From assembly GCA_963422465.1 (NCBI GenBank), contig OY730172.1, forward strand, positions 124,001-188,000: DNA of 64,000 nucleotides, given 5' to 3'. This DNA comes from Lichina pygmaea (taxonomy: Eukaryota; Ascomycota; Lichinomycetes; Lichinales; Lichinaceae). A program made the translations under genes and the position numbers. Below the pieces are notes generated by a model. That model ran no database searches. It was not told the origin of the DNA and saw nothing but the letters and a program-made list of their open reading frames with translations. Shown here piece after piece: positions 1 to 64,000 of this stretch. The first letter of the stretch is position 1, and the number at the start of each line of letters is the position of its first letter.

Positions 1-359
1 AGGAAGCGCGACGCAAAAGTCCACGAGGGGGACGGTACTATATATTTTCCGTTCCGGGGATAATACAGTTGCATTATTCCAAGAGCAAACATCTTGTGGA
101 TTCTCTTTGTGCATCTCCCTGAGTTTTTCGTGGAAGAAGGGATCCTTGATGGATTGTGCGATGGAAGATTGGTCATCGCACCAGCAAGGGTGATGGTAAG
201 TGGCTTAGTCATCCAGATGGCGTCCTACGGATATCTCTGCCTTACTTACGTCGAGTACTCTACGGTACCGGTACATCTACTCCAGAAGACCTGTACGTAC
301 TCTACATGGTATCTCGAGACGTACAGAGTACTGTATGTGCACAATGAAGTTTGCACGTA
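1..359. other. Intergenic flank, no gene
   Basis: No conserved coding frame was recognised. The stretch is rich in GTAC tetranucleotides, for example around 257-306, as is most intergenic DNA in this window. It ends at the TA dinucleotide (358-359) into which the Tc1/mariner element is inserted. Confidence 0.6.
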
Positions 360-463
360 CAGTCAGGTCCAGATAGTCTGAATCCACTTCCCCATTCAAG
401 CTACCGAGAAAATATGGACTGGGTACGACGGGATCAGATTAGTCATCTAGAAAGTACGTATAC
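360..463 (+). repeat. Left terminal inverted repeat of the Tc1/mariner element
   Basis: About 104 bp. It matches the reverse complement of 1755-1859 with a few substitutions and a one-base length change in a C/G run. Confidence 0.9.
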
Positions 464-573
464 TATAGCTAGTGTTACAAAAGTCATGTGCCTGAGAATA
501 GTGACGATGATTGAAGAGATGATAACAGCAGTGATAGCAAAGACAGTAGTGACAGTAGTGACAGCAATAGGAA

Positions 574-1709
574 TCAATAGTGCGTGTACCAGCCTTCTGC
601 TCCAATGACTGCCTCAATACAACGGGGCATCAAGTCAATCAATTTGTCTATATGAGCCTGTGAAATCATCTGCCACGCTTCTGGAGTGTTCTCCTCAATC
701 AACTGCTTGGCAGCTGCAACAGGCATTCGATGCAGTAATGGCTGCCGCTCCCGGATGTTCTTCTTGAGGGGAAACCAGTTGTGCTTAATCGGAGTCAGGT
801 CTGGGGAATATGGTGGGAACTCCAGCACCGGATAGCCACTGTTTTGAAGCCAATCTCTCACTTCATGGCATTTGTGGATTGGTGCGTTTTCTTGCTGGAA
901 CACCTCACCTGGCCCAATAAGCAACAGCAGCTGCTCCTGAAGAAGGGCCTTGTACGACCAGCCTGTCACTCCACCTTGTGGTGCCTCAGGGTCTCGCTGG
1001 CAGATAACCAGGGCAGATCGTCCACGTCCAGAGAATACAGCCCAGACCATCACTGAGGCTCGGCCTGATTGACTGGTTGTTTGTACAGCCCATGGCTTCC
1101 ATTTATCTCCTGGTGTTCTATTGCTCAGGGCTTAGTTAGTCTTGCTATACTCCATGAAGAGGGTAGAGTGGTGTACCTGAAAATCCACTCTTGTTTTTTG
1201 CCAGAACTTCGCTCAATAGAGCACTCATCACTCCACCAGACCTTGGCCCAGTCATCCCTTGTGTAGTGTTGATGCTGAAGAGCCCACTGCAGTCGTTGTG
1301 CAGCATTCTCATCTGTCAACAGGGGGCATTGTCGTCGAACATGTTTCCAGAGCTTTTGCTTGCTCATCCGGCTGTAGAAGGTGCTGTGCTTCACCTGGGG
1401 CATGATTGCACGATGCAGATCATTCATCTCAATACTGGGCAGCAGCTCTGTAGCTGGGCCAAGGGTGTCATCTTGCTCTTTTGTTGTTATAAGTGGTCGG
1501 CCACTTCGTGGTTCAGAGACGTTGTTGACTCGGTTGACTGAGAGTTCTCCAAGCGCTTGTTGCACTGCTCCTCGTGAAACATGCACTTTTTGGGCAGCCT
1601 TTCGTTGACTGAGCCCTCCCTTCTCAACTAGCGCTCTGACAGCACCACGTTCCTCGGTAGTCAGCTCTTCTTTTGGGCGTTGTGGTTGGTCGGCAGGTCG
1701 AGGCATCAC
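574..1709 (-). pseudogene. Tc1/mariner transposase, frameshifted and catalytically altered
   Basis: Two overlapping-phase minus-strand frames together cover a full Tc1-like transposase. The N-terminal part (1709-1125) has a helix-turn-helix region and the first DDE motif (WWSDE). The C-terminal part (1053-574) has ENAPIHK and PPYSPDLTPIKHNW. A frameshift between about 1053 and 1150 separates them. In Tc1 proteins the second motif normally reads DNAP and the third PIEH; here the acidic residues are changed to E and K (ENAP, PIKH), so the catalytic triad is lost even apart from the frameshift. Some elements of this family are mobilised in trans, but this protein cannot be active. Family assignment rests on the motif order and the TA-flanked inverted repeats. 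Confidence 0.9.
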
Positions 1710-1754
1710 GACTGCGATACTCAGTACGGTGGATCTTTTGGTTGTTTTGATGTT

Positions 1755-1859
1755 GTATACGTACTTTCTAGATGACTAATCTGATCCGGCTGTACCCGGT
1801 CTATATTTTCTCGGTCGCTTGAATGGGGGGGGTGGATTCAGACTTTCTGGACCTGACTG
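1755..1859 (-). repeat. Right terminal inverted repeat of the Tc1/mariner element
   Basis: Partner of 360-463, ending ACTG next to the TA target copy at 1860-1861. Confidence 0.9.
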
Positions 1860-2470
1860 TACGTATGTACGAGTCCGTACAGTACTTTCTGACGTCGTCT
1901 GCTACCAGTAGCGATACAGTATCACGACAAAAGTCTGTGTACTTCCGTACGTCCCGATATGTTGATTTTCGCAATGGGCATAAGTAATGCGACAAGATCA
2001 ACAGGTCTCCGCGATACTGGAGTCGCATTACTAACAGCCAGATAGACGCGGCCGAACTTGATTTTGTATGGGACGGTATATTGACTTGTGTCGTGCCACT
2101 GTATGCCCGGCCTCCTAGAGAACAGAGGGAACAAGTTCGAGCCGGCGCCGAGTGGAATCGAGCCACTTCAATACGCCTGTCAGGAGGCCTCCAAGGGCCC
2201 TTGTGAAGACGTACCTTTCTTGGGCCACCCTACGTACTGTACATACCTTGGCAGCCCTTGAAGGTGTGGCTCGGCAGTACGGTGCCTACCCAGCAGCCTA
2301 CGGAGTAGATCCCTCCGATAAATACGCCTGAAAAGCATCTCAACTGTAGCAGAACGCCTACTAGGAGCACAGCGGAAGCATCTCTAATTACGACCTCGTG
2401 ACTGGATCCAGATCTACGTACTCGTAATACGTACATACGTACCTACGGTATGTAACTACCAACTACCGTA
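1860..2470. other. Intergenic, no gene recognised
   Basis: No conserved protein seen on either strand. Dense GTAC motifs (for example 1861-1895 and 2410-2450). It lies between two TA-flanked transposons. Confidence 0.55.
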
Positions 2471-3206
2471 CCCGATCACATGACGGTCGATATCAGATAA
2501 CGAGCAGTTAAGGGGCCCCCTTGATAAAATTTTGTATAAGTCCACTATCCTTGGTTGGAATCATCTCAAGTTTTTATATTGGGTAGAGAATCATATAGAG
2601 AAGAGATATCGAGCAATAGAGCTCTAGTATACAAAGCGTGATTGCTTTCTCAGGACTCAATCATGCTAATTAGTTCTGGGGCCTCCTAATCTTCCCACCT
2701 GTCATCTACATCATCAACATCAGAAGAAGACTGTTTTGACTGGTGAATGAGTCTTTCTTGCAGTTGTTACAGTCTTCTGATCTTTTTCCTCCCTCTCTGC
2801 CTACTTCTACAAGGTGCTGTGTTCTGCACTTGAAACAAGACTTCCCAACAATACGCTCTGCAAGATCCTAGACAGTCTGGGGAGTCATAGACTATTCCTG
2901 GATGCTAAGGGTACCAACACACTCCACTAGCTTTACTTCCTGGGGTCTTCTGCTGATGTCAATGATGAAGATGACCGGTGGGAAGACAAGGAGGTCGCAA
3001 GGACTAAGTAATAAAGTTGAGTTCTGAGAAAGCAGTCCCACTTTGTATACTAGAGCTCTATTGCTTGATATCTCTTCTCTATATGATTCTCTACCCAATA
3101 TAAAAATTTGAGATGATTCCAACCAAGGATAGTGGACTTATACAAAATTTTATCAAGGGGGCCCCTCAACTGCTCGCTATCTGATATCAACTGTCATGTG
3201 ATCAGG
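2471..3206. mobile_element. Foldback pogo-type element A built from two inverted 3' ends
   Basis: The element begins CCCGATCACATGAC after TA (2469-2470) and ends GTCATGTGATCAGG before TA (3207-3208). Its two arms (roughly 2471-2735 and 2955-3206) are inverted copies of each other over about 250 bp. Each arm resembles the 3' end of the Fot/pogo element at 45871-48007: the non-coding tail with its ATATGATTCTCTACCC-like stretch and, further in, the last codons of the transposase (a GEDEGWEDDEV-like acidic segment, here near 2955-3005 on the plus strand and mirrored near 2690-2735). There is no 5' half and no DDE domain, so it is non-autonomous. It comes from a relative of element G rather than from G itself, because the match is clear but divergent. 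Confidence 0.85.
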
Positions 3207-4040
3207 TATGGTACTTCCGTACAGTACGTGTGAACTATGAGCCCGTAGGTCACGGGACCACGACTTGATGAACACTACAGTCCGGAACACTCTCTATCCA
3301 GAGAGGTGTCTACCCGTGCCGAGGAGGTACTCTCGTACCACCCACTCTCTTCGCAAGCTTCAGTCAGGACACCTTTACTTCGTAAAGGTGTCTATCACCG
3401 GGATGTGACATATCACTGGGACATGATGTTTTTGTCATGATCAAGTCCACAATCTTCAAACCACCATAACTTCTCTACATCATAGCCAAATTATCCACTG
3501 AGACTGGGACTTGAATCCAGAATACTATAGATAGCATCCTGACACATGAGAAGTTCACAGTCTGAAAACTGGCTGAAGAATTCAACATCTCCTGACATCA
3601 ACTCCAAAACCACCTTGATGGCACCCCCTCTTGCCACAACATCATTCCTGTCAACAGGAAGCTCTCTATCACTGAAGAGCTTGCTGTCTGTTGGTACATT
3701 GATAGACTCAACAAACTAGGAATATGTGCAAGACTACCAATACTTCACAACACTGCCAATGTGATTCTTTCTCAGGGCTATACTGGAGATACCTGTTGCG
3801 GTCCGTACCGTACCGTCCTATCCGAGTATAGGATTAGGGCGAGATGCGGAAGGCAGGTTGGTTCTCGCAGGAGAGGAGTGTCAAGGAGCGTGAAGGGGTT
3901 TGGTGGAACGTGGTGGTGATGACACCTGATCAGTGGCTTCGTACAAGATTGTATTGAAGTAGATCTAGTTGTCTGGATCACAACATGAGTTGAAGACGAT
4001 CGTTCCATAAGGGAACTATCGCCGGACTATATAGTGCTCA

Positions 4041-4279
4041 GTCCGTGAGCTCAGTGAGCTCTGCTCACTTTGCTCACTTGTTCATGCATGCTGCAGCGAG
4101 CTGGGTGAGCTCTGCTCACTTTGCTCACTTGTTCATGCATGCTGCAGCGAGCTGGGTGAGCTCTGCTCACTTTGCTCACTGTTCATGCATGCTGCGGCGA
4201 GCTGGGCGAGCTCTGCTCACTTTGCTCACTGTTCATGCATGCTGCGGTGAGCTGGGCGAGCTCTGCTCACTTTGCTCAC
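4041..4279 (+). repeat. Tandem array 1 in the solo LTR
   Basis: Four to five imperfect units of about 60 bp. Each has a GTGAGCTCTGCTCAC self-complementary core followed by TTCATGCATGCTGC. Confidence 0.85.
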
Positions 4280-4525
4280 TGTTGCGGTCTGTACCGTGCT
4301 GTCCTAACCGAGTATAGGATTAAGGGCGAGATGCGGAAGGCGGGTTGGTTCTCGCAGGAGAGGAGTGTCAAGGAGCGCGAAGGGGTTTGGTGGAACATGG
4401 TGGTGGTGACACCTGATCAATGGCTTCGTACAAAAGGATTGTATTGAAGTAGATCTAGTTGTCTGGATCACAACATGAGTTGAAGACGATCGTTCCATAA
4501 GGGAACTATCGCCAGACTATATAGT

Positions 4526-4770
4526 GCTGGCCTGTCGAGACGATCGAGATTGTCTCGACAGTCTCGACGTCAAGACGGGTGAGATTGTCTCGACGGTCCC
4601 ACCATGTTATGCACCCTGCGTCGAGACTGGTGAGATTGTCTCGATGCTTCATGCACGCTGCGTCGAGACTGGTGAGGCTGTCTCGATGCTTCCTGCATCC
4701 TGCATCGAGACTGGTGAGATTGTCTCGATGCTTCATGCATGCTGCGTCGAGCCGCCTGTGTGTGTCTCGA
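4526..4770 (+). repeat. Tandem array 2 in the solo LTR
   Basis: Four to five imperfect units of about 60 bp. Each has a GTCGAGAC...GTCTCGA self-complementary core followed by TTCATGCATGCTGC, the same spacer as in array 1. The core differs from array 1 but the unit design is the same. Confidence 0.85.
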
Positions 4771-6477
4771 CAGTCACGTGACCCCTTGTTGGTTGGTCAC
4801 TTGACTTCCATGGTGTCCTCTTGCCTGGCCCGCGGCCTGATTGCCTATAAATGAGTGGCTCCCATCCCAGGGGTCGTAACACTCACGCATATGCGTGCTG
4901 CGGCGAGCAACCCCTGGTCGGTCTCGCCGGTCACGTGACTGCTTCCCGTGTTATGCTGCCTGGTACTTCCGTCCAGTATCCTGTTCTGCTGCTTTCTGTG
5001 AGTATAAAGACTGTGTTCCTCCTGGGTCGTAACAATACCCCCCCCACCTACCATTGGTGCTCTATGGGTCTATAGGTTTCTGGAACGTCACCCAGAATAC
5101 TCTTTCTGGAAGCAGAAGGTAGCAAAGCAAGCTGCTATAGCTGTGGCGAAGGAAGAGTGTGCTCAGGCAAAGAAAGCAGAGCAGGTAGCCAAGCAGGCAG
5201 CCAAGCAGGCAGCAAAGGCCATGGTGGCAGAAGAGTGTGCTTGGGCAAAGGAAGCCAAAGTGGCGTGAGGCAAAGCCATGATGGCAGGTGTTGCAATTGC
5301 AACCATGATCCACCAACACCACAATGCTCCGAACAACATGACAAGCTACTATCCGATAGATGAAGTGGTCTAGAATCAGATGGGCAAATAATAATTACTA
5401 TTTGGTCATTGTTCTACAAAGTTATAGGTGTTTGAAGTGTTTGTTGTCAATGGTCTGTTTTTGATCTAGCAGCTGTGGTAGTTTCTCAGCAACGCTATAA
5501 AAATCAGTAGACTTCTAAAATCTCAAGTATTATACTACAGAAGTAGGGGATTCAGATAAGCCGCTTACTTTTTGATTTAGTCATGGTGTTGCGGAGTTAT
5601 AGGACTGCGGACTCGATCATGACAAAAACATCGCGTCCCGGTGATACGTCGTGTCCCGGTGATAGACACCTTTACGAAGTAAAGGTGTCCCGACCGAAGC
5701 TTGCGAAGAGAGTGGCACGAGTGGGTGGTACGAGAGTACCTCCTCGGCACGGGTAACACCGGAATGAAAGTATCAGCAGTATGAAAGGTTTTCTTGATAG
5801 AATCAACTGCAATGCCTATAATTCCACAACACAATGACTACATGAAAATGTAACTGGCCCATTTGATTCCTCTACTTCTACACTATCGTTTCTGAGGTTG
5901 CAGGCCTTTTTACAAGCCACGAAAGTAATATATCTACAAAACAAGGAAGAGTGACCAAAAGATCGCATGTCTGAGAGAAGCGAAGCGGACGACTCAAGTT
6001 TCTATGGTAGCTAACGTGGCTATGGTAGCTACAGTAGTTACTCAACAATACCAGCAGAATCTGGGAGAGCCTGAAGCATCAGGGATGATAGTAGAAGAGT
6101 AGGGGAATCAGATAGGTACATAAAAATTATCACTTGTCTATCTAGTTGTGGAGTTGTAGGTGTTTCAAATTGATGTTGTCAAGAGCCTGTTCTGTGAGTG
6201 ACGACTATCATGACTTCTCAACAACACCACAAAAATCTAGAGAAGTCTATATCCTCAAGGATGATAGTAGAGAAGTAGGAGAATCAAATGAGCCGGTTAC
6301 ATTTCAATTCAGTCGTTGTGTTGTGAAGTTATAGATGTTGCAGCTGACTTGCAACCGAAAACCTTTCATACCGCTGATACTTTCATTCCGGTGTTAGACA
6401 CCTCCTCTGGATGGAGAGGTGTTCCGGACATACCGAAGGTGTGGGAGGAGGGGGTGTAGCCCCCCGTGGCACGGGTA

Positions 6478-6883
6478 CTGTTAGGATTGCAACACTGCCA
6501 AGGTCCAATCTCGGGGAGGACACGGCGGGCTGCAGAATAGAGCCTGAATAGGGACTGAACAGAGGTTGAATTTGTGTATATAGCGAGTGCTTTTTTCCTA
6601 AAGAAATTGATAACGGCTCTTCCCTGCCTCCCAGCTCCAACAACTACGACCTTCTGAGCAGTACGCTTCTCCGCCTTTTCTTTTCATCCTGGCAGCCCGA
6701 AGCTTGTTGGTTTACCAAGATTTGTGGCACGAAGCCTCTCCCAAACACACCGCACTTGGCTGAGCTCTGTCCTCCTAGTACTGATCAGGCGTGACTTCTT
6801 CACTTTGGCTGTTTAGTGGTGCTTGATAATCTTGTGACCACGTCATATTTTCCTGAGCTATAGAGTACTCTATACTTGATGCT
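6478..6883. other. Unassigned stretch between C1 and the LINE end
   Basis: No conserved frame recognised. It could be decayed LINE sequence or older flank, and nothing in it decides between these. Confidence 0.4.
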
Positions 6884-7375
6884 CACATTCAACCCTTCTT
6901 AGACCTACAAAGCACTCTCCCACACAGCAGTCTTCTCACCCAACGCCGCACAGGAAAGATTGGCCTGGCAGGCTTCCTGCACACATGTGGGGTCCCAGGC
7001 TTCGAGTCCCCGGCCTGCCCCTGCGGGTGGCAACAAGAGACAGCCAAGCACATAGTGCTTGACTGCCCCAGGTTCCACAGGGAACGTAGGCAATTGCGAC
7101 AGGCAGTCGCTACCACCGTACTGACTTTCAGCAGCTAACTTCCAACCCCCGGGCAGCCGCCGCCGTAACGACGTGGTTCCTACAGCTTGACCTTCTTGCC
7201 CAGTTCACCTGGTCGCTTGATAGGAGTACCCCCAGCGGGGGGCTGGAGGGGAGGTTTTTACTCTAGGGCCACGTGACTGGTCATGTGTCCTACGGTACGG
7301 TAGTGGTTTTCCTTACCAGCTTATAGATTCGCAGCATAATCTAGCCTAGCTAGTTTTAGAATGGAGTTGGAATTC
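6884..7375 (+). mobile_element. Tad-like LINE, 5'-truncated 3' end, decayed
   Basis: Translation from about 6884 gives the end of a fungal LINE ORF2 after the RNase H domain. It includes RTGKIGLAGFLHTCG and the cysteine/histidine motif CPCGWQQETAKHIVLDCPRF. After a frameshift near 7125 it continues with LTSNPRAAAAVTTWFLQ and QFTWSLD, which matches the end of the LINE insert at 55026-55375. The 3' terminus, TTTTAGAATGGAGTTGGAAT near 7350-7370, is shared with that insert and with the stub at 41892-41956. The 5' limit is uncertain; 6478-6883 shows no recognisable LINE coding. Confidence 0.75.
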
Positions 7376-7737
7376 TGAAAGCCGACAGTCGGTCGACTAT
7401 GTGGAGAGGTGCTTTAGCTGACAACCGGTCAACTGTGTCTCCCTGGCCTCCCTAACTAAAATCTCGACAAAGGAGAAGAGGAAAACCCTGCAAACTGTCA
7501 CGTGCCTGCAGACAACAATTTAGCCATCGCTCAGGGGGGAGGCTGATCTCGACACCCCTGCAAATCTGCGGGCAACTCTCGGTAGAGTCCCCGGTCAACA
7601 AATTCATACTGTACATACTGTACATACGGTACGTTACGTACGGAGGTACGGAGTACGGAAGTACATACAAAGCACTCTCCTACTTGTATCCCACCCATGT
7701 TATTGCCATCTGAAAGTACAAGGAACAAAGACGATAT

Positions 7738-7942
7738 AGCATCACAGACCACGAAAGCATCGCCCACATATATGCCAAGTAGATTCACAGCCTCTAATGT
7801 GTGTAGCGCACCAGCTTCCGGCTCTGACACAATGTGAAGCTTGTGATCTCCGATCAAACCAGCTGTTGTCGCACATGACAGTGTTCTCTCCATGACCTCG
7901 AGTGACCATAGAGCTGGATTGGTGACTATGTACTCTCTTTGG
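7738..7942 (-). pseudogene. Fragment of a fungal Hsp70-like ATPase gene
   Basis: About 68 codons on the minus strand read TNPALWS, TAGLIG, HIVSEPEAGALHTLEA and GDAFVVCDA. These match the fungal Hsp70-like family, in which the phosphate-binding segment ISEPEAAA is followed by FVVCDAGGGTVDL. The match stops abruptly at VVCDA, before the glycine-rich loop, and nothing recognisable precedes it, so this is an isolated fragment and not a working gene. It lies in repeat-rich DNA next to LINE debris, which fits a relic copy moved or broken by transposons. Confidence 0.6.
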
Positions 7943-10225
7943 CTTAATCATGGAACTATGTTCAATAGTTCTCAAGCAAGATGCTTGCTGAGGACCTTCT
8001 CTCAGCGCTCCCAGTCTGGGTTGACGTAGTTGACAATCATGTGTTCACAAGCACTGACAACATTGATTGGTTATACCAATTTGCCTGGATACTGGTACCG
8101 TAGCGCCCTGAGAGTTCTGTCCTACTGCTCACCAGAGATTGAAGCCTAGTTTTAATTATCTGTATGGTTCGAGGGGTTTTCTTCGACCTCAAACTCCCAC
8201 TTAACTCTCGTGTTGTCATTCCAAAACCTTTTGTGTTTGGTCAGTACCGGTAACACCTGCACATCTAGCCCCCCGCCCTCTCAAAAAATCTGACTTACAA
8301 CCCCCCGGGCTATAAGGTCAGTCGTCGATAGTGGATCACTCGCCCAGCTGAGAGATCAGCATCGTGTGCAGAGATGCTGCCCGTCTCACTTACCAGGACC
8401 CCACCACGCCAAGCTCACCTATCACGGCTCAAGCCAAAGGCACTACGGTAGTCTTCAGTTGTTCAATGGCCTCATGAATAATCTTCTCGAAAGAACCACA
8501 GCAGACAATATACAGTCGAGCTTCACCATGTTGATCTCATTGTTATGGGTAAGATGAAGGTTAGAGATGTACATACGTACGTATGTACCGGTACGGAGTA
8601 GAGACCACGAAACTGGGAGTGTACTTGGTAACTAATCCTAGTTGTGTACGAAAAGAAGTAGAATTGTTCATTCCAAACGAAGAGTAGTATCTTCTGTACT
8701 AGATCCTCTGTATCCTATATTTCTCAGGAGGAGGCTGACATGACGTGGTGGGAGTTCACCACTAGCTGGGGGTTCACAATGTGACTCCATCTCGTACCTT
8801 GTACGCCGAGGAGGATGTTGGGGTTTGGGCGGTCTCGCGGCTCCAACCACTCACGGTGAGGCGATGGCCATTCCTATTGCTGCACTCGCTGATTCTTGTG
8901 GGCGTAGATGCTCAAGCTCGGCTCGGCTCGGCTCTCAGTGCTCTTCTCGATATCTCTTCCAATCTCTGTGTCGCGGGGCTTCGACTCCTCCTTGTCTACG
9001 GTCTCAGTAGTGGCGATCTCAGTCCTTGACGTATCGTACGTGCAAAGATATCATACACAGCATTTGTCCTGAAGCCAATGACAGCAACAGCGCGAGAGAT
9101 GACTGCTGAGGGCCTGCTCAGGCTCGAACGACTGCACTATTCCTGGTCCGATGTTCGAATGTTCGACCCTCACGCACAACCCGGTGGCGTACTGCTAAGG
9201 AACCCATCCACGCACGGCACCGTAGCAGAGGTATTCGGCTGACATATAGCCGAGGGACGCAAAGACGTTCCATCTCATGTAGTTGGGATGCCTACATGCG
9301 TACTTCCGTACGTTACTCCGTTGGCTCTGGCTTGCTTGTTCCTCTGCACTCTACTGACTTGGCATATGTTACGTACAGTACGTACGTAAAAAATTACGTC
9401 CTCATGTCTGCGTCGACAATTTCGCCGCTCTATGCGCCGTGAGCAGACTTCCAATCGCGGGTTCGAGTCGCTACTGCTCGTACGACCACGGAGCATCTGT
9501 ATGCAACAGTCCGTTCCCTTGAACAGGCAATTACGGGTCTTGGTATCCCATCTCGCAAGATGGCAGGCGAACGATCAAAAGCAATGTCATCTCGCGAGGT
9601 CGACAAGTCTTACCTTCGCGAATTCAGTTTTGGAAAGGGCCGACCACCAGACTGCGGATTCTTGAACTTCACCAAATGATCGACGCCATCAATCGATACG
9701 AAGCCGCCAGCAACCTTTTACCGTACGCAGAAGGGGTCGAATTCTGCCTCCCGAAACAATGCGAAAATCTCACATGATCGAACTCCGAGCGTCTGGCGCT
9801 TCAACGGCCTGAGACGGCATCTGACGTGGCCGTCGGCGCCCGCAAAAGCCAAGGGCAGCTTGCAATTTCCCTCCGGGCCGCGCCGTGCAACCTGAGTTGG
9901 CGTGAGGCAGGACGACTAGTCCTAATATATCCTCGACAGTGACCGGCCTGGGGCGCTGGTCAGCTGGCGCCGCTACGCGATCCCAGGGGCTCGTCGCGCG
10001 GCCCGGGGTTCTATTGGGCGAGCCGGCCGTCAAGGCTGAGATCTCGGTGAGATGAACCCTGAAATCATGCAATTTACGGAAGTACTGCGCCGTACGGAAG
10101 TACGTACCGTACGCACTGTCCGTACGACCGCATGTCGATGCCGCTTTCCTGTGCACCGACGGGACAGGGCCGTCCCTGGCGGTCGTGCGCCCAAGCTGAA
10201 CGTCAGGAAGAGATTCTAGCGCTCG
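7943..10225. other. Long intergenic region, no gene supported
   Basis: No frame with recognisable conservation was found on either strand. GTAC palindromes occur at 8568-8597, 9300-9311 and 10092-10103. A tRNA-like T-arm at 9455-9475 does not complete to a tRNA. The last part is the upstream region of the gene at 10442. Confidence 0.5.
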
Positions 10226-10232
10226 TATATAA
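10226..10232 (+). promoter_or_regulatory. Candidate TATA box of the GPI-protein gene
   Basis: TATATAA lies about 210 bp upstream of the start codon at 10442. It is followed by a pyrimidine-rich leader (10240-10330) of the kind often seen around fungal transcription starts. Inference from position and sequence only. Confidence 0.5.
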
Positions 10233-10441
10233 CAGCGTCGCCAGCCTCTCCGCTACTCTCCTCGTCTTACATTCCTGTCCGCTTCTCGTCGCTCCTTGTC
10301 ACTCATTCTTGTGCGCATATCGACTTTTTGCTGCGTTTCTCTAAAGCCCACCGTCGTCGCTCTTTCTAGCTCCAACGCTCCAGGTCGTCTTCCATTGAAT
10401 CCTCTGTTTATTCGCGTCGTAATCGACCCTCCCGCTTCAAG

Positions 10442-11355
10442 ATGAGATCTGCGATCGCCTTCCTCTGTGCCCTGACCGGCTTGGTCGGCGCCTACACCAC
10501 GCCGGTCGGGGAACCGACTGGAAATCCTATCTACAAACCTGGTCTGGGCGAGGTCGTGCCCAAGGGCGAGCCCTACACAATCACCTGGGATGTAAGCAAA
10601 AGCGCCCTGTCGAAGCCCGCGACGACGGATGGAGCTGACAAGCACCTCGCCCTGGTCGACAGCCCACGAGCGCCGGCACCGTGACCCTGCTCCTCCTGCG
10701 CGGACCCAGCGAGAATGTCGTGCCTCTGTACCCGATCGTCGAGAAGATCGAGAACACCGGCTCCTACACGTGGCTGCCCGCAGACGATCTCGAGCCAGAC
10801 ACCAGCCGATACGGGATCCAACTGATCCAGGATGCCGACGGCGCCTACCAATGGTCGACCCAGTTCGGCATCGGCGGCGAGGCCCCGAGCGAGTCTTCCT
10901 CGGCCACCGAGTACCCTTCCTCCACCGACCCTGCCTCGTCCAGCGAGTACCCTTCGTCCAGCGAGTATCCCTCGACCAGCGACATCACCTCCGCCACCGT
11001 TGCGCCGACGGTGTCGCCGCCGTCGTCGATGGGCTACAACTCGACCGTGTACCCGGACTACAACTCGACCACCGCCGTCTACGGCACCGGTACCGGCGTC
11101 TCGCTCCCGACCGCGACGCTCGAGTCGACCGCCAGCCACAATGACACCACCGCCTACACTTTCCACACCAGCACCGCCAGCACCGCCGAGGCGACAGGCG
11201 CTTCCTTGACTCCGTCGTCGCCGTCGGGATCCGACGCTCCCAATGCGACGATCCTCCCGCTCACCGACGTCAACGCCGGCTCGCAGCTCGCAGCTCTTCC
11301 TCTCGGCACCGTCGTGATGACGGCCGTCGGTCTCTTCGCCGCCTTGTACCTGTAA
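10442..11355 (+). CDS. Secreted GPI-anchored Ser/Thr-rich protein with Kre9/KNH-like domain
   Basis: Two exons, 10442-10591 and 10663-11355, encode 280 residues. The 71 bp intron starts GTAAGC, has a GCTGAC branch-like site and ends ACAG; splicing joins TITWD to PTSAGTVTL in frame. Residues 1-18 are a signal peptide (AIAFLCALTGLVGA core). Residues about 25-110 match the N-terminal domain of the Kre9/KNH Ser-Thr-rich GPI-anchored membrane family: a PxxGxxYTITWDPTSAGTVTL strand pattern, then SYTWLPADDL and YGIQLIQD. A long Ser/Thr/Pro stretch with several N-glycosylation sequons (NST, NDT) follows. The C-terminus has a small-residue site (NAGS) and a hydrophobic tail (GTVVMTAVGLFAALYL), as required for GPI attachment. 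Expected at the plasma membrane or cell wall; members of the family are linked to beta-glucan assembly, but the exact role here is unknown. Confidence 0.92.
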
Positions 11356-12083
11356 CTCGTCGCTCCGTCTCGTCGCAGGAATGGGTTGGCGCGGTCGAGA
11401 TGATGCGTGGAACGACCTCGGTCGGGCCGAGGGCGGGAGCGCATTGTGGTCTAATAATTGCATCTGCCTCAGTCCAGAGACAATTTAATGTAGCATGATA
11501 CCAATAGAGGGCACTTCAACTCCCAAGCCCCGTGTCGCTTTTGATATCGGACCAGTGCTGCTGCGAGATGACTCTGTACGACAGTTCTTCGAACCAACCG
11601 TGCAAGCGTCGGCTTCCGCCGGTTTCACCGTTCCCAGTCCGGCGCAGAGCCGCACCACGGCGTCTGTTGATACAGGATCATCCTTGATCTGGAGGCATTA
11701 GCGAAGCACTTCCATCACCAACCACCATCATCACCATTGGTATCAAGTGTCAGTGTCTTGCAGTCTGCACTCGTATCGAGTGATCTTTCCGTTCTTGTCT
11801 GGTTCTTGCTGTGTGCCTGGAGGCTGTTTTCTGGTTCAAGAGCTGCCTGCCGGAGCCAGAACTTGCTGTGTCATGACTTCTGACCTCTTATTTGCCTTTT
11901 CATACTCTGTCATAAGTATCCCAAGGGAGATGACGAAGTCTGCTTTCGCCGCTGGAACGTCGCCGTTGGACGAGCCTTTGCGCGCCTCGTCACCTCCTGG
12001 AACCTGGTGTCCCTGCGTTCAAGGCCCCACCTCGCTCTGCAGAGGCTCGACCCTTGGATTCACGGGCCAGCGGGTACCAAGGT
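11356..12083. other. Intergenic, no gene recognised
   Basis: 3' flank of the GPI-protein gene followed by anonymous sequence. No conserved frame recognised. Confidence 0.5.
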
Positions 12084-12495
12084 AGCCTTTTCGGCATGGC
12101 CTCTTTCAGCTCATCGAAAGCGTTCACCGTCTCACTCCCAGATTCGCTGCAGACAAGCTGCACGTCTCCTTCTTCCAGTCTGTCCGGGCAGATGAAGATA
12201 GCCTTGCTGGAAACTCATACATACACGTCCATCTCGAGCAGACTGGGTGGGCTCTTGTGTGGCCTGGTCGAAGGACAAGACGACGATGTCGGCCTCGTCC
12301 TGCTTCTCAAGCTCCCACTCCACCTGTTGGCGATACGGGGCAAAGTTGATGTCCTCACGCCACGAGCTTTCCCAATCGGGCAGAGACGGATTGCAGATGG
12401 TGACGGGAGCGTCTGAGAGGGAGAGCCCCTCACGCCGGTCCTATGGGCCAACCTTGCTAGTAGTACCGGCGAGGAAGATGGACCCGACATCTTCG
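12084..12495 (-). pseudogene. Nucleoside 2-deoxyribosyltransferase-like pseudogene
   Basis: The minus strand encodes, in pieces, a domain of the nucleoside 2-deoxyribosyltransferase-like family: SIFLAGTTSK at the start, PSLPDWESSWREDI and QQVEWELEKQDEADIVVLSF in the middle, then SLLEMDVYV and KAIFICPDRLEEGDVQLV. In the family the segments read IFLAGTT..., DWDSSWREDI, QVEWELE...ADVV..FDP and ISLLELGL, in this order, so the homology is secure. The frame is broken by an in-frame TAG right after TSKVGP where the family has tryptophan, by a one-base shift before SLLEM, and by a TGA after VYV. No intact start region was found. It is therefore a dead copy of a host gene. Confidence 0.8.
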
Positions 12496-14738
12496 AGAGC
12501 CGTATGCGAAGACGCGCAGATGATCTGGCTATGCAATGGACCCATTCTCAAGCACAGGAAGCTTGGGAGCTGTCCGCGAGACGAAGAAACAGGAGAGAAG
12601 ACGGCGAAGATGAAGTCGAGACATGAACTTCGAAATCCCTTCGGCTGAGGTAGAAAAGCGGGCGCTATGCTTGCGAGGCTCCCTTGCTGTACGGTACAGG
12701 CGACAGAGGCGGTTCCAAGCTCAGCGCAGTCGACGAGCTCCTTTGTCATGGACGTGCGCCTAGAGCAAGCCAGACGACTTTTGGTTTTTCGTAGACAGAT
12801 GATCTGTTGGGCTCCAGAATTCCTTGAAGGGTATTGCTATGAAAGAAATCAAGAGTTGGTTCAATGTCTCGGGAGCATAGGAGGGTGGCGTCTCCCTCGG
12901 AGCATCAAGAGGGTATAAACACCCTCACACGCCTTTCCCAATCCCAGCCGGGCACATGTGCAGCTTGGAGGATGGGGTCTCTCAGCAGAAGGGACCTCCA
13001 GCAGACATCTCCGTTGTTCCTGCGTTTCCATCCAAGCCGTTTCTAGCAGTCCCAATGGTATCGGGCTCCTTTTGTCGACTTGACCGTGACTCAATTGACT
13101 TGCAGTCATCTTACATCTAACCGATTAAACTAAAATGTTACAGTGGATGCAGCAGAGCAGAAGCCTGATGGAGCTTTGGAGTCTCGCGGCGAGAGCTCCC
13201 CAAAGCATCGTTCACGCAGCTTTGCCTTGCCCTTTGGTTCATACTAGAAGGTTTCTCGTGCCTCTCCAGGACGTGTTCCATACAGTATTCTGAGCAATCT
13301 CATTAGAGCAAGAAGAATAGATCATAATCCGAGATTTGTTGGCTAACCCGAGCATCAAACACTGAGATGAGGTCGGGAAGCTGAAGTCAACGAGCGCTGT
13401 TTATGGCGGGTAAGTCGAAGGAGCTCTCCAATAGTATATTTCTGGGTGCTTATGACTGACTCGTCAACAAGGTCTCGACACAGCTTCAGCAGCTGAGAAG
13501 GCCAGATGACATCTCCCTGAGATATCATGCAGTCTCGTGGTCCCGACAGGGTGCCATGGTCCAAACAGATTTCAATTTGCATACCGTACGCTAGAACCGA
13601 GGGCCTGCAACAGCCCACTGAATGGTTCGTGATAGCTACCTGGCAGGGGTATGGTGAGACATAGCACGCTGCAAAGAGCACAAGGACTATGAGCTTGGGG
13701 TTGATGGCGAAAACTGACCAGTGAAGCGGGAGGAGACACGTTCGACAATACTGAGAGATGGATTTCCAAGGAGAGGGCGCGAATTTGAGAGGCTAGCGTA
13801 CCCAACTCTACAATACTTGAACCTCATAACTGAATCAATCAGCGAAACCAAAAGGAACAGCCAGGGAAAAGTTTGCACGACGTGGTCCCTTCGCCTTACC
13901 GAGCAAAGGCTCGACGGCGAAGTTCATCCTGACGATAAAAATCCCAGGGACGAAAAACACAAGGAGAGTGGGGTGAAGAAGAGCAGATCAGAGAAGAAAG
14001 GAGCAGAGGACATGTTTCCCACAGTACCATACTTGCTATTTTCGAGATTGCAGGGAGAAGAACGCCAGGCGAGCTCTGTTCCTCCTCCTCCTCCTCCTCC
14101 TCCTTCTCCTTCTCCCTGTTCCACCGCCCTTGCTGTCTATTTTCTGTCCTCTTATGAACCGACTTGATCATACCCTGTGGACAAACAGAGCAGATCAGAG
14201 CAACCCGGAGTAAGCCAGCCGCACATGATTTCCATACGGTACCCACGTCCAGTACGAAAGTTCCAGGCGAAACTAGTCTCCTTATTGATCTATCACCAGC
14301 GGAACAGCCTACTTGAAACCCCATCTCAGATTTAGAACCAGGCCCGAGCCTAGTGTTCAGGACCGTGGGTTCAGGGCCGAGGCTCAGTGTTCAGACTTCA
14401 GCTCTCAGGCTCCAGGTTACGTCTCACCTCCCTCTGCTTCAAACTGCCACAGCACCCTACAGCAGGTACGTATCGCCGTCGAACACGCAAGAGAGAAAGA
14501 ATGATTGAAAAAAGAGGAAGCACAATCTGTTTGTTCGTGTTTGGACCAACGCTATGAATAATGGTTCTCTGTTGGTGATCATTTGTTTCCTCTGCTGTGA
14601 CAAAGGCTCGGTCCTTCGTACTTTCATATCTATGTGTATGTAACATGCAGCAGTGTGCAGACTTTGATGTCGTTCGTTGGTCTGTGATCATGCTCGTTGG
14701 TCGTGCTCTGTTCATTATAGGTCTCCTTCTCCCCCTCA
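12496..14738. other. Intergenic region, no supported gene
   Basis: Several open frames exist, but none shows conserved motifs or splice-joined continuity. A CTC-rich run lies at about 14080-14115. A minus-strand stretch at about 13360-13570 looks mildly protein-like, but I cannot assign it. Confidence 0.45.
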
Positions 14739-14784
14739 CCCCCCCCCCCCCCCCCCTCCACACACACACACACACACACACACA
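14739..14784 (+). repeat. C18 homopolymer followed by (CA)n microsatellite
   Basis: C-run 14739-14756, then alternating CA to about 14784. Confidence 0.95.
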
Positions 14785-14941
14785 AATCATAACAATAACA
14801 ACTGCCACGCCTTAATGTCACGTCCTGCTTGAGAGAATGCTGACTGCCACCGCACACAGACAAAAAGGATGCAGTACGTTCCCCATGCACATCAATATCT
14901 AAACCTTGTCGCGATGCAATGGCGTTGTGGCCAATAAAGTG

Positions 14942-17665
14942 TCAGTTCACCCCCTGTCTGCCTCGATAGGGATAAGGGAAAGAATAGAGGTTGCTGGCCC
15001 CACCGCCCATGTGCATCCGGCAAATCGTCTCCGATTGGTCGCGGACGTGGGAGATGAGCGCGGAGACGAGGTTTGTCGAGTTTCTGAGGAGGCTTCGGAA
15101 GTTCTGCCTGGTCGAGCGGCGGTTGCTGCATTGCGGGCAGTGGTGGGCAGCATGTTGCTCCTGCTGTTGGCGGACACGTGCGGCTAAACCTGGAGACATG
15201 ATGCGTCGCAACGCGGTGGCGGGCGTGCGCGAGGCGACATCGTCGGCGACAACGCTGTTGTCGTTGTTGATGGCGAGCCCCTGGCTCGGCGACCCACCCT
15301 GCGCGACATCGTCAATGTGGGCCATCTCAACTGTGGCTTCTCCGTCCACCGGTCGGACAGCTTTCGTGCCCAGTCGGAAAACAAACCCCAGCAGAGCCCA
15401 TGCGAGGTCCGCAGCGGCTTTGATCCAACAGAGCATGCACACGCCGTGCGTGACTACCTTGCGGACGATCCTAGCCGGCGCCAGAAAGACGCGCGATAGC
15501 ACTCCCAGAGCCCTGGAGGCCACCCATACCACGCTGCGGCCGCATAGAGGCTGGATGAAATCCACAAGACGGCAACAGCAGTGGTCACAATGAGTCCGGT
15601 TCGTCTCTGATGCTTCCACGATTGGCGTCTCGCGCGGCTCTGGCGTCTTCGGGACGGTCGTCTGCTCGACGGGCTTCTCGGGAGACTTTGGAGATAGCTC
15701 GCCGTCGGCGTGGCTGCCAAGTTTCTGGAGCTCGGCAAAAAGGCTCTGCGTCCTGGGACCCACCGAACGCCGCTCCGCGCTTCCGCTCAGCCCGTCAAGG
15801 GCGGACCGAGCACTATCAATCCCCCCGTCCTGCTGCATCGGGCTTTGGCTTGCGAGCCTCAGACGCTCGAGCGCGCCTTCCGAACCGAAGGCCCTTTCCA
15901 GCTCATCCCAGGTCGTGAGCGAGACGGGTCTGCTCGACGGCGCCGAGAGGCCTTCGAGCACTTCCAGATCCTGCGCGGTCGATCCGCGTCGGAGATGCGA
16001 CGGGAGCAGAACCACCGACTGCGGTCGTCTGGCCCTGGGAGTTGGTTGGTCGTCCAGATCGCCGTTGGCGAACGAGCTCGACACCGAGCATGAGCCAGCC
16101 TGAGAGGTGATGGGCAGGATGAGCTGCTTCGGACGCGCGGATCCCCCGATGAACCGCCTCATGCGACGGTGCCTGTGGGAGGGCCTCTCCCTGGCAAAGA
16201 TTGCCGATCGCACAGGAGACTCGAGACTGACGGCCGTGTCCGACAACATCGAAATGCGACGCGACGAAGCCGGCCGACGCCCTTCGACGTTCGCCAGCGC
16301 CTGCTCGAATGAAGAAACACCCTCGCGACTGGTCGCCGAAGGATCTTGCTCGGCGGAACATGACCCCTCTTCCGCTCCGGCGCTCTCGACGGCCTCGGAA
16401 CTGTCATGTCGGGTCTCAGCTGGAAAAGGCTTCGACGAGACCGAGTGCTCGGCGTTGTCAGCACCATCATCGTTGGTGGAGGCCTGTGCTGACTCGGAGG
16501 CTGTTGACAGGCGCGGGATCCTTAGGGTCAAGCGACGCTTCTTGCCCCGCCGCTCGTCGAGCCCGAACGTCGGGGAGCCCATGCGGTGGCTCTCGCCCTT
16601 TGCCGGCGACTGCGCCAGAAGCTCGGTAAGAACATCCAGGCGTCTCGACAGCGCGAGGTTCTGGTCGTGCATCTCATCGATCATGGCGGCGTCCTTCCGA
16701 AGGCGTTCGACCTCGCATTCCAACTCGACCACTCGGCCATCCTTGAGCTCCATCTCTCGTTCGAGGCTCCGGATCCGCGTCTTGAGACTGGCTTCGATCT
16801 CCAACCGCACTTGCGTCTCCTCCTGCACGCGCTCGTTGAACTTCTTCTCCCACTCGGACACCTCCTGCCGCAGCACGCGCGACTCGGTCGTCAACGACCT
16901 GAGCTTCGACGACTGGAGCTTCGTCGAGCTTGGCGAGGTCAAGGATCGCAGCTGGTTCTGCATCCCTGACAGCTGCGCCTCGAGGTGGTCGATGTATTCG
17001 GAAACCTCACCGCTTGGGAAGGTGGCGCTGATCCGTCTTGCATGGCGTGCCTTGAGACGCTTTGCGTTCGAGGGCGATTGGCCTAGCGTGCCTTTGCATT
17101 GGTGGGCCTCGCCAAGGGTCATCCTGCCGAGCGGGGACCTCATCTCTGTGGCGTCTGGGCTGCGGTTCTCGTCGTTGTTTATGTTTCCCGCCTGGTCGAA
17201 GGTCCGGTCCAGCGACGTCTTTCGGAAAGGCGCGATCTGGTTCGAATCGACTAAGCCGTGCGGGCTGGCCTGGGATCGGGCTGGTGCGTTCGCTATGTCT
17301 CCCAAGACGTTCGATTCCGGCAGGCTTGAAGACAAGATGCTTTCCGTCGACCCTCCGGTCTGGTGTCCTTGCGATTCGACTTTGTCTAGGCTGGATGGCG
17401 GCTCGAGTGAGGGTGCACGGCAGCGGCCTTGGGACAGGCTTCTGGGAATGAGGGCAGATCCACGGAAGCCAGCAGAACGCATCTGCAGGCGGCGATTGTG
17501 GGGACTAAAAAAGGTCGACGACGGCGAGGGGAGCCGCGACTTGAACATGGAGGGCCGTGAAGAATCCGGCGACGGGGACACGGCGCCCGATGACGGCTGA
17601 GAACGGACAGTGACCGGCAGAGATGAGCCCTCGGCCTGGTCGGAAAGCCGAGGAATTCTCGACAT
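14942..17665 (-). CDS. Unknown 907-residue coiled-coil protein with Cys clusters and a hydrophobic C-terminal region
   Basis: A single uninterrupted minus-strand frame of 907 codons, far too long to be chance. I do not recognise the family. Residues 1-210 are Ser/Pro-rich and probably disordered. Residues about 222-350 form a strong coiled coil (heptads such as EYIDHLEAQLSGMQNQLRSL and SLEREMELKDGRVVELECEV). A basic motif RRGKKRR follows near 372. Residues 400-690 are again low in order and Ser-rich. Near 692 there is a cysteine cluster (HCDHCCCR), then a hydrophobic segment to about 766 that could form one or more membrane helices (VVWVASRALGVLSRVFLAP and LAWALLGFVFRLG). A second cysteine motif HHCPQC lies near 841. 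The layout suggests a structural or tethering protein at a membrane, but this is inference. It converges with nothing nearby; about 1.7 kb separates its start from the end of Kap120. Confidence 0.85.
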   Translation of the reverse strand: MSRIPRLSDQAEGSSLPVTVRSQPSSGAVSPSPDSSRPSMFKSRLPSPSSTFFSPHNRRLQMRSAGFRGSALIPRSLSQGRCRAPSLEPPSSLDKVESQGHQTGGSTESILSSSLPESNVLGDIANAPARSQASPHGLVDSNQIAPFRKTSLDRTFDQAGNINNDENRSPDATEMRSPLGRMTLGEAHQCKGTLGQSPSNAKRLKARHARRISATFPSGEVSEYIDHLEAQLSGMQNQLRSLTSPSSTKLQSSKLRSLTTESRVLRQEVSEWEKKFNERVQEETQVRLEIEASLKTRIRSLEREMELKDGRVVELECEVERLRKDAAMIDEMHDQNLALSRRLDVLTELLAQSPAKGESHRMGSPTFGLDERRGKKRRLTLRIPRLSTASESAQASTNDDGADNAEHSVSSKPFPAETRHDSSEAVESAGAEEGSCSAEQDPSATSREGVSSFEQALANVEGRRPASSRRISMLSDTAVSLESPVRSAIFARERPSHRHRRMRRFIGGSARPKQLILPITSQAGSCSVSSSFANGDLDDQPTPRARRPQSVVLLPSHLRRGSTAQDLEVLEGLSAPSSRPVSLTTWDELERAFGSEGALERLRLASQSPMQQDGGIDSARSALDGLSGSAERRSVGPRTQSLFAELQKLGSHADGELSPKSPEKPVEQTTVPKTPEPRETPIVEASETNRTHCDHCCCRLVDFIQPLCGRSVVWVASRALGVLSRVFLAPARIVRKVVTHGVCMLCWIKAAADLAWALLGFVFRLGTKAVRPVDGEATVEMAHIDDVAQGGSPSQGLAINNDNSVVADDVASRTPATALRRIMSPGLAARVRQQQEQHAAHHCPQCSNRRSTRQNFRSLLRNSTNLVSALISHVRDQSETICRMHMGGGASNLYSFPYPYRGRQGVN

Positions 17666-19353
17666 GGCGCCAGGAATGCTGTGCTTGGGCGAGGTCTCAG
17701 AACCTTCCCGACCCAGCTACGGTAATCTCTCCGACATGAAGACGCGGAGATTTCAAGGCGCTGGACGGGTCATGGTCAAGCCTGCTCCGCTGGATTGGCA
17801 ACGGAGATAGTGGAGAAGTAGGCCGTCGTTCAGTGACATATGATGATGATATCATCAAAGACAAAATGACGAAGAGCGAGAACGAGCAACAACAGCAACA
17901 GCAACAACAGCAACCACCGAGCTGGAACCTCGCCAGGTCCCGAGTCCGCCCCCTCCAGGAACGGTCAAGAGGCAGGAGCTTCCGGGAGATGAACGAATGA
18001 CGGGGAATGACCGGCACCCCGCACGCCAACGGATCTGCGCCGCTACTGTGGGTGGCTGCTGCCCTTGCCAGAATTATTGTTGTTGTTGTCGTTACAAAGT
18101 GGCGTAGCGGGGCCCACGCGTAAGAAGGAGGGATCGGATCTAAGACGGACGGAGAAGGGGGTGAGATGAGAGGGAAGCCAGCCACATCCGTCCACGGACC
18201 TGTTCGAGGCGTTCGTTCAAGGCAAGGGAAAAAAACTGGAAATGTCCGTCCGTCTCTCCATCTCTCTCTCTCTGTGCCGCGTGGGAAATCTTCAGTGGAG
18301 CTACTGTACGGAGTTACTGTCACTTACGGCTAGATCTACACTTGGCTCGACCTGACTTGGAGCCGAGCTTTCTTTTGCCGGCCCGACCGCTCGGCCGCCT
18401 CGGGCCAAGGCACAGCCACAGCCACAGCCACAGCCATGCAGGCACAGCCACAGACGCAGACGCAGATAGCAACCAAAAGATGAACATTCCCATTCCCGTG
18501 CCCGTTCCCATCCGTCCAAGTAACAGTACGTTCCATACATACATACCTTTGTACAAAGGTTAGTTTGAAACATGTCACGGGGGGCACATGACCAGTGGGG
18601 GGGGGGGAGCAGTCAGTAGCAACAGGACTTTGGAGTGACGTACCGTACAGTACAAGCTCTAAATCAGATGAAACGAATGCACGGGATAGTTCAACCGGAC
18701 TACGAGTACTTGTACACAATGTACAGTACTTCCATACCTTGTCCAAAGGCACGTATCGGACTTTGTCAGTACTCCGTATGATGCTCCATATCTGGGTTCC
18801 ATATCAGTACTTCTGTACTGAGTACGTAATCCTACCAATACGTATTTGTGTATGAGTACGGAGTACTTCCGTACAAGTATGCGGATCGTACGGGAGTACG
18901 TATGTACTACAGTACACAGTACAAAGTACATGGGGAGGTGCGACCTGAGAAAGGCTGCTTATGTCATGTCATCATCGAGCCGTTGGGCGGGGATCACATG
19001 CTACAGTAAGGTACGGAAGTACAGGGGCACTGGCAAGGACCCGAGATGGTTGATCGGGAGGATATCGGAGAAGCTGCGGTACCAACGTATTACGAGCGAT
19101 ACGAGTACATCTGTGCACTACAAAAGCCGCTGTGAATTGGTGGCGCCTCTTTCGGCACAGTGGTAGATTGCCAGTGCGACAGTATCACAGTTGGAACCGT
19201 AGCGTCATGTCCCACCACATCTCCGTTTCTTGTCCGTGGCGGTACTGTCAAACGGACGAGCCAGCAGAGCCGTCGTGTCATTTCAGCGACTCAGAGCTAC
19301 TTCGTTCGCTCCCCATACCACCGACCTTGCTCCCTTCACATCCTACTTGGACC
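17666..19353. other. Intergenic region with CAG/CA-type and GTAC repeats
   Basis: 5' flank of the coiled-coil protein gene on the left and 3' flank of Kap120 on the right. It contains an AACAGC-like stretch near 17886-17912, a CACAGC-type repeat at about 18412-18465, a G-run at 18598-18608, and GTAC palindromes at 18863-18874 and 19011-19022. No gene recognised. Confidence 0.55.
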
Positions 19354-22300
19354 TCACACGACGCCGAGCTTCCCAAAGTTGCGGATGACGTCCTTGTCCA
19401 CGTTCGCGAGCCAGTCGTTCTGAAAAGGCTCCTGTCCGCCACATGCCGCAATGCTCTGCTGCAGCTGGTTCCGGACAAAGTCCGCCGTGTTGACGCGGCG
19501 CACGGGGTCGGCGAAGCTAAGCTGCGGAAGAGGTCAGCGGAACTGAGCCTGTAACAACCCTTGTATGTGAGACTGCTCTTCGCACCATTCGCCGACGCTT
19601 GTCCTCGGGCGGTTCCGGTTCGGTGGGCGCTAGATCTTGCGAGTCTTGAAACACAAGATTGCTGTAGATATGATGTCAGCTGTCCGAGCCTCTCTCCGAC
19701 AGGAAGTACTGATGAAACGTACTCAGTCCCGGTGGTGTCACTGCCCTCCTGAACTTCCGTGATGACGTCTGTCCAGACCGTCATGAGATCCTGCAGGCGG
19801 CCTAGGATCCACGGTGCCGCAGTCTGCAGCATGTTAGTGAGGCCGAGGCAGCTCAGCTTGCGATGCGTCGGATGCCCGATGTTCCCGAAATGACTGAACC
19901 ATTCATCGACCAACCAACTCATGGTCTGCCCAACGTCTTCCCCGTAGACCGCCGCCACTGTCTGTAGCACGGTACATAGCCCACGCGGGTCGGCGAGAGC
20001 CAAACGAGAGATGATGCAGAAGTAGTCCGTCTCGATCACTCCCGCCACGCTGGAGGCCTTCTTTTTCGGCCCTGTGGTCTGGTTTGCTTCCCAGTTTCCT
20101 CGCAGGCCGTCAACTACCTTAAAAAGCAGACCGCAATCGGCGAGCTGTGTAGCGATGAACGTCGCGGCCTGCACGCCCCCGACCATGTCCGCTTCTCGGA
20201 TGACGGTGTCGACTATGTGGGAGATGACGCCGTTGGCCTCCGATTTCAGGCTGCCCAGCAACGATGCCAGCGCCGGAAGCATCTGACTCCGGATCTGAGT
20301 ATCCAGCATCTGACTGGGTGCGAGGACGATGTACGACTCGGTGATCTCGAACGCTTTGCGGAGGTGCTCGCTGCCAAGCTCGTAGAGATGGAATAGATAT
20401 GGTGCAAGCGGAAGGACGTCCCCGGCGGCAGAGTCTGGCGTTTGGATGAGGATGGCCGCCCACAGATCCAACGCATCTTCCAGGAGATAGACCTGAGTAT
20501 CCTGAACAATAGATGTCGTAAGCACCATAAAACCAATGGCAAGGGGCGAAATCTCCAGGGACTTACGGAGCCTGGCTCGACTGCATGCTTGATCAACGGC
20601 ACCACCAAAGCGTGATATCGTTGTGATCCGTCTTTCATGGCGTTCATTAGCTTTGTCAGAATCGAGAGGATGGCCTGTTTCAGGAGATGCTCTTGGCCCG
20701 ACTGCTCCCATAGTTGCGGTAGAGGAGACACGATCAGTTCTGCAAAGGGTGCAATCTTGCGGCCGCGTTAGCCAGCGTCATACATGTGTTGGCAAAGAAA
20801 CCGAGCTCCTACCAAGTGTTCCAGCCGATCCACAATGACGCTAACGGTGTTGAGAAGGGCCATCTTCGTGTCCGTGAGCTCCACCTCCTGAATCAATGCC
20901 ATGATGGGGCCCAGGATCTGGGGAGTGAAGGGCACAAAGGCCTTTGGAATGAATTCCATCTCGTCAGCGACAGGCCGGAACTGTTTCGCTGCCGTAACTC
21001 GAACTATCTGGTCGTTCATGGGGTCGTGCTTGTTGAGAAAGTGCTGAAAGATCTGGTAGACCAACGGCCGATTGTCCACCGAGATTCTGACCGGCACCCA
21101 CTGTCCAAGCATGATGGCGATACGGCGACGGAGGATGTTGTATCCCGGCTTGCTCTCCTGCACCTCGGCAACCAGCCTCGAGCAGAGAAAGCCGTCAAAG
21201 TCGATCTCCTGATGCAGCACGGCCGCCGAAAGGCCAACGGCGGAGTAGACAGCATCCTTGAATAGCAGATCCTGACAGTCGTTGGCTATCCACCGTCAGA
21301 TGCGAGCCCAGCCGACATGCTGCGCTCGGAGAGACTTACTGGCCACGGTTTTCAGCACTGCCAGCATCGGTTCTACCAGCAGAGCCTTGAAGTGTATCAT
21401 GAGGTCCAGGAAGAGCTTCTCGGCACATGGCCGTATGGAAAACTCCCAACCGTCTCCCTCGCTTTCCTCTCGGTGTTCCCATTCTTCCGGTTCCTCGCTC
21501 CACTCGCGCAAGTCGTTCTCGCCGAAGATCAGCAACCGCGTGACGATAATCTCCATCATCTGGCGGACGAAGCTCTCCGTGAGAAGCTCCGTCTTGATCA
21601 TGGTCGTCGCTGTTCTCAGCTCCTCCTTCTCTTCTGGCTTCCGCAAGCGAAAAGACGGCGCGGGACTGAACGCCAGTCGCACACAGGCTCGCAGAAGCAG
21701 GAGGCTCTTGAGGCCGAGTTTTTCCAGCAGCGGCTTCTCGTGCTCGTCCCTGTCACCCTCGCTGATGATATTTCCTGGATCCAGCCGCTTGCTGGAGCCA
21801 TCTCGCTCGACATACTGGACGACGACCGCCCAGTAGCCCCGAACAATCTCGAGAGAGTCTGGAAGGAGTACAAAGGCACCTGGGTGGACCCTCGCCATCT
21901 CCAGGTGCAACTTTGACAGCTGTAGGATATGCTTCTCGATGTGCTGCCGGATCTCTGGCGCTAGAGAAGTCTCGTTCACGACCAGAGGCAGAAAGTCACC
22001 AAAGTGATTTTTACTGACGGCCCAAAACTCCCGGACCTCCGTGCTCCTCTGAGGGAATTCGTAGCCAGCCACCAGAAGCCGTCGTAGGATCTTAAGGATC
22101 ATCAGGGTCTGGTCGATGGCGTCTACGGCTCCACCTTCGTCTTCCCCACTCCCTTGTAAGAAATCCCGCCATTGCTGAAATCTTTTGATATATATTGCGA
22201 AAAGGACGGAGACGATCTCAGGTGTGACCGACTGCAGGCTCGATCGAGATCGCTGTAGGCGTGCAGTCGAAAGCTCTTTGACGACGTAGAGAAGAATGAG

Positions 22301-22977
22301 AAGGGTTCTCGGGAGACCGAGGTGGCCGTGATCCGTGTCCGCGGCCGAACGAAGATGCGAGATTATGGATGGGATGACGTCGGGCCTTCGACCGTTAGAA
22401 AGATGAGCCGAACGGTTGTGAAGGAAATATCAGAATACCATTCGTTCGGGTATTCGAATCTGACCACCTTGGAGATGATCAAGGCATTCTGGAGCGCAAG
22501 TCTGCGTTCGGCCTCGTTGATGCCGCTCGGCAGCAGCCTGCTCCGGATATCGGACTTTTCTTCCTTTCTGATGACCCTGGTTTGATGTCAGATCGGCCGA
22601 CCGTGTCCAGACGTATGGCTTCGTCGTCTCTAAGCTCACCGAGTGGCCGTCTTTCTCCAGTACTTGTCGATTCCATTCTTCAGCTGGATCACGGCCAGAT
22701 ACCGAATGTCTAATGGCAGACTTTGGTCAACAAAGAGGTCCTGTAGTCCAAGGTTGTCAGGTAAGCTGAGATAGACGATGAATGCTCGACTGACCTGGAG
22801 AAGGTGGTGGTATCGCGGCTCAGTCTCCCAGTTGTACAGCTGCTGCGTTGCTGACTGGACCTGCTGCCGATCTGACGAAGCTGCCGAGGCTAACGTCGAG
22901 AAGAGCGTTTGGAGGCTTAAGGGATTAGCAGCTGCTGGAAGCTCAACCGCGGTATCCATCGCCGCAGGCCCGTTCAC
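19354..22977 (-). CDS. Importin beta-family nuclear transport receptor Kap120 (importin-11 type)
   Basis: Eight exons on the minus strand: 22977-22640, 22576-22439, 22385-21340, 21285-20813, 20755-20567, 20501-19723, 19661-19586, 19521-19354. All phases agree and give 1,068 residues, the usual size for Kap120. The N-terminus has the importin-beta N-terminal domain (residues about 40-113, QQLYNWETEPRYHHLLQ and IRYLAVIQLKNGIDKYWRK). HEAT-type helical repeats follow, and the protein ends DVIRNFGKLGVV, close to known fungal Kap120 ends. Kap120 binds Ran-GTP and carries cargo such as ribosome assembly factors through nuclear pores. Introns are 53-65 bp with CTAAC or CTGAC branch sites; exon 7 has the weaker donor GTGCGA. 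The start at 22977 is 484 bp from the start of PEX2 on the other strand, so the two share a divergent promoter region. Confidence 0.95.
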
Positions 22978-23461
22978 GGCTCCTCATGGGCGAGTGAACT
23001 CTGTGCGAAATCGAAAGAGACAAGACATCTGTACGAGTATGAAGTGCAGATATTGAGCGTGAGCCCAACGCAGATGGCCCGGGCTAACATCAGCACTTAT
23101 GAACGAGTCCCGGTCAAGCAGGAGCAGATGACATAACTGATGCCTCCGGCGGTTGCCGGCCGGAGCTCCGAGGGCCGAGCTTGTGCGCGATGATGGCTCG
23201 GTTTTGTTGCTTCACGCTAGAGAAACGCGGTTGGCGTAAGGTCAGGTTCTGCAGTCTAGGTAAGTGCTTATCCACAGGCTTTCTGGACATTCCGGTCATC
23301 TCGACCGTACTTCGAACGATCAGCTCGGCGACGGCTGACTCGAACGGACCGAAGCTCTGTTGACATTCTAGCTTCGATCGACGCGAACCGCCCAGGGAGG
23401 TCATGGCGGCAGCATCCTCTCTTGCTTAACCCGCCCTTCAACACCCTCCGTATACTCTGGA
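22978..23461. promoter_or_regulatory. Divergent intergenic region between KAP120 and PEX2
   Basis: 484 bp between two start codons facing away from each other; it must hold both promoters. No clear TATA box seen. A 96-codon open frame on the minus strand (23404-23114) has no recognisable features and is not called. Confidence 0.5.
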
Positions 23462-24931
23462 ATGATCGCGGACGCCATGAGTCTGGCAGAGTTCCAGCTG
23501 GCCCAGCAACGCATTGCTGCACGCCGTGGAGGGCGAGATGTCCGGGCTCAAAAACAGCAGGGCAACCAGTCGGGCCCGTCCCTCGAACGCAAGGATGGAG
23601 CGTTGCCCTTTTCGTTGTCCCACTTCGGGAGGGCAGCCTCGTCGTCCTGGGGCAGCGTCCGGGGCAGAGAGGGCACGAGACCGGCGTTTCGCGTTGGTCA
23701 AGTGGATGCCGAACTGTTGGATGAGGAGCTGCTCGAATTGCTCAAGGGCCAGGTTGGCGAGGGCCTCAAGTATTTCAACGTGGGTTGTCGCCGCCACTCT
23801 GATGCCGCGTCGTCGGATCTGTGAGCTCACCATGCTTGTTAGTCTCATGTCAAGGACGAATGGGCACCGGAAGTTGCCCTCGCGTTGCGCGCTGTGGTCT
23901 ACAAGCTGTCGATGTGGGACCACAATACTACTTACGGCGCCGCGCTGCAGAATCTCAGATACGGGGATTCTCGCAGAAACAGCGTTGTCTACGCCGCACC
24001 GTCCCGGTGGCAGAAGGGTCTTTACGGCATATTCGCCGTTGGGGGCCGATACGCCTGGACGAAGTGGGAGCAGTGGCTCTCTGGCCGGGAAAGTGGGGTC
24101 AGCGAGGTACGTCGGTGACTGATGCACTGAAGTCGTGCAGTTCGACTGACAGATTCTTAGCTCTCGTCGACCACCAGAATACTGTCCAGAGCAACGTCTC
24201 TGATGGCTTTGGCGCACTCGGTTGCCGCCTTCTTGTCCTTTATGGTCTTTCTTGTGAACGGCAAGTATCGCACTCTTCTAGATCGGCTCCTCCGTCTACG
24301 GCTCGCGCCGGTGACTAGTCAGCTACGTCACGAGGTATCCTTCGACTACATGAACCGGCAGCTGGTCTGGCACGCATTTACCGAGTTTCTATTGTTCATG
24401 CTGCCTCTCGTCGGCATCAATCGATGGCGGCGGTGGCTATCCAAAGCCTTCGCGCGACTGCGATCGTTGCTCAAGCCGGGTGGCGGCCAAGTCCAGCATG
24501 AGAAGGAGCCGAGCGGGCAACTCTCCTTTTTGCCAGAGCGGACTTGCGCCATCTGTTACGAGAGCCAGAATCCTTCGTCAATGTCCGAGGCGGAGGTCTT
24601 GGCCAGGTCAGGAACCCACGGTGGCGTCTCGGGCTCGGCGCTGACCGACATCACCAACCCCTACGAGGCCATTCCTTGCGACTGTGTCTACTGCTTTGTA
24701 TGTCTCGCACAGTCGATCGAGTCCGAACAGGGCTATGGATGGACTTGCTTGAGATGCGCAACGATCGTCAAGGAATGCAGGCCTTGGAGCGGCGACGTGC
24801 TCGAGAACGGCAGCGACGTCCACGACGAGGAAGAGCCGGCTGAGCACGGCCACGAGCGTGGGTTGCACGGCGGTCATCTGCACATGACCGAGATTGATCC
24901 TCAGCCTGAGCCAGACACGCAGTTTGGATGA
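23462..24931 (+). CDS. Peroxisomal RING-type E3 ubiquitin ligase component Pex2
   Basis: Three exons, 23462-23779, 23855-24106 and 24161-24931, encode 446 residues. The first intron (75 bp, GTGGGT...TCAAG) joins GLKYFN to DEWAPEVALALRAVVYKLS; the second (54 bp) joins SGVSE to LSSTTRILS. Conserved Pex2 features include FRVGQVDAELLDEELLELLK, LWDHNATYGAALQNLRY-type sequence, and GRYAWTKWEQWL. A C-terminal RING domain spans residues about 319-389 (CAICYE ... CDCVYCFVCL ... WTCLRC). Membrane-spanning segments lie between (for example FLSFMVFLVNG and FLLFMLPLVG). Pex2 works with Pex10 and Pex12 in the peroxisome membrane to ubiquitinate Pex5 so that the receptor can be recycled. A start at 23477 is also possible. 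Divergent from KAP120. Confidence 0.95.
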
Positions 24932-25739
24932 ATGGAATCGATCGATACGAGCCGAGGTACCGGCAGCAGACCCGAGTCTGTTCGGTGCATCTTTATCGGA
25001 GCATCGAATCCTGATTCCAGCGTCGAGTAGACGACTCCATGTCAATTCGCGGGGGCCGATGGCCAGCCTGGCCACAAGCCGATTGAGCAGACCCGAGACT
25101 TGCTCTGAGAACCGGGGCTGTCTGTCCCTGGCCGGCCAGTCTCCTCACAACCTAGTCGGGGGAAGTCAAGACTTGAACGAGAGCGTCCGGGCCAAGATGA
25201 CACCCTCACCAACATCCGTTCGACCTGGCAAACCCAAGCGACTCGGGTCAAGCTCTAGACACATTTCTCGGTCCGGAGGCTAATCTCAGGTCGAGGAAAG
25301 GATACCACTACCAGCAGCTGCCCTGCGCTTGTCGAGACCTCTCAGCTTTTGTCAAGTCCTCGACGCAACTCTGCATTGCGCGCGCAACGACGACGACAAG
25401 AGCTTGTTTCACGACGTCCAAGTGAGGTCACTCGTGATACGACCGGTGATGTTCTCATACCGGCCTGTGAGAGAAGACGCTTACAGCAGAGCACTTGTGC
25501 GGCGGCGTTGGAGATGGCATCCCCAAGGACATCTCCAAGGAGGTCATCAAGGATGTCTCCCGTGCACGCGTTGTTGTGGATGCTGCCATTGCTGCTGTCG
25601 TCGTCGACGATGTTGTGGATGATGCTTTGAGGCAGGCGCTGGCAGGTAGGGCCAGATCGGGGGGGGGGGGGGGGTGCCCGAGCCCGGCGCCCTGAGGTCC
25701 TGAAGCCCCGGAGCTCCGAAGCTCCAGGGAGGGCGAAGA
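24932..25739. other. Intergenic region, ends in a G16 run
   Basis: 3' flank of PEX2. A short Val/Asp/Ala-rich open stretch at about 25495-25640 has no recognised relatives. G-run at 25659-25674. Confidence 0.5.
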
Positions 25740-25972
25740 GGGGTTATCATTGCTATTCTTATATACAAGCTATAATTCAATCTAGCAATCAAACTCCACC
25801 ATTCCCACTCCAACATCTAGTGATTTTTCTTCCCCAGACACTACAAGATTCCTTATGTTTACATTTCCTGGTCACTCCCCCCCCCCCCCGTCTTCAGTTT
25901 TTATTTCCTTCAAAAGATTTTTCTGAAGATTTTTCACTATCGGCTAGATTATCTGCATCGCTGTAAAGCTAC
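25740..25972 (+). repeat. Dispersed repeat, copy 1 (interrupted by element D)
   Basis: About 230 bp alignable with 51500-51717 (shared CACTACAAGATT, GTCACTCCC, GTCTTCAGT and AGATCTGCATGGCTG-like blocks in the same order). The similarity continues for a few bases beyond element D at 28462. The nature of the repeat is unknown, and both copies are non-coding. Confidence 0.7.
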
Positions 25973-25974
25973 TA

Positions 25975-26147
25975 CCCGTGCCTTGGAGGTACTTCGTACC
26001 TCCCCTCCCCTCGCTAGCTCGGTCGGGACACCCTTACTCCGTAAGGGTGTCCGACAGTGCAACGGTGTGGACAGTGCAACGGTCCCCACACAAAATTGAA
26101 GTAAATTGGCATCGGCCACCTTCAAATCACCATAACTTCTCAACAAC
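25975..26147 (+). repeat. Left terminal inverted repeat of element D with two hairpins and paired direct repeats
   Basis: Hairpin 1 at 25985-26003, hairpin 2 at 26026-26052 (12 bp stem, 3-base loop), direct repeats at 26053-26066 and 26070-26083. It ends at the transposase start codon. In pogo and related IR/DR elements, internal repeats of this sort are transposase binding sites; that role is inferred here. Confidence 0.85.
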
Positions 26148-28095
26148 ATGCCCAAATCGTACGCTGAAGTTGAGGATCGGATCCAGGAAGCTCTTGGATC
26201 AATTCTTCCTGACACGGAAGTTTCAATTCCAGAATTAGCTGCTAGATTCAACATTCCTGCGCGACGCCTCGAAAATTGCTTAAAGGGAACTCCGTCTCGA
26301 AATACCCAGGTTCCAGCCAGCAGGAAGCTCTCTCCAGCTGAGGAAGTTGCTGTCTGTCGTTATATTGACAGACTTGATCAGCTAGGATTATGTGTTAGAC
26401 CACCAATGTTACGTAACTGTGCCAATGTCATTCTAGCCCGGAACCACGACGGCAATAGTCCCCCACCTACTGTCAGCTCTCGATGGTCTCAGAGATTCCT
26501 GGATCGCCATCCTGAGTACTCTGTACGCAAACAGAAAGCAACAGACCCAAGACGAAAAGTTGTGAACAATGCTGAGTCAATAGAAGCATGGTTCAAGGAT
26601 TTCCATGCCATGTACCTGGAAAAGAGGATCCAGTCTGGTGATTGCTGGAACATGGACAAGTCTGGATTCCAGATAGGTCTGGGAAGGAACCAGAAGATCA
26701 TCACCAAGGACATTTGTCGCCAATCCTATATTGGAAGTTCCAGTAATCGTGAGCTAGTTACGGTTGTTGAGGCTATCAGTGGTGGAGGAAAAGTAATCCC
26801 CCCACAGGTGAGTAGATGATAAGCAATCCAAAAATACTCAATAGATAGTAATGAAATTGTCTATATCTAGGTTATCTTATCAGGAAAAATCCATCAGGAG
26901 TGGTGGTACACTCGTACAAGCCTTGAAGACAACGCCCTTGTCTCTGTGTCGGAAAGTGGTTTCTCAAATGATCAGCTCAGCTATGAGTGGATCAAGCACT
27001 TTGAGGAACACAATGCCAAGTCCCAGACTGGTGCTTATCGACTTGTGTTGCTTGATGGCTACGGGTCCCACTGCATGTATGAGTTCCTGGACCACTGTGA
27101 GAAGAACAAGATTGTACTGTTCTGTCTCCTACCTCATGCCACCCATCTTCTCCAGCCTCTGGACGTTGTTTTTTTCCAGCCCTATAAGCATTGGCATGCT
27201 GAGGCTGTTGACACTGCTGCTTGTACAGGGTGTGGACTTCAACAAGCTGGAATTCCTCGAAGCTCTAGGATCAATTCACCAGAAAGCATTGAAGCCATCA
27301 ACTATTCTTTCTGCGTTCAGGGAGACTGGTCTTATCCCATACAGGTCTAAGAAGGTGGTTGACAGACTACGAGAAAAAAAGGAGGAAAGACAAAAAGATA
27401 CAGAACTTCGACGGCCGGCCACCCCTCCTGTACAGCCACAGGCTATCAAGCCAATGTTCACAACACCTCTCACGATTCAAACATTCAAACAGCGGCTTAG
27501 CAATTACATAGACCCAGAAACACCAGCGTACCCCGAGGACTTACGCAAAATTGCCAAAGCGACTATTACCTGGGCGACAGAGAACATCATTCTCAAAGAT
27601 GAACTGAGGTATACAAAGGCAGCAGAAGTTGCTTGAAGCACGCGCCAGAGGCCAAGCCGGCGACAAGTTCAGAACAGGGGCTCTATTAGCTCTGGTGCAG
27701 CCCGGGTGGTGGCGGAAAAACAACGAATTGAGGAGGAAAAGTGCGTGGAACATGCTCGAATACGTGACGCAAAGAAGGCTGAAAAAGCAGTAGTGGCAAA
27801 AGCAAAGGAGGAAGCAAAGGCAGTGAAAGATGCAGAGAAAGCAGCAGCAGCTAAAGTGAAAGAGGACGCAAAGATAGCAAAGGAGATGGCAAAGGAAGCA
27901 AAGAAAGTAATAATGGCAGGGCATGGTGGGGCAGTAGTGGGGCATGGTGGGGCAACGTTTGTGGAGCTGGCGACAGAACAGCAAGCAACAGTGGAGCCAG
28001 TGATGGTGGTGCCAGCAATCTCCCCAGGCTCTCAACAACGCCACGAATTCCCAGAGGAGGTGACACCTTGGGTACTGATAGAACATCTGATCTAG
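26148..28095 (+). pseudogene. Fot/pogo transposase of element D, one frameshift and one stop
   Basis: The frame opens MPKSYAEVEDRIQ. It has a helix-turn-helix and CENP-B-like region (residues about 20-135, with RWSQRFLDRHPEYS), then the first catalytic Asp in CWNMDKSGFQ. A probable intron follows (GTGAGT after 26807, ending TATATCTAG at 26870). The second motif is VLLDGYGSH and the third LQPLDVVFFQPYKHWH, so the DDD triad is present. Near 27230 the frame shifts by one base and continues as VDFNKLEFLEALGSI with the typical pogo AFRETGLIPY motif. A TGA at 27634-27636 then precedes the Ala/Lys/Glu-rich tail, which stays in that frame to 28095. Recently active in appearance but not coding for a full protein. 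Confidence 0.9.
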
Positions 28096-28309
28096 AATCA
28101 GATAGGCTCATAAAATCTACAGTTTTATCGCTTTGTTGTAAAGTTATTAACCTTGTAAACTTGATCTGTCAAGGATCTGTTATTCGGGTTGTAACTACGA
28201 TAGTTTCTCAGCTTTGCTATAAAATTCACAAGAGCTCTAAAACTTCAGAGATTGTACTTGAGAGGTAGAGGAATCTAATGAGCAAATCAGATTTTAATTT
28301 AGTCATTGC

Positions 28310-28461
28310 GTTGTGAAGTTATAGAACTGCGAAGCTGATTTTGTGGAATGTGACCGTTGCACTGTCCACACCGTTGCACTGTCGGACACCCTTACGGAGT
28401 AAGGGTGTCCCGACCGAGCTAGTGAGGGGAGGGGAGGTACGAAGTACCTCCAAGGCACGGG
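28310..28461 (-). repeat. Right terminal inverted repeat of element D
   Basis: Mirror of the left end: direct repeats near 28360-28383, hairpin 2 at about 28384-28411, hairpin 1 at about 28434-28451, tip GGCACGGG. Confidence 0.85.
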
Positions 28462-28463
28462 TA

Positions 28464-29304
28464 GCAGTGTAAAAAAAATCAAATAACATCAAGATATGCA
28501 AGCCCATGTCGTGTCTATTGTTCCAACAAAAGTCCAATCATGACCCTGCCTCCACTTTTTCACGGACTACTGTGTACTAGAGAGCTTTGGCTCGCTGGCC
28601 GGCACTGACTTGTCTCACTGCATGGTGTTTCTCCCCTGCTCGGTCCCTGACGGCTGGTGTTGTGCTCTGGATGCAATCGCGGCGCCTCATGCTTTGCGGT
28701 CGGAGGCGCTGCACGATAGGTAGACGGTGCCATAGGCGGCACTATTGGTGGTGCCATAGGTGATACCGTGGATGATACCATAGGTGGGTGGTGCTACAAG
28801 GAAGTACTGTGGTAGATATCCAAGCTTTCTTACTCTGTGGATGGACTACCACAAGGGAGAGGAAGAGGAAGAAAAAGGAGGAGAAGAAGGAGAAGAAGGA
28901 GAAAGAAAGGAAGATGCAAGAATGAGGAGGAAGAAGATGGACAGGCAAACGGCCATCTTTCCTCTCCACGACAAGACACCAAACAAAGCAGACGGTGTGT
29001 GTGTGTACACGCGCGCGAGAAAGAGACTGATCACCGCCACTCGACATCTCTTACAATCACACACACATGAAAGTGGCATCGTCAATGGCAGAAGAGACTG
29101 AACAGGCAGAAAGTAGAATCAACAAACCCCATCCTGCCCCCCCCCCCCCCTTGAATACTGAAATACTCACAGATACATATCCTTGTTGGGTTCAAGTGAA
29201 TGATGATGAAAAGTTGGAAAGATTTGTGTGCGTGTGAGTGGGTAGTTGGTGGATTTGGGAAGGAAGGGAGGGAGAGAGAGGGAGAGAGGGAGAGAGAGAA
29301 AGAC
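28464..29304. other. Low-complexity intergenic region
   Basis: Purine-rich GAGGAAGA-type stretch at 28855-28945, a short GT/GC alternating run near 28995-29015, a C-run at 29140-29150 and GA repeats at 29265-29300. No gene recognised; the right part is the 3' flank of the DUF1772 gene. Confidence 0.6.
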
Positions 29305-30010
29305 TCATATCGTTGCCCACAAGCCCACGGCTGCGCCGAGCAACGGAAACACACTCCTCCCTAGATTCAACATGCCCCAGCTATCGACGAGCTGTTTGGC
29401 GCTGGTGTCGCTGATCGAGACGTCGGAACCGGCCGTCTGAGGATCGGTGGCGGCGGCAGGCTCGCGTTCCTTGTCGTCCGTCGACGCGGCCGTCGCGGCG
29501 AAGCCGGCCTCGTTCGAATGGCCGGTCAGCCTCGCGTTGACGTCGCGCATGACGACGAGGGTGTAGGGAACGATGGCGAGGGCGCTCAGCCCGGCGACGA
29601 GGTAGAGCGGCCACGTGGGGCGCGGCGAGGGAAGGACGGCGTGGTAGTGCCGGTACGAGAGGTACAGGAAGTTGGCGAGCGCGAACCCAGCGAGCGGAGG
29701 CGCGGTGACCTTGCCGCGCTCGTACACGACCCGCCACTGCTGCACCATGACCGATGCCGGGGCTCGCAGCAGACCCGGCACGGTCATGTAGGAGATGCCG
29801 GCGATGGAACCTGCATCGCCGTCGAAGGCGTTACCTCGCGTCGCCTCCGGTCAAGGGGGGGGGGCAGCTGAATCGGGTCCGCAGGACGAAGACACGCGGG
29901 TCACGGTCGAGCTGGGCCAAGACGCCGGACCGGACCGTACCTGACAGGAAAGCCGCGGTCGTGATGCCCAAGGCCTGGGTAATCTTGATCGACGTCGGCA
30001 CTTCGTCCAT
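29305..30010 (-). CDS. DUF1772 (anthrone oxygenase-like) small membrane protein
   Basis: Two exons on the minus strand, 30010-29941 and 29810-29305, encode 191 residues. The 130 bp intron (GTACGG...GATGCAG) contains a C-run on the coding strand; splicing joins ITTAAFLS to GSIAGISYMTVPGLL. Sequence features of the DUF1772/anthrone-oxygenase-like family are ALGITTAAFLSG at the N-terminus, LLRAP..MVQQWRVVYERGK and GFALANFLYLSY, then a variable loop and the C-terminal hydrophobic helix (SVFPLLGAAVGLWATI). Four membrane segments are expected. Some family members oxidise anthrones in polyketide pathways, but most are uncharacterised, and there is no polyketide cluster here, so no reaction is proposed. 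Confidence 0.85.
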
Positions 30011-31171
30011 GGCGGCGGCGCTAGTAGTAGCGGTGGGATCTCACTGCGAAGACGCGTTCGTCTCGGCTATGATACCGGTACGGGTAGTCGCAGGGTTGTA
30101 TCGACGGTACCGTATGAAGCGCAAGCTGAAAGAAGAAAGAGCCCAGCTCGACGGCACAGTCCTCGTTCTGGAACCTGCACGATGCCGGCGTCTTGGGGGG
30201 GGGGGGGGGGGGGGGGATTAGAACACGCCGTTCCCGCGTGGAGGTTCATGCGCCGCGGAACAGACGGTCGATGACTAATCCTCGAGAGACCTGCCCCGCT
30301 ACGATACGTACCATAGCCCACCACGCCCACGTGGCACCGCGTTTCGAAAGGTACCGTAATTACCGAGTACCGATCCCCGACCAGCCCTGTGACCGAGGAG
30401 GTGGGACACGATGCAGGCGTTTCAGATCTGGAAACCGCGCCGCGGACGCACGCGGCCTCGATCCGCAGCCGATGAGCCCTATCTCGTAGATCTAGGGGGG
30501 GGGGGGGGGGGGGCACATCTCGCCGTTGCAGGCCGGTGAGTCCCTTCCGTATCATACCGTAGGCAGCATATTGGCTGCTCTGCACCTGCGGGCCCACCGG
30601 TCGATCTCGATCCGGCCAGCATCGCCACCGGCATCATCTTCCAAAACGCTCGGACGACGATGGAGAGTGCGGGCTACAGCCTCGGTTCGACACCTCTTAC
30701 GCGCCGCAGTCCCAAATCTCACACTCTTCTCCTGCCACGCATCCATGCACGCGGCAGACACACGTGCCGGGGGCACAGAGCACACCTCGGACGAAGCTAC
30801 CGAGCTCTTTCTCTCCATCTCGCCGTGAGTCCCTCGACGGCCCGTCCGAGGCTGTTGTCTGATCTATCCTCCAGGGAACGGCTGAGACGGATCTGCCTAC
30901 CGTCGACGATGTATCAGAGTATATTAGGAAATCCGAGCGGAGCTAGTCCGTTTCGAACGCGCGGGAATCCATCGCTCGACGGCGCCGGGACCAGTCAGCG
31001 CCACGAGGAGCGCTTCGGCAGCCATCTGCGGGAGTGGCATCGATCATCGTCCATCCTTCTCCTTGGCTTTCTTTCTCGCATCCACCATCCGTCTCTTCAA
31101 ACAGCCGCAGCGGTTTGGGGGGGGGGGGGTCTCTCGTTCGACGGAAATAGCATACCTAGTGAGGCTTGCTA
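30011..31171. other. Intergenic with long poly-G runs
   Basis: G-runs at 30195-30216, 30495-30513 and about 31118-31128. No gene recognised; open frames here are unsupported by motifs. Confidence 0.55.
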
Positions 31172-31313
31172 CAGTGGGGGTCCGTAAGAGTTAGAAAAAG
31201 GGTTCTTGCAACTTTTGTCTTTTCTTGATTGTTGCCAGTTAATCTGTTGACGTACAGGAAGCTGCTGCTAAAGTTATGAGACAAGTTTTTCTAACACTTA
31301 CAGACCTCCACTG
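31172..31313. mobile_element. Tc1/mariner-type MITE F, copy 1
   Basis: 142 bp, flanked by TA on both sides (31170-31171 and 31314-31315). The ends are inverted: CAGTGGGGGTCCGTAAG at the left and its approximate complement at the right. No coding capacity. The tips begin CAGT like Tc1/mariner elements but differ from those of the element at 360-1859. A second copy lies at 32354-32504. Confidence 0.85.
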
Positions 31314-31350
31314 TATCAGATACCGTACCGTACCCCACAGTACGTATGTA

Positions 31351-31975
31351 CCCGTGCCGTGGGGGGGGGGGGGGGGGTATTCCCCCCCTCCTCCCGTCCC
31401 TTCGGTACGTCCGGGACACCCCTCCACCAGGAGGGGTGTCGGACAGTTCAATGACCTGGACAGTTCAATAATCGCTAGTAAATCTGTTGATAGTCACCAA
31501 TTTTAAACCACTACGACTCCACCACAACATGGCCAAATCTTACAAGGAAGCTGAGGCTCGCATCACAGAAGGGGTGGATTCCATCTCTGACTGTAAAAAT
31601 GCTATCACCATACCAAAGTTAGGCAGGGAATTTGATGTCCCAGTACGTAACGTACAGCGACTTTAAGAGTAGAAAAAGCTCACTATTGTGAAAGAAGTGA
31701 GCTCTCTCATGAGAGGATTGAGAAGGACTACTACGTAGGCAAGTCAGACTACAATAGCTACTCAGCAACACCAGCAAAACCAGGGAGAGTCTACAGTTTA
31801 AGGATAGCACTATAAGAGTAGGGGAATCAGATGGACACATAAAAATTACTACTTGTCTATCTAGTTGTGGAATTATAGACATTGCAATTGATCCTGACAA
31901 GAAAGCGATCATTGAACTGTCCGACACCCCTCCTGGCGAAGGGGTGTCCCGGACGTACCGAAGGGACGGGAGGGG
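31351..31975 (+). mobile_element. Pogo-type element E, internally deleted
   Basis: Starts CCCGTGCC after TA (31349-31350). The right end stops short: it carries the matching hairpin (about 31922-31950) but lacks the last ~35 bp of the inverted repeat. It has the same plan as B, C and D: a first hairpin (G7-TATT-C7, 31371-31388), a second hairpin (GACACCCCTCC with a 4-base loop, 31415-31440) and two direct repeats GGACAGTTCAAT at 31441 and 31458. Only the first 45 codons of a transposase remain (31529-31666). Confidence 0.88.
31529..31666 (+). pseudogene. Truncated pogo transposase start of element E
   Basis: Opens MAKSYKEAEARI, like MPKSYAEVEDRI of element D, and runs through IPKLGREFDVPVRNVQRL, the helix-turn-helix region. 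It ends at a TAA at the deletion point; all of the catalytic domain is missing. Confidence 0.85.
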
Positions 31976-31977
31976 TA

Positions 31978-32353
31978 CCTCACCGTAGATGCCAACCGCA
32001 GTCTTCTCGGTTTAGAATGTCGCGATGGCAGACGTTCCAGTCCAAAGCAGCTTGATAAGTTTCCATCGCCTAAAATAGTTGATCTCGCGGGTTTCCGGTT
32101 CCGGCCCAATGGGCAGTAGACTCGGGCCTCCGCCGGTGGTTGTGGCCCAGCACAAGCTCCGTCGAAGACGGGAGTGTCTTCTACGGCAGGGTTGAAACCC
32201 GCCGAGCGAAAGCTCGTACTTCGTACTTCCGTACATTCGTAGCTGCTCCTTCCAGACGCCCCAGACAAAGCTGCCGCTAGAAGGCCCCCTGGGGGGGGGG
32301 ATTTCACAATAGCACTACGGTACATACAGTACGTAGATGCCTAGGCAATGCCA
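31978..32353. other. Intergenic between elements E and F copy 2
   Basis: No gene recognised. Contains an exact GTACTTCCGTAC at 32223-32234 and a short G-run at about 32290-32299. Confidence 0.5.
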
Positions 32354-32504
32354 CAGTGGGGGTCCGTAAGTGTTAGAAAAAAGTTTCTTGCGACTTTTGT
32401 CATTTCTTCGTGGTTTCCTGTAAAGTAGTGGTGATAAGAAAAACTACTGCTAAAGTTATGAGAGGACTTTTTCTATCTAACACTTACGGACCCCCCCCCC
32501 AGTG
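32354..32504. mobile_element. Tc1/mariner-type MITE F, copy 2
   Basis: About 151 bp with the same inverted ends as copy 1 (CAGTGGGGGTCCGTAAG at the left). The right end has an expanded C-run before AGTG and is followed by TA. The left flank reads CA instead of TA, so one target base has mutated. Non-coding. Confidence 0.8.
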
Positions 32505-34866
32505 TAGGTTACAGGAAAGCCAACAACAACAACGATAGAGAACAAGGAACAGCGAGCAAGACCCCTTTCATAGACAATGATCTCAAGTCCCACGGTCAAA
32601 GACGGCGGCAAGTCTTATAAGTTTTGACTCAAGCCTCTGTTCCTCCGTAGCTGGGTGTCGAGAAGCAGAAGCTCTGACGTCCTCCCGGGTGACTTGGGCC
32701 CTTTTCGCAGCGGACGTTGTACGGAGTACGGAGCTACTCGTACAGTACACTTCCACAGCCTCCCCCCCCCCCCCCCCCCCCCGGGGTCCTCTAAAACTGA
32801 TTGATGATTCACGGCCCGGAGATCAACCATCAACCTACTCGTGCAGGACGGAGTGCATGTTGCTCACGCCGCATGAGCCGTTGAACGGTGGTGCTTGGCA
32901 GCGTCTTCTAACATGTTTGGACACCGGCCACCTTTTGGCCGGCCAGCCAGTCGTCCATTCATCCAGTCGTCTGTCCAGCCCATCCGTCCGTCCAGCCATC
33001 TAACCAACAGTGCTACAGCCTGCAGCACAGCTACAGTAGCGCCTTACATACGTACGACAGCGAGAGGTTCGGGAGTGCCCTTGCCACTCCTCCTCCGCTT
33101 CCTGCCCTCCCCTCCCCTTCAGCCCGAAAACAATGCATTCGGGCTCGGAGCAGACGTGTTCCGTCGATATTGGACCTAGGCTTCGTAGCTTCCCCTCTTC
33201 TCCCCTCCTCCCGCGGGGCTGAAGGGAGGTCAGGCGAGACAGCTGGTAGGCCGCAACATACGAGGATAGCGCCAATAAAAGGGTAGACGCGGGCTGGGCT
33301 GGGCTGAGCTTGGGCAGTCGGGCTTCGGGCGTCTACGTGTGTGAGACCGGGTCTAGGGTACGATTAGGTCTAGCGGACCTCCGTACCCCAGTTCCAAACG
33401 CACGCACGGAAGCACGGAAGTACGTGATGTCCCCTCGTACGTTTCGTACGTAACGCACTCCGTACGGGGCCGTGCCATGGGTGCGTCGTGATTGTTGCGC
33501 ATGCCACTACTCCACAGAAGAAGGAAAAAAAAAAAGACTACTTTTCGACGCCCAGCCCGGCATCGGCGCCAACAGCGTCACTCCACCGGATGAGTGACTG
33601 GCGGGACTGGCGGGACTGGGTGCAGTACGTAGCGTACCCACGGTACCGTAAGGAACCGAGCAGGACACGGAGCGCCGACGAACGAAACGAAACAAGGGTA
33701 GGACACGAGAGCGACTGAGAGCGGAAGGAGGACCAAGGAGGAAAATCAAGCTGTAGGAAGGCCGAAGCGGGGAGGAGAAACCCCCCCCCCCCCGTAGGAG
33801 GAGCAGGAAGAAGGTAAATTCGGCCTCTGACCTAAATCATCTCGAGCGAGCGGGGGAAAATTAAAGATGTCGAAACCACCGAGCACCCCAACCCTGCCGT
33901 GCCCTGCAGCGGCAGTAAGTACTGTACCTCCGCTACGTAGCTGGCTTGGCCTCTTGGGGGGACAAGGCTGGAAGATCACGCATCCCAAACTCAAGGGGCA
34001 GGCTTCGTTGCAGGAGGTTGGGAATAGAAGTTGGAGAGGTAGAATACGTGATGGGGGACGTTACATGTGACGGCTGGCCGAGGGCAGACCAGGAAGGAAG
34101 AGAGAGACGAGAAAGCGTGTTCTAGCTCGGTACGTACTCACGGTACTGTACGGAGTAGAGGGAGGATCAAACAGGTGGGGCGGGGCGGAGCGGAGCGGGG
34201 AGACGGAAAGAATGGAGAGAATGAAGACGGAGATGGAGACGGAGAGATACAGAGATAGAGATAGATGGGGAGAGAGCGAGACGAGGAGAAATTCGCAATG
34301 CTTTTCAAGTAGATCGACAGATAAAAAAAATAGAAAAAAGACGACCGGCGCTCGAACGTGAAGCTGGGACCTGGGGCAGCAGTAGAGAATGGGCAAGATT
34401 CTGGCGACCAAAGGGCCGGAGTAACACACAAAAAAAAAAGAAAAAAGAAAAAAGAGAGAGGGGGAAAGATATTGCTGCAACGATGCCGAGGGAGAAAGAG
34501 AGACATGCAAACAGAAGAAGAAAGACGTCAGACGGTATATACATCAATCCTGCAAAGCGCGAGAAGAATCCAAAAAAACAAATCCCAACCGATGCCTCGT
34601 AATGACGGTCCCAAGAAACGAAAACCCTCGGCGTAGAATGACGGATGCTTTCGAGATATCGTGACGATCGGTCCGTGCGTGCCGTGAAATCCTGATGCGA
34701 GATGGGCTTGCACCGACACGTACAGTAGACCCCGTGAGCGTCCTGGCTCAGACGTCCGTCGTCGGACCGGAAGAGCGGACAGGAGGGTAAGACAGGGTCG
34801 AGAGAGAGAGAGACAGAGAAAGAGAGCGCAAGAGAGAGTGACGGCGCGAGGGCGAAATGTTCCAAT
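32505..34866. other. Intergenic with C21 run and purine-rich stretches
   Basis: C-run at 32762-32782, C-run at 33781-33793, and GA-rich low-complexity DNA at about 34080-34520 and 34798-34835. No gene recognised. The right part is the 3' flank of the SANT/Myb gene. Confidence 0.6.
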
Positions 34867-36007
34867 CTAGAGAGCCAAGATGCGGTCGTCCCGAGGCGTG
34901 CCGGTGCGCGAGGGTCGGACCTCGGGCGAGCCGACGTCCGACTCCTCGGCGACGCGAGCCGGGGAGGCCATCGCCTCGCGCGAGACGTCGAGGCCCGGGT
35001 TCAGCTCCTCCCACTTGCGCGCGCAGTACTTGGCCGGCCACCTCTCGACGCACATCGTCTCCATCATACGGCTGGAGATGATGTCCCACTTGTTCTTGGC
35101 CCAGTAGTCGTGGGCTTGCCGGAGAGCGTTCAGCTGAAGCGGTCCCGGAGAGACGGGAACGTCAGCACACGCGCATCGACGGATCAGAGCTCGGTGGGAC
35201 GGAAGCCCCGGGACAGGAGAAGAAGAGGGAGAGAGCGGGCGCTCACGTCGGTCTCGGTCCAGGGCCGCAGCTTCTCGCGCAGACGCTTGTAGCGCATCTG
35301 CAGGGCCGGCACCTGGTGGGCCTTGCCGAGGTCGGACTGGAACCGCAACGCAATGTCCTTCCACGGCAGGCTCTCGTCGTCCTTGAGCCGGAGCAGCAAG
35401 CGCTCCTCCTCGTTGAGGTCCGCCGTCGGTATCGACTTGGCCCGCCGCTTCGTCGGCGGCGTGTTCTCGGCGCTGGACTCCTCCTCGCGAGACCGCTTTA
35501 CCGAGGTGGCGTGCTGTAAGACGGTCCGACCGGTCGGGTTGGTCGAAGGTGGTCTCGAGCCGAAGGGGGAGTCGGTCAGGGCAAATTCGCCGCCGCCGCA
35601 TCCTCCACCACTACCGCAACCACCGCCGCCGCCGATGGACGCCAACGTCGCCGCTGTCGGTGCGTTGCTGGATGCGGCCGGCGAGTTTGTGTGCGCTACA
35701 AAGTTCGGAAAGATACCCAGCCCCGTGTTGTGTGGGTAGTAGAGATCACGGTCCGCTCGGTGCATGTGGCTCGCGTCCAAGGTTGGCGGATAGATGTTGC
35801 CAAAAAGATCGGTCGACCACGGCATCTCCTGGTGAACGGCGCTCAGGTCCGGGAAGAGCTCCTCGGGGTAGATGGTCGAAAGCGAGCCCGTCTGCAACGT
35901 AGCGAGTCAGCCCATGGCTCCGTTGCCTCGGGAGCGCGGTCGAAGATGCGAGGGAGTAGGCCTACCGTGCACGGTGGTTGCCGATGCGGGTTGGGACGAC
36001 GGCTCAT
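34867..36007 (-). CDS. SANT/Myb-domain DNA-binding protein 1
   Basis: Three exons on the minus strand, 36007-35966, 35891-35247 and 35133-34867, encode 317 residues. Introns of 74 and 113 bp have GTAGGC and GTGAGC donors; the second falls inside the DNA-binding region, joining RPWTETD to LNALRQAHDYW. Residues 20-130 are low in order, with a Gly-rich run. A basic motif PTKRRAKS lies near 160. Two SANT/Myb-like helical units follow: about 173-225 (LNEEERLLLRLKDDESLPWKDI) and 227-275 (NKWDIISSRMM ... CARKWEEL). Tryptophan spacing fits SANT/Myb folds. The protein is presumably a nuclear transcription regulator; its targets are unknown. Confidence 0.85.
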
Positions 36008-36206
36008 GCTGCCGATTTCGATCGAGCAGAGCGTGTCCAACATCGGTGATGCTTGCACGCGGTCGAGCGAAGGATGCCAGAGGCAAGGACAGGACAAGAC
36101 AGGTGGGGCCAGGTGGGAGAAAGGATGCTCGGGCGAGCAAGGCAAAGGCCTGGGGTCGATGACGAGGCGGGATCGGGGTGACCCACTCGGACGGTGTCGA
36201 TAGCGA

Positions 36207-36207
<1 letters not shown>

Positions 36208-36270
<63 letters not shown>
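36208..36270 (+). repeat. (GAC)n microsatellite
   Basis: About 21 GAC units upstream of the SANT/Myb 1 gene. Confidence 0.95.
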
Positions 36271-36735
36271 AACGACAGAAGAGACCACGACGGAGACCGA
36301 GGGCGAGAGGGAGAGGAGATGCTCGTGCGACCTTGAGCCGGATCGGCGAGGGTGGAACGCGCAAAGATATATGCTGGCACAGTCGTCGTGTCCGTCCGGG
36401 CCGGGCTCGCCAGTTTCGCCGGCACCGGCGGTAAGTATGACATGGAAGCATCGGCTGCGGCGAGTAGCCCTTCGACGCCGACCCCCGGCACGGACCGTTA
36501 TATCGGCCTCCGAGGCGGAGAGGCCAGAGGAGCGTGTGAGCCTCTCCATGTCGAGGGACGTATCAGACCAGGCCATGGCACAGCAAACCCACTCACGTTT
36601 CATCTCGTCTGTTTTCGGCGGGACCGGTCGAGGTTAGCTCCTTCTGTAGTGGGCGATGCATCTAAGCGCCCGTCGCCGAGGGGCTGACCGGCACGCAGCC
36701 TCGCCGACGAATGCGGGTACCCTTGACGGCAAAGA

Positions 36736-36788
36736 GGGGGGGGGGGGGGGGGGGTCTCTCCAAAGGTACGGAGGTGTGCTGGGCCATG

Positions 36789-36822
<34 letters not shown>
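36736..36822 (+). repeat. G19 run and T29 run
   Basis: G-run 36736-36754 and T-run 36794-36822 with 39 bp between them. Confidence 0.95.
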
Positions 36823-36824
<2 letters not shown>

Positions 36825-38052
36825 CCTTCTCCTCCCTCTCGAAGGCGATCCTTCAACCGAGCTGGTCGTTTTGGTTATCGTCGACGCTTTTTTTCAGAGC
36901 CAACACGCAGGCTCAGCCCGCGACTTGGTGTCAGCGGAGGGAGGGGCGGGGGAATTAGATGATATGGCGCAACCGGCGCGAAGAACGGCTGGCACTTCCT
37001 GATCGAGGATCGCGTAAGTGAGTAGCTCAACTACCCACGTACTGTACGTGGGTCGAAATGATGCTAGGATTTGGGGGAAGGCAGGCGTACGGAATCTAGA
37101 GCCGGACGCCTTGACGGCTGCAGGCTGCTGTACATGGGTATGTCGGTAGGTGCGTGAAGGCCTGTATGTGTGCGTCTACAGGACAGCAGGTGCGTTGCGG
37201 TGCGGCGGCGGCGGCGGCGACAGGGGCGACGAGTCTCCCAATCCGTGTTCGGCCGAGGCCGAGGCGGATCGCCCGACGGTGGGGATGCGGCACTTCGTGC
37301 GTGAACGTCGTCTCCGACCGCGTCTCCGACCGCGTCTCCGCTTGGTCAATGGAGCAGCGTCGGTGGTCCAGACGGTCGAGATTGCGGGCCGCGATGTGCG
37401 ACACTAGCCGGCGATGGACAACACAAAAAGTGCCGTTGGTAAGGCGGGATGGCGCCTGCGGTATCGCAGCTCCGAACCGTGACGAGCCCTATGAGGGCGT
37501 CGTATCGCGGCCGGTGGCGAAAAACGAACTCGTACGTAACGTACCGGACGCCGAAACGTTTGCGACATGGCCGCAGGTTTCGCCCGAGTACTCGTAGACT
37601 TCGCATCGCGCGATAAGTCTGTAGGACAAGCAACGGGTCATCTCTCTCTCTTCTCCCCGCGGCTTCTGTTCGTCTGCGCGCAGAGGTCCTCGGTACGTGA
37701 CGCACGGTACGTTCGTACGTACATGCGCCTCGTTCGAGGCAACGTCGACCGCACCCGTTGCCGAGTAGCGCAATGCGTCACCGGTCTGTTGTTCGCAACG
37801 TTCCCTCTGTTCGTGGACCCTTTCCCGTTTGTTCGTTCGTTCGAGGCGCAGACATCTCTTTGCGCTGAGGGCGCCTGCCTACGCAGTATGAAGCCGTTTA
37901 TTCTTGGACTCTGCAAGCCGACTTCGGTCCATCGTTTCCTGACCCGGAGAGGGTCGCCGAGGCATAGGTCGCCCCAAGGCGGGCCAACCCTCTCTCCGGC
38001 TTCGGCGGTCTCTCCGTGGGCCTTCGACGGGGTCGACAAGGTCGAGAAGGTC

Positions 38053-38088
38053 GAGGAGGAGGAGGAGGAGGAGGAGGAGGAGGAGGAG
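38053..38088 (+). repeat. (GAG)n microsatellite
   Basis: Twelve GAG units. Confidence 0.95.
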
Positions 38089-39144
38089 AAGCTTTGCTTT
38101 TTCGTCGCTCCTCGCCTCGGGCTGTCAAGTTGCCGGCGGTGGTGCTGGTGAGCGCCGACAGCTGTAGCATCCGCGACGACCGCCCTCGAACTGGGACCTG
38201 GCCGTAGCAAGGACTTCGAACCTTAGGTCCACCGCCACTCCGTGTGCCCCTCTTGGCGCCCTTTGCGTTCGAGCTTGCAGGCATGGTGTAGCGTGATGGG
38301 TTCTGTGTGAGCGGCCCATCCGGCGAATCGGGACTCACACGATCCCGTGCTCTCGCTCAGCAGAGCGGGGGGCCTGCAGCAGGCCATCCCCGGCGAACCA
38401 TTGCCCCGTAGCCGCCACAAATCGTTTAGAGCGCTGCCGGCGCTGTTGGCGGCCGTCTTCGAGGCCGGGCAGAGCGGGGGGCGCACTTGGTACGGCGGAC
38501 CGGGTCCCGCGTCTCTCTGATGCCGGCTCGCGCATGTCCGGCACCGTCGGGGCTCCACTCTCGTCGGGCCAGGCGACGTCACGCACGAACCTCGTCCGAG
38601 GCGAAGATGCCCCGATGCCATTTGCTCGACCCACGCTACAGCCGTCCGACGGCCGTCGGCCAAGACGGCCTGACCGCTGGATCCAGGATCGGCCTTGGCT
38701 CGGCTGTTGAGCGCCGAGAATGCGTATGGGACGTCCTGGCCCACGGTTGCCGTCGGTGACAGCGCCGTCGTTGCTTCTTCTCGACCGTGGCCGGCTGCTC
38801 TTTCGTGTCGCACTCGAGCCTTGCAGTGCGCTGAGAGTCGGAGGCGATGCGGAATCCTTCGCGCGTTTCCATCCTAGGCTGGCTGCTAAGAAAATCTCCC
38901 GTTCCGGTTCTCCGCCTTTGGAAAGCTGACTCAGCCGGAGACGTACGGAAGTACTGACCGGTGCGACTGCCGGACTTTTGTCATGTTCTGATCCTTGGTG
39001 TTTCAAGCTCACATGATATCGCCCTCGACGGTTGGAGGATTGATATGGCCGCGGGTGAGACTGGCACGTCTGATGATCCCCTCTGCTTCCCCCGCCTTGG
39101 GAATCCTCCAGAGACTGGAACGGAAAGAAGCGTGACTCAGCCTG

Positions 39145-39152
39145 GATGACGA

Positions 39153-39185
<33 letters not shown>

Positions 39186-39191
39186 TGATGA
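39145..39191 (+). repeat. (GAC)n/(GAT)n microsatellite
   Basis: Run of GAC units edged by GAT units. Confidence 0.93.
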
Positions 39192-41891
39192 TCCTGACGC
39201 AAAGACCTGTGGCGCAGAAGGACGCATGAACATGTGTCGTCGTGGCACGGACATCGTCTCCTGCTGCTCGCCCGCAACAGCTCCGGCTTGCACGATCGTT
39301 CTAGGGTGCGGCCGTTTCGCTACAGGCATCTCCCCACCGTCATCGGGTTGCTGCTGCTGCTTTGCTGCCGCCTTGCTGCCGGTTCTAGGCGAGCGTACTC
39401 GAAAATACGTAAGTTGCAGCCCTCGGCTCGAAGGTGCCCAGGTAAGCCTCATCGACCCAAATGATGAATGCACGCACTTAGGGTCAATACGTACTGTACG
39501 CGCGTACGTACTCGTACTTTTTTGTTGTGCCACGTCTATGGCGTGCGCGAGCAGCGCTGGCGGGTCCCTTGGCTCGTGGCCTCAGGTAGCCATCCGCCAA
39601 CGACCGTCTGACGCAATCGTACGTATCGATTGGATCATCACCAAGTCCTCCTTCTCGCTGTCGCTCCTCTGCCACCAACAACCCATGTGTGTCCGGCAAT
39701 CTCCAAGATGATAATTTGCGGAAGTCTGGCAGGCCCCACAGTGCTGTAGTCTTCTTCACCGAATGCCGAGTCCGTAAGAGTCCTGTGGTGACCGATGGCT
39801 TAGCACTCGGATCGGCTGAAGCCCGTCGACGCCGTTCCTCACCCTTGAGACTCAACAGGAGAGGCGGTGGTGACCATGCTGCAGTGGCATGCGTCACGGG
39901 AGACCGTCCACCATTCTCTCCGACCGGGCCGATCCAGACACGGCCGATGAACTTCTTGAAGAATCTTCCCCTCAGAACGGCTGACGTATTGCGATGGCCC
40001 TGCGCAATGCAAGGTCAATCTCGGCGGACACCGTCGACAGGAGCGCGAACGCCATCTCGTTGGACGTCTCCGCATGATCCAAGAGGGGAATGTACGACGA
40101 GACGCCTTCTCTGGATCTTCGGCTTACCTACTTCGATCTAAAGTAAGGCCGCACATGCTACGGATGATCGTTCCACCACCAGCAGGATCACATTTTCGTC
40201 ATCACCACCTTAGCAAGTGTGTGAGACGGACACAACCATCTAGGAGAAAGGTGAGCAGTCTCGTCGTCACGCGGATGGAAACAAAGTGTCACCGTACGGT
40301 AGCCATCGCGGGAGGGTCGAAGACTTTCCCCGTTCCGGTGAGATGAAAAGGCCACGGCCCGCGACCCACACGTGCCTCAGATGACGACGTCGGTGACGGT
40401 GGGTATATTATTTTCTTTTCACGTGGCTGGACACTAGCCATCCTCCCTTGGGTGATAGCATCGTGGCCGCGTTTCAACCGCGTACGGGCGAGCCATACGT
40501 AGGCGGCTCCGCGAACCGGAGAACTTTTCTGAGCCGTACTCCGTACAGGGCACAGCATTCACTGAACCAACGTGAAACTGCCAAAGGTAGGGGGAAAGGG
40601 TCGTCGACGACCTTCGGATATACGGTACCGTACGGTACCGTAACGAGGGGACGATCGTACCCCCTTCACCGGCAACCCAGTAGTTGGTCGGAGGGCCTTG
40701 ACGCTGGACGAGCTGAAAAGCACGCTCGGCATACTGCAGCACCGTCCTTGACTTCATCGAGAGCCTTGCTTCGCTGCCGGGCTCCCCTGCCCCAGCGCCG
40801 GTCCGGACAGCCGATGCTGCACGTTAGCAAATTCGCGCACTCGATCAAGACTGGACTGCGGCAAGCTCGCGTACACCAGGTGGCCGCCGGCTACGGCGAT
40901 GATCATGCGGGCCGGCGGGAATAAAATGTCCATTGGCCGATGTTGTACGGAGTACGTATGCACACCATCGGCTACCTTGGCCTGGACAGTCGGCCCTCTC
41001 ACACCGACAATGACAATGATGCAGCGGCAAAGGATCGAGTACGTATGTACGGTACGGTACGTATGTACGTACATGCGGTACTCCAAAGGCCACATCGTGG
41101 CGTCTTCACATGATATCACGTCAGCGATCTGCTTATCGGGATTAGAGTCGTATGTGCTAGAATTGGATGTTGTGGGTGTGGAGCCCGGGTGAGGAGCCCC
41201 AAGCCCTAAGCACCGTCACAAGTGCTCTTGCCCCATGTATTTGGGGCAGTCGCCGAAACCCTAGCTGGTTCTCTTCAAGAACATCACAACCTCCTCCTGC
41301 TGTGCCTCCGGAATCGATCAGTATAGACAGCCCTCGTCCGTCGACGGACGTTCCGTCGGAATCTGACAGGTACCGTACCGTACCGTATGCTATCCCTGCC
41401 CTCACCACACTCGCGTAGTGTGGCCCCCAAAATAATCATGGTCACGAGTCGATTGCGATGTCGTGGGCAGCGATGGTTGCTGGGAATCCTTAGTCAGGCA
41501 AGCGGCGAGCTTGGGTTTGGTGGTGGTATCAGCCGGTCCAGATTTCGATACCTTATCTGCTGAGATAACCTTGGCTTGGCTCGAAGACGTGGGTCTTGAT
41601 CGTGTCAATGATCATTCTCCAGACGCTAGCGGTCTTGATGAGACTGAACAGATCAATCACAAGAGCTCAAGTGGAAGTATGACTGGCTAGCTGGCAGCCA
41701 ATCTAGCCTTGAACAAAAATAAAGCTTGGATGGAAGCCATGGCTGGAACCCTGCCCGATAGAATCGACAGGGTCTCAATTATGATATCGCTTCTCAGGTC
41801 GATGTTTTACCGCGCACGAGCATCAAACGTACGGCTTCTCTTGGCAATAGAAGGCTGAGTGCCAGGCCTGGAGGTCTCCCTACGGTACCAG

Positions 41892-41956
41892 TTTTACAGA
41901 TATCCCAGCGTAATCTAGCTTGGCTAGTTTTAGAATAGAGTAGGAATTCAACCCGA
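41892..41956 (+). mobile_element. 65 bp 5'-truncated Tad-like LINE stub
   Basis: Flanked by an 11 bp direct repeat TACGGTACCAG (41881-41891 and 41957-41967), as expected of a LINE target duplication. The content is just the LINE 3' terminus, with TTTTAGAATAGAGTAGGAAT matching the ends at about 7350-7370 and 55030-55050. No coding sequence. Confidence 0.75.
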
Positions 41957-42614
41957 TACGGTACCAGGTTGAGTGACCCGAGAGGATAAATTCAGCCGGA
42001 GCGTGATTCCAGTTCAAGCCCCCTCTTCAACCTGCTGCAAACATCTTCAACATCAAGATGTGGTCAAAAGGAAAACGCGTGGGTCTGCCATCTGATGCTG
42101 AACCCCGGTGCCGAGAGTCAATCGAGCCGACGATACCAACTCCGTCCACTAAGAAGTAGTGTAATCTGTCTCGATAGCTTGGGCAGATTACGGTGCATCG
42201 CTAACCGAGACATGAGGCTCGAGATCGGAGCAAAGATTTTGTCCTGGGTTCCGTGGCGGTGACTCCTTCCGATGCTGTACTGATCCTGGCTTCCTGAAAC
42301 TCTGCGGAGGGGGGGGCTAGGGCTGGGCACAAGACCGCGGTCAATGCCGCAATCGTGATCATGGTCTCAAAGCAATTGGGAATGGCTGTCTGTCGTTGGA
42401 AACTTGGAAAAGGGATGACGCCATCCAACATTGTACTTCTTTATGAATAGGGAATAGCACCACCTCTTCATGGCATTGCAAGTCTGTTTCATTCTTGCCA
42501 CGCTGTGGGACGCTGCTGCAAGAGACTCGGGCTCCCGATGTCATCAATCCTTGAGGAATGAGCCCTCCGATAAGACAATTGCCGGCGTGATAGATGCCGT
42601 CGGTAACGTGACCC

Positions 42615-43902
42615 CTATTCTACTTCCTCGTCCTCGTTGTCGCTCTGATCGAGGTCTTGCAGAGGATAGGTCAAAACGGCGGCAACACCTCCCAGCCCTT
42701 CCAGTCTCTTGCCACTCTCTGTCTGGTCGCTGAAGATGGCCACCTCGCCGCCGTAATCCTTCACCGACTCGACCAGGTCGACGTATCTCCTCCTGACGTC
42801 GATGTCCTTGGCTCGGAACAACGAGAGGCTGACCAAGAGTTTCCCGCCTCCTTTGCCCACTGCCCCTCGCTCGACGGCTTTGGCCACCTCTCCCGGGCCG
42901 TACCAGGCCCAGCCTTCGTCTTTCCTCAACAGGTCCGTAAAGGCATCCATGAGCTTGGTCTCCCGGACGAACTTGGTCATGTGGAGACGATTTTGGATCT
43001 CGGGGGATTTCATCACCTCGTACAGAGCGTGCACGTGTCCCGATGCTGAGTGGGCGACCAAAAACCTCGACTTGTAATCTTTCATGTTGATCCGGTCCGC
43101 AGACCTGTCAGATTGCATGTGTGATAGGAATGCGTTGGCGGTGAATCCAGGAGAAGCGAGTAGTATCGGTTGTTCAGACTCGACAGTGATATGCTTCAGC
43201 AAAGCAGCTAAACTTTGGTCGAAGAACCTGCCAAGGCGCTGTTGAAACTGAGCAATGGCCTCGAAGCGATCAAAGGCCCTTGACACCATCGTACCTCATC
43301 ATGAGCAGCCGCACCCCCTTGCCTCTTCTTGGGGATAGGAGTGCTGACGCGCTGCTTCAGAACAGTCCGGTGTTCGGTGATCGCGCAGATGTTTGCCAGG
43401 CCCTCTTGCATGATCACCGCGACGACAACGGTGGACTTGTTTGCTCTCTTCTTCGGGTCTTTCAGTTCTCTGAGCACCTCCAGACTGATGTCGTCCCAGG
43501 CATCTGCCTTCTCCAGGGTCAGATCATCAGACACTTTCAGATGCAAAGTCTGATGCTGTCCGAGCTTGGCAAAGCTGTTCTCCCGGACTATCTGGCCTGA
43601 GAGATGCAGCTCGCTGGCCCCGGCGTCAAAGTCAACGCTCTTGACCGCAATAGTGAATTTGGCATAGACTCTGTTCGACACTTTACTCCCGGTAGATGAC
43701 TCGGTAGTAACGCGATGGCTACCGAACGCTGTTACTTGATCGGAAAGGGCAACAAGATTGTAAGCATGCCACTAAGCAGTCCTTAGTAGGCCAACGGCGG
43801 CTGGGAGCGGTTCTTCGATTCACCACGTACGATGTCCTCTGGATCCTCCAGGACGATCTTGACTCGCTCAGGACCACTGCGGTCCGATTTGCGTCTCGAC
43901 AT
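42615..43902 (-). CDS. Dom34/Pelota ribosome-rescue factor
   Basis: Three exons on the minus strand, 43902-43831, 43771-43295 and 43238-42615, encode 390 residues, the normal size. Introns are 59 and 56 bp; the first joins LEDPEDI to WHAYNLVALSD, restoring the Pelota signature PEDxWHAYNL, and the second joins AAAHDE to RLGRFFDQSL. The three eRF1-like domains are in order: an N-terminal Sm-like fold (residues 1-135, with VTTESSTGS), a central domain (about 136-265, VVVAVIMQEGLANICAIT), and a C-terminal domain (about 266-375) with an acidic end (DNEDEEVE). As in all Dom34 proteins there is no GGQ motif. Dom34 acts with Hbs1 on stalled ribosomes in no-go and non-stop mRNA decay. The start is a little short at the N-terminus; an upstream exon adding a few residues is possible. 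Confidence 0.94.
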
Positions 43903-44513
43903 ATGGACTGCAAGGAGTCCTAGGGGTGATACAGATACGACAAGCTGAGCAGGTCGCTTCTGGTCTTTTGGACGCCGTGCGCGAAGAATGTAGCAGAACA
44001 AGCTGGGCTGTGGCACGACTAATACTGTATACTACCACAGTCAGTCAAGCAGACTAACGTTGTTGCATGCGTTAGCTGAAGGTGAATCGTGATAAGAGCA
44101 AACCAGAGCTACCCCTCTAGAGTAGAGCTTGTTTCATACCGGTCCGCGTGCGGGTGTACCCCGGTCAGGAGAACTTATGAAACGAAATGCTGACCACGAC
44201 GGTACGGTATGATGTCATCCCTACCCGTAGGTGCGGATAGCCTACACCCAGGTGCTGGTAGCCTCGGTTGATGAGCTAATTATACCTTTGCCCGTGGGCT
44301 ACAGCGCCAACGGCGGGACGATAGCTCAAGAGCTACGTATACGTACTTATAGTACTTCCGTACATTGGATTTTTGTGACGTCAAGGAGGCCGCGGTTGAA
44401 CCCCCCATCCTCCCCCGGAAGCGGCCGGAAGAACTGGGATGCTACGACAGCGTATATACAAGGCGGCATTCCTGAAGTACAAGGGTGGAGGTTACAAAAA
44501 CCTCAGAACCTTC
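43903..44513. promoter_or_regulatory. Divergent intergenic region between DOM34 and the aldo-keto reductase
   Basis: About 610 bp between two starts facing apart. An exact GTACTTCCGTAC lies at 44351-44362, about 150 bp upstream of the reductase start. No TATA box recognised. Confidence 0.45.
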
Positions 44514-45844
44514 ATGTCCAAGATGGCCGGGATCAGCATCGAGACTAGATTGCGGATGAACTCTGGCTACGAGATACCTGCTCTGGGCTACGGCGTAAGT
44601 GGAGTGGTCCTGTTCGTCGGCGTATCTACAACAGCTGCATCCTACCTGATGATATCCCAAGAGTCGGCATCCTGTCACACCGTGCTTCATGTTTGAACCG
44701 CTTGACATCGTCAATCTAGTCTGAACGAGCGGTGTGATTGACTTGCTTATAGGTGTGGCAAACGTAAGTCGCTGATGCATCCGTAAGAACGTTCTTTGAC
44801 GGCTTTCGAAGACCCGCTTCCCAGGCTGAGGAGGTGGTCTCCTATGCTCTGAAGACTGGCTATCGGCATGTACGTGACCCACACTTCTCTTGGGATATCG
44901 TGGCCTCGTCGATGACCAATTGAACAAGCTAGGTGGACTCTGCCGTAGTGTACCGCAATGAGGAGCCTTGTGGAGAAGCCATACGAAAGTCGGGCATCCC
45001 AAGAGAAGAGATTTTCTACACGTCCAAAGTGCCGCCGAGGGATTTGAGTTACGAAAAAGCCAAATCGTATGTGGATGTCAGCCTGCGCAAGACCGGACTG
45101 GAGTATATCGACCTGTAAGTTGCACGGCTGGAGGATGCCATATCAGGCACTCACTCTCAGCTCCAAGGTATCTCATCCATGCTCCGTATGGCGGGAAGGA
45201 AGCACGCTGTGGCGCGTGGCGTGCTCTGGTCGAAGCACAGGAGGCCGGAAAGATACGATCGTTGGGTGTGTCCAACTATGGCGTCCATCATCTCGACGAA
45301 CTCGAAGAGTACATCAAGGAGCTCGAAGAATCTCGTGGTGAAGGTGGAGGAGGCGTGCTCAGTGTCGGCCAGTGGGAAATCCACCCTTGGCTCGAGAGGC
45401 CAGATATAACGTCGTGGTGTGCAAAGCGTGGCGTTGTTGTCGAGGTGAGTTTGTCTGTCTGGATCATCATTCTACACTTTCGCTGACCGAATCACACGGC
45501 AGGCATATTGCCCCGTTGTCAGAGGGCAGAGGTTTCAGGAGCCCATCTTGCAGCCGTTGGCGAAGCGGCACAACAAAACACCTGCGCAGATTCTGTTAAG
45601 ATGGAGCTTGCAGAAGGTGGGTGTGCTTCGGTGCTTCTTTTGCGCGGAACCACTTATTGTTGACTGCCTCTGATCTGAACGCGTCAACCAGGGATGCGTG
45701 CCGCTGCCTAAATCAGTCACGCCAAGTCGCATCGAGGAAAATACGAATATCTACGACTTTGAGCTGACGCCAGAGGAGATGAGGGGTCTTGACACTGGCG
45801 AATACTTGCCCTGTTCGTGGGATCCGACCACCAGCAACGACTGA
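44514..45844 (+). CDS. Aldo-keto reductase with an 11-nt micro-exon
   Basis: Seven exons: 44514-44594, 44753-44763, 44812-44869, 44933-45114, 45168-45444, 45503-45616, 45692-45844. All phases fit, giving 291 residues, typical for the family. Exon 2 is only 11 nt (VWQ plus two bases), yet it is required to complete the conserved LGYGVWQTP motif. The catalytic tetrad is visible: Asp52 and Tyr57 (HVDSAVVYRNE), Lys82 (FYTSKVPP) and His115 (LYLIHAPY). Further family marks are LGVSNYGVHHL, SVGQWEIHPWL and LLRWSLQKGCVPLPKS, the NADPH-binding end. It is a cytosolic NADPH-dependent carbonyl reductase of unknown substrate. The frame is open upstream to an ATG at 44439, so an extended N-terminus cannot be excluded. 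Confidence 0.9.
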
Positions 45845-45870
45845 GCTCATTGACGGTGTACGGTACCGTA

Positions 45871-48007
45871 GCCGATCACATGACGGTCGATATCACATAA
45901 CGAGCGATAATGTAAAAATTGACCAACATCTTCAATCACCATGGAAAAGCCGTACAACGACCGAATGAGTGAGGCGCTTGCTGAACTAGATCAGGCGGAC
46001 CGAGTCAACTATTCTGAGACTGCGTTGAAGCATAATGTCAGCCGCCAGGCTCTTTCACGACGTCACAAAGGGGAAAGCACCTCCCGAGCAAAAGCAACCT
46101 CGAACCTTCGACAAGCTCTTACCGGGGCTCAGGAAACTATGCTTGTAGAGCGGATCAGTACTCTAAGTGTCCAGGGACTGCCTACAACTCCCCAAGTCGT
46201 ACGAGATCTCGCAGAACGTATCGCTGAAAAGCCTCTTGGAGAGTGCTGGACACGACGCTTTGTTCAACGTCATTCTGAGGTACTTGAAAGTATCTACCTT
46301 AAGCCAATAGACAAGCAACGTAAATGGGCTGAGTCTGTGTCTTATATTGAGGCTTTCTACAAGCTGGTATTGGTTTTTCTAGTCTCACTTACGAATAACT
46401 ACTAACTTTAACCTAGTTGCGTGAGACCATCGAGAAATATCACATCACGGCGGAAAACATCTACAATGTTGATGAGAAAGGCTTCCTCATTGGTCAAGGA
46501 CATGCCTCCAGACGGATTTTCAACAAAAAAGCTCGGAAAGCTGGCAAGATACTCGGTGCCAACCAGGATGGGAGTCGGGAGTTTGTCACTCTTGTTGCTT
46601 GTATTCGAGCAACTGGAACATACATCCCCCCACTTCTCATCTACCAAGGACAGTCGTACGACCTTCTAGACACTTGGGTTGATGATCTGAATGGAGCAGA
46701 GGCATATTTTGCTGTCTCTGAGAAAGGGTGGACGAACAATGACCTAGGTCTTCAATGGCTAGAGAAGGTCTTCAATAAATGTACTAAAGCAAAGGTAGGA
46801 CGCAGCCGTCGTCGTCTTATTGTTGATGGTCATTCCAGTCATGTCAATCTTGCTTTCCTAGAATATGCTGATGCCAATGGTATTATTGTTCTTGTTTTCC
46901 CTCCTCATACTACGCATCGTTTGCAGCCTCTTGATGTTGGTCTTTTCTCTCCCTTGGCCAAGCAGTATTCCCATGAACTTGATCTTGTGATGCGTAATAG
47001 TCTGGGGATTACGTCAATTACCAAGCAAATCTTCTGGTCTCTTTTCTATTCTGCTTGGAAAAAAAGCTTCACAGTTAAGAACATTCTGTCAGCTTTTGAG
47101 ACTACCGGTATCTTTCCTATCAATTCTTCTAAGGTTCTCAATACTCTAAACCCCCCCCCCCCCCCCCCCCCCCCCCAGACACCGCACAGACCTGCCCCTA
47201 CCCAAGCTAAAACTCCTGTAACATTCATTTCTTTTCGTTACGCTATTCGGATGCAGAAAAAGGACCCTTCTGCGGAACGTCTTGAGAAGATTGAGGCAGG
47301 CTTTGCAAAGGTGATTGCAGAGCGAAATCTGGAGAAAGTAGCTGTTGGTCAGCTCAAAACAGCTCTCAGGGTGGAGAAGAAGAAGAAACAACGAGGAAAG
47401 CGACTTAATTTGCTCGGAGAGGAGGATGTTGGACCACAAGTCTTCACCCCGACTGCAATCCAAGTTGCTCAAGCTAGAAAAGCTGCCAAAGAGGAGGAAG
47501 AGGAGCAAAAGAAAGAAGAGAAGGAGAAGAAGAAAGAAGAGGCAGTACAGCAACGCCTGAAAAAGCAGTCAGAGAAGGAAGAACGACAGACAGCACGAGA
47601 AACTGCCCGCCAACAAGCACGAGAAGAGAAGGCAGAAAAGCAAGCAGAAAAGATGGCTAACGAAGAAGCCAAGAAGTGGGCAGAAGAAGAGAAGAAAGTT
47701 CAGCAAGCTGCAAGGAGTGCTAAAACCCCTTCCCAAACAACAAAAGAGATGCCTGCCGCTGATGATGGTGAAGATGAGGGGTGGGAGGATGACGAGGTCC
47801 CAAGGACCACTTCACATGGTCGTGTCTTGAGAAAACCATCACGCTTTGTACAATAGATTTCTATCGCTCAATATCTGTTCTCTATATGCTACTCTATCTT
47901 ATACTCAAATCTGAGATGATTCTGACTATTGGTAGTTGAGTAATTCCAAAAATTGTCGTCAGTCGGTCGAGTGCTCGTTATCTGATAACGACCGTCATGT
48001 GATCGGG
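45871..48007 (+). mobile_element. Fot/pogo DNA transposon G, apparently intact
   Basis: 2,137 bp flanked by TA (45869-45870 and 48008-48009). The inverted tips are CCGATCACATGACGGTCG-like, and on the right side an inner CGTTATCTGATAACG palindrome; about 33 bp match between the ends. The only gene is a one-intron transposase with an unbroken frame and all catalytic residues. The tips differ from those of B-E but are the same as those of foldback element A (2471-3206). Ends, target and protein are all in order, so this copy may still be able to move. Confidence 0.93.
45941..47856 (+). CDS. Fot/pogo (DD35D) transposase, intact
   Basis: Two exons, 45941-46366 and 46417-47856, encode 621 residues. 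The 50 bp intron (GTATTG...ACTAACTTTAACCTAG) joins YIEAFYKL to LRETIEKYH. Residues about 20-50 form a Psq-type helix-turn-helix (NVSRQALSRRHKG) and about 65-125 a CENP-B-like DNA-binding domain (WTRRFVQRHSE). The DDE-1 catalytic domain has Asp161 (NVDEKGFLIG), Asp279 (IVDGHSSH) and Asp315 (LQPLDVGLF), i.e. DDD with pogo spacing. AFETTGIFPIN follows, then a polyproline stretch encoded by a run of 26 C (47151-47176), then a long Lys/Glu/Ala coiled tail and an acidic end (DDGEDEGWEDDE). The protein would bind the element's inverted ends, cut and paste it into TA. Confidence 0.93.
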
Positions 48008-48371
48008 TACGGTACCCCGTACATACAGATCTACCGGTACTGGTACCGTGATCAGCTACGGTAACCCCGTCTGTAGTTCTGCGTATGCACAGTGCCAGTG
48101 ATCGTCGTCTTGATATTGAATCCCGGGAAGTCTCAAAAATTCCAATATGTGCGGCTTAAAATGCGGCTCAAGACTGTCCCACGCAGCGCGCACTCGAACG
48201 ACGTGACCCGCTGTCATCGACTGTGGCAGTGGCCGAAGAAGACTTCGGCGGCGACTACCGTACCACTTGACAAGTACCCCGGTACGGTACCACAACACGC
48301 CAGGAGTGCACAGCATATTGCAAACATGAAAATGCCATCACTTCCTCAAAACATTTCACTCCTCAACGATC
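48008..48371. promoter_or_regulatory. Upstream region of the 48372 gene
   Basis: GTAC-rich sequence next to the transposon end (48008-48060), then about 300 bp without a recognised gene. Confidence 0.4.
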
Positions 48372-49568
48372 ATGCCTCCCACCACGCGTCCACAGACTCT
48401 CAAACAGGTCAAGGCCTCCTACCGCAGGTCGGGGGGTCGCCCGAGGCTGTCGGAGCAGGAGAGACGACAGCTGCATCGTCAGGCCGAGCTTGACGACCGC
48501 GCGGCGAAGATCAGAGAGAAGGAGAAGCGCCGACTCGAGAACAAGAGGAGGCGAGATGAAAAGGCTCGCAAGGAGCGGGATGCGACCTTGAGGACGGGGC
48601 TCAAGGCCGACATCGCTCCGATCGGGAAGACCAGGGACGGGTCCGATCGGTTGGAGAAGTACTTCTGGCAGCCGGCGCACGTCAGAAAGTCCGCGGGTGA
48701 GGAGGGCCCTTGGGAGGAGCCTTCTGAGGCAGATCCCGTGGAAGCTGCGGCAGGCGGCGAGGACGAGACCCTTCGGACGTCTACAGCGCGACCCTCACCA
48801 CCGGTCGAGCGCAGTACGCCGGTGTCGCAAAGCCGGCAACGAGGCGGCCCACCTCCCGTGCCGAGCAGCGAGAGCCCCAAGTCTCGTCCCTTGCTCGGTC
48901 GTCGAAAGCGGGCGGCCGAAGACGACGCCAGTGATGGATCGCCCGTGCGGAAGCGGCCAAGAGAGGACGCTGCAGCGGGCCCCCCTGGCACCCCCATAGC
49001 GGCCCCGTCGCAGCGCCGAACGCCCCGGACGCCCCGGACGTCCCGGACGAGGGCGCCTGCGTCCACGCCAAAGTCTCCAAACCCCCCGGCGACCGGCGTC
49101 CTCGCTCCGCGGCATCCGAACATCATCGCTCCGGCCCCGCGCAAGGCTACCGTTCCCTTCGTGACGCAATCCAAGTCGCTCCTCGACGGATGGGAAGATG
49201 CCCTGGTCAGCACCTCGGAGATCGAACGCGAGCTCGCGACGCCGGAGCGACCAGTGGCGTGTGGTCCGGCTCCAGCGCGCCAGTGTCCCATCGACGACCA
49301 GCTGCCGGGCCTGCCTCCGCTGTCGACGCAGGAGCTTGAGCTCACCGCCGACGACCTTGCCGAGATTGCGGGCGATGGCCGGCTGGGAGAGCCTGCGGGG
49401 TGTTCTACGGCGTGCAGGAAGGTTGCCGGGAGCTTGAAGCCGGATGTGGAAACGGAGCGAGGAGATTGCGCCGCCGTGACTGGTCGCGCTGAGCTGGATG
49501 AGAGCCCGTCGAAATCGAGCTACGATTCGGCCGGCATAGACGAGGCCTTGTTGGAGGCCTTCTTCTAG
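48372..49568 (+). CDS. Unknown basic, largely disordered protein
   Basis: One uninterrupted frame of 398 codons with fungal-like composition. I do not recognise the family. Residues about 24-72 are a highly charged helix (SEQERRQLHRQAELDDRAA and REKEKRRLENKRRRDEKA) that could act as coiled coil and nuclear localisation signal. DRLEKYFWQPAHVRKS near 92 looks like a short conserved motif. Residues 115-255 are Pro/Ser/Arg-rich, with basic clusters (RRKRAAED and RKRPRE). After VTQSKSLLDGWEDALVSTSE near 270 the rest is acidic and ends in DEALLEAFF. The charge pattern suggests a nuclear protein; function unknown. Absence of introns and low complexity leave some doubt about its exact start. Confidence 0.75.
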   Translation: MPPTTRPQTLKQVKASYRRSGGRPRLSEQERRQLHRQAELDDRAAKIREKEKRRLENKRRRDEKARKERDATLRTGLKADIAPIGKTRDGSDRLEKYFWQPAHVRKSAGEEGPWEEPSEADPVEAAAGGEDETLRTSTARPSPPVERSTPVSQSRQRGGPPPVPSSESPKSRPLLGRRKRAAEDDASDGSPVRKRPREDAAAGPPGTPIAAPSQRRTPRTPRTSRTRAPASTPKSPNPPATGVLAPRHPNIIAPAPRKATVPFVTQSKSLLDGWEDALVSTSEIERELATPERPVACGPAPARQCPIDDQLPGLPPLSTQELELTADDLAEIAGDGRLGEPAGCSTACRKVAGSLKPDVETERGDCAAVTGRAELDESPSKSSYDSAGIDEALLEAFF

Positions 49569-50700
49569 CACGTTGCTCTGCAATGCATCGACCTCTCACA
49601 TCCGTGGCTCTATCAGCATCGTCGCTCGCTGCGCAGGAAGATCTCGGCCGCACCCAGGCCAGCCGTCGGGCACAGAAGCTGTCAATCTCCGACCGGCTCC
49701 TGTTGGCCGCATCTGGCCGACCAGTGCTGACGCTCGCGGGACCCCTACGCCGCTGAACCTGTCTCTTGGAATGCTTACTTTTGTCGGGCCGGACCTGGAG
49801 GGTTTCTGGAGGCAGGCTGGGCTCATCGTCGTACCACGTCGACCCTCGAACCACGACCTCACTCCCTCCTCTCGGGCATCCGCTAGTATTTGTCTTGAGC
49901 TTCGGGCTCATCAGACCTTGACGTCCGAGTAGCCCGGGAGCTCTTTGGCTATGCTATGACCTGCCGCAAGGCGAGGGAGTCGACGAGCCCAATAGTGTCC
50001 ACGGACTCACCGCGCGTGCTCGCCCGCAAACATCAGCTACCTCGTATAGTACCTCCAGCCCGAGAGAAGTCTGGTCGACCGTCGTTCCATCTGCCGCGGC
50101 GCCGGGGGATATCAGCAAAGCGCACAGCTGCCGGCATAATCAAGTACTGTTCCGTTTCCGTGTCGACGAGCATGCTAATTCGCTCTTGATTGCCACCGCG
50201 ATGTCACCGTCAGTCGTCGCAAACTTTCTTGAACACGCAAGGGCGCATTGGCAGCCGCAAGACCCGGCCGCACTTGATATCCTTGGCTCCCAGCCATATG
50301 CGGGGGTTATCTCATCATGCTCCGAAGGGCCTGATCGCATTCCACCCTTGCCCTCACAGTTCACAGTGCCGTCGTGGCAGGGGCAAGCTTCGGGATCACA
50401 CTGCGCCGCTGGCGGAGTGCATCTCGCGGCATCTCATCCTCCCCCAAGGAGCGCGGTCACCTTCTGGCATCTCTACCGCCCTCGCAGTCCTCTCGCAGCA
50501 GGAGCAAACACCGGACACCATCTGGACTCCAGCAAGGATCGATGGCGCAATTTTTCCCCCTCCTCATCCCAGGAGTATCCGATCATTTTTGTCACCATAG
50601 CCAGCACTCTCGAATCTTTTGCGGTGGGGAGAAGCAGCTCTGCACTATGTCTGCAGCGCCAGTCAAAACCCTCTCGACTATGTTTGGCCTATATCAGAAA

Positions 50701-50704
<4 letters not shown>

Positions 50705-50747
<43 letters not shown>
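50705..50747 (+). repeat. (TC)n microsatellite
   Basis: About 21 TC units. Confidence 0.95.
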
Positions 50748-50749
<2 letters not shown>

Positions 50750-51499
50750 GTGTGTGTACGTGTGTGTGTGGCAAAGACTCCATTCAGCCTATTCCACCAC
50801 ACAATAACCATCAGAAGCAAACACAGACCACGGGGTGGTAGTCTATCAGGAAAGACATCTCTTGGTATTAGGTCATGACAATTCATGTCTGGACTTTGCC
50901 TGTCTTTGATTTCAGCTCTTGGGTGACTGCTTCTCTGCATGTGTCTTGATTTGCCCTTCTCTGGCTCTAGTACCGAACAGCTTGATCATAGTGAGACAAA
51001 GACATTTGAATGTTCCATCTCTTATCATCACAATTGCCCTGGCTTCAAGCTTTGGCATGTTCGTGGCCATCTCTACTTCCGATGTATCTGTTCTGAGGTC
51101 AAGGTATCTGTTTCGCTGTCCCTCTCCCTCTCTACTGTTCTTCTTGTGCGTCTCCCTCTCGCCCTCCCCTCTCTTTGCCTCCATCTCCACCTCTCCCTCT
51201 CTGCCTTTCTCCATCTACCCATCTCTCTTCAGCTCCAGCTCTCGCTTTAGCCATCTCCATCTCCCTCTCCACCTCCACAGCCAATCTCTGTCCCAAATCT
51301 TATCAACCCCCATCAACTATCTCTTCCACTCACCAACAACTATCTGTGTAAAGCGACTCAATCAACTCTCCATCTATTCCAATCCCAAAAAAGTCCTCCA
51401 TCTCCACCCATACTTATACTCCACACCCTTATACTTCTTTTCCTAAGATTTCACTTCTATTATTTCAAACCCAGAGCTTCTACAGCGGTTTCTATACTG

Positions 51500-51717
51500 C
51501 TTCGTGTCTTTGAAAAGACTAAACCAGTTTAATCTGGCTTTCAAACTCCACTATTCACACTCTAATATCTAGAACTTTTCTCTCCACCAGTCACTACAAG
51601 ATTTCCTTTTGCTACATCTCCTAGTCACTCCCAGTCTTCAGTTCTTATTCCTTTGAAGGTTTTCCGAAGAAACTCACTCTTAGCTAGAAGATCTGCATGG
51701 CTGAAAAGCTACTATCA
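51500..51717 (+). repeat. Dispersed repeat, copy 2 (uninterrupted)
   Basis: Aligns with 25740-25972 and shows the region without element D: AAAGCTACTATCAGTGT at about 51708-51724, versus AAAGCTAC, then TA, then the element, then TA and GCAGTGT, at the other copy. Non-coding; origin unknown. Confidence 0.7.
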
Positions 51718-52199
51718 GTGTCAGAATCAAATAAAATAAAATAAAAAATACTTCTTTTCCAACCCCCAAAGAAGAGCAATCGACAATGCAACAACAAGCA
51801 ACAGAAGTCCCGACGATGATGGAACATGACACGACGACAGAAGACTAAACAACACCAGAAGCCACATCATTCCACCACTGATTGGAGTGAGATCAATCTA
51901 CCGGTACACATGTACGATAGTGCGGTAAGTAAGTAAGTATGGGGGGGAAAGGAGTACGAGTAGTTGATTTGGTTGTGCGTAGGTACTTGAAATCGTGCTT
52001 GCATCGTACGTGCTTCTATTGTAGGTGCTTTTACGGAGTACTTGTACAGTACCGGTACGTGCTTGCTTGCTTGCATTGTACCGTACATGCTTGTAATACT
52101 GCTGCGCAAGTCGTAGCTACGTACAGGACAGTACCGTCACGATGAGGTCTACGAGTGGCGTTCTTGGCGGTTGGCATGTTGGGCTTGATAGTTCCCGTT

Positions 52200-52475
52200 G
52201 CTGTTGCCATTCCATCGCCATTGCCATTCCCAGTGCCATTCCCATTGCCATCGCTATTGCCGTTACCATTGCCGTTGCCATTGCCAGTGCCAGTGCCATT
52301 CCCATTGCCATCGCTATTGCCGTTACCATTGCCGTTGCCATTGCCAGTGCCAGTGCCATTCCCATTCCCATTCCCATTCCCATTCCCATTCCCATTCCCA
52401 CTGCCATTGCCGTTACCATTCCCATTGCCATTGCCATTCCCATTGCCATTCCCATTCCCATTGCCACTGCCACCC
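52200..52475 (+). repeat. Imperfect CATTCC/CATTGC hexamer array
   Basis: Around 46 tandem units of C(C/G)ATT(C/G)C-type hexamers, including a duplicated block of about 60 bp (52243-52302 and 52303-52362). Open in all three frames on both strands; the translations are repetitive and not taken as protein. Confidence 0.9.
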
Positions 52476-53098
52476 TACCCTACTTCCGTATCCACTGGTC
52501 CTACTTATCATCGATCCCGTACACCCTATGTCCAAGGAATACTCCCAGATCATTCGAATCATGGGCTGTTACGGTAAGCTCTACGACGGTCATCATCGTC
52601 GTCGTCGTCGTCGTCGTCGTCGTCTTCATCATCTTCATCGTCATCATCAAAGCGAGTTGATATATACCCTTGGTACTTCCCTCCGCAAGCTCCCCTTCCC
52701 CCTCCAATCGAATGACGTACCCGAGAAGATACCTGGCATGGTATGTAGACCCCAGTGGCGCTGTCGACTTGTCCGTTCGATTCAGGCTGTGATACTCACG
52801 GTATTCTGCGGTTCTGGTCTTGCAAGGATTGAAGTCGGCCGCTGCTGGAATGTCGCTCGAGCACAGCCAGAGCATCTCCCTTCTTTTGAGATGGCCGTTT
52901 CCGTGAGGTGAGATGCAAGCTCGCTGTTGCGGCGCGCGAACCGGTATACACGGGGTCGGGGCTAGCAGGGTGTGGGCCTTGGTTCGAAACAGCTACTCGT
53001 TGGGCAATCGCAAGACAGCTACGTAGATGCACTCGGAACGAAGCCTGTGAGCCCACAGTGGTAGCACAGATGCGAGGATTAGGATTGAGCTCGATCAT

Positions 53099-54023
53099 CT
53101 ATTCGTCCTCGTCGTCGTCGGCGGTCTCGACCGTTGTTTGGGCGATCCCTGCCCGGTGAACGATACCACGTCAGCAGAAAAAAAAAAAAGCACTGCAGCA
53201 CCGTCGTCTCGTTCATGAGTGCGGCAACCAAACAAAGGCCAATCGATGCGTAGGAGACTGAACACTCACGATCCAGATCCCGTTGTCCGCTCTGGGTTAT
53301 CCGTCGTCCGCCTCGGTCCTCGTCCTGCTCCAACACGCCAATCTTCTCAAGCGCCTGCACGACCTTACGGTCGACGCTACCGCTGGCATCGACATGATGG
53401 CCGGGACGACTACCGGGGTTCTTCCGGTTGCCGTGAACTTTCCGCAAACGCCCTACGCCGACGGTCTTGCGGAGGTAGATGTGTCGCGCCACGGATGCGG
53501 CTCGGACGTAGAACCTGGGGGGCGCCAGATGCCATCAGCGCGTACGCCTTGAGGGTGTCGACCGGGCCAGGGCTGCTGGCGGGACGGTGGATGTGTGCTC
53601 ACCAGTCGGGATTCTGAGGGGGCAATTCTCGGCCGTGCGAAGTCTTGACGGTATCAACCCAGCCTGGTGGTAGAAGCAAGGCGAGACGCCACCCGTCTTA
53701 GCCTTCCGATCCATGGTGCTCGACGGGGCCAAGACAGCGAGGGGCTCTCGTCAAAGCGTACCAGGTATCTGCAGTTTACCTTGCCGCTTGAGGAATGCGG
53801 CGTATGCGTCGATGAACTGGTGCGCCTGTAGATGGTGGAAGAGCAAGGTCAGCTCGAACCAGTACATCCGTATCACCGGCCCGGGTCTTCGTCGCCGCTC
53901 GGGGCATCTTGACCACTGGGGCGCGGCCTCGTCGGAAGAGATCCCCGTCGTCGCCGGCCATGGCACGGGCAGTCAGGGGTAACGGCAACATACGTCAACA
54001 TCGCGGACGCTGGTTCCACCCAT
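53099..54023 (-). CDS. 40S ribosomal protein eS19
   Basis: Five exons on the minus strand, 54023-53994, 53825-53762, 53663-53603, 53514-53270 and 53148-53099, give 149 residues with all phases in agreement. The first exon is just ten codons (MGGTSVRDVD), followed by a 168 bp intron; the others are 88-121 bp. Diagnostic sequence: HQFIDAYAAFLKRQGKL, GWVDTVKTS, WFYVRAASVARHIYLRK, GVGRLRKVHG, HHVDASGSVDRKV and GGRRITQSGQRDLDRIAQTT, with an acidic tail. eS19 sits in the head of the small ribosomal subunit and is needed for 18S rRNA maturation. An intron after a very short first coding exon is common in fungal ribosomal protein genes. Confidence 0.96.
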
Positions 54024-54382
54024 GTCTGCTGGATTCGTCTGCCGCAAGATGTGCCTGCAGCGGAGGTTCTGTCGTGGTGGGCGAGGTCGGTGGAGTTACG
54101 AATGTCCAAGAGGCTACTAGCTCCCAGTCGTCGGCTCTGCGGTGTTGGAACTCGGGCGGGCCGGTACGTAACGTGTCGCACCCTGTGAAAGTGCGGCGGG
54201 AGGTGCTGGTGGCTAGGGTTTGCTAGCCCTAAAGAGCAGTCCCACAATTTTTTGCCCTCGAACGAGCCCGGACGTGCCGGGGTATGGTAGTATCACCTTT
54301 TGTGTCTCTTCGACGCAAACTACCTTGGGGCTACAAAAGTACTGCGCTGTCGTCGGCATCAACTGGTTACTGTACTCCCGTA
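54024..54382. promoter_or_regulatory. Upstream region of eS19
   Basis: About 360 bp between the eS19 start and element C2. No gene or clear core promoter element recognised, but the eS19 promoter must lie here unless it extends into the transposon. Confidence 0.4.
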
Positions 54383-55545
54383 CCCGTGCCACGGGGGGCT
54401 ACACCCCCTCCTCCCGCACCTCCGGTACGTCCGGAACACCTCTCTATCCAGAGAGGTGTCTTACACCGGAATGAAAGTATCAGCGGTATGAAAGGTTTTT
54501 GATCACTACTTGACTGCAACATCTATAACTTCACAACAGAGCGACCAAATTGAAATGTAAGCAGCTCAATTGATTCTCCTACTTCTCTACTATAATCCCT
54601 GAAGATATAGACTTCTCTAGATTTTTGTGGTGTTGTTGAGAAGCTATGGTAGTTGTCACTCATAGAACACATTCTCGCCAACATCAATTTGAAACAGCTG
54701 CAACTCCACAACTAGATAGACAAGTGATAATTTTTATGTGCCTATCTGATTCCCCTACTCTTCTACTATCATCCCTGATGCTACAGGCTCTCCCAGATTC
54801 TGCTGGTATTGTTGAGTAACTACTGTAGCTACCATAGCCACGTTAGCTACCATAGAAACTTGAGTCGCCCGCTTCGCTTCTCTCAGACATGCGATCTTTT
54901 GGTCACTCTTCCTTGTTTTGTAGATATATTACTTTCATGGCTTGTAAAAAGGCCTGCAACCTTAGAAACGATAGTGTAGAAGTAGAGGAATCAAATGAGC
55001 CTGTTACTTTTTTATGTAGTCATTGGTTATTGGTATTCCTACTCCATTCTAGTGCTAGTTATCTAGACTATGCTGGGTCGGCTATGAAAATTAAGCAAGG
55101 AAAACCCTAGACCTGCTAGGGTGAAAAACCTCCTTCTGCAGTGCCTGGCCAGCACTATCCTGTCGAGATGCTGTAGAACATGGGGGGTGGCTGGCTAGCA
55201 GCCAGCTTCTAGCTGCTCCTGAGCCCAGGAGAACTGGGGGAGAATGCCTTGTCGGAGGATCCACGCTGTGAGGGCGGCGGCGGGCCGTGGTCGGGATGTC
55301 AAAGCCCGGTAGTCAGTGGTGGCAGCTGCTAGATACAGGCTTCGCCGCACTCGGAGAAGGCGTGGGCAGTCTAGATTATGTAGTCATTGTGTTGTGGAAT
55401 TATAGGCATTGCAGTTGATTCTATCAAGAAAACCTTTCATACCGCTGATACTTTCATTCCGGTGTAAGACACCTCTCTGGATAGAGAGGTGTTCCGGACG
55501 TACCGAAGGTGCGGGAGGAGGGGGTGTAGCCCCCCGTGGCACGGG
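54383..55545. mobile_element. Pogo-type non-autonomous element C2 with LINE insert
   Basis: Starts CCCGTGCC after TA (54381-54382) and ends GGCACGGG before TA (55546-55547). First hairpin G5-CTACA-C5 (54394-54408), second hairpin ACACCTCTCT-ATCC-AGAGAGGTGT (54436-54459), direct repeats CGG(A/T)ATGAAAG at 54467 and 54484. No coding sequence. Both arms carry pogo 3' untranslated modules in inverted orientation, as in C1. The body is almost identical to C1 (3280-6475) in reverse, so both derive from one recent family. A 350 bp LINE end sits at 55026-55375. Confidence 0.9.
55026..55375 (-). mobile_element. Tad-like LINE, 5'-truncated, inside C2
   Basis: 350 bp flanked by a 14 bp direct repeat TTATGTAGTCATTG (55012-55025 and 55376-55389). 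On the minus strand it encodes the last ~58 residues of a LINE ORF2 without interruption: LDCPRLLRVRRSLYLAAATT, then LTSRPRPAAALTAWILRQG and PQFSWAQEQLEAGC, stop. A short 3' tail ending near AGAATGGAGTAGGAAT follows. Same family as 6884-7375, but better preserved and therefore younger. Confidence 0.88.
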
Positions 55546-55547
55546 TA

Positions 55548-56394
55548 CTCCATACTTCGGTACTCCGTACTTCCGTACAGAGCAGTACTTCCATACTCAG
55601 ACCGTAGATGGCTGCCTCATCGTACAATTACCAAGCGGAGCCGAGCGTGAACCGGCCCCGAGAACTCACACGTCGTTCATCACTGTACTCGTTACTGTAC
55701 GTAGAATGTAGCGGTACTGACGACGGCCGTCGCAGTACCGACGTGGAGCATGTAGACCCAATCGAACAAGCCTCGGGTCGGCTACGTCGGCGCCAGGTCC
55801 TGTCATGATCCGCTCAGGCACGGGGCGGCCAGGGCTATTTTGATCGATGTCTGGGCACGGGGATCAGCCACATGACGTACCGCCACGCTTGTGCCGCGGC
55901 CAAGCGCCGTCACCGGTGCCTTCGTGGGAACAGAGTCGTTATTTGACGAGATGAGAAGCAGGGTCAGAGACAATCATCAACCAGAGAAGCACGCCGCAGA
56001 ACCCGAGTGGATCGCCCCGGGAGGGCGAGAGAGAGACGACGAGAAGCCAACGCGAAGCCCATGTCCCCACGTCCCGGCCGCTCGTCGGCTCACTGGACGT
56101 GGACTCAATCGACCGGAATATGTTCTGAGACCTAGCGGAGCACAGAGCAGGAAGGATCGACAGGAGTTTGATACAGGGACGAGAGGAAGATAGGCAGCAG
56201 CGGCACCACATTCGAAGCAGGGCGCGCCAGATGATCCCTCCAGCCCCAGCAGGACCAGAACGAGCCTTGACATGGAGAAGAGATAGCAGGGAAATGAAAG
56301 TGGAAGGTTGCTCGTTCGAAGAGACGGTCCCGGGCAGCTTTGCAGGGCGCCCACTACCGCAGCGCCGGAAGCCGTCGAACGATGCCGCACCCGA
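55548..56394. other. Intergenic between C2 and SANT/Myb 2
   Basis: GTAC motifs at 55560-55595, including GTACTTCCGTAC at 55567-55578. The rest is the 3' flank of the SANT/Myb 2 gene. No gene recognised. Confidence 0.5.
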
Positions 56395-56730
56395 TCACGT
56401 CTTCCCGCCAAAGTGCTCCTTGGCGTACTGCTCGCAAGCCTTGGATGGCCATCAGCAGCTGCACGGCCGGGACGAGGTAGGAGATGGACAGGCAGGGCCG
56501 ATCGAGACGTACCTTGGCTGGCTTGCCGACCTTCTGGCCGATCACCTTCCACTTGTTCGTCTCGTAGTCCTTGATCGCGGCCTGGAGAGCGGCGCTCTGC
56601 AACGGTCACGGTCAGAAGAAGGCTCCCAGGCCCACGCGGACAGGTGCGGCCGGACCCAACATACCTCATCTTCGGCAAACTCGGCGTAATGCATGTCCTA
56701 CACCGTCGCCAGTCAGCAATGTCATGTGTA

Positions 56731-56824
<94 letters not shown>

Positions 56825-57193
56825 GGACCACGGCACCTTGTACCAATGCTTCTTGACGCTTCCTTCGGTTCGCGTCGGGAAAGTCTAGGGCACGCGCAGG
56901 CGCGGTCAGCGACGTCACCGATGCACCGAGATCGAACCGGACGAACCTTGGCGATCTCGCTCCAGCTGTTTCCGGCGTCGCGCATCGACTTGAGCCGCTG
57001 CTCCTCGGCCGGGGACCACGGCGTGTTCGTCCGGCTCTTCTTGGCCGCGGGCGGTGACATGATCGGCGTGCCCGGCGTCTGGCCTTGCTGCGGCGTGGGC
57101 GGCTGCTGCTGCTGTTGCGGTTGCGGCGTTGGGGGCTGCTGACCAGGCTGACCCGGTTGTTGAGACAGTTGCGACGACGACGGCGGCGGCGGC

Positions 57194-57232
<39 letters not shown>

Positions 57233-57666
57233 GGTTGTTGGTGATGCGGCGACGGCTGCATCTGCTGGCCAGGACCCGGCATGGCGCCGGCGGCAGCTCC
57301 AGGGGGACCCGACGCGACCTGGGATCCGGGCGCGCCCGGCGGGCCTCCCGGCGCGAGCGAAGGAACCGGACCGCCAGGCGCTACGGAGGCCCCTCCGCCA
57401 GCAGCTCCCGGCGCCACGGTGGCGATCGGGGCGACGGGAGCATGCTGCTGTTGCTGGTGCTGGTGCTGGTGCTGGTGCTGCTGCTGCTGAGCGTGAGCTT
57501 GGGCCGAGTCCGAGGTCGAGGGCGCGGAGAGGCTTGGGTCAACGCTCGAGCCGGGAGGCTGCTTGCGCTTGCGGACTGGAGGAATGTTGTAGCTGACCGA
57601 AGACACCGACGGCAGACCCTGGTTGAGGGCCAGCCCACCGGCCTGTGGGCTCGGCGTGTTGAACAT
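56395..57666 (-). CDS. SANT/Myb-domain DNA-binding protein 2, glutamine-rich
   Basis: Five exons on the minus strand, 57666-56947, 56884-56837, 56697-56665, 56596-56513 and 56439-56395, encode 309 residues; all junctions are phase 0. Residues 1-210 are Gln/Pro/Gly/Ala-rich, including HQHQHQHQQQQ and a run of 12 Gln, typical of activation-type regions. KKSRTNTPWSPAEEQRLKSM begins the first Myb repeat (about 214-260), which is completed by TFPTRTEGSVKKHWYK. A second SANT-like unit is SAALQAAIKDYETNKWKVIG ... ACEQYAKEHFG (266-306). This two-repeat C-terminal arrangement is widespread in filamentous fungi. Intron 2 (56698-56836) is mostly microsatellite. A nuclear transcription regulator is the likely role. 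Confidence 0.88.
56725..56816 (+). repeat. (GT)n(GA)n microsatellite inside SANT/Myb 2 intron 2
   Basis: About 28 bp of GT followed by about 64 bp of GA; together they fill some two thirds of the 139 bp intron. Confidence 0.93.
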
Positions 57667-60600
57667 GGCGCTGAGGTTTCGATTCAGCGGCGGGGAGGAC
57701 GAAGCTCTGCGGCCGAGCCCGGGTCAGCTCTTGGCCCGGACACGAGCTCGACCGGATCTCTGGCGGTGAAGGAGGAGGACTAGGGAGAGCAGGAGGAAGA
57801 CGAGGAGAGTTCGAGGCGGGGTACAGACTGCAAGGGCGCGTACGACATGGCCGACGACGACAGCACCGGATGCGGCGGAGGGATGCCCTGGTAGCCCTGC
57901 CGCTCGAACGTCGGCGGTTGCGGGTCACGCCCGGGCGGAGAAGGCCGCCGACGCGCCGTGGTGACGACTGGGGTCGACGTCCGGTCCGGACGTCTCGCCG
58001 CTGACACGGTCGTACGAGGCCTGGGGCCGGAAGGCCGACTGTCGACGTGGGAGCTCGAGTCGAGTCCGTCGGGATCGACGACAGACGAGCCCAAGTATCC
58101 AGCTGTAGCAGCACCGGCCGGGTTAGCTCCGAGCTCAGAGGAGAAGGTATCCAAGGCGCCCAAGGGGACGGCCGCAACGTTCCCTCGCCGGTTGTTTTTG
58201 CCGACCAGACACGACGTGCCGGGGACGGACGGCCGAGAAACGAAACGACGGAGTACAGCGACTATTCCACTTACGCCGATAGCGATAGCGATAGCGATAG
58301 CTTGTACGTACGTAGCGATAGCGGTGTAGCAGCTCAGTAGTGAGGGTCGAGGTAGCGACGGCGGTGACGGGGGGGGGGGGGGGGCAGTGCGGCCGTAACG
58401 GTGCGGCGGTACTGATGCCCGGCCACTGTACAGCAGCTGTTGCCAGTGAGTGACGGTACTGCCAGTACCAATACCGGAGGAGCGTGTATCGAAGTGTTTT
58501 TTTGATTTTTTGTGAAGCAGGAAGTGAAGGGGGATGGGAAAAAAGAAGAGAGTGGGGGGGGTTGATGGAGATCGTACGTACTGTAGGTGGCCTTTTTTTT
58601 TTTTTGTGTATGGAAGTCGAGTATCGAGTACTGCGGTGCTACGGTTCGAGTCAGGGTGACCGAGGTAGTCACTCAGTTGGGAGACGCAGTATCGTGTCCG
58701 GCGGTCGACAGGCTCTGTCGACGAGGAAGAGGACGAGAACGGAGGTCCCAGGTGACCGACGGCCGAGCAGTCGACCAGGCGACCGTCGCGGTACTTGTAC
58801 AAAGCCTGACGGAGCGACCGGTGGCAGAGGGAAAGTGGAAGGCCGGTCTCCCCCCCACATCTGATGTTGTTTCCGGTGGGAATGCGCTATGCCCGATCGG
58901 GCCACTTCCGCCGCTGCTTTTACGTCGGAAGTCTCATGCGGGGTAAGACCAGCGCTCGACAATGGCGTGATGGGGCACAAGCACGGTGAAAGTGGCGGGA
59001 GATATCAGTACCACAGGGCTCCGTACAGCCGAGGCGAGTGTAAATGTACTCCCGATACAGGTGACAGCCAGCCGGTTAGGATCACATGACCGTCTCGCGA
59101 GCCTGCACGACATGCCGTTCGAGTCCCCCGTACGTACGTATGTACGTACCGTCGGACGAGGCCGTCGCGCAGAAATGACAGAATTCCTCCCGGTAGCTTG
59201 TACGTACATACATACGTACAGTGGGCGGAACTCGCCAGAAGATACCTGACGGTCAAAAGTATCGCTACAACGAGAATCATCTCGGCTTTGCCGCGTACGG
59301 CACGTCCGTACGTGCGTGGGTCGAGGTCGGCATGATCAGCTAAGCCGCTTGGAGGCCTACTCGTGCGAGCGTGGAACGGCTCTGGGCGCGGCTGTCTCAC
59401 AGCAATCTTCATCTCGGCAGCGCCGCGGCGCGGATTACTCAGCGATGCATACAGCTGAGTCAGCGGACTCGAGCTCGGTCCGGCTGTCCCGCTTGGGTCA
59501 CCAATGGCAGCGACCGACGCTGCTTACGCAGCTCGGCTGCCGTACGGAGTACTGCAGAGTCCTCCAGCTGCCGTCTTCCTATTCTGCGGCGTGACTCTCT
59601 TTCCATCTCCATCCCCTCCCCTTTCCCGCGCACATCTTGATTTCGGCGAAACCAAGGCTGCTACCGACTCGATGCTCTGCCCGTCGCATCGTCGAGGAGG
59701 CTCTCGAGTCCAACATCATCGCCGTTGTCGGGCTGGGACGTCTCTGAGACGGTCGATCGTACGTCGGCCGTCGGAGTCCAGGAAGGCCAAGGCGGCGCTT
59801 GGCCCAGCACACGTCGGGCCAAAGAGAACGGACGGCACGGCAGGTTGCAGCTATTGTACTGTACGTATGTACTGTACGGAAGGACGTGTGTTCGTACAAG
59901 ACTAATGTGAGATTGCAGCAGGAGCACAGCCTGGCAGGCCGGCCAATGCATGCAGTACATCCTTCCGTACGTACGAGTACTTGCATCGTCTACGAGTAGC
60001 TTACCACGCTTACCTACTCTACGGTAGCGTGATGCGAGCGCGGCACGCCCAGCACGAGACCGCCGACGGATCAAGTCTGTTTTGGCGTCGGCGAGAACCC
60101 ATCTCCTCGGCTGCTGTAGCTCGACGCTACCCTCCGTCCTTTCTGATTTGCTCGCTTCTTCGGGCCTTTTGCGCGGCCAAGGGAGCAAAAGGCCGTCCTC
60201 TCGATGCTGCGGCGGTCGAGGGCCAGCAACGCTGTCCTCGTCGTTGCCGACATGCTCCAGCGCTCGTGCTGGCCTTTACACTCTTTCAGGCAGAGGAAAG
60301 AGGCTGAGCTGCGCGTGTCCTTCGTACGGGACGCATGCGATACCTGCACGGCCAAGCCTCGTCGGTGCTGCATCGCGCTACGACCACAGTAGCTTGGCGC
60401 TGCTGCACCTGTTGGTTTCAACTCCCGCTCAATCTCGAAGGACGCGCGGGAACAGAGCTTCCCCCCCCTTCATTATATCCTGGGGGTCTGTTCGATCTTC
60501 TTCGCCGTGTCGTCGAGCGTTTCACACTTCTACCGGAGCTCGAACACAAACCCCCGCCGACGCCGGAGAGGGCTGTGAACGGGACGCGACACGATGGTGG

Positions 60601-61512
60601 TGAAGACGACCGTTCGCGCTCATGTCGCCGACGACTTCGGACTCGGACCCCCCTCTCTCTCTCTCTCTCGACGACGCGGCTGCGGCTCGTGCCTCACTTG
60701 GAAAGAGTTCGGCTCGGGCTTTGACAGGCAAGATGTGGGCCCAAGCGACCAAGAGGTCCTACCAAGGCACCAGGTACCACATCTCCGAGCATGTGGCAGG
60801 GCCGATCATGACGATACGAGCTTGGGATATGATCGACAGGACAAGCCGGGCACCTGGCATCCGATGGCTGGGCTGCGCAGATCAAGTCGGTCTACCCTAC
60901 ACGTACCGTACATACGTACGGACCGTACGTGTGTACGAGGTACCCGATCCGTGTGCGCCGAGGCAACGACGTTGGCGAACTTTGGACTCGAAGAAGCTGG
61001 AGTTCCGTCGTTCGGTTTCAAAGCCTTGGCAATCGGGGCCTTGTTCCAGATGGCTAAATCGGGCCCTCCGTCCTGAGAAGCGCACGCCACCGGTAAGGCA
61101 CGCAAGAGACAGGCGACGGTCATGGACCACCCTTGTGACCGGTCGTGCCAGTCACGTCAGCGTACCGTACGCTTCCGATCTCGGTTTCTGTTCTTGGGGG
61201 AGCTGGCGGGGAATCGATCTTATGCTTCTCGTATCCCATCATCTCCCGCCTGAGACATTCTTCCACCCCTGGCAAGGCCGACGCCGGGCCCGTTTCAGCG
61301 AGAGGTGAGGTGTCGGGGAAAAAGAAGGTTGGAGAGTCAACGTCGGGATCCAAACTCCTCGAAAGGGAAGAGGGGGGGGAGAAAGAGGAGGCGAAAACAA
61401 ACGCGACGAGCCGGCAGGGGACGCGCCGGCAGGGAGGAAGAAGAAGAAGATCGAAAGAGGTCCTGGTTCCTGCAGGTCTGAAAAGCCTTGGACGTGCATG
61501 CATGCATACATG

Positions 61513-61520
61513 CCGGCGCC

Positions 61521-61555
<35 letters not shown>
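61513..61555 (+). repeat. (GCC)n microsatellite
   Basis: GGCGCC-edged run of GCC units. Confidence 0.93.
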
Positions 61556-62136
61556 AAGCCCGGTACCTCCGTACTTGCGATGCAGCGCCAGACCACCGGC
61601 CCGACCCAAGTACACCTTTACGACGCCTGCATGGTGGCCCTCGGAGATGAAGTGGCCGGACAAGATCGTCAAGGCTCGGCCGACCGTTCTGCATGGCGCT
61701 ACGTGGCAGAAGCGCAAAGCCGCCGCCGAGGCCGGATTCGAGTGGCACATGCAAGGTACGGGAGTGCAGCAGTCGTACTGCGGCATGGGGGCGTCGAAGG
61801 TAAGTTGCGTCGTCGGTCGCTGGGAGGGGGCAAGGGCCGCCGACGAGCCGTTGCTTCTGCCTCGTCGCCGAACGCTATTTCGTGTGGTCTGTACGGGAGT
61901 ACGCACGAGTACCGGTACGTGACGTACCGCAACTTACAGGCCTCGTCCCATCTCGCCTGAATTGGCGCCCTGTTCACCCTGCAGCAACTCAGAAGCGCCC
62001 CGGAGCCGTGGCGTGCAGGCGGCGCGATACCGGTCCGGCAGCCCAGTCCAGCGGCCGTTTCTACTGGGATACTGGGATGGCCACGGGTGGCCGACGACAG
62101 CACATGGATCGCTTGGGGCATGCGTTTCAAGGACTT

Positions 62137-62159
62137 GGGGGGGGGGGGGGGGGGGGGGG
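62137..62159 (+). repeat. G23 homopolymer
   Basis: Uninterrupted run of 23 G, among the longest homopolymers in the window. Confidence 0.97.
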
Positions 62160-63128
62160 CCGGCGACTATCTCGGTCGAAGGAGGTCAAACGGACGTCGG
62201 ACAAACGACGTCGGTCCGTCCGTCGCAGCGCCATCCTGGAGCCGGGGCGGGTCAGAAGCTGTGCGACGATGAGAGTCGTTCGAACCCGATAAGGGACAGA
62301 AGCTTGAGCCTGCCTTCGGCTGGGACCATGTAACTCGGCGAGTCGGATCCGGTACGGAGTACATGGGCACCCGGGTGCCGTTCGTACCTCCGTACCTATG
62401 TACTGTACGGGTACAGTTCCCTCCTCGTCCGTGGGTGCTTGTCGTCATCCATTGCGGCAGTGGGACCGACGAGACCTGGCTAAGCCGGATCAGGCATATC
62501 GGCGACGGAGAACATCGACCCGTCCAGAGAAGCTCGAACGCTCAGCCCTCCGTCCGGTGGTCGGAAAAAACAAGGCCTCGTTTTGGAAACCGAAGTCTGT
62601 CACGCTCGGCACCGGCCTCCATCGGGGCGCACCCTGGCCGCCCTGGCCGCCGTGGACCGTCGCCGACGCAATCGAAGGTCGCTACTGTACGTCTGTACGT
62701 CTGTACGTAGGTCTTGGTACGGTACGTATCGTATGGGACGGGTACCTGACGCTACACTAGATCGTGCGCTAGTCCCTCCACACACGCCGACACTCAAAAC
62801 CGAACGACGGCAGCAGCACCGAGCGACAGAAGCAACGCGGCCCTGATCTGCATCTGGCTCTGTTCGGCCCCCCCCTCGGCCGTGCAGCGTCTGTCGCGGT
62901 GGAGGAAAGGCTTCCCGGGGCCCAGGGCGCCATGGGAGGAGAAAACGTGCCGTGCCACCTCCCACGATCGGCCGGGTCTCGTACGGTATATCATCTCGGT
63001 TGCCCCTCCGGCGGCCCATCGTTGGTCTTGCCATCGCCGTCTTCGACCTCCCTTGGCCGTGCATCTCTCCTGCTCTCGTCGTCGAGCAACGTCACTCCTT
63101 TCAGAGTCGCCCCACTCATTTACCCGCA

Positions 63129-63131
<3 letters not shown>

Positions 63132-63170
<39 letters not shown>
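63132..63170 (+). repeat. (CA)n microsatellite
   Basis: About 19 CA units in the probable leader region of SANT/Myb 3. Confidence 0.95.
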
Positions 63171-63172
<2 letters not shown>

Positions 63173-63468
63173 GTCCCTCTGACTCTTCTTACTCCTCGTT
63201 GAACTGTCAGGTCCCGCTGGTTCGGACTGCGCCACGCTCGTTTTCACGCGCTTCTCCTCCTCCCGTCGGCGCTCGAGCTACTCGGACGTTGACCTCGGAT
63301 CTCTCGAGGCGGCCGTCCTTGGACTGTCGTCCACTCCCCCCGTTTCTAAACACCCAATACGACCACCTGCGCGCCTCTCCGGAAGCGTCTTCGAGGCCAG
63401 CGCTGCCGTCGCGGCGTTTTAAAGCCGTCCGTCGCTAATCGATCCTTAATCCCCGACCGTCTAAGACC

Positions 63469-64000
63469 ATGTCGCCTTCCATCACCCTGACGTCCCCGGA
63501 GCGCGGCGCGCATCGGGCCCAGCACAAGCTGGAGCTGCCGGTCGACGCCGCCAATCGCCACGACTATGGCGTGCAGAAGAATCGCAAGTACTCTTCGACC
63601 GGAGGTGGCCGAGCCTGGACCGAGGATGAGGTACGCCGGCGGCAGCGTCCACGGGACGGCGAGATCCGATCCTCGAACGAGAAGAAGCCGTGATGCTGAC
63701 GCGGCCCTCGGCCGGCCCCTCGCAGGAGGTCTATCTGCTCCAGACTCGCCTCCAGAAGATGCCGTACAAGCACATCGCGGCGCACCTGAAGAAGACGGAG
63801 CTGGCCTGTCGGCTGCACTACCACCAGCTCTCGCACGGCACCAATCGCCGCAAGCGCGCCGCGTCGTTCTCGTCCACGACGTCCTCGAACCACTCGCCCG
63901 TGTCTCCGGAGCAGTGCATGTCTCCGGAGGCGGAGCTCTCCACGGCGCCGACGACGCCGGAGCAGCGGTCCGAGCGCGACGATGCCGTCGGCCTGTGGAA
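63469..64000 (+). CDS. SANT/Myb-domain DNA-binding protein 3, cut by the window edge
   Basis: Exon 1 is 63469-63630 (54 codons); a 95 bp intron (GTACGC...CCTCGCAG) leads to exon 2 from 63726, which runs off the right edge. Splicing joins GGGRAWTEDE to EVYLLQTRLQKMPYKHIAAHL, forming a Myb/SANT repeat at residues about 49-92 (Trp50, then KTELACRLHYHQLSHG). A basic NRRKRAAS and a Ser/Pro-rich stretch follow. This domain, with its HLKKTELACRLHYHQLSHG signature, is widespread in filamentous ascomycetes. Probably a transcription factor; targets unknown. The C-terminal part is not in the window. Confidence 0.85.

Follow-up and report, generated by a model that had tools for sequence, protein, structure and literature searches.

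Why should the ends of transposable elements carry two successive palindromes whose arms differ from lineage to lineage and yet pair? The question is raised by the ends of four elements in the window, the whole 64,000-nucleotide stretch of contig OY730172.1 of Lichina pygmaea that was analysed (positions 124,001 to 188,000). The first-pass annotation described these ends as two hairpins and paired direct repeats shared by four pogo lineages, and took the matched changes in the hairpin arms to point to selection for folded DNA or RNA. Here the ends are considered both in the window and in the genome to which it belongs (32.47 Mb, 8 contigs), together with the scars of broken copies.

Anatomy of the element ends

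Read inward from its border, an intact terminal inverted repeat (TIR) consists of TA, the tip CCCGTGCC, hairpin 1, a spacer, hairpin 2 (ACACC…GGTGT), and two direct repeats. The hairpins and repeats are parts of the TIR and recur, inverted, at the opposite ends of elements B, C2, and D, each of which has TA at both borders; in the genome searches TA was part of the patterns and is hence imposed on the matches. Element D, with degenerate Fot/pogo transposase frames, extends from TA to TA over positions 25973-28463 (plus strand), with tips at 25975 and 28461. Its left end, on the plus strand, comprises the tip (25975-25982), hairpin 1 (25985-26003) and hairpin 2 (26026-26052), both recognized by sequence and folding, and a pair of direct repeats 17 bp apart (26053-26083). 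At the right end, on the minus strand, lie the repeat pair (28353-28383), hairpin 2 (28384-28410), hairpin 1 (28433-28451), and the tip (28454-28461). The end proper starts at 25973; the coordinates of the first-pass annotation begin at hairpin 1. The two arms, 116 nt including the border (25969-26084 and 28352-28467), are 98% complementary.

Element B (3311-5755, plus strand) is inserted in the TA directly behind hairpin 2 of C1, a further C copy that ends at 6475 and whose left TIR is split by B between hairpin 2 and the first repeat. The B flanks, GAGGTGTCTA and TAACACCGGA, agree with C sequence on either side of this target TA, and the right hairpin 2 of C1 is at 6397-6423 (minus strand). 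B has on its left (plus strand) a hairpin 1 with 5-bp arms (3326-3339), a hairpin 2 supported by sequence and folding (3368-3392), and direct repeats 18 bp apart (3393-3422); on its right (minus strand) are hairpin 2 (5665-5689) and hairpin 1 (5727-5740). B also holds internal tandem repeats with units of about 50 and 42 bp, and just left of B/C1, at 2461-3216, lie inverted arms of 217 nt that are 91% complementary and 322 nt apart. The left end of C2 (plus strand) carries a hairpin 1 with 5-bp arms (54394-54408), hairpin 2 (54436-54459; sequence and folding), and direct repeats (54461-54494), and its right end (minus strand) hairpin 2 (55469-55492) and hairpin 1 (55520-55534). In E the left end (plus strand) has hairpin 1 (31371-31388), hairpin 2 (31415-31440; sequence and folding), and direct repeats (31441-31469). 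At the opposite end hairpin 2 (31923-31948, minus strand) has one arm base changed, and outside this stem the tip has been lost together with much of hairpin 1.

When folded as single-stranded DNA, the left ends give z scores of -4.72 (D), -3.90 (B), -4.35 (C2, for which 1 of 200 shuffles was equally stable), and -4.93 (E). Hairpin 2 is present in the predicted folds of all four. Hairpin 1 stands out clearly in D and in B, is partial in C2, and is absorbed into a longer G/C pairing in E. The hairpins and repeats of D, B, C2, and E are thus present where the first-pass annotation had located them.

A many-lineage Fot/pogo family

The tip followed by ACACC (TACCCGTGCCN{28,58}ACACC) has 133+130 = 263 matches in the genome, a few ends being counted twice, as opposed to 3+1 for the reversed-pattern control. 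The pattern TACCCGTGCC has 295+294 matches, against 46+52 for its control. By the next base, the 263 matches divide into 68, 48, 27, and 120; 243 of them were individually listed, and lineage counts rest on those. The ends that were read come from 200 tip-bearing stretches, made up of loci across the genome and the window. ACACC is missing from the expected place in 24 and present in 176, of which 130 have GGTGT in reach. The other 46 were excluded from the arm counts, which consequently favour intact hairpins. Ends without GGTGT include breaks, altered outer halves of the stem, small deletions, and expansions, as well as a nested insertion, a lineage that has lost or never had hairpin 1, and a few stretches that are not elements.

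In a tree that left hairpin 2 out of account, the lineages D, D2, F, B, C, E, G, H, and I (names coined here) and some rarer types separate, and the lineages so defined carry their own hairpin 2 arms and their own direct repeats. One lineage (L049, L092, L096, L116, L192) has no hairpin 1 and bears a hairpin-2-like stem directly behind the tip. The repeat spacing given by the first-pass annotation is borne out by offsets measured in the named lineages: 17 bp in D, C, E, G, H, I, and D2 and 18 bp in B, eight of the nine, F being ambiguous. Its further claim that the repeats are lineage-specific also holds, and they occupy the place expected of transposase sites. By analogy, these paired repeats, some 80 bp inward of the tip, are the probable binding sites of the transposase.

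Domain searches covered D- and B-lineage copies. HTH_Tnp_Tc5 is found in D at 26148-26816 (6e-13), and DDE_1 in a D-lineage copy (L066, 4.9e-15) and in a B-lineage copy (L082, 1.1e-6). The D frames are broken, and the second one gave no Pfam match. The CENP-B-type HTH_Tnp_Tc5 and the DDE_1 domains bear out the membership in Fot/pogo proposed earlier, and judged from sequence the structures are the long TIRs of a Fot/pogo (Tc1/mariner) family that comprises many lineages. When the DDE part was used as a protein query, 43 matches were returned, with Hirsutella rhossiliensis at ranks 20, 41, and 43; the HTH part had no match among PDB sequences. A separate frame of 479 amino acids at 46417-47853 (DDE_1, 1.8e-23) is a pogo-like transposase outside the elements discussed. 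Within the B-lineage copy L082, the minus strand holds at 1954-4992 an open stretch of 1012 codons that by eye resembles a LINE reverse transcriptase. At L128 (G000:C3:4069101-4069275) an E-like element is apparently inserted in a TA of an F-type hairpin 2, indicating that hairpin 2 itself can act as a target. Four D-lineage copies (L043, L048, L068, L093) have two different spacer types, one per end, a sign of exchange between elements.

Paired repeats of this kind are already known in fungal pogo elements. According to PMC2836289, the TIRs of Trem have two 17-bp direct repeats, as in Aft1 and Tan1, and these elements share with the present ones the TA target, HTH_psq or CENP-B-type and DDE domains, and two 17-bp repeats per TIR. 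The Trem TIRs are 42-49 bp long, and the word hairpin is absent from the text of that paper. DAHLIAE3 of Verticillium dahliae, a Tc1/mariner element with one full-length copy, has 102-bp TIRs starting with CCCGT, which fits the tip CCCGTGCC and may be compared with the 116-nt D arms (PMC3441728). However, its authors describe those TIRs as having no internal direct duplications or palindromes, and the elements here, with both features and many lineages, are set apart by that description and are not filed under DAHLIAE3. No such hairpins are mentioned in the parts of PMC7325037 and PMC4188875 that were available. In the partly available literature searched, to which subscription journals contributed little, no description was found of TIR hairpins of this kind, their covariation, their scars or palindromic footprints, or the tip in pogo/Fot elements. 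The novelty claimed for the combination is accordingly reduced to the hairpins, the paired repeats having precedents.

Pairing and change in the hairpin 2 arms

Pairing was scored over the five inner pairs adjoining ACACC/GGTGT, with a null obtained by permuting the right arms (20,000 samples). The comparison asks whether two arms belong together, and it allows for shared descent only in that each type or each distinct sequence is entered once. In 16 types, hand-picked and including single-copy ones, 72 of 80 cells pair when each left arm is set against its own right arm, whereas permuted arms reach 43.1 on average and 62 at most (0/20,000 reach 72). With 60 distinct inner sequences of 12-16 nt, which were not picked, 250 of 300 cells pair, whereas permutation gives 158.8 on average and 195 at most (0/20,000). 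The four lineages of the first-pass annotation by themselves make a weak case, since 808 of 20,000 permutations do as well. Its claim of matched arm changes is therefore strong between lineages when the 16 types or 60 sequences are considered, and weak for the four on which it was based.

Across copies, 572 of 645 cells pair (129 ends), compared to 174 of 650 flanking control cells (130 ends). Lineage F has a fixed stem mismatch and lineage H a bulge. The palindromes might instead be two-fold protein sites, with ACACC and GGTGT as half-sites and the inner stem incidental. This would suit outer halves that are nearly constant around a variable inner part mostly 13-15 nt long (hairpin 2 loops are 3-5 nt). 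However, part of that constancy is imposed by the search and the filter, and protein sites predict neither inner-arm pairing in most lineages nor the central breaks described below; we consider this explanation distinctly improbable.

Lineage G offers a view of change within a lineage. Among its 16 ends, the arms are CTCTC/GAGAG in seven and CCCTC/TAGGG, with one mismatch, in six; CCCTC/GACGG, CCCTC/GAGGG, and CTATC/GATAG occur once each. While the flanks are nearly constant, a C-G pair has become T-A in seven ends, and in one more this is accompanied by a change of C-G to A-T. At L088 the CTATC/GATAG and CTCTC/GAGAG stems lie about 800 bp apart and are probably the two ends of one element. 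A block replacement of both arms was considered for lineage G and dropped, the differences amounting to two single-pair matched changes and one mismatched position with a tied majority.

Within D, B, C, E, and G together, cells departing from the majority make up 32/720 (4.4%) in the arms, 108/1992 (5.4%) in the flanks, and 37/263 in the loops, arm and loop cells being confined to the 72 ends whose inner length is modal and flank cells coming from all 83 ends. Arms thus change about as often as flanks within lineages, the outcome that the first-pass annotation had named as telling against its reading, and no pair-by-pair selection is demonstrated. Of the altered pair cells, 20 carry a change in one arm only, 5 have both bases changed and still pair, and 1 has both changed and does not pair. 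The excess of one-sided changes over matched ones argues that arm-to-arm correction is not continuous. Decay of the stems in individual copies is expected of dead copies whichever reading holds.

Selection on the fold is possible. In its pure form, a folded DNA end would be recognized in transposition, compensating changes would keep the pairs, and the scars would be a by-product. The sequences of 11 of the 16 types are paired in all five positions, whereas among the copies 51 of 129 contain one or more unpaired positions, as if only the spreading copies had been filtered. The two matched changes in lineage G, set in nearly constant flanks, favour selection in the same way, as does the persistence of a hairpin-2-like stem in the lineages seen, even in the one that has no hairpin 1. 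On the other hand, ends without hairpins are under-sampled, since the search pattern included ACACC and an end needed GGTGT to enter the arm count. Loop inversions and centre junctions require DNA events besides point change, and we know of no Tc1/mariner transposase that reads hairpins. Selection acting by itself is in our view a serious possibility that we lean slightly against.

Of 62 hairpins of the D, B, and E types compared by sequence pattern, 8 have an inverted loop (five of D type including D2, one of B, and two of E), and in L076 and L094 only one end of the element is affected. At L079 the hairpin has grown by equal amounts on both sides of its centre. Such marks record events in DNA at the hairpins, and they allow for arms having been copied or exchanged with no selection at work. 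The arms may stay matched through selection on ends that still transpose, through arm-to-arm copying, or through exchange of whole hairpins; all three are possible. For the roles in synapsis or in hiding the transposase promoter that the first-pass annotation suggested, the analysis turned up no evidence on either side. The same events bear on the alternative that the fold matters in RNA, where the hairpins might, for example, block translation or processing of read-through transcripts. Stable stems do lie upstream of the D transposase frame, whose first ATG is at 26148. However, hairpins are present at both ends, and flipped loops and centre junctions are DNA events, so that a role in RNA seems very improbable indeed.

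Scars and junctions at hairpin centres

Head-to-head tips 32-130 bp apart were seen among the TACCCGTGCC matches listed. Twelve such loci were read: ten are 28-58 bp long, one is 63 bp, and L101 is a 119-bp hairpin 2 scar; their 20-base flanks are all different. Genome-wide, there are 40 TA-bounded head-to-head tip pairs of 28-58 bp, and none in the control. By eye, most of the 40 consist of TA, tip, hairpin 1, inverted tip, and TA, and three, of 28-32 bp, are without a full hairpin 1. The search required both tips to be intact, and lengths of 59-60 bp fell outside its patterns. Between 61 and 121 bp there are 10 loci, in three of which hairpin 1 contains long G runs and in seven of which the centre of hairpin 2 from one end is joined to hairpin 1 from the other. 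Of two loci between 121 and 181 bp, one is a hairpin 2 scar joined to spacer and the other spans two separate micro-scars; between 181 and 241 bp the genome has none. A scan of viral contigs with the scar pattern gave matches of 29-36 bp in five contigs (L199-L203), probably unrelated palindromes. Five of the 40 short scars are of D or D2 type, and none is of B or C type by hand assignment, although by hand count these types make up about 71 of the 243 listed end matches. The hairpin 1 arms of B and C are only about 5 bp long, and the lack of such scars in them is confounded by lineage age.

The short scars recall nearly precise excision of Tn10, in which internal symmetry makes the ends direct repeats and deletion between them leaves a small terminal palindrome. 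In both cases the remnants consist of the two ends joined at an internal symmetry, here at 40 loci of 28-58 bp. The differences are that Tn10 is bacterial and that a second class of scar here joins unlike hairpins near their centres. Because hairpin 1 is self-complementary, the two ends of an element are also direct repeats, and slippage or annealing that removes the interior can explain the hairpin 1-hairpin 1 scars, the junction of which cannot be placed within the palindrome. Four D-type scars that retain the parental TTC/GAA loop agree with such deletion. The second class is less accommodating. A joint in directly repeated sequence, possible for the first class, is not evident in the E- and I-type scars between hairpins 2 and 1, where the two hairpins differ and annealing or slippage would hardly account for the joint; at L140, L143, L101, and 1465373 no sequence shared by the two hairpins is evident. 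The two hairpins of D, like those of B, have a short core in common, and there homology may assist the joining. As an account of the whole, deletion between direct repeats is somewhat unlikely.

The short palindromes could also be the smallest mobile derivatives of the family, spread by transposition and not scars at all; intact tips and TA borders at 40 loci are what such derivatives would have. However, the palindromes lack the repeats. They match several lineages by eye (D, D2, G, and GC-run types) and differ in their loops, and the eight hairpin 2 scars are unlike one another in sequence. We regard spread by transposition as quite unlikely.

The eight hairpin 2 scars, 89-129 bp long, are the most informative. 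All break between -1 and +3.5 nt from the centre of hairpin 2: L143 at -1, L150 at -0.5, L064 at +0.5, L140 at +2, L040 at +2.5, and L044 at +3.5, with 1465373 and 628622 placed by eye at 0 and +2. Hairpin 2 played no part in the search pattern. If breaks were uniform over 60, 85, or 110 nt, such clustering would have P = 1e-7, 6e-9, or 8e-10, respectively, for an 8-nt interval chosen post hoc. In six of the eight the second break lies within the loop of hairpin 1; L040 has it at the base of that hairpin, and L044 in the spacer. Truncated solo ends behave similarly: L062, L138, L185, and L196 depart from the TIR near the centre of hairpin 2 onto other sequence (for L062 and L138 if one inserted base is assumed), and L142 departs at +2 into tip-like letters. 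Departures elsewhere are seen at L042 (-4), L166 (-6.5), L048 (+10.5), and L052 (+28). This mapping covered ends without GGTGT, the 130 with GGTGT lying outside it; one of the latter, L154, passes through hairpin 2 into an inverted end, resembling a hairpin 2-hairpin 2 scar. These results suggest that hairpin centres are junction points, which is a stronger new result than selection on the fold.

Scars and centre junctions together point to a structure formed in DNA. In the reading we favour, the palindromes between tip and repeats would fold once the ends are exposed as single strands, which would most likely happen as the excision gap is repaired or else as a broken end is resected. The folded end would be cut or lost at the hairpin centre and joined to whatever is present, each side halting at hairpin 1 in most cases and at hairpin 2 in a few. 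The self-complementarity of hairpin 1 would also let the two ends of the element anneal together, and dead copies would decay freely afterwards. The marks in the sequence that support this reading are the scars and truncations at hairpin 2 centres, the tip-hairpin 1-tip remnants, the inverted loops, and the palindrome lengthened from its centre. In the abortive gap repair model for the origin of internally deleted Tc1/mariner copies, the likeness lies in incomplete copying from two ends after excision. Centre junctions are the expected product of cutting hairpin loops, and in yeast MRX/Sae2 is reported to attack hairpins with loops of less than 9 nt (PMC8053094), to be compared with the 3-5 nt of the hairpin 2 loops here. 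Structure-specific breaks at small-loop hairpins are common to both systems; the yeast work differs in its engineered loci and its much longer palindromes, and arms of only 5-11 bp count against folding here. So do the off-centre departures of L042, L166, L048, and L052, the second breaks of L040 and L044 outside the hairpin 1 loop, arm decay within lineages that nearly equals flank decay, the F mismatch, and the H bulge. On this evidence, that the hairpins form in DNA in vivo and guide where broken copies are cut and rejoined is a proposition on which we are evenly divided. An extension of it, offered tentatively and in our estimate unlikely, makes the hairpins an exit device: copying in post-excision repair would fold and close at hairpin 1 or 2, failed copies would shrink to palindromes some 43 bp long, and ends would go on spreading only if their hairpins were sound, driving the paired evolution of the arms.

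What is new here is the tip-hairpin 1-tip remnants, the scars at hairpin 2 centres, and the role this suggests for hairpin centres as junction points. Hairpin formation by short palindromes is hard to observe in vivo, and one genome here offers natural records of it: about 50 hairpin-bounded scars (40 + 10 + 1), of which eight are joined at the centre of a hairpin, beside the 263 end-motif matches. If the reading is true, the origin of short deletion derivatives would be explained, and these elements would provide a natural assay of hairpin breakage in fungi. Matched arm changes in DNA palindromes would then not necessarily be a sign of selection on RNA.
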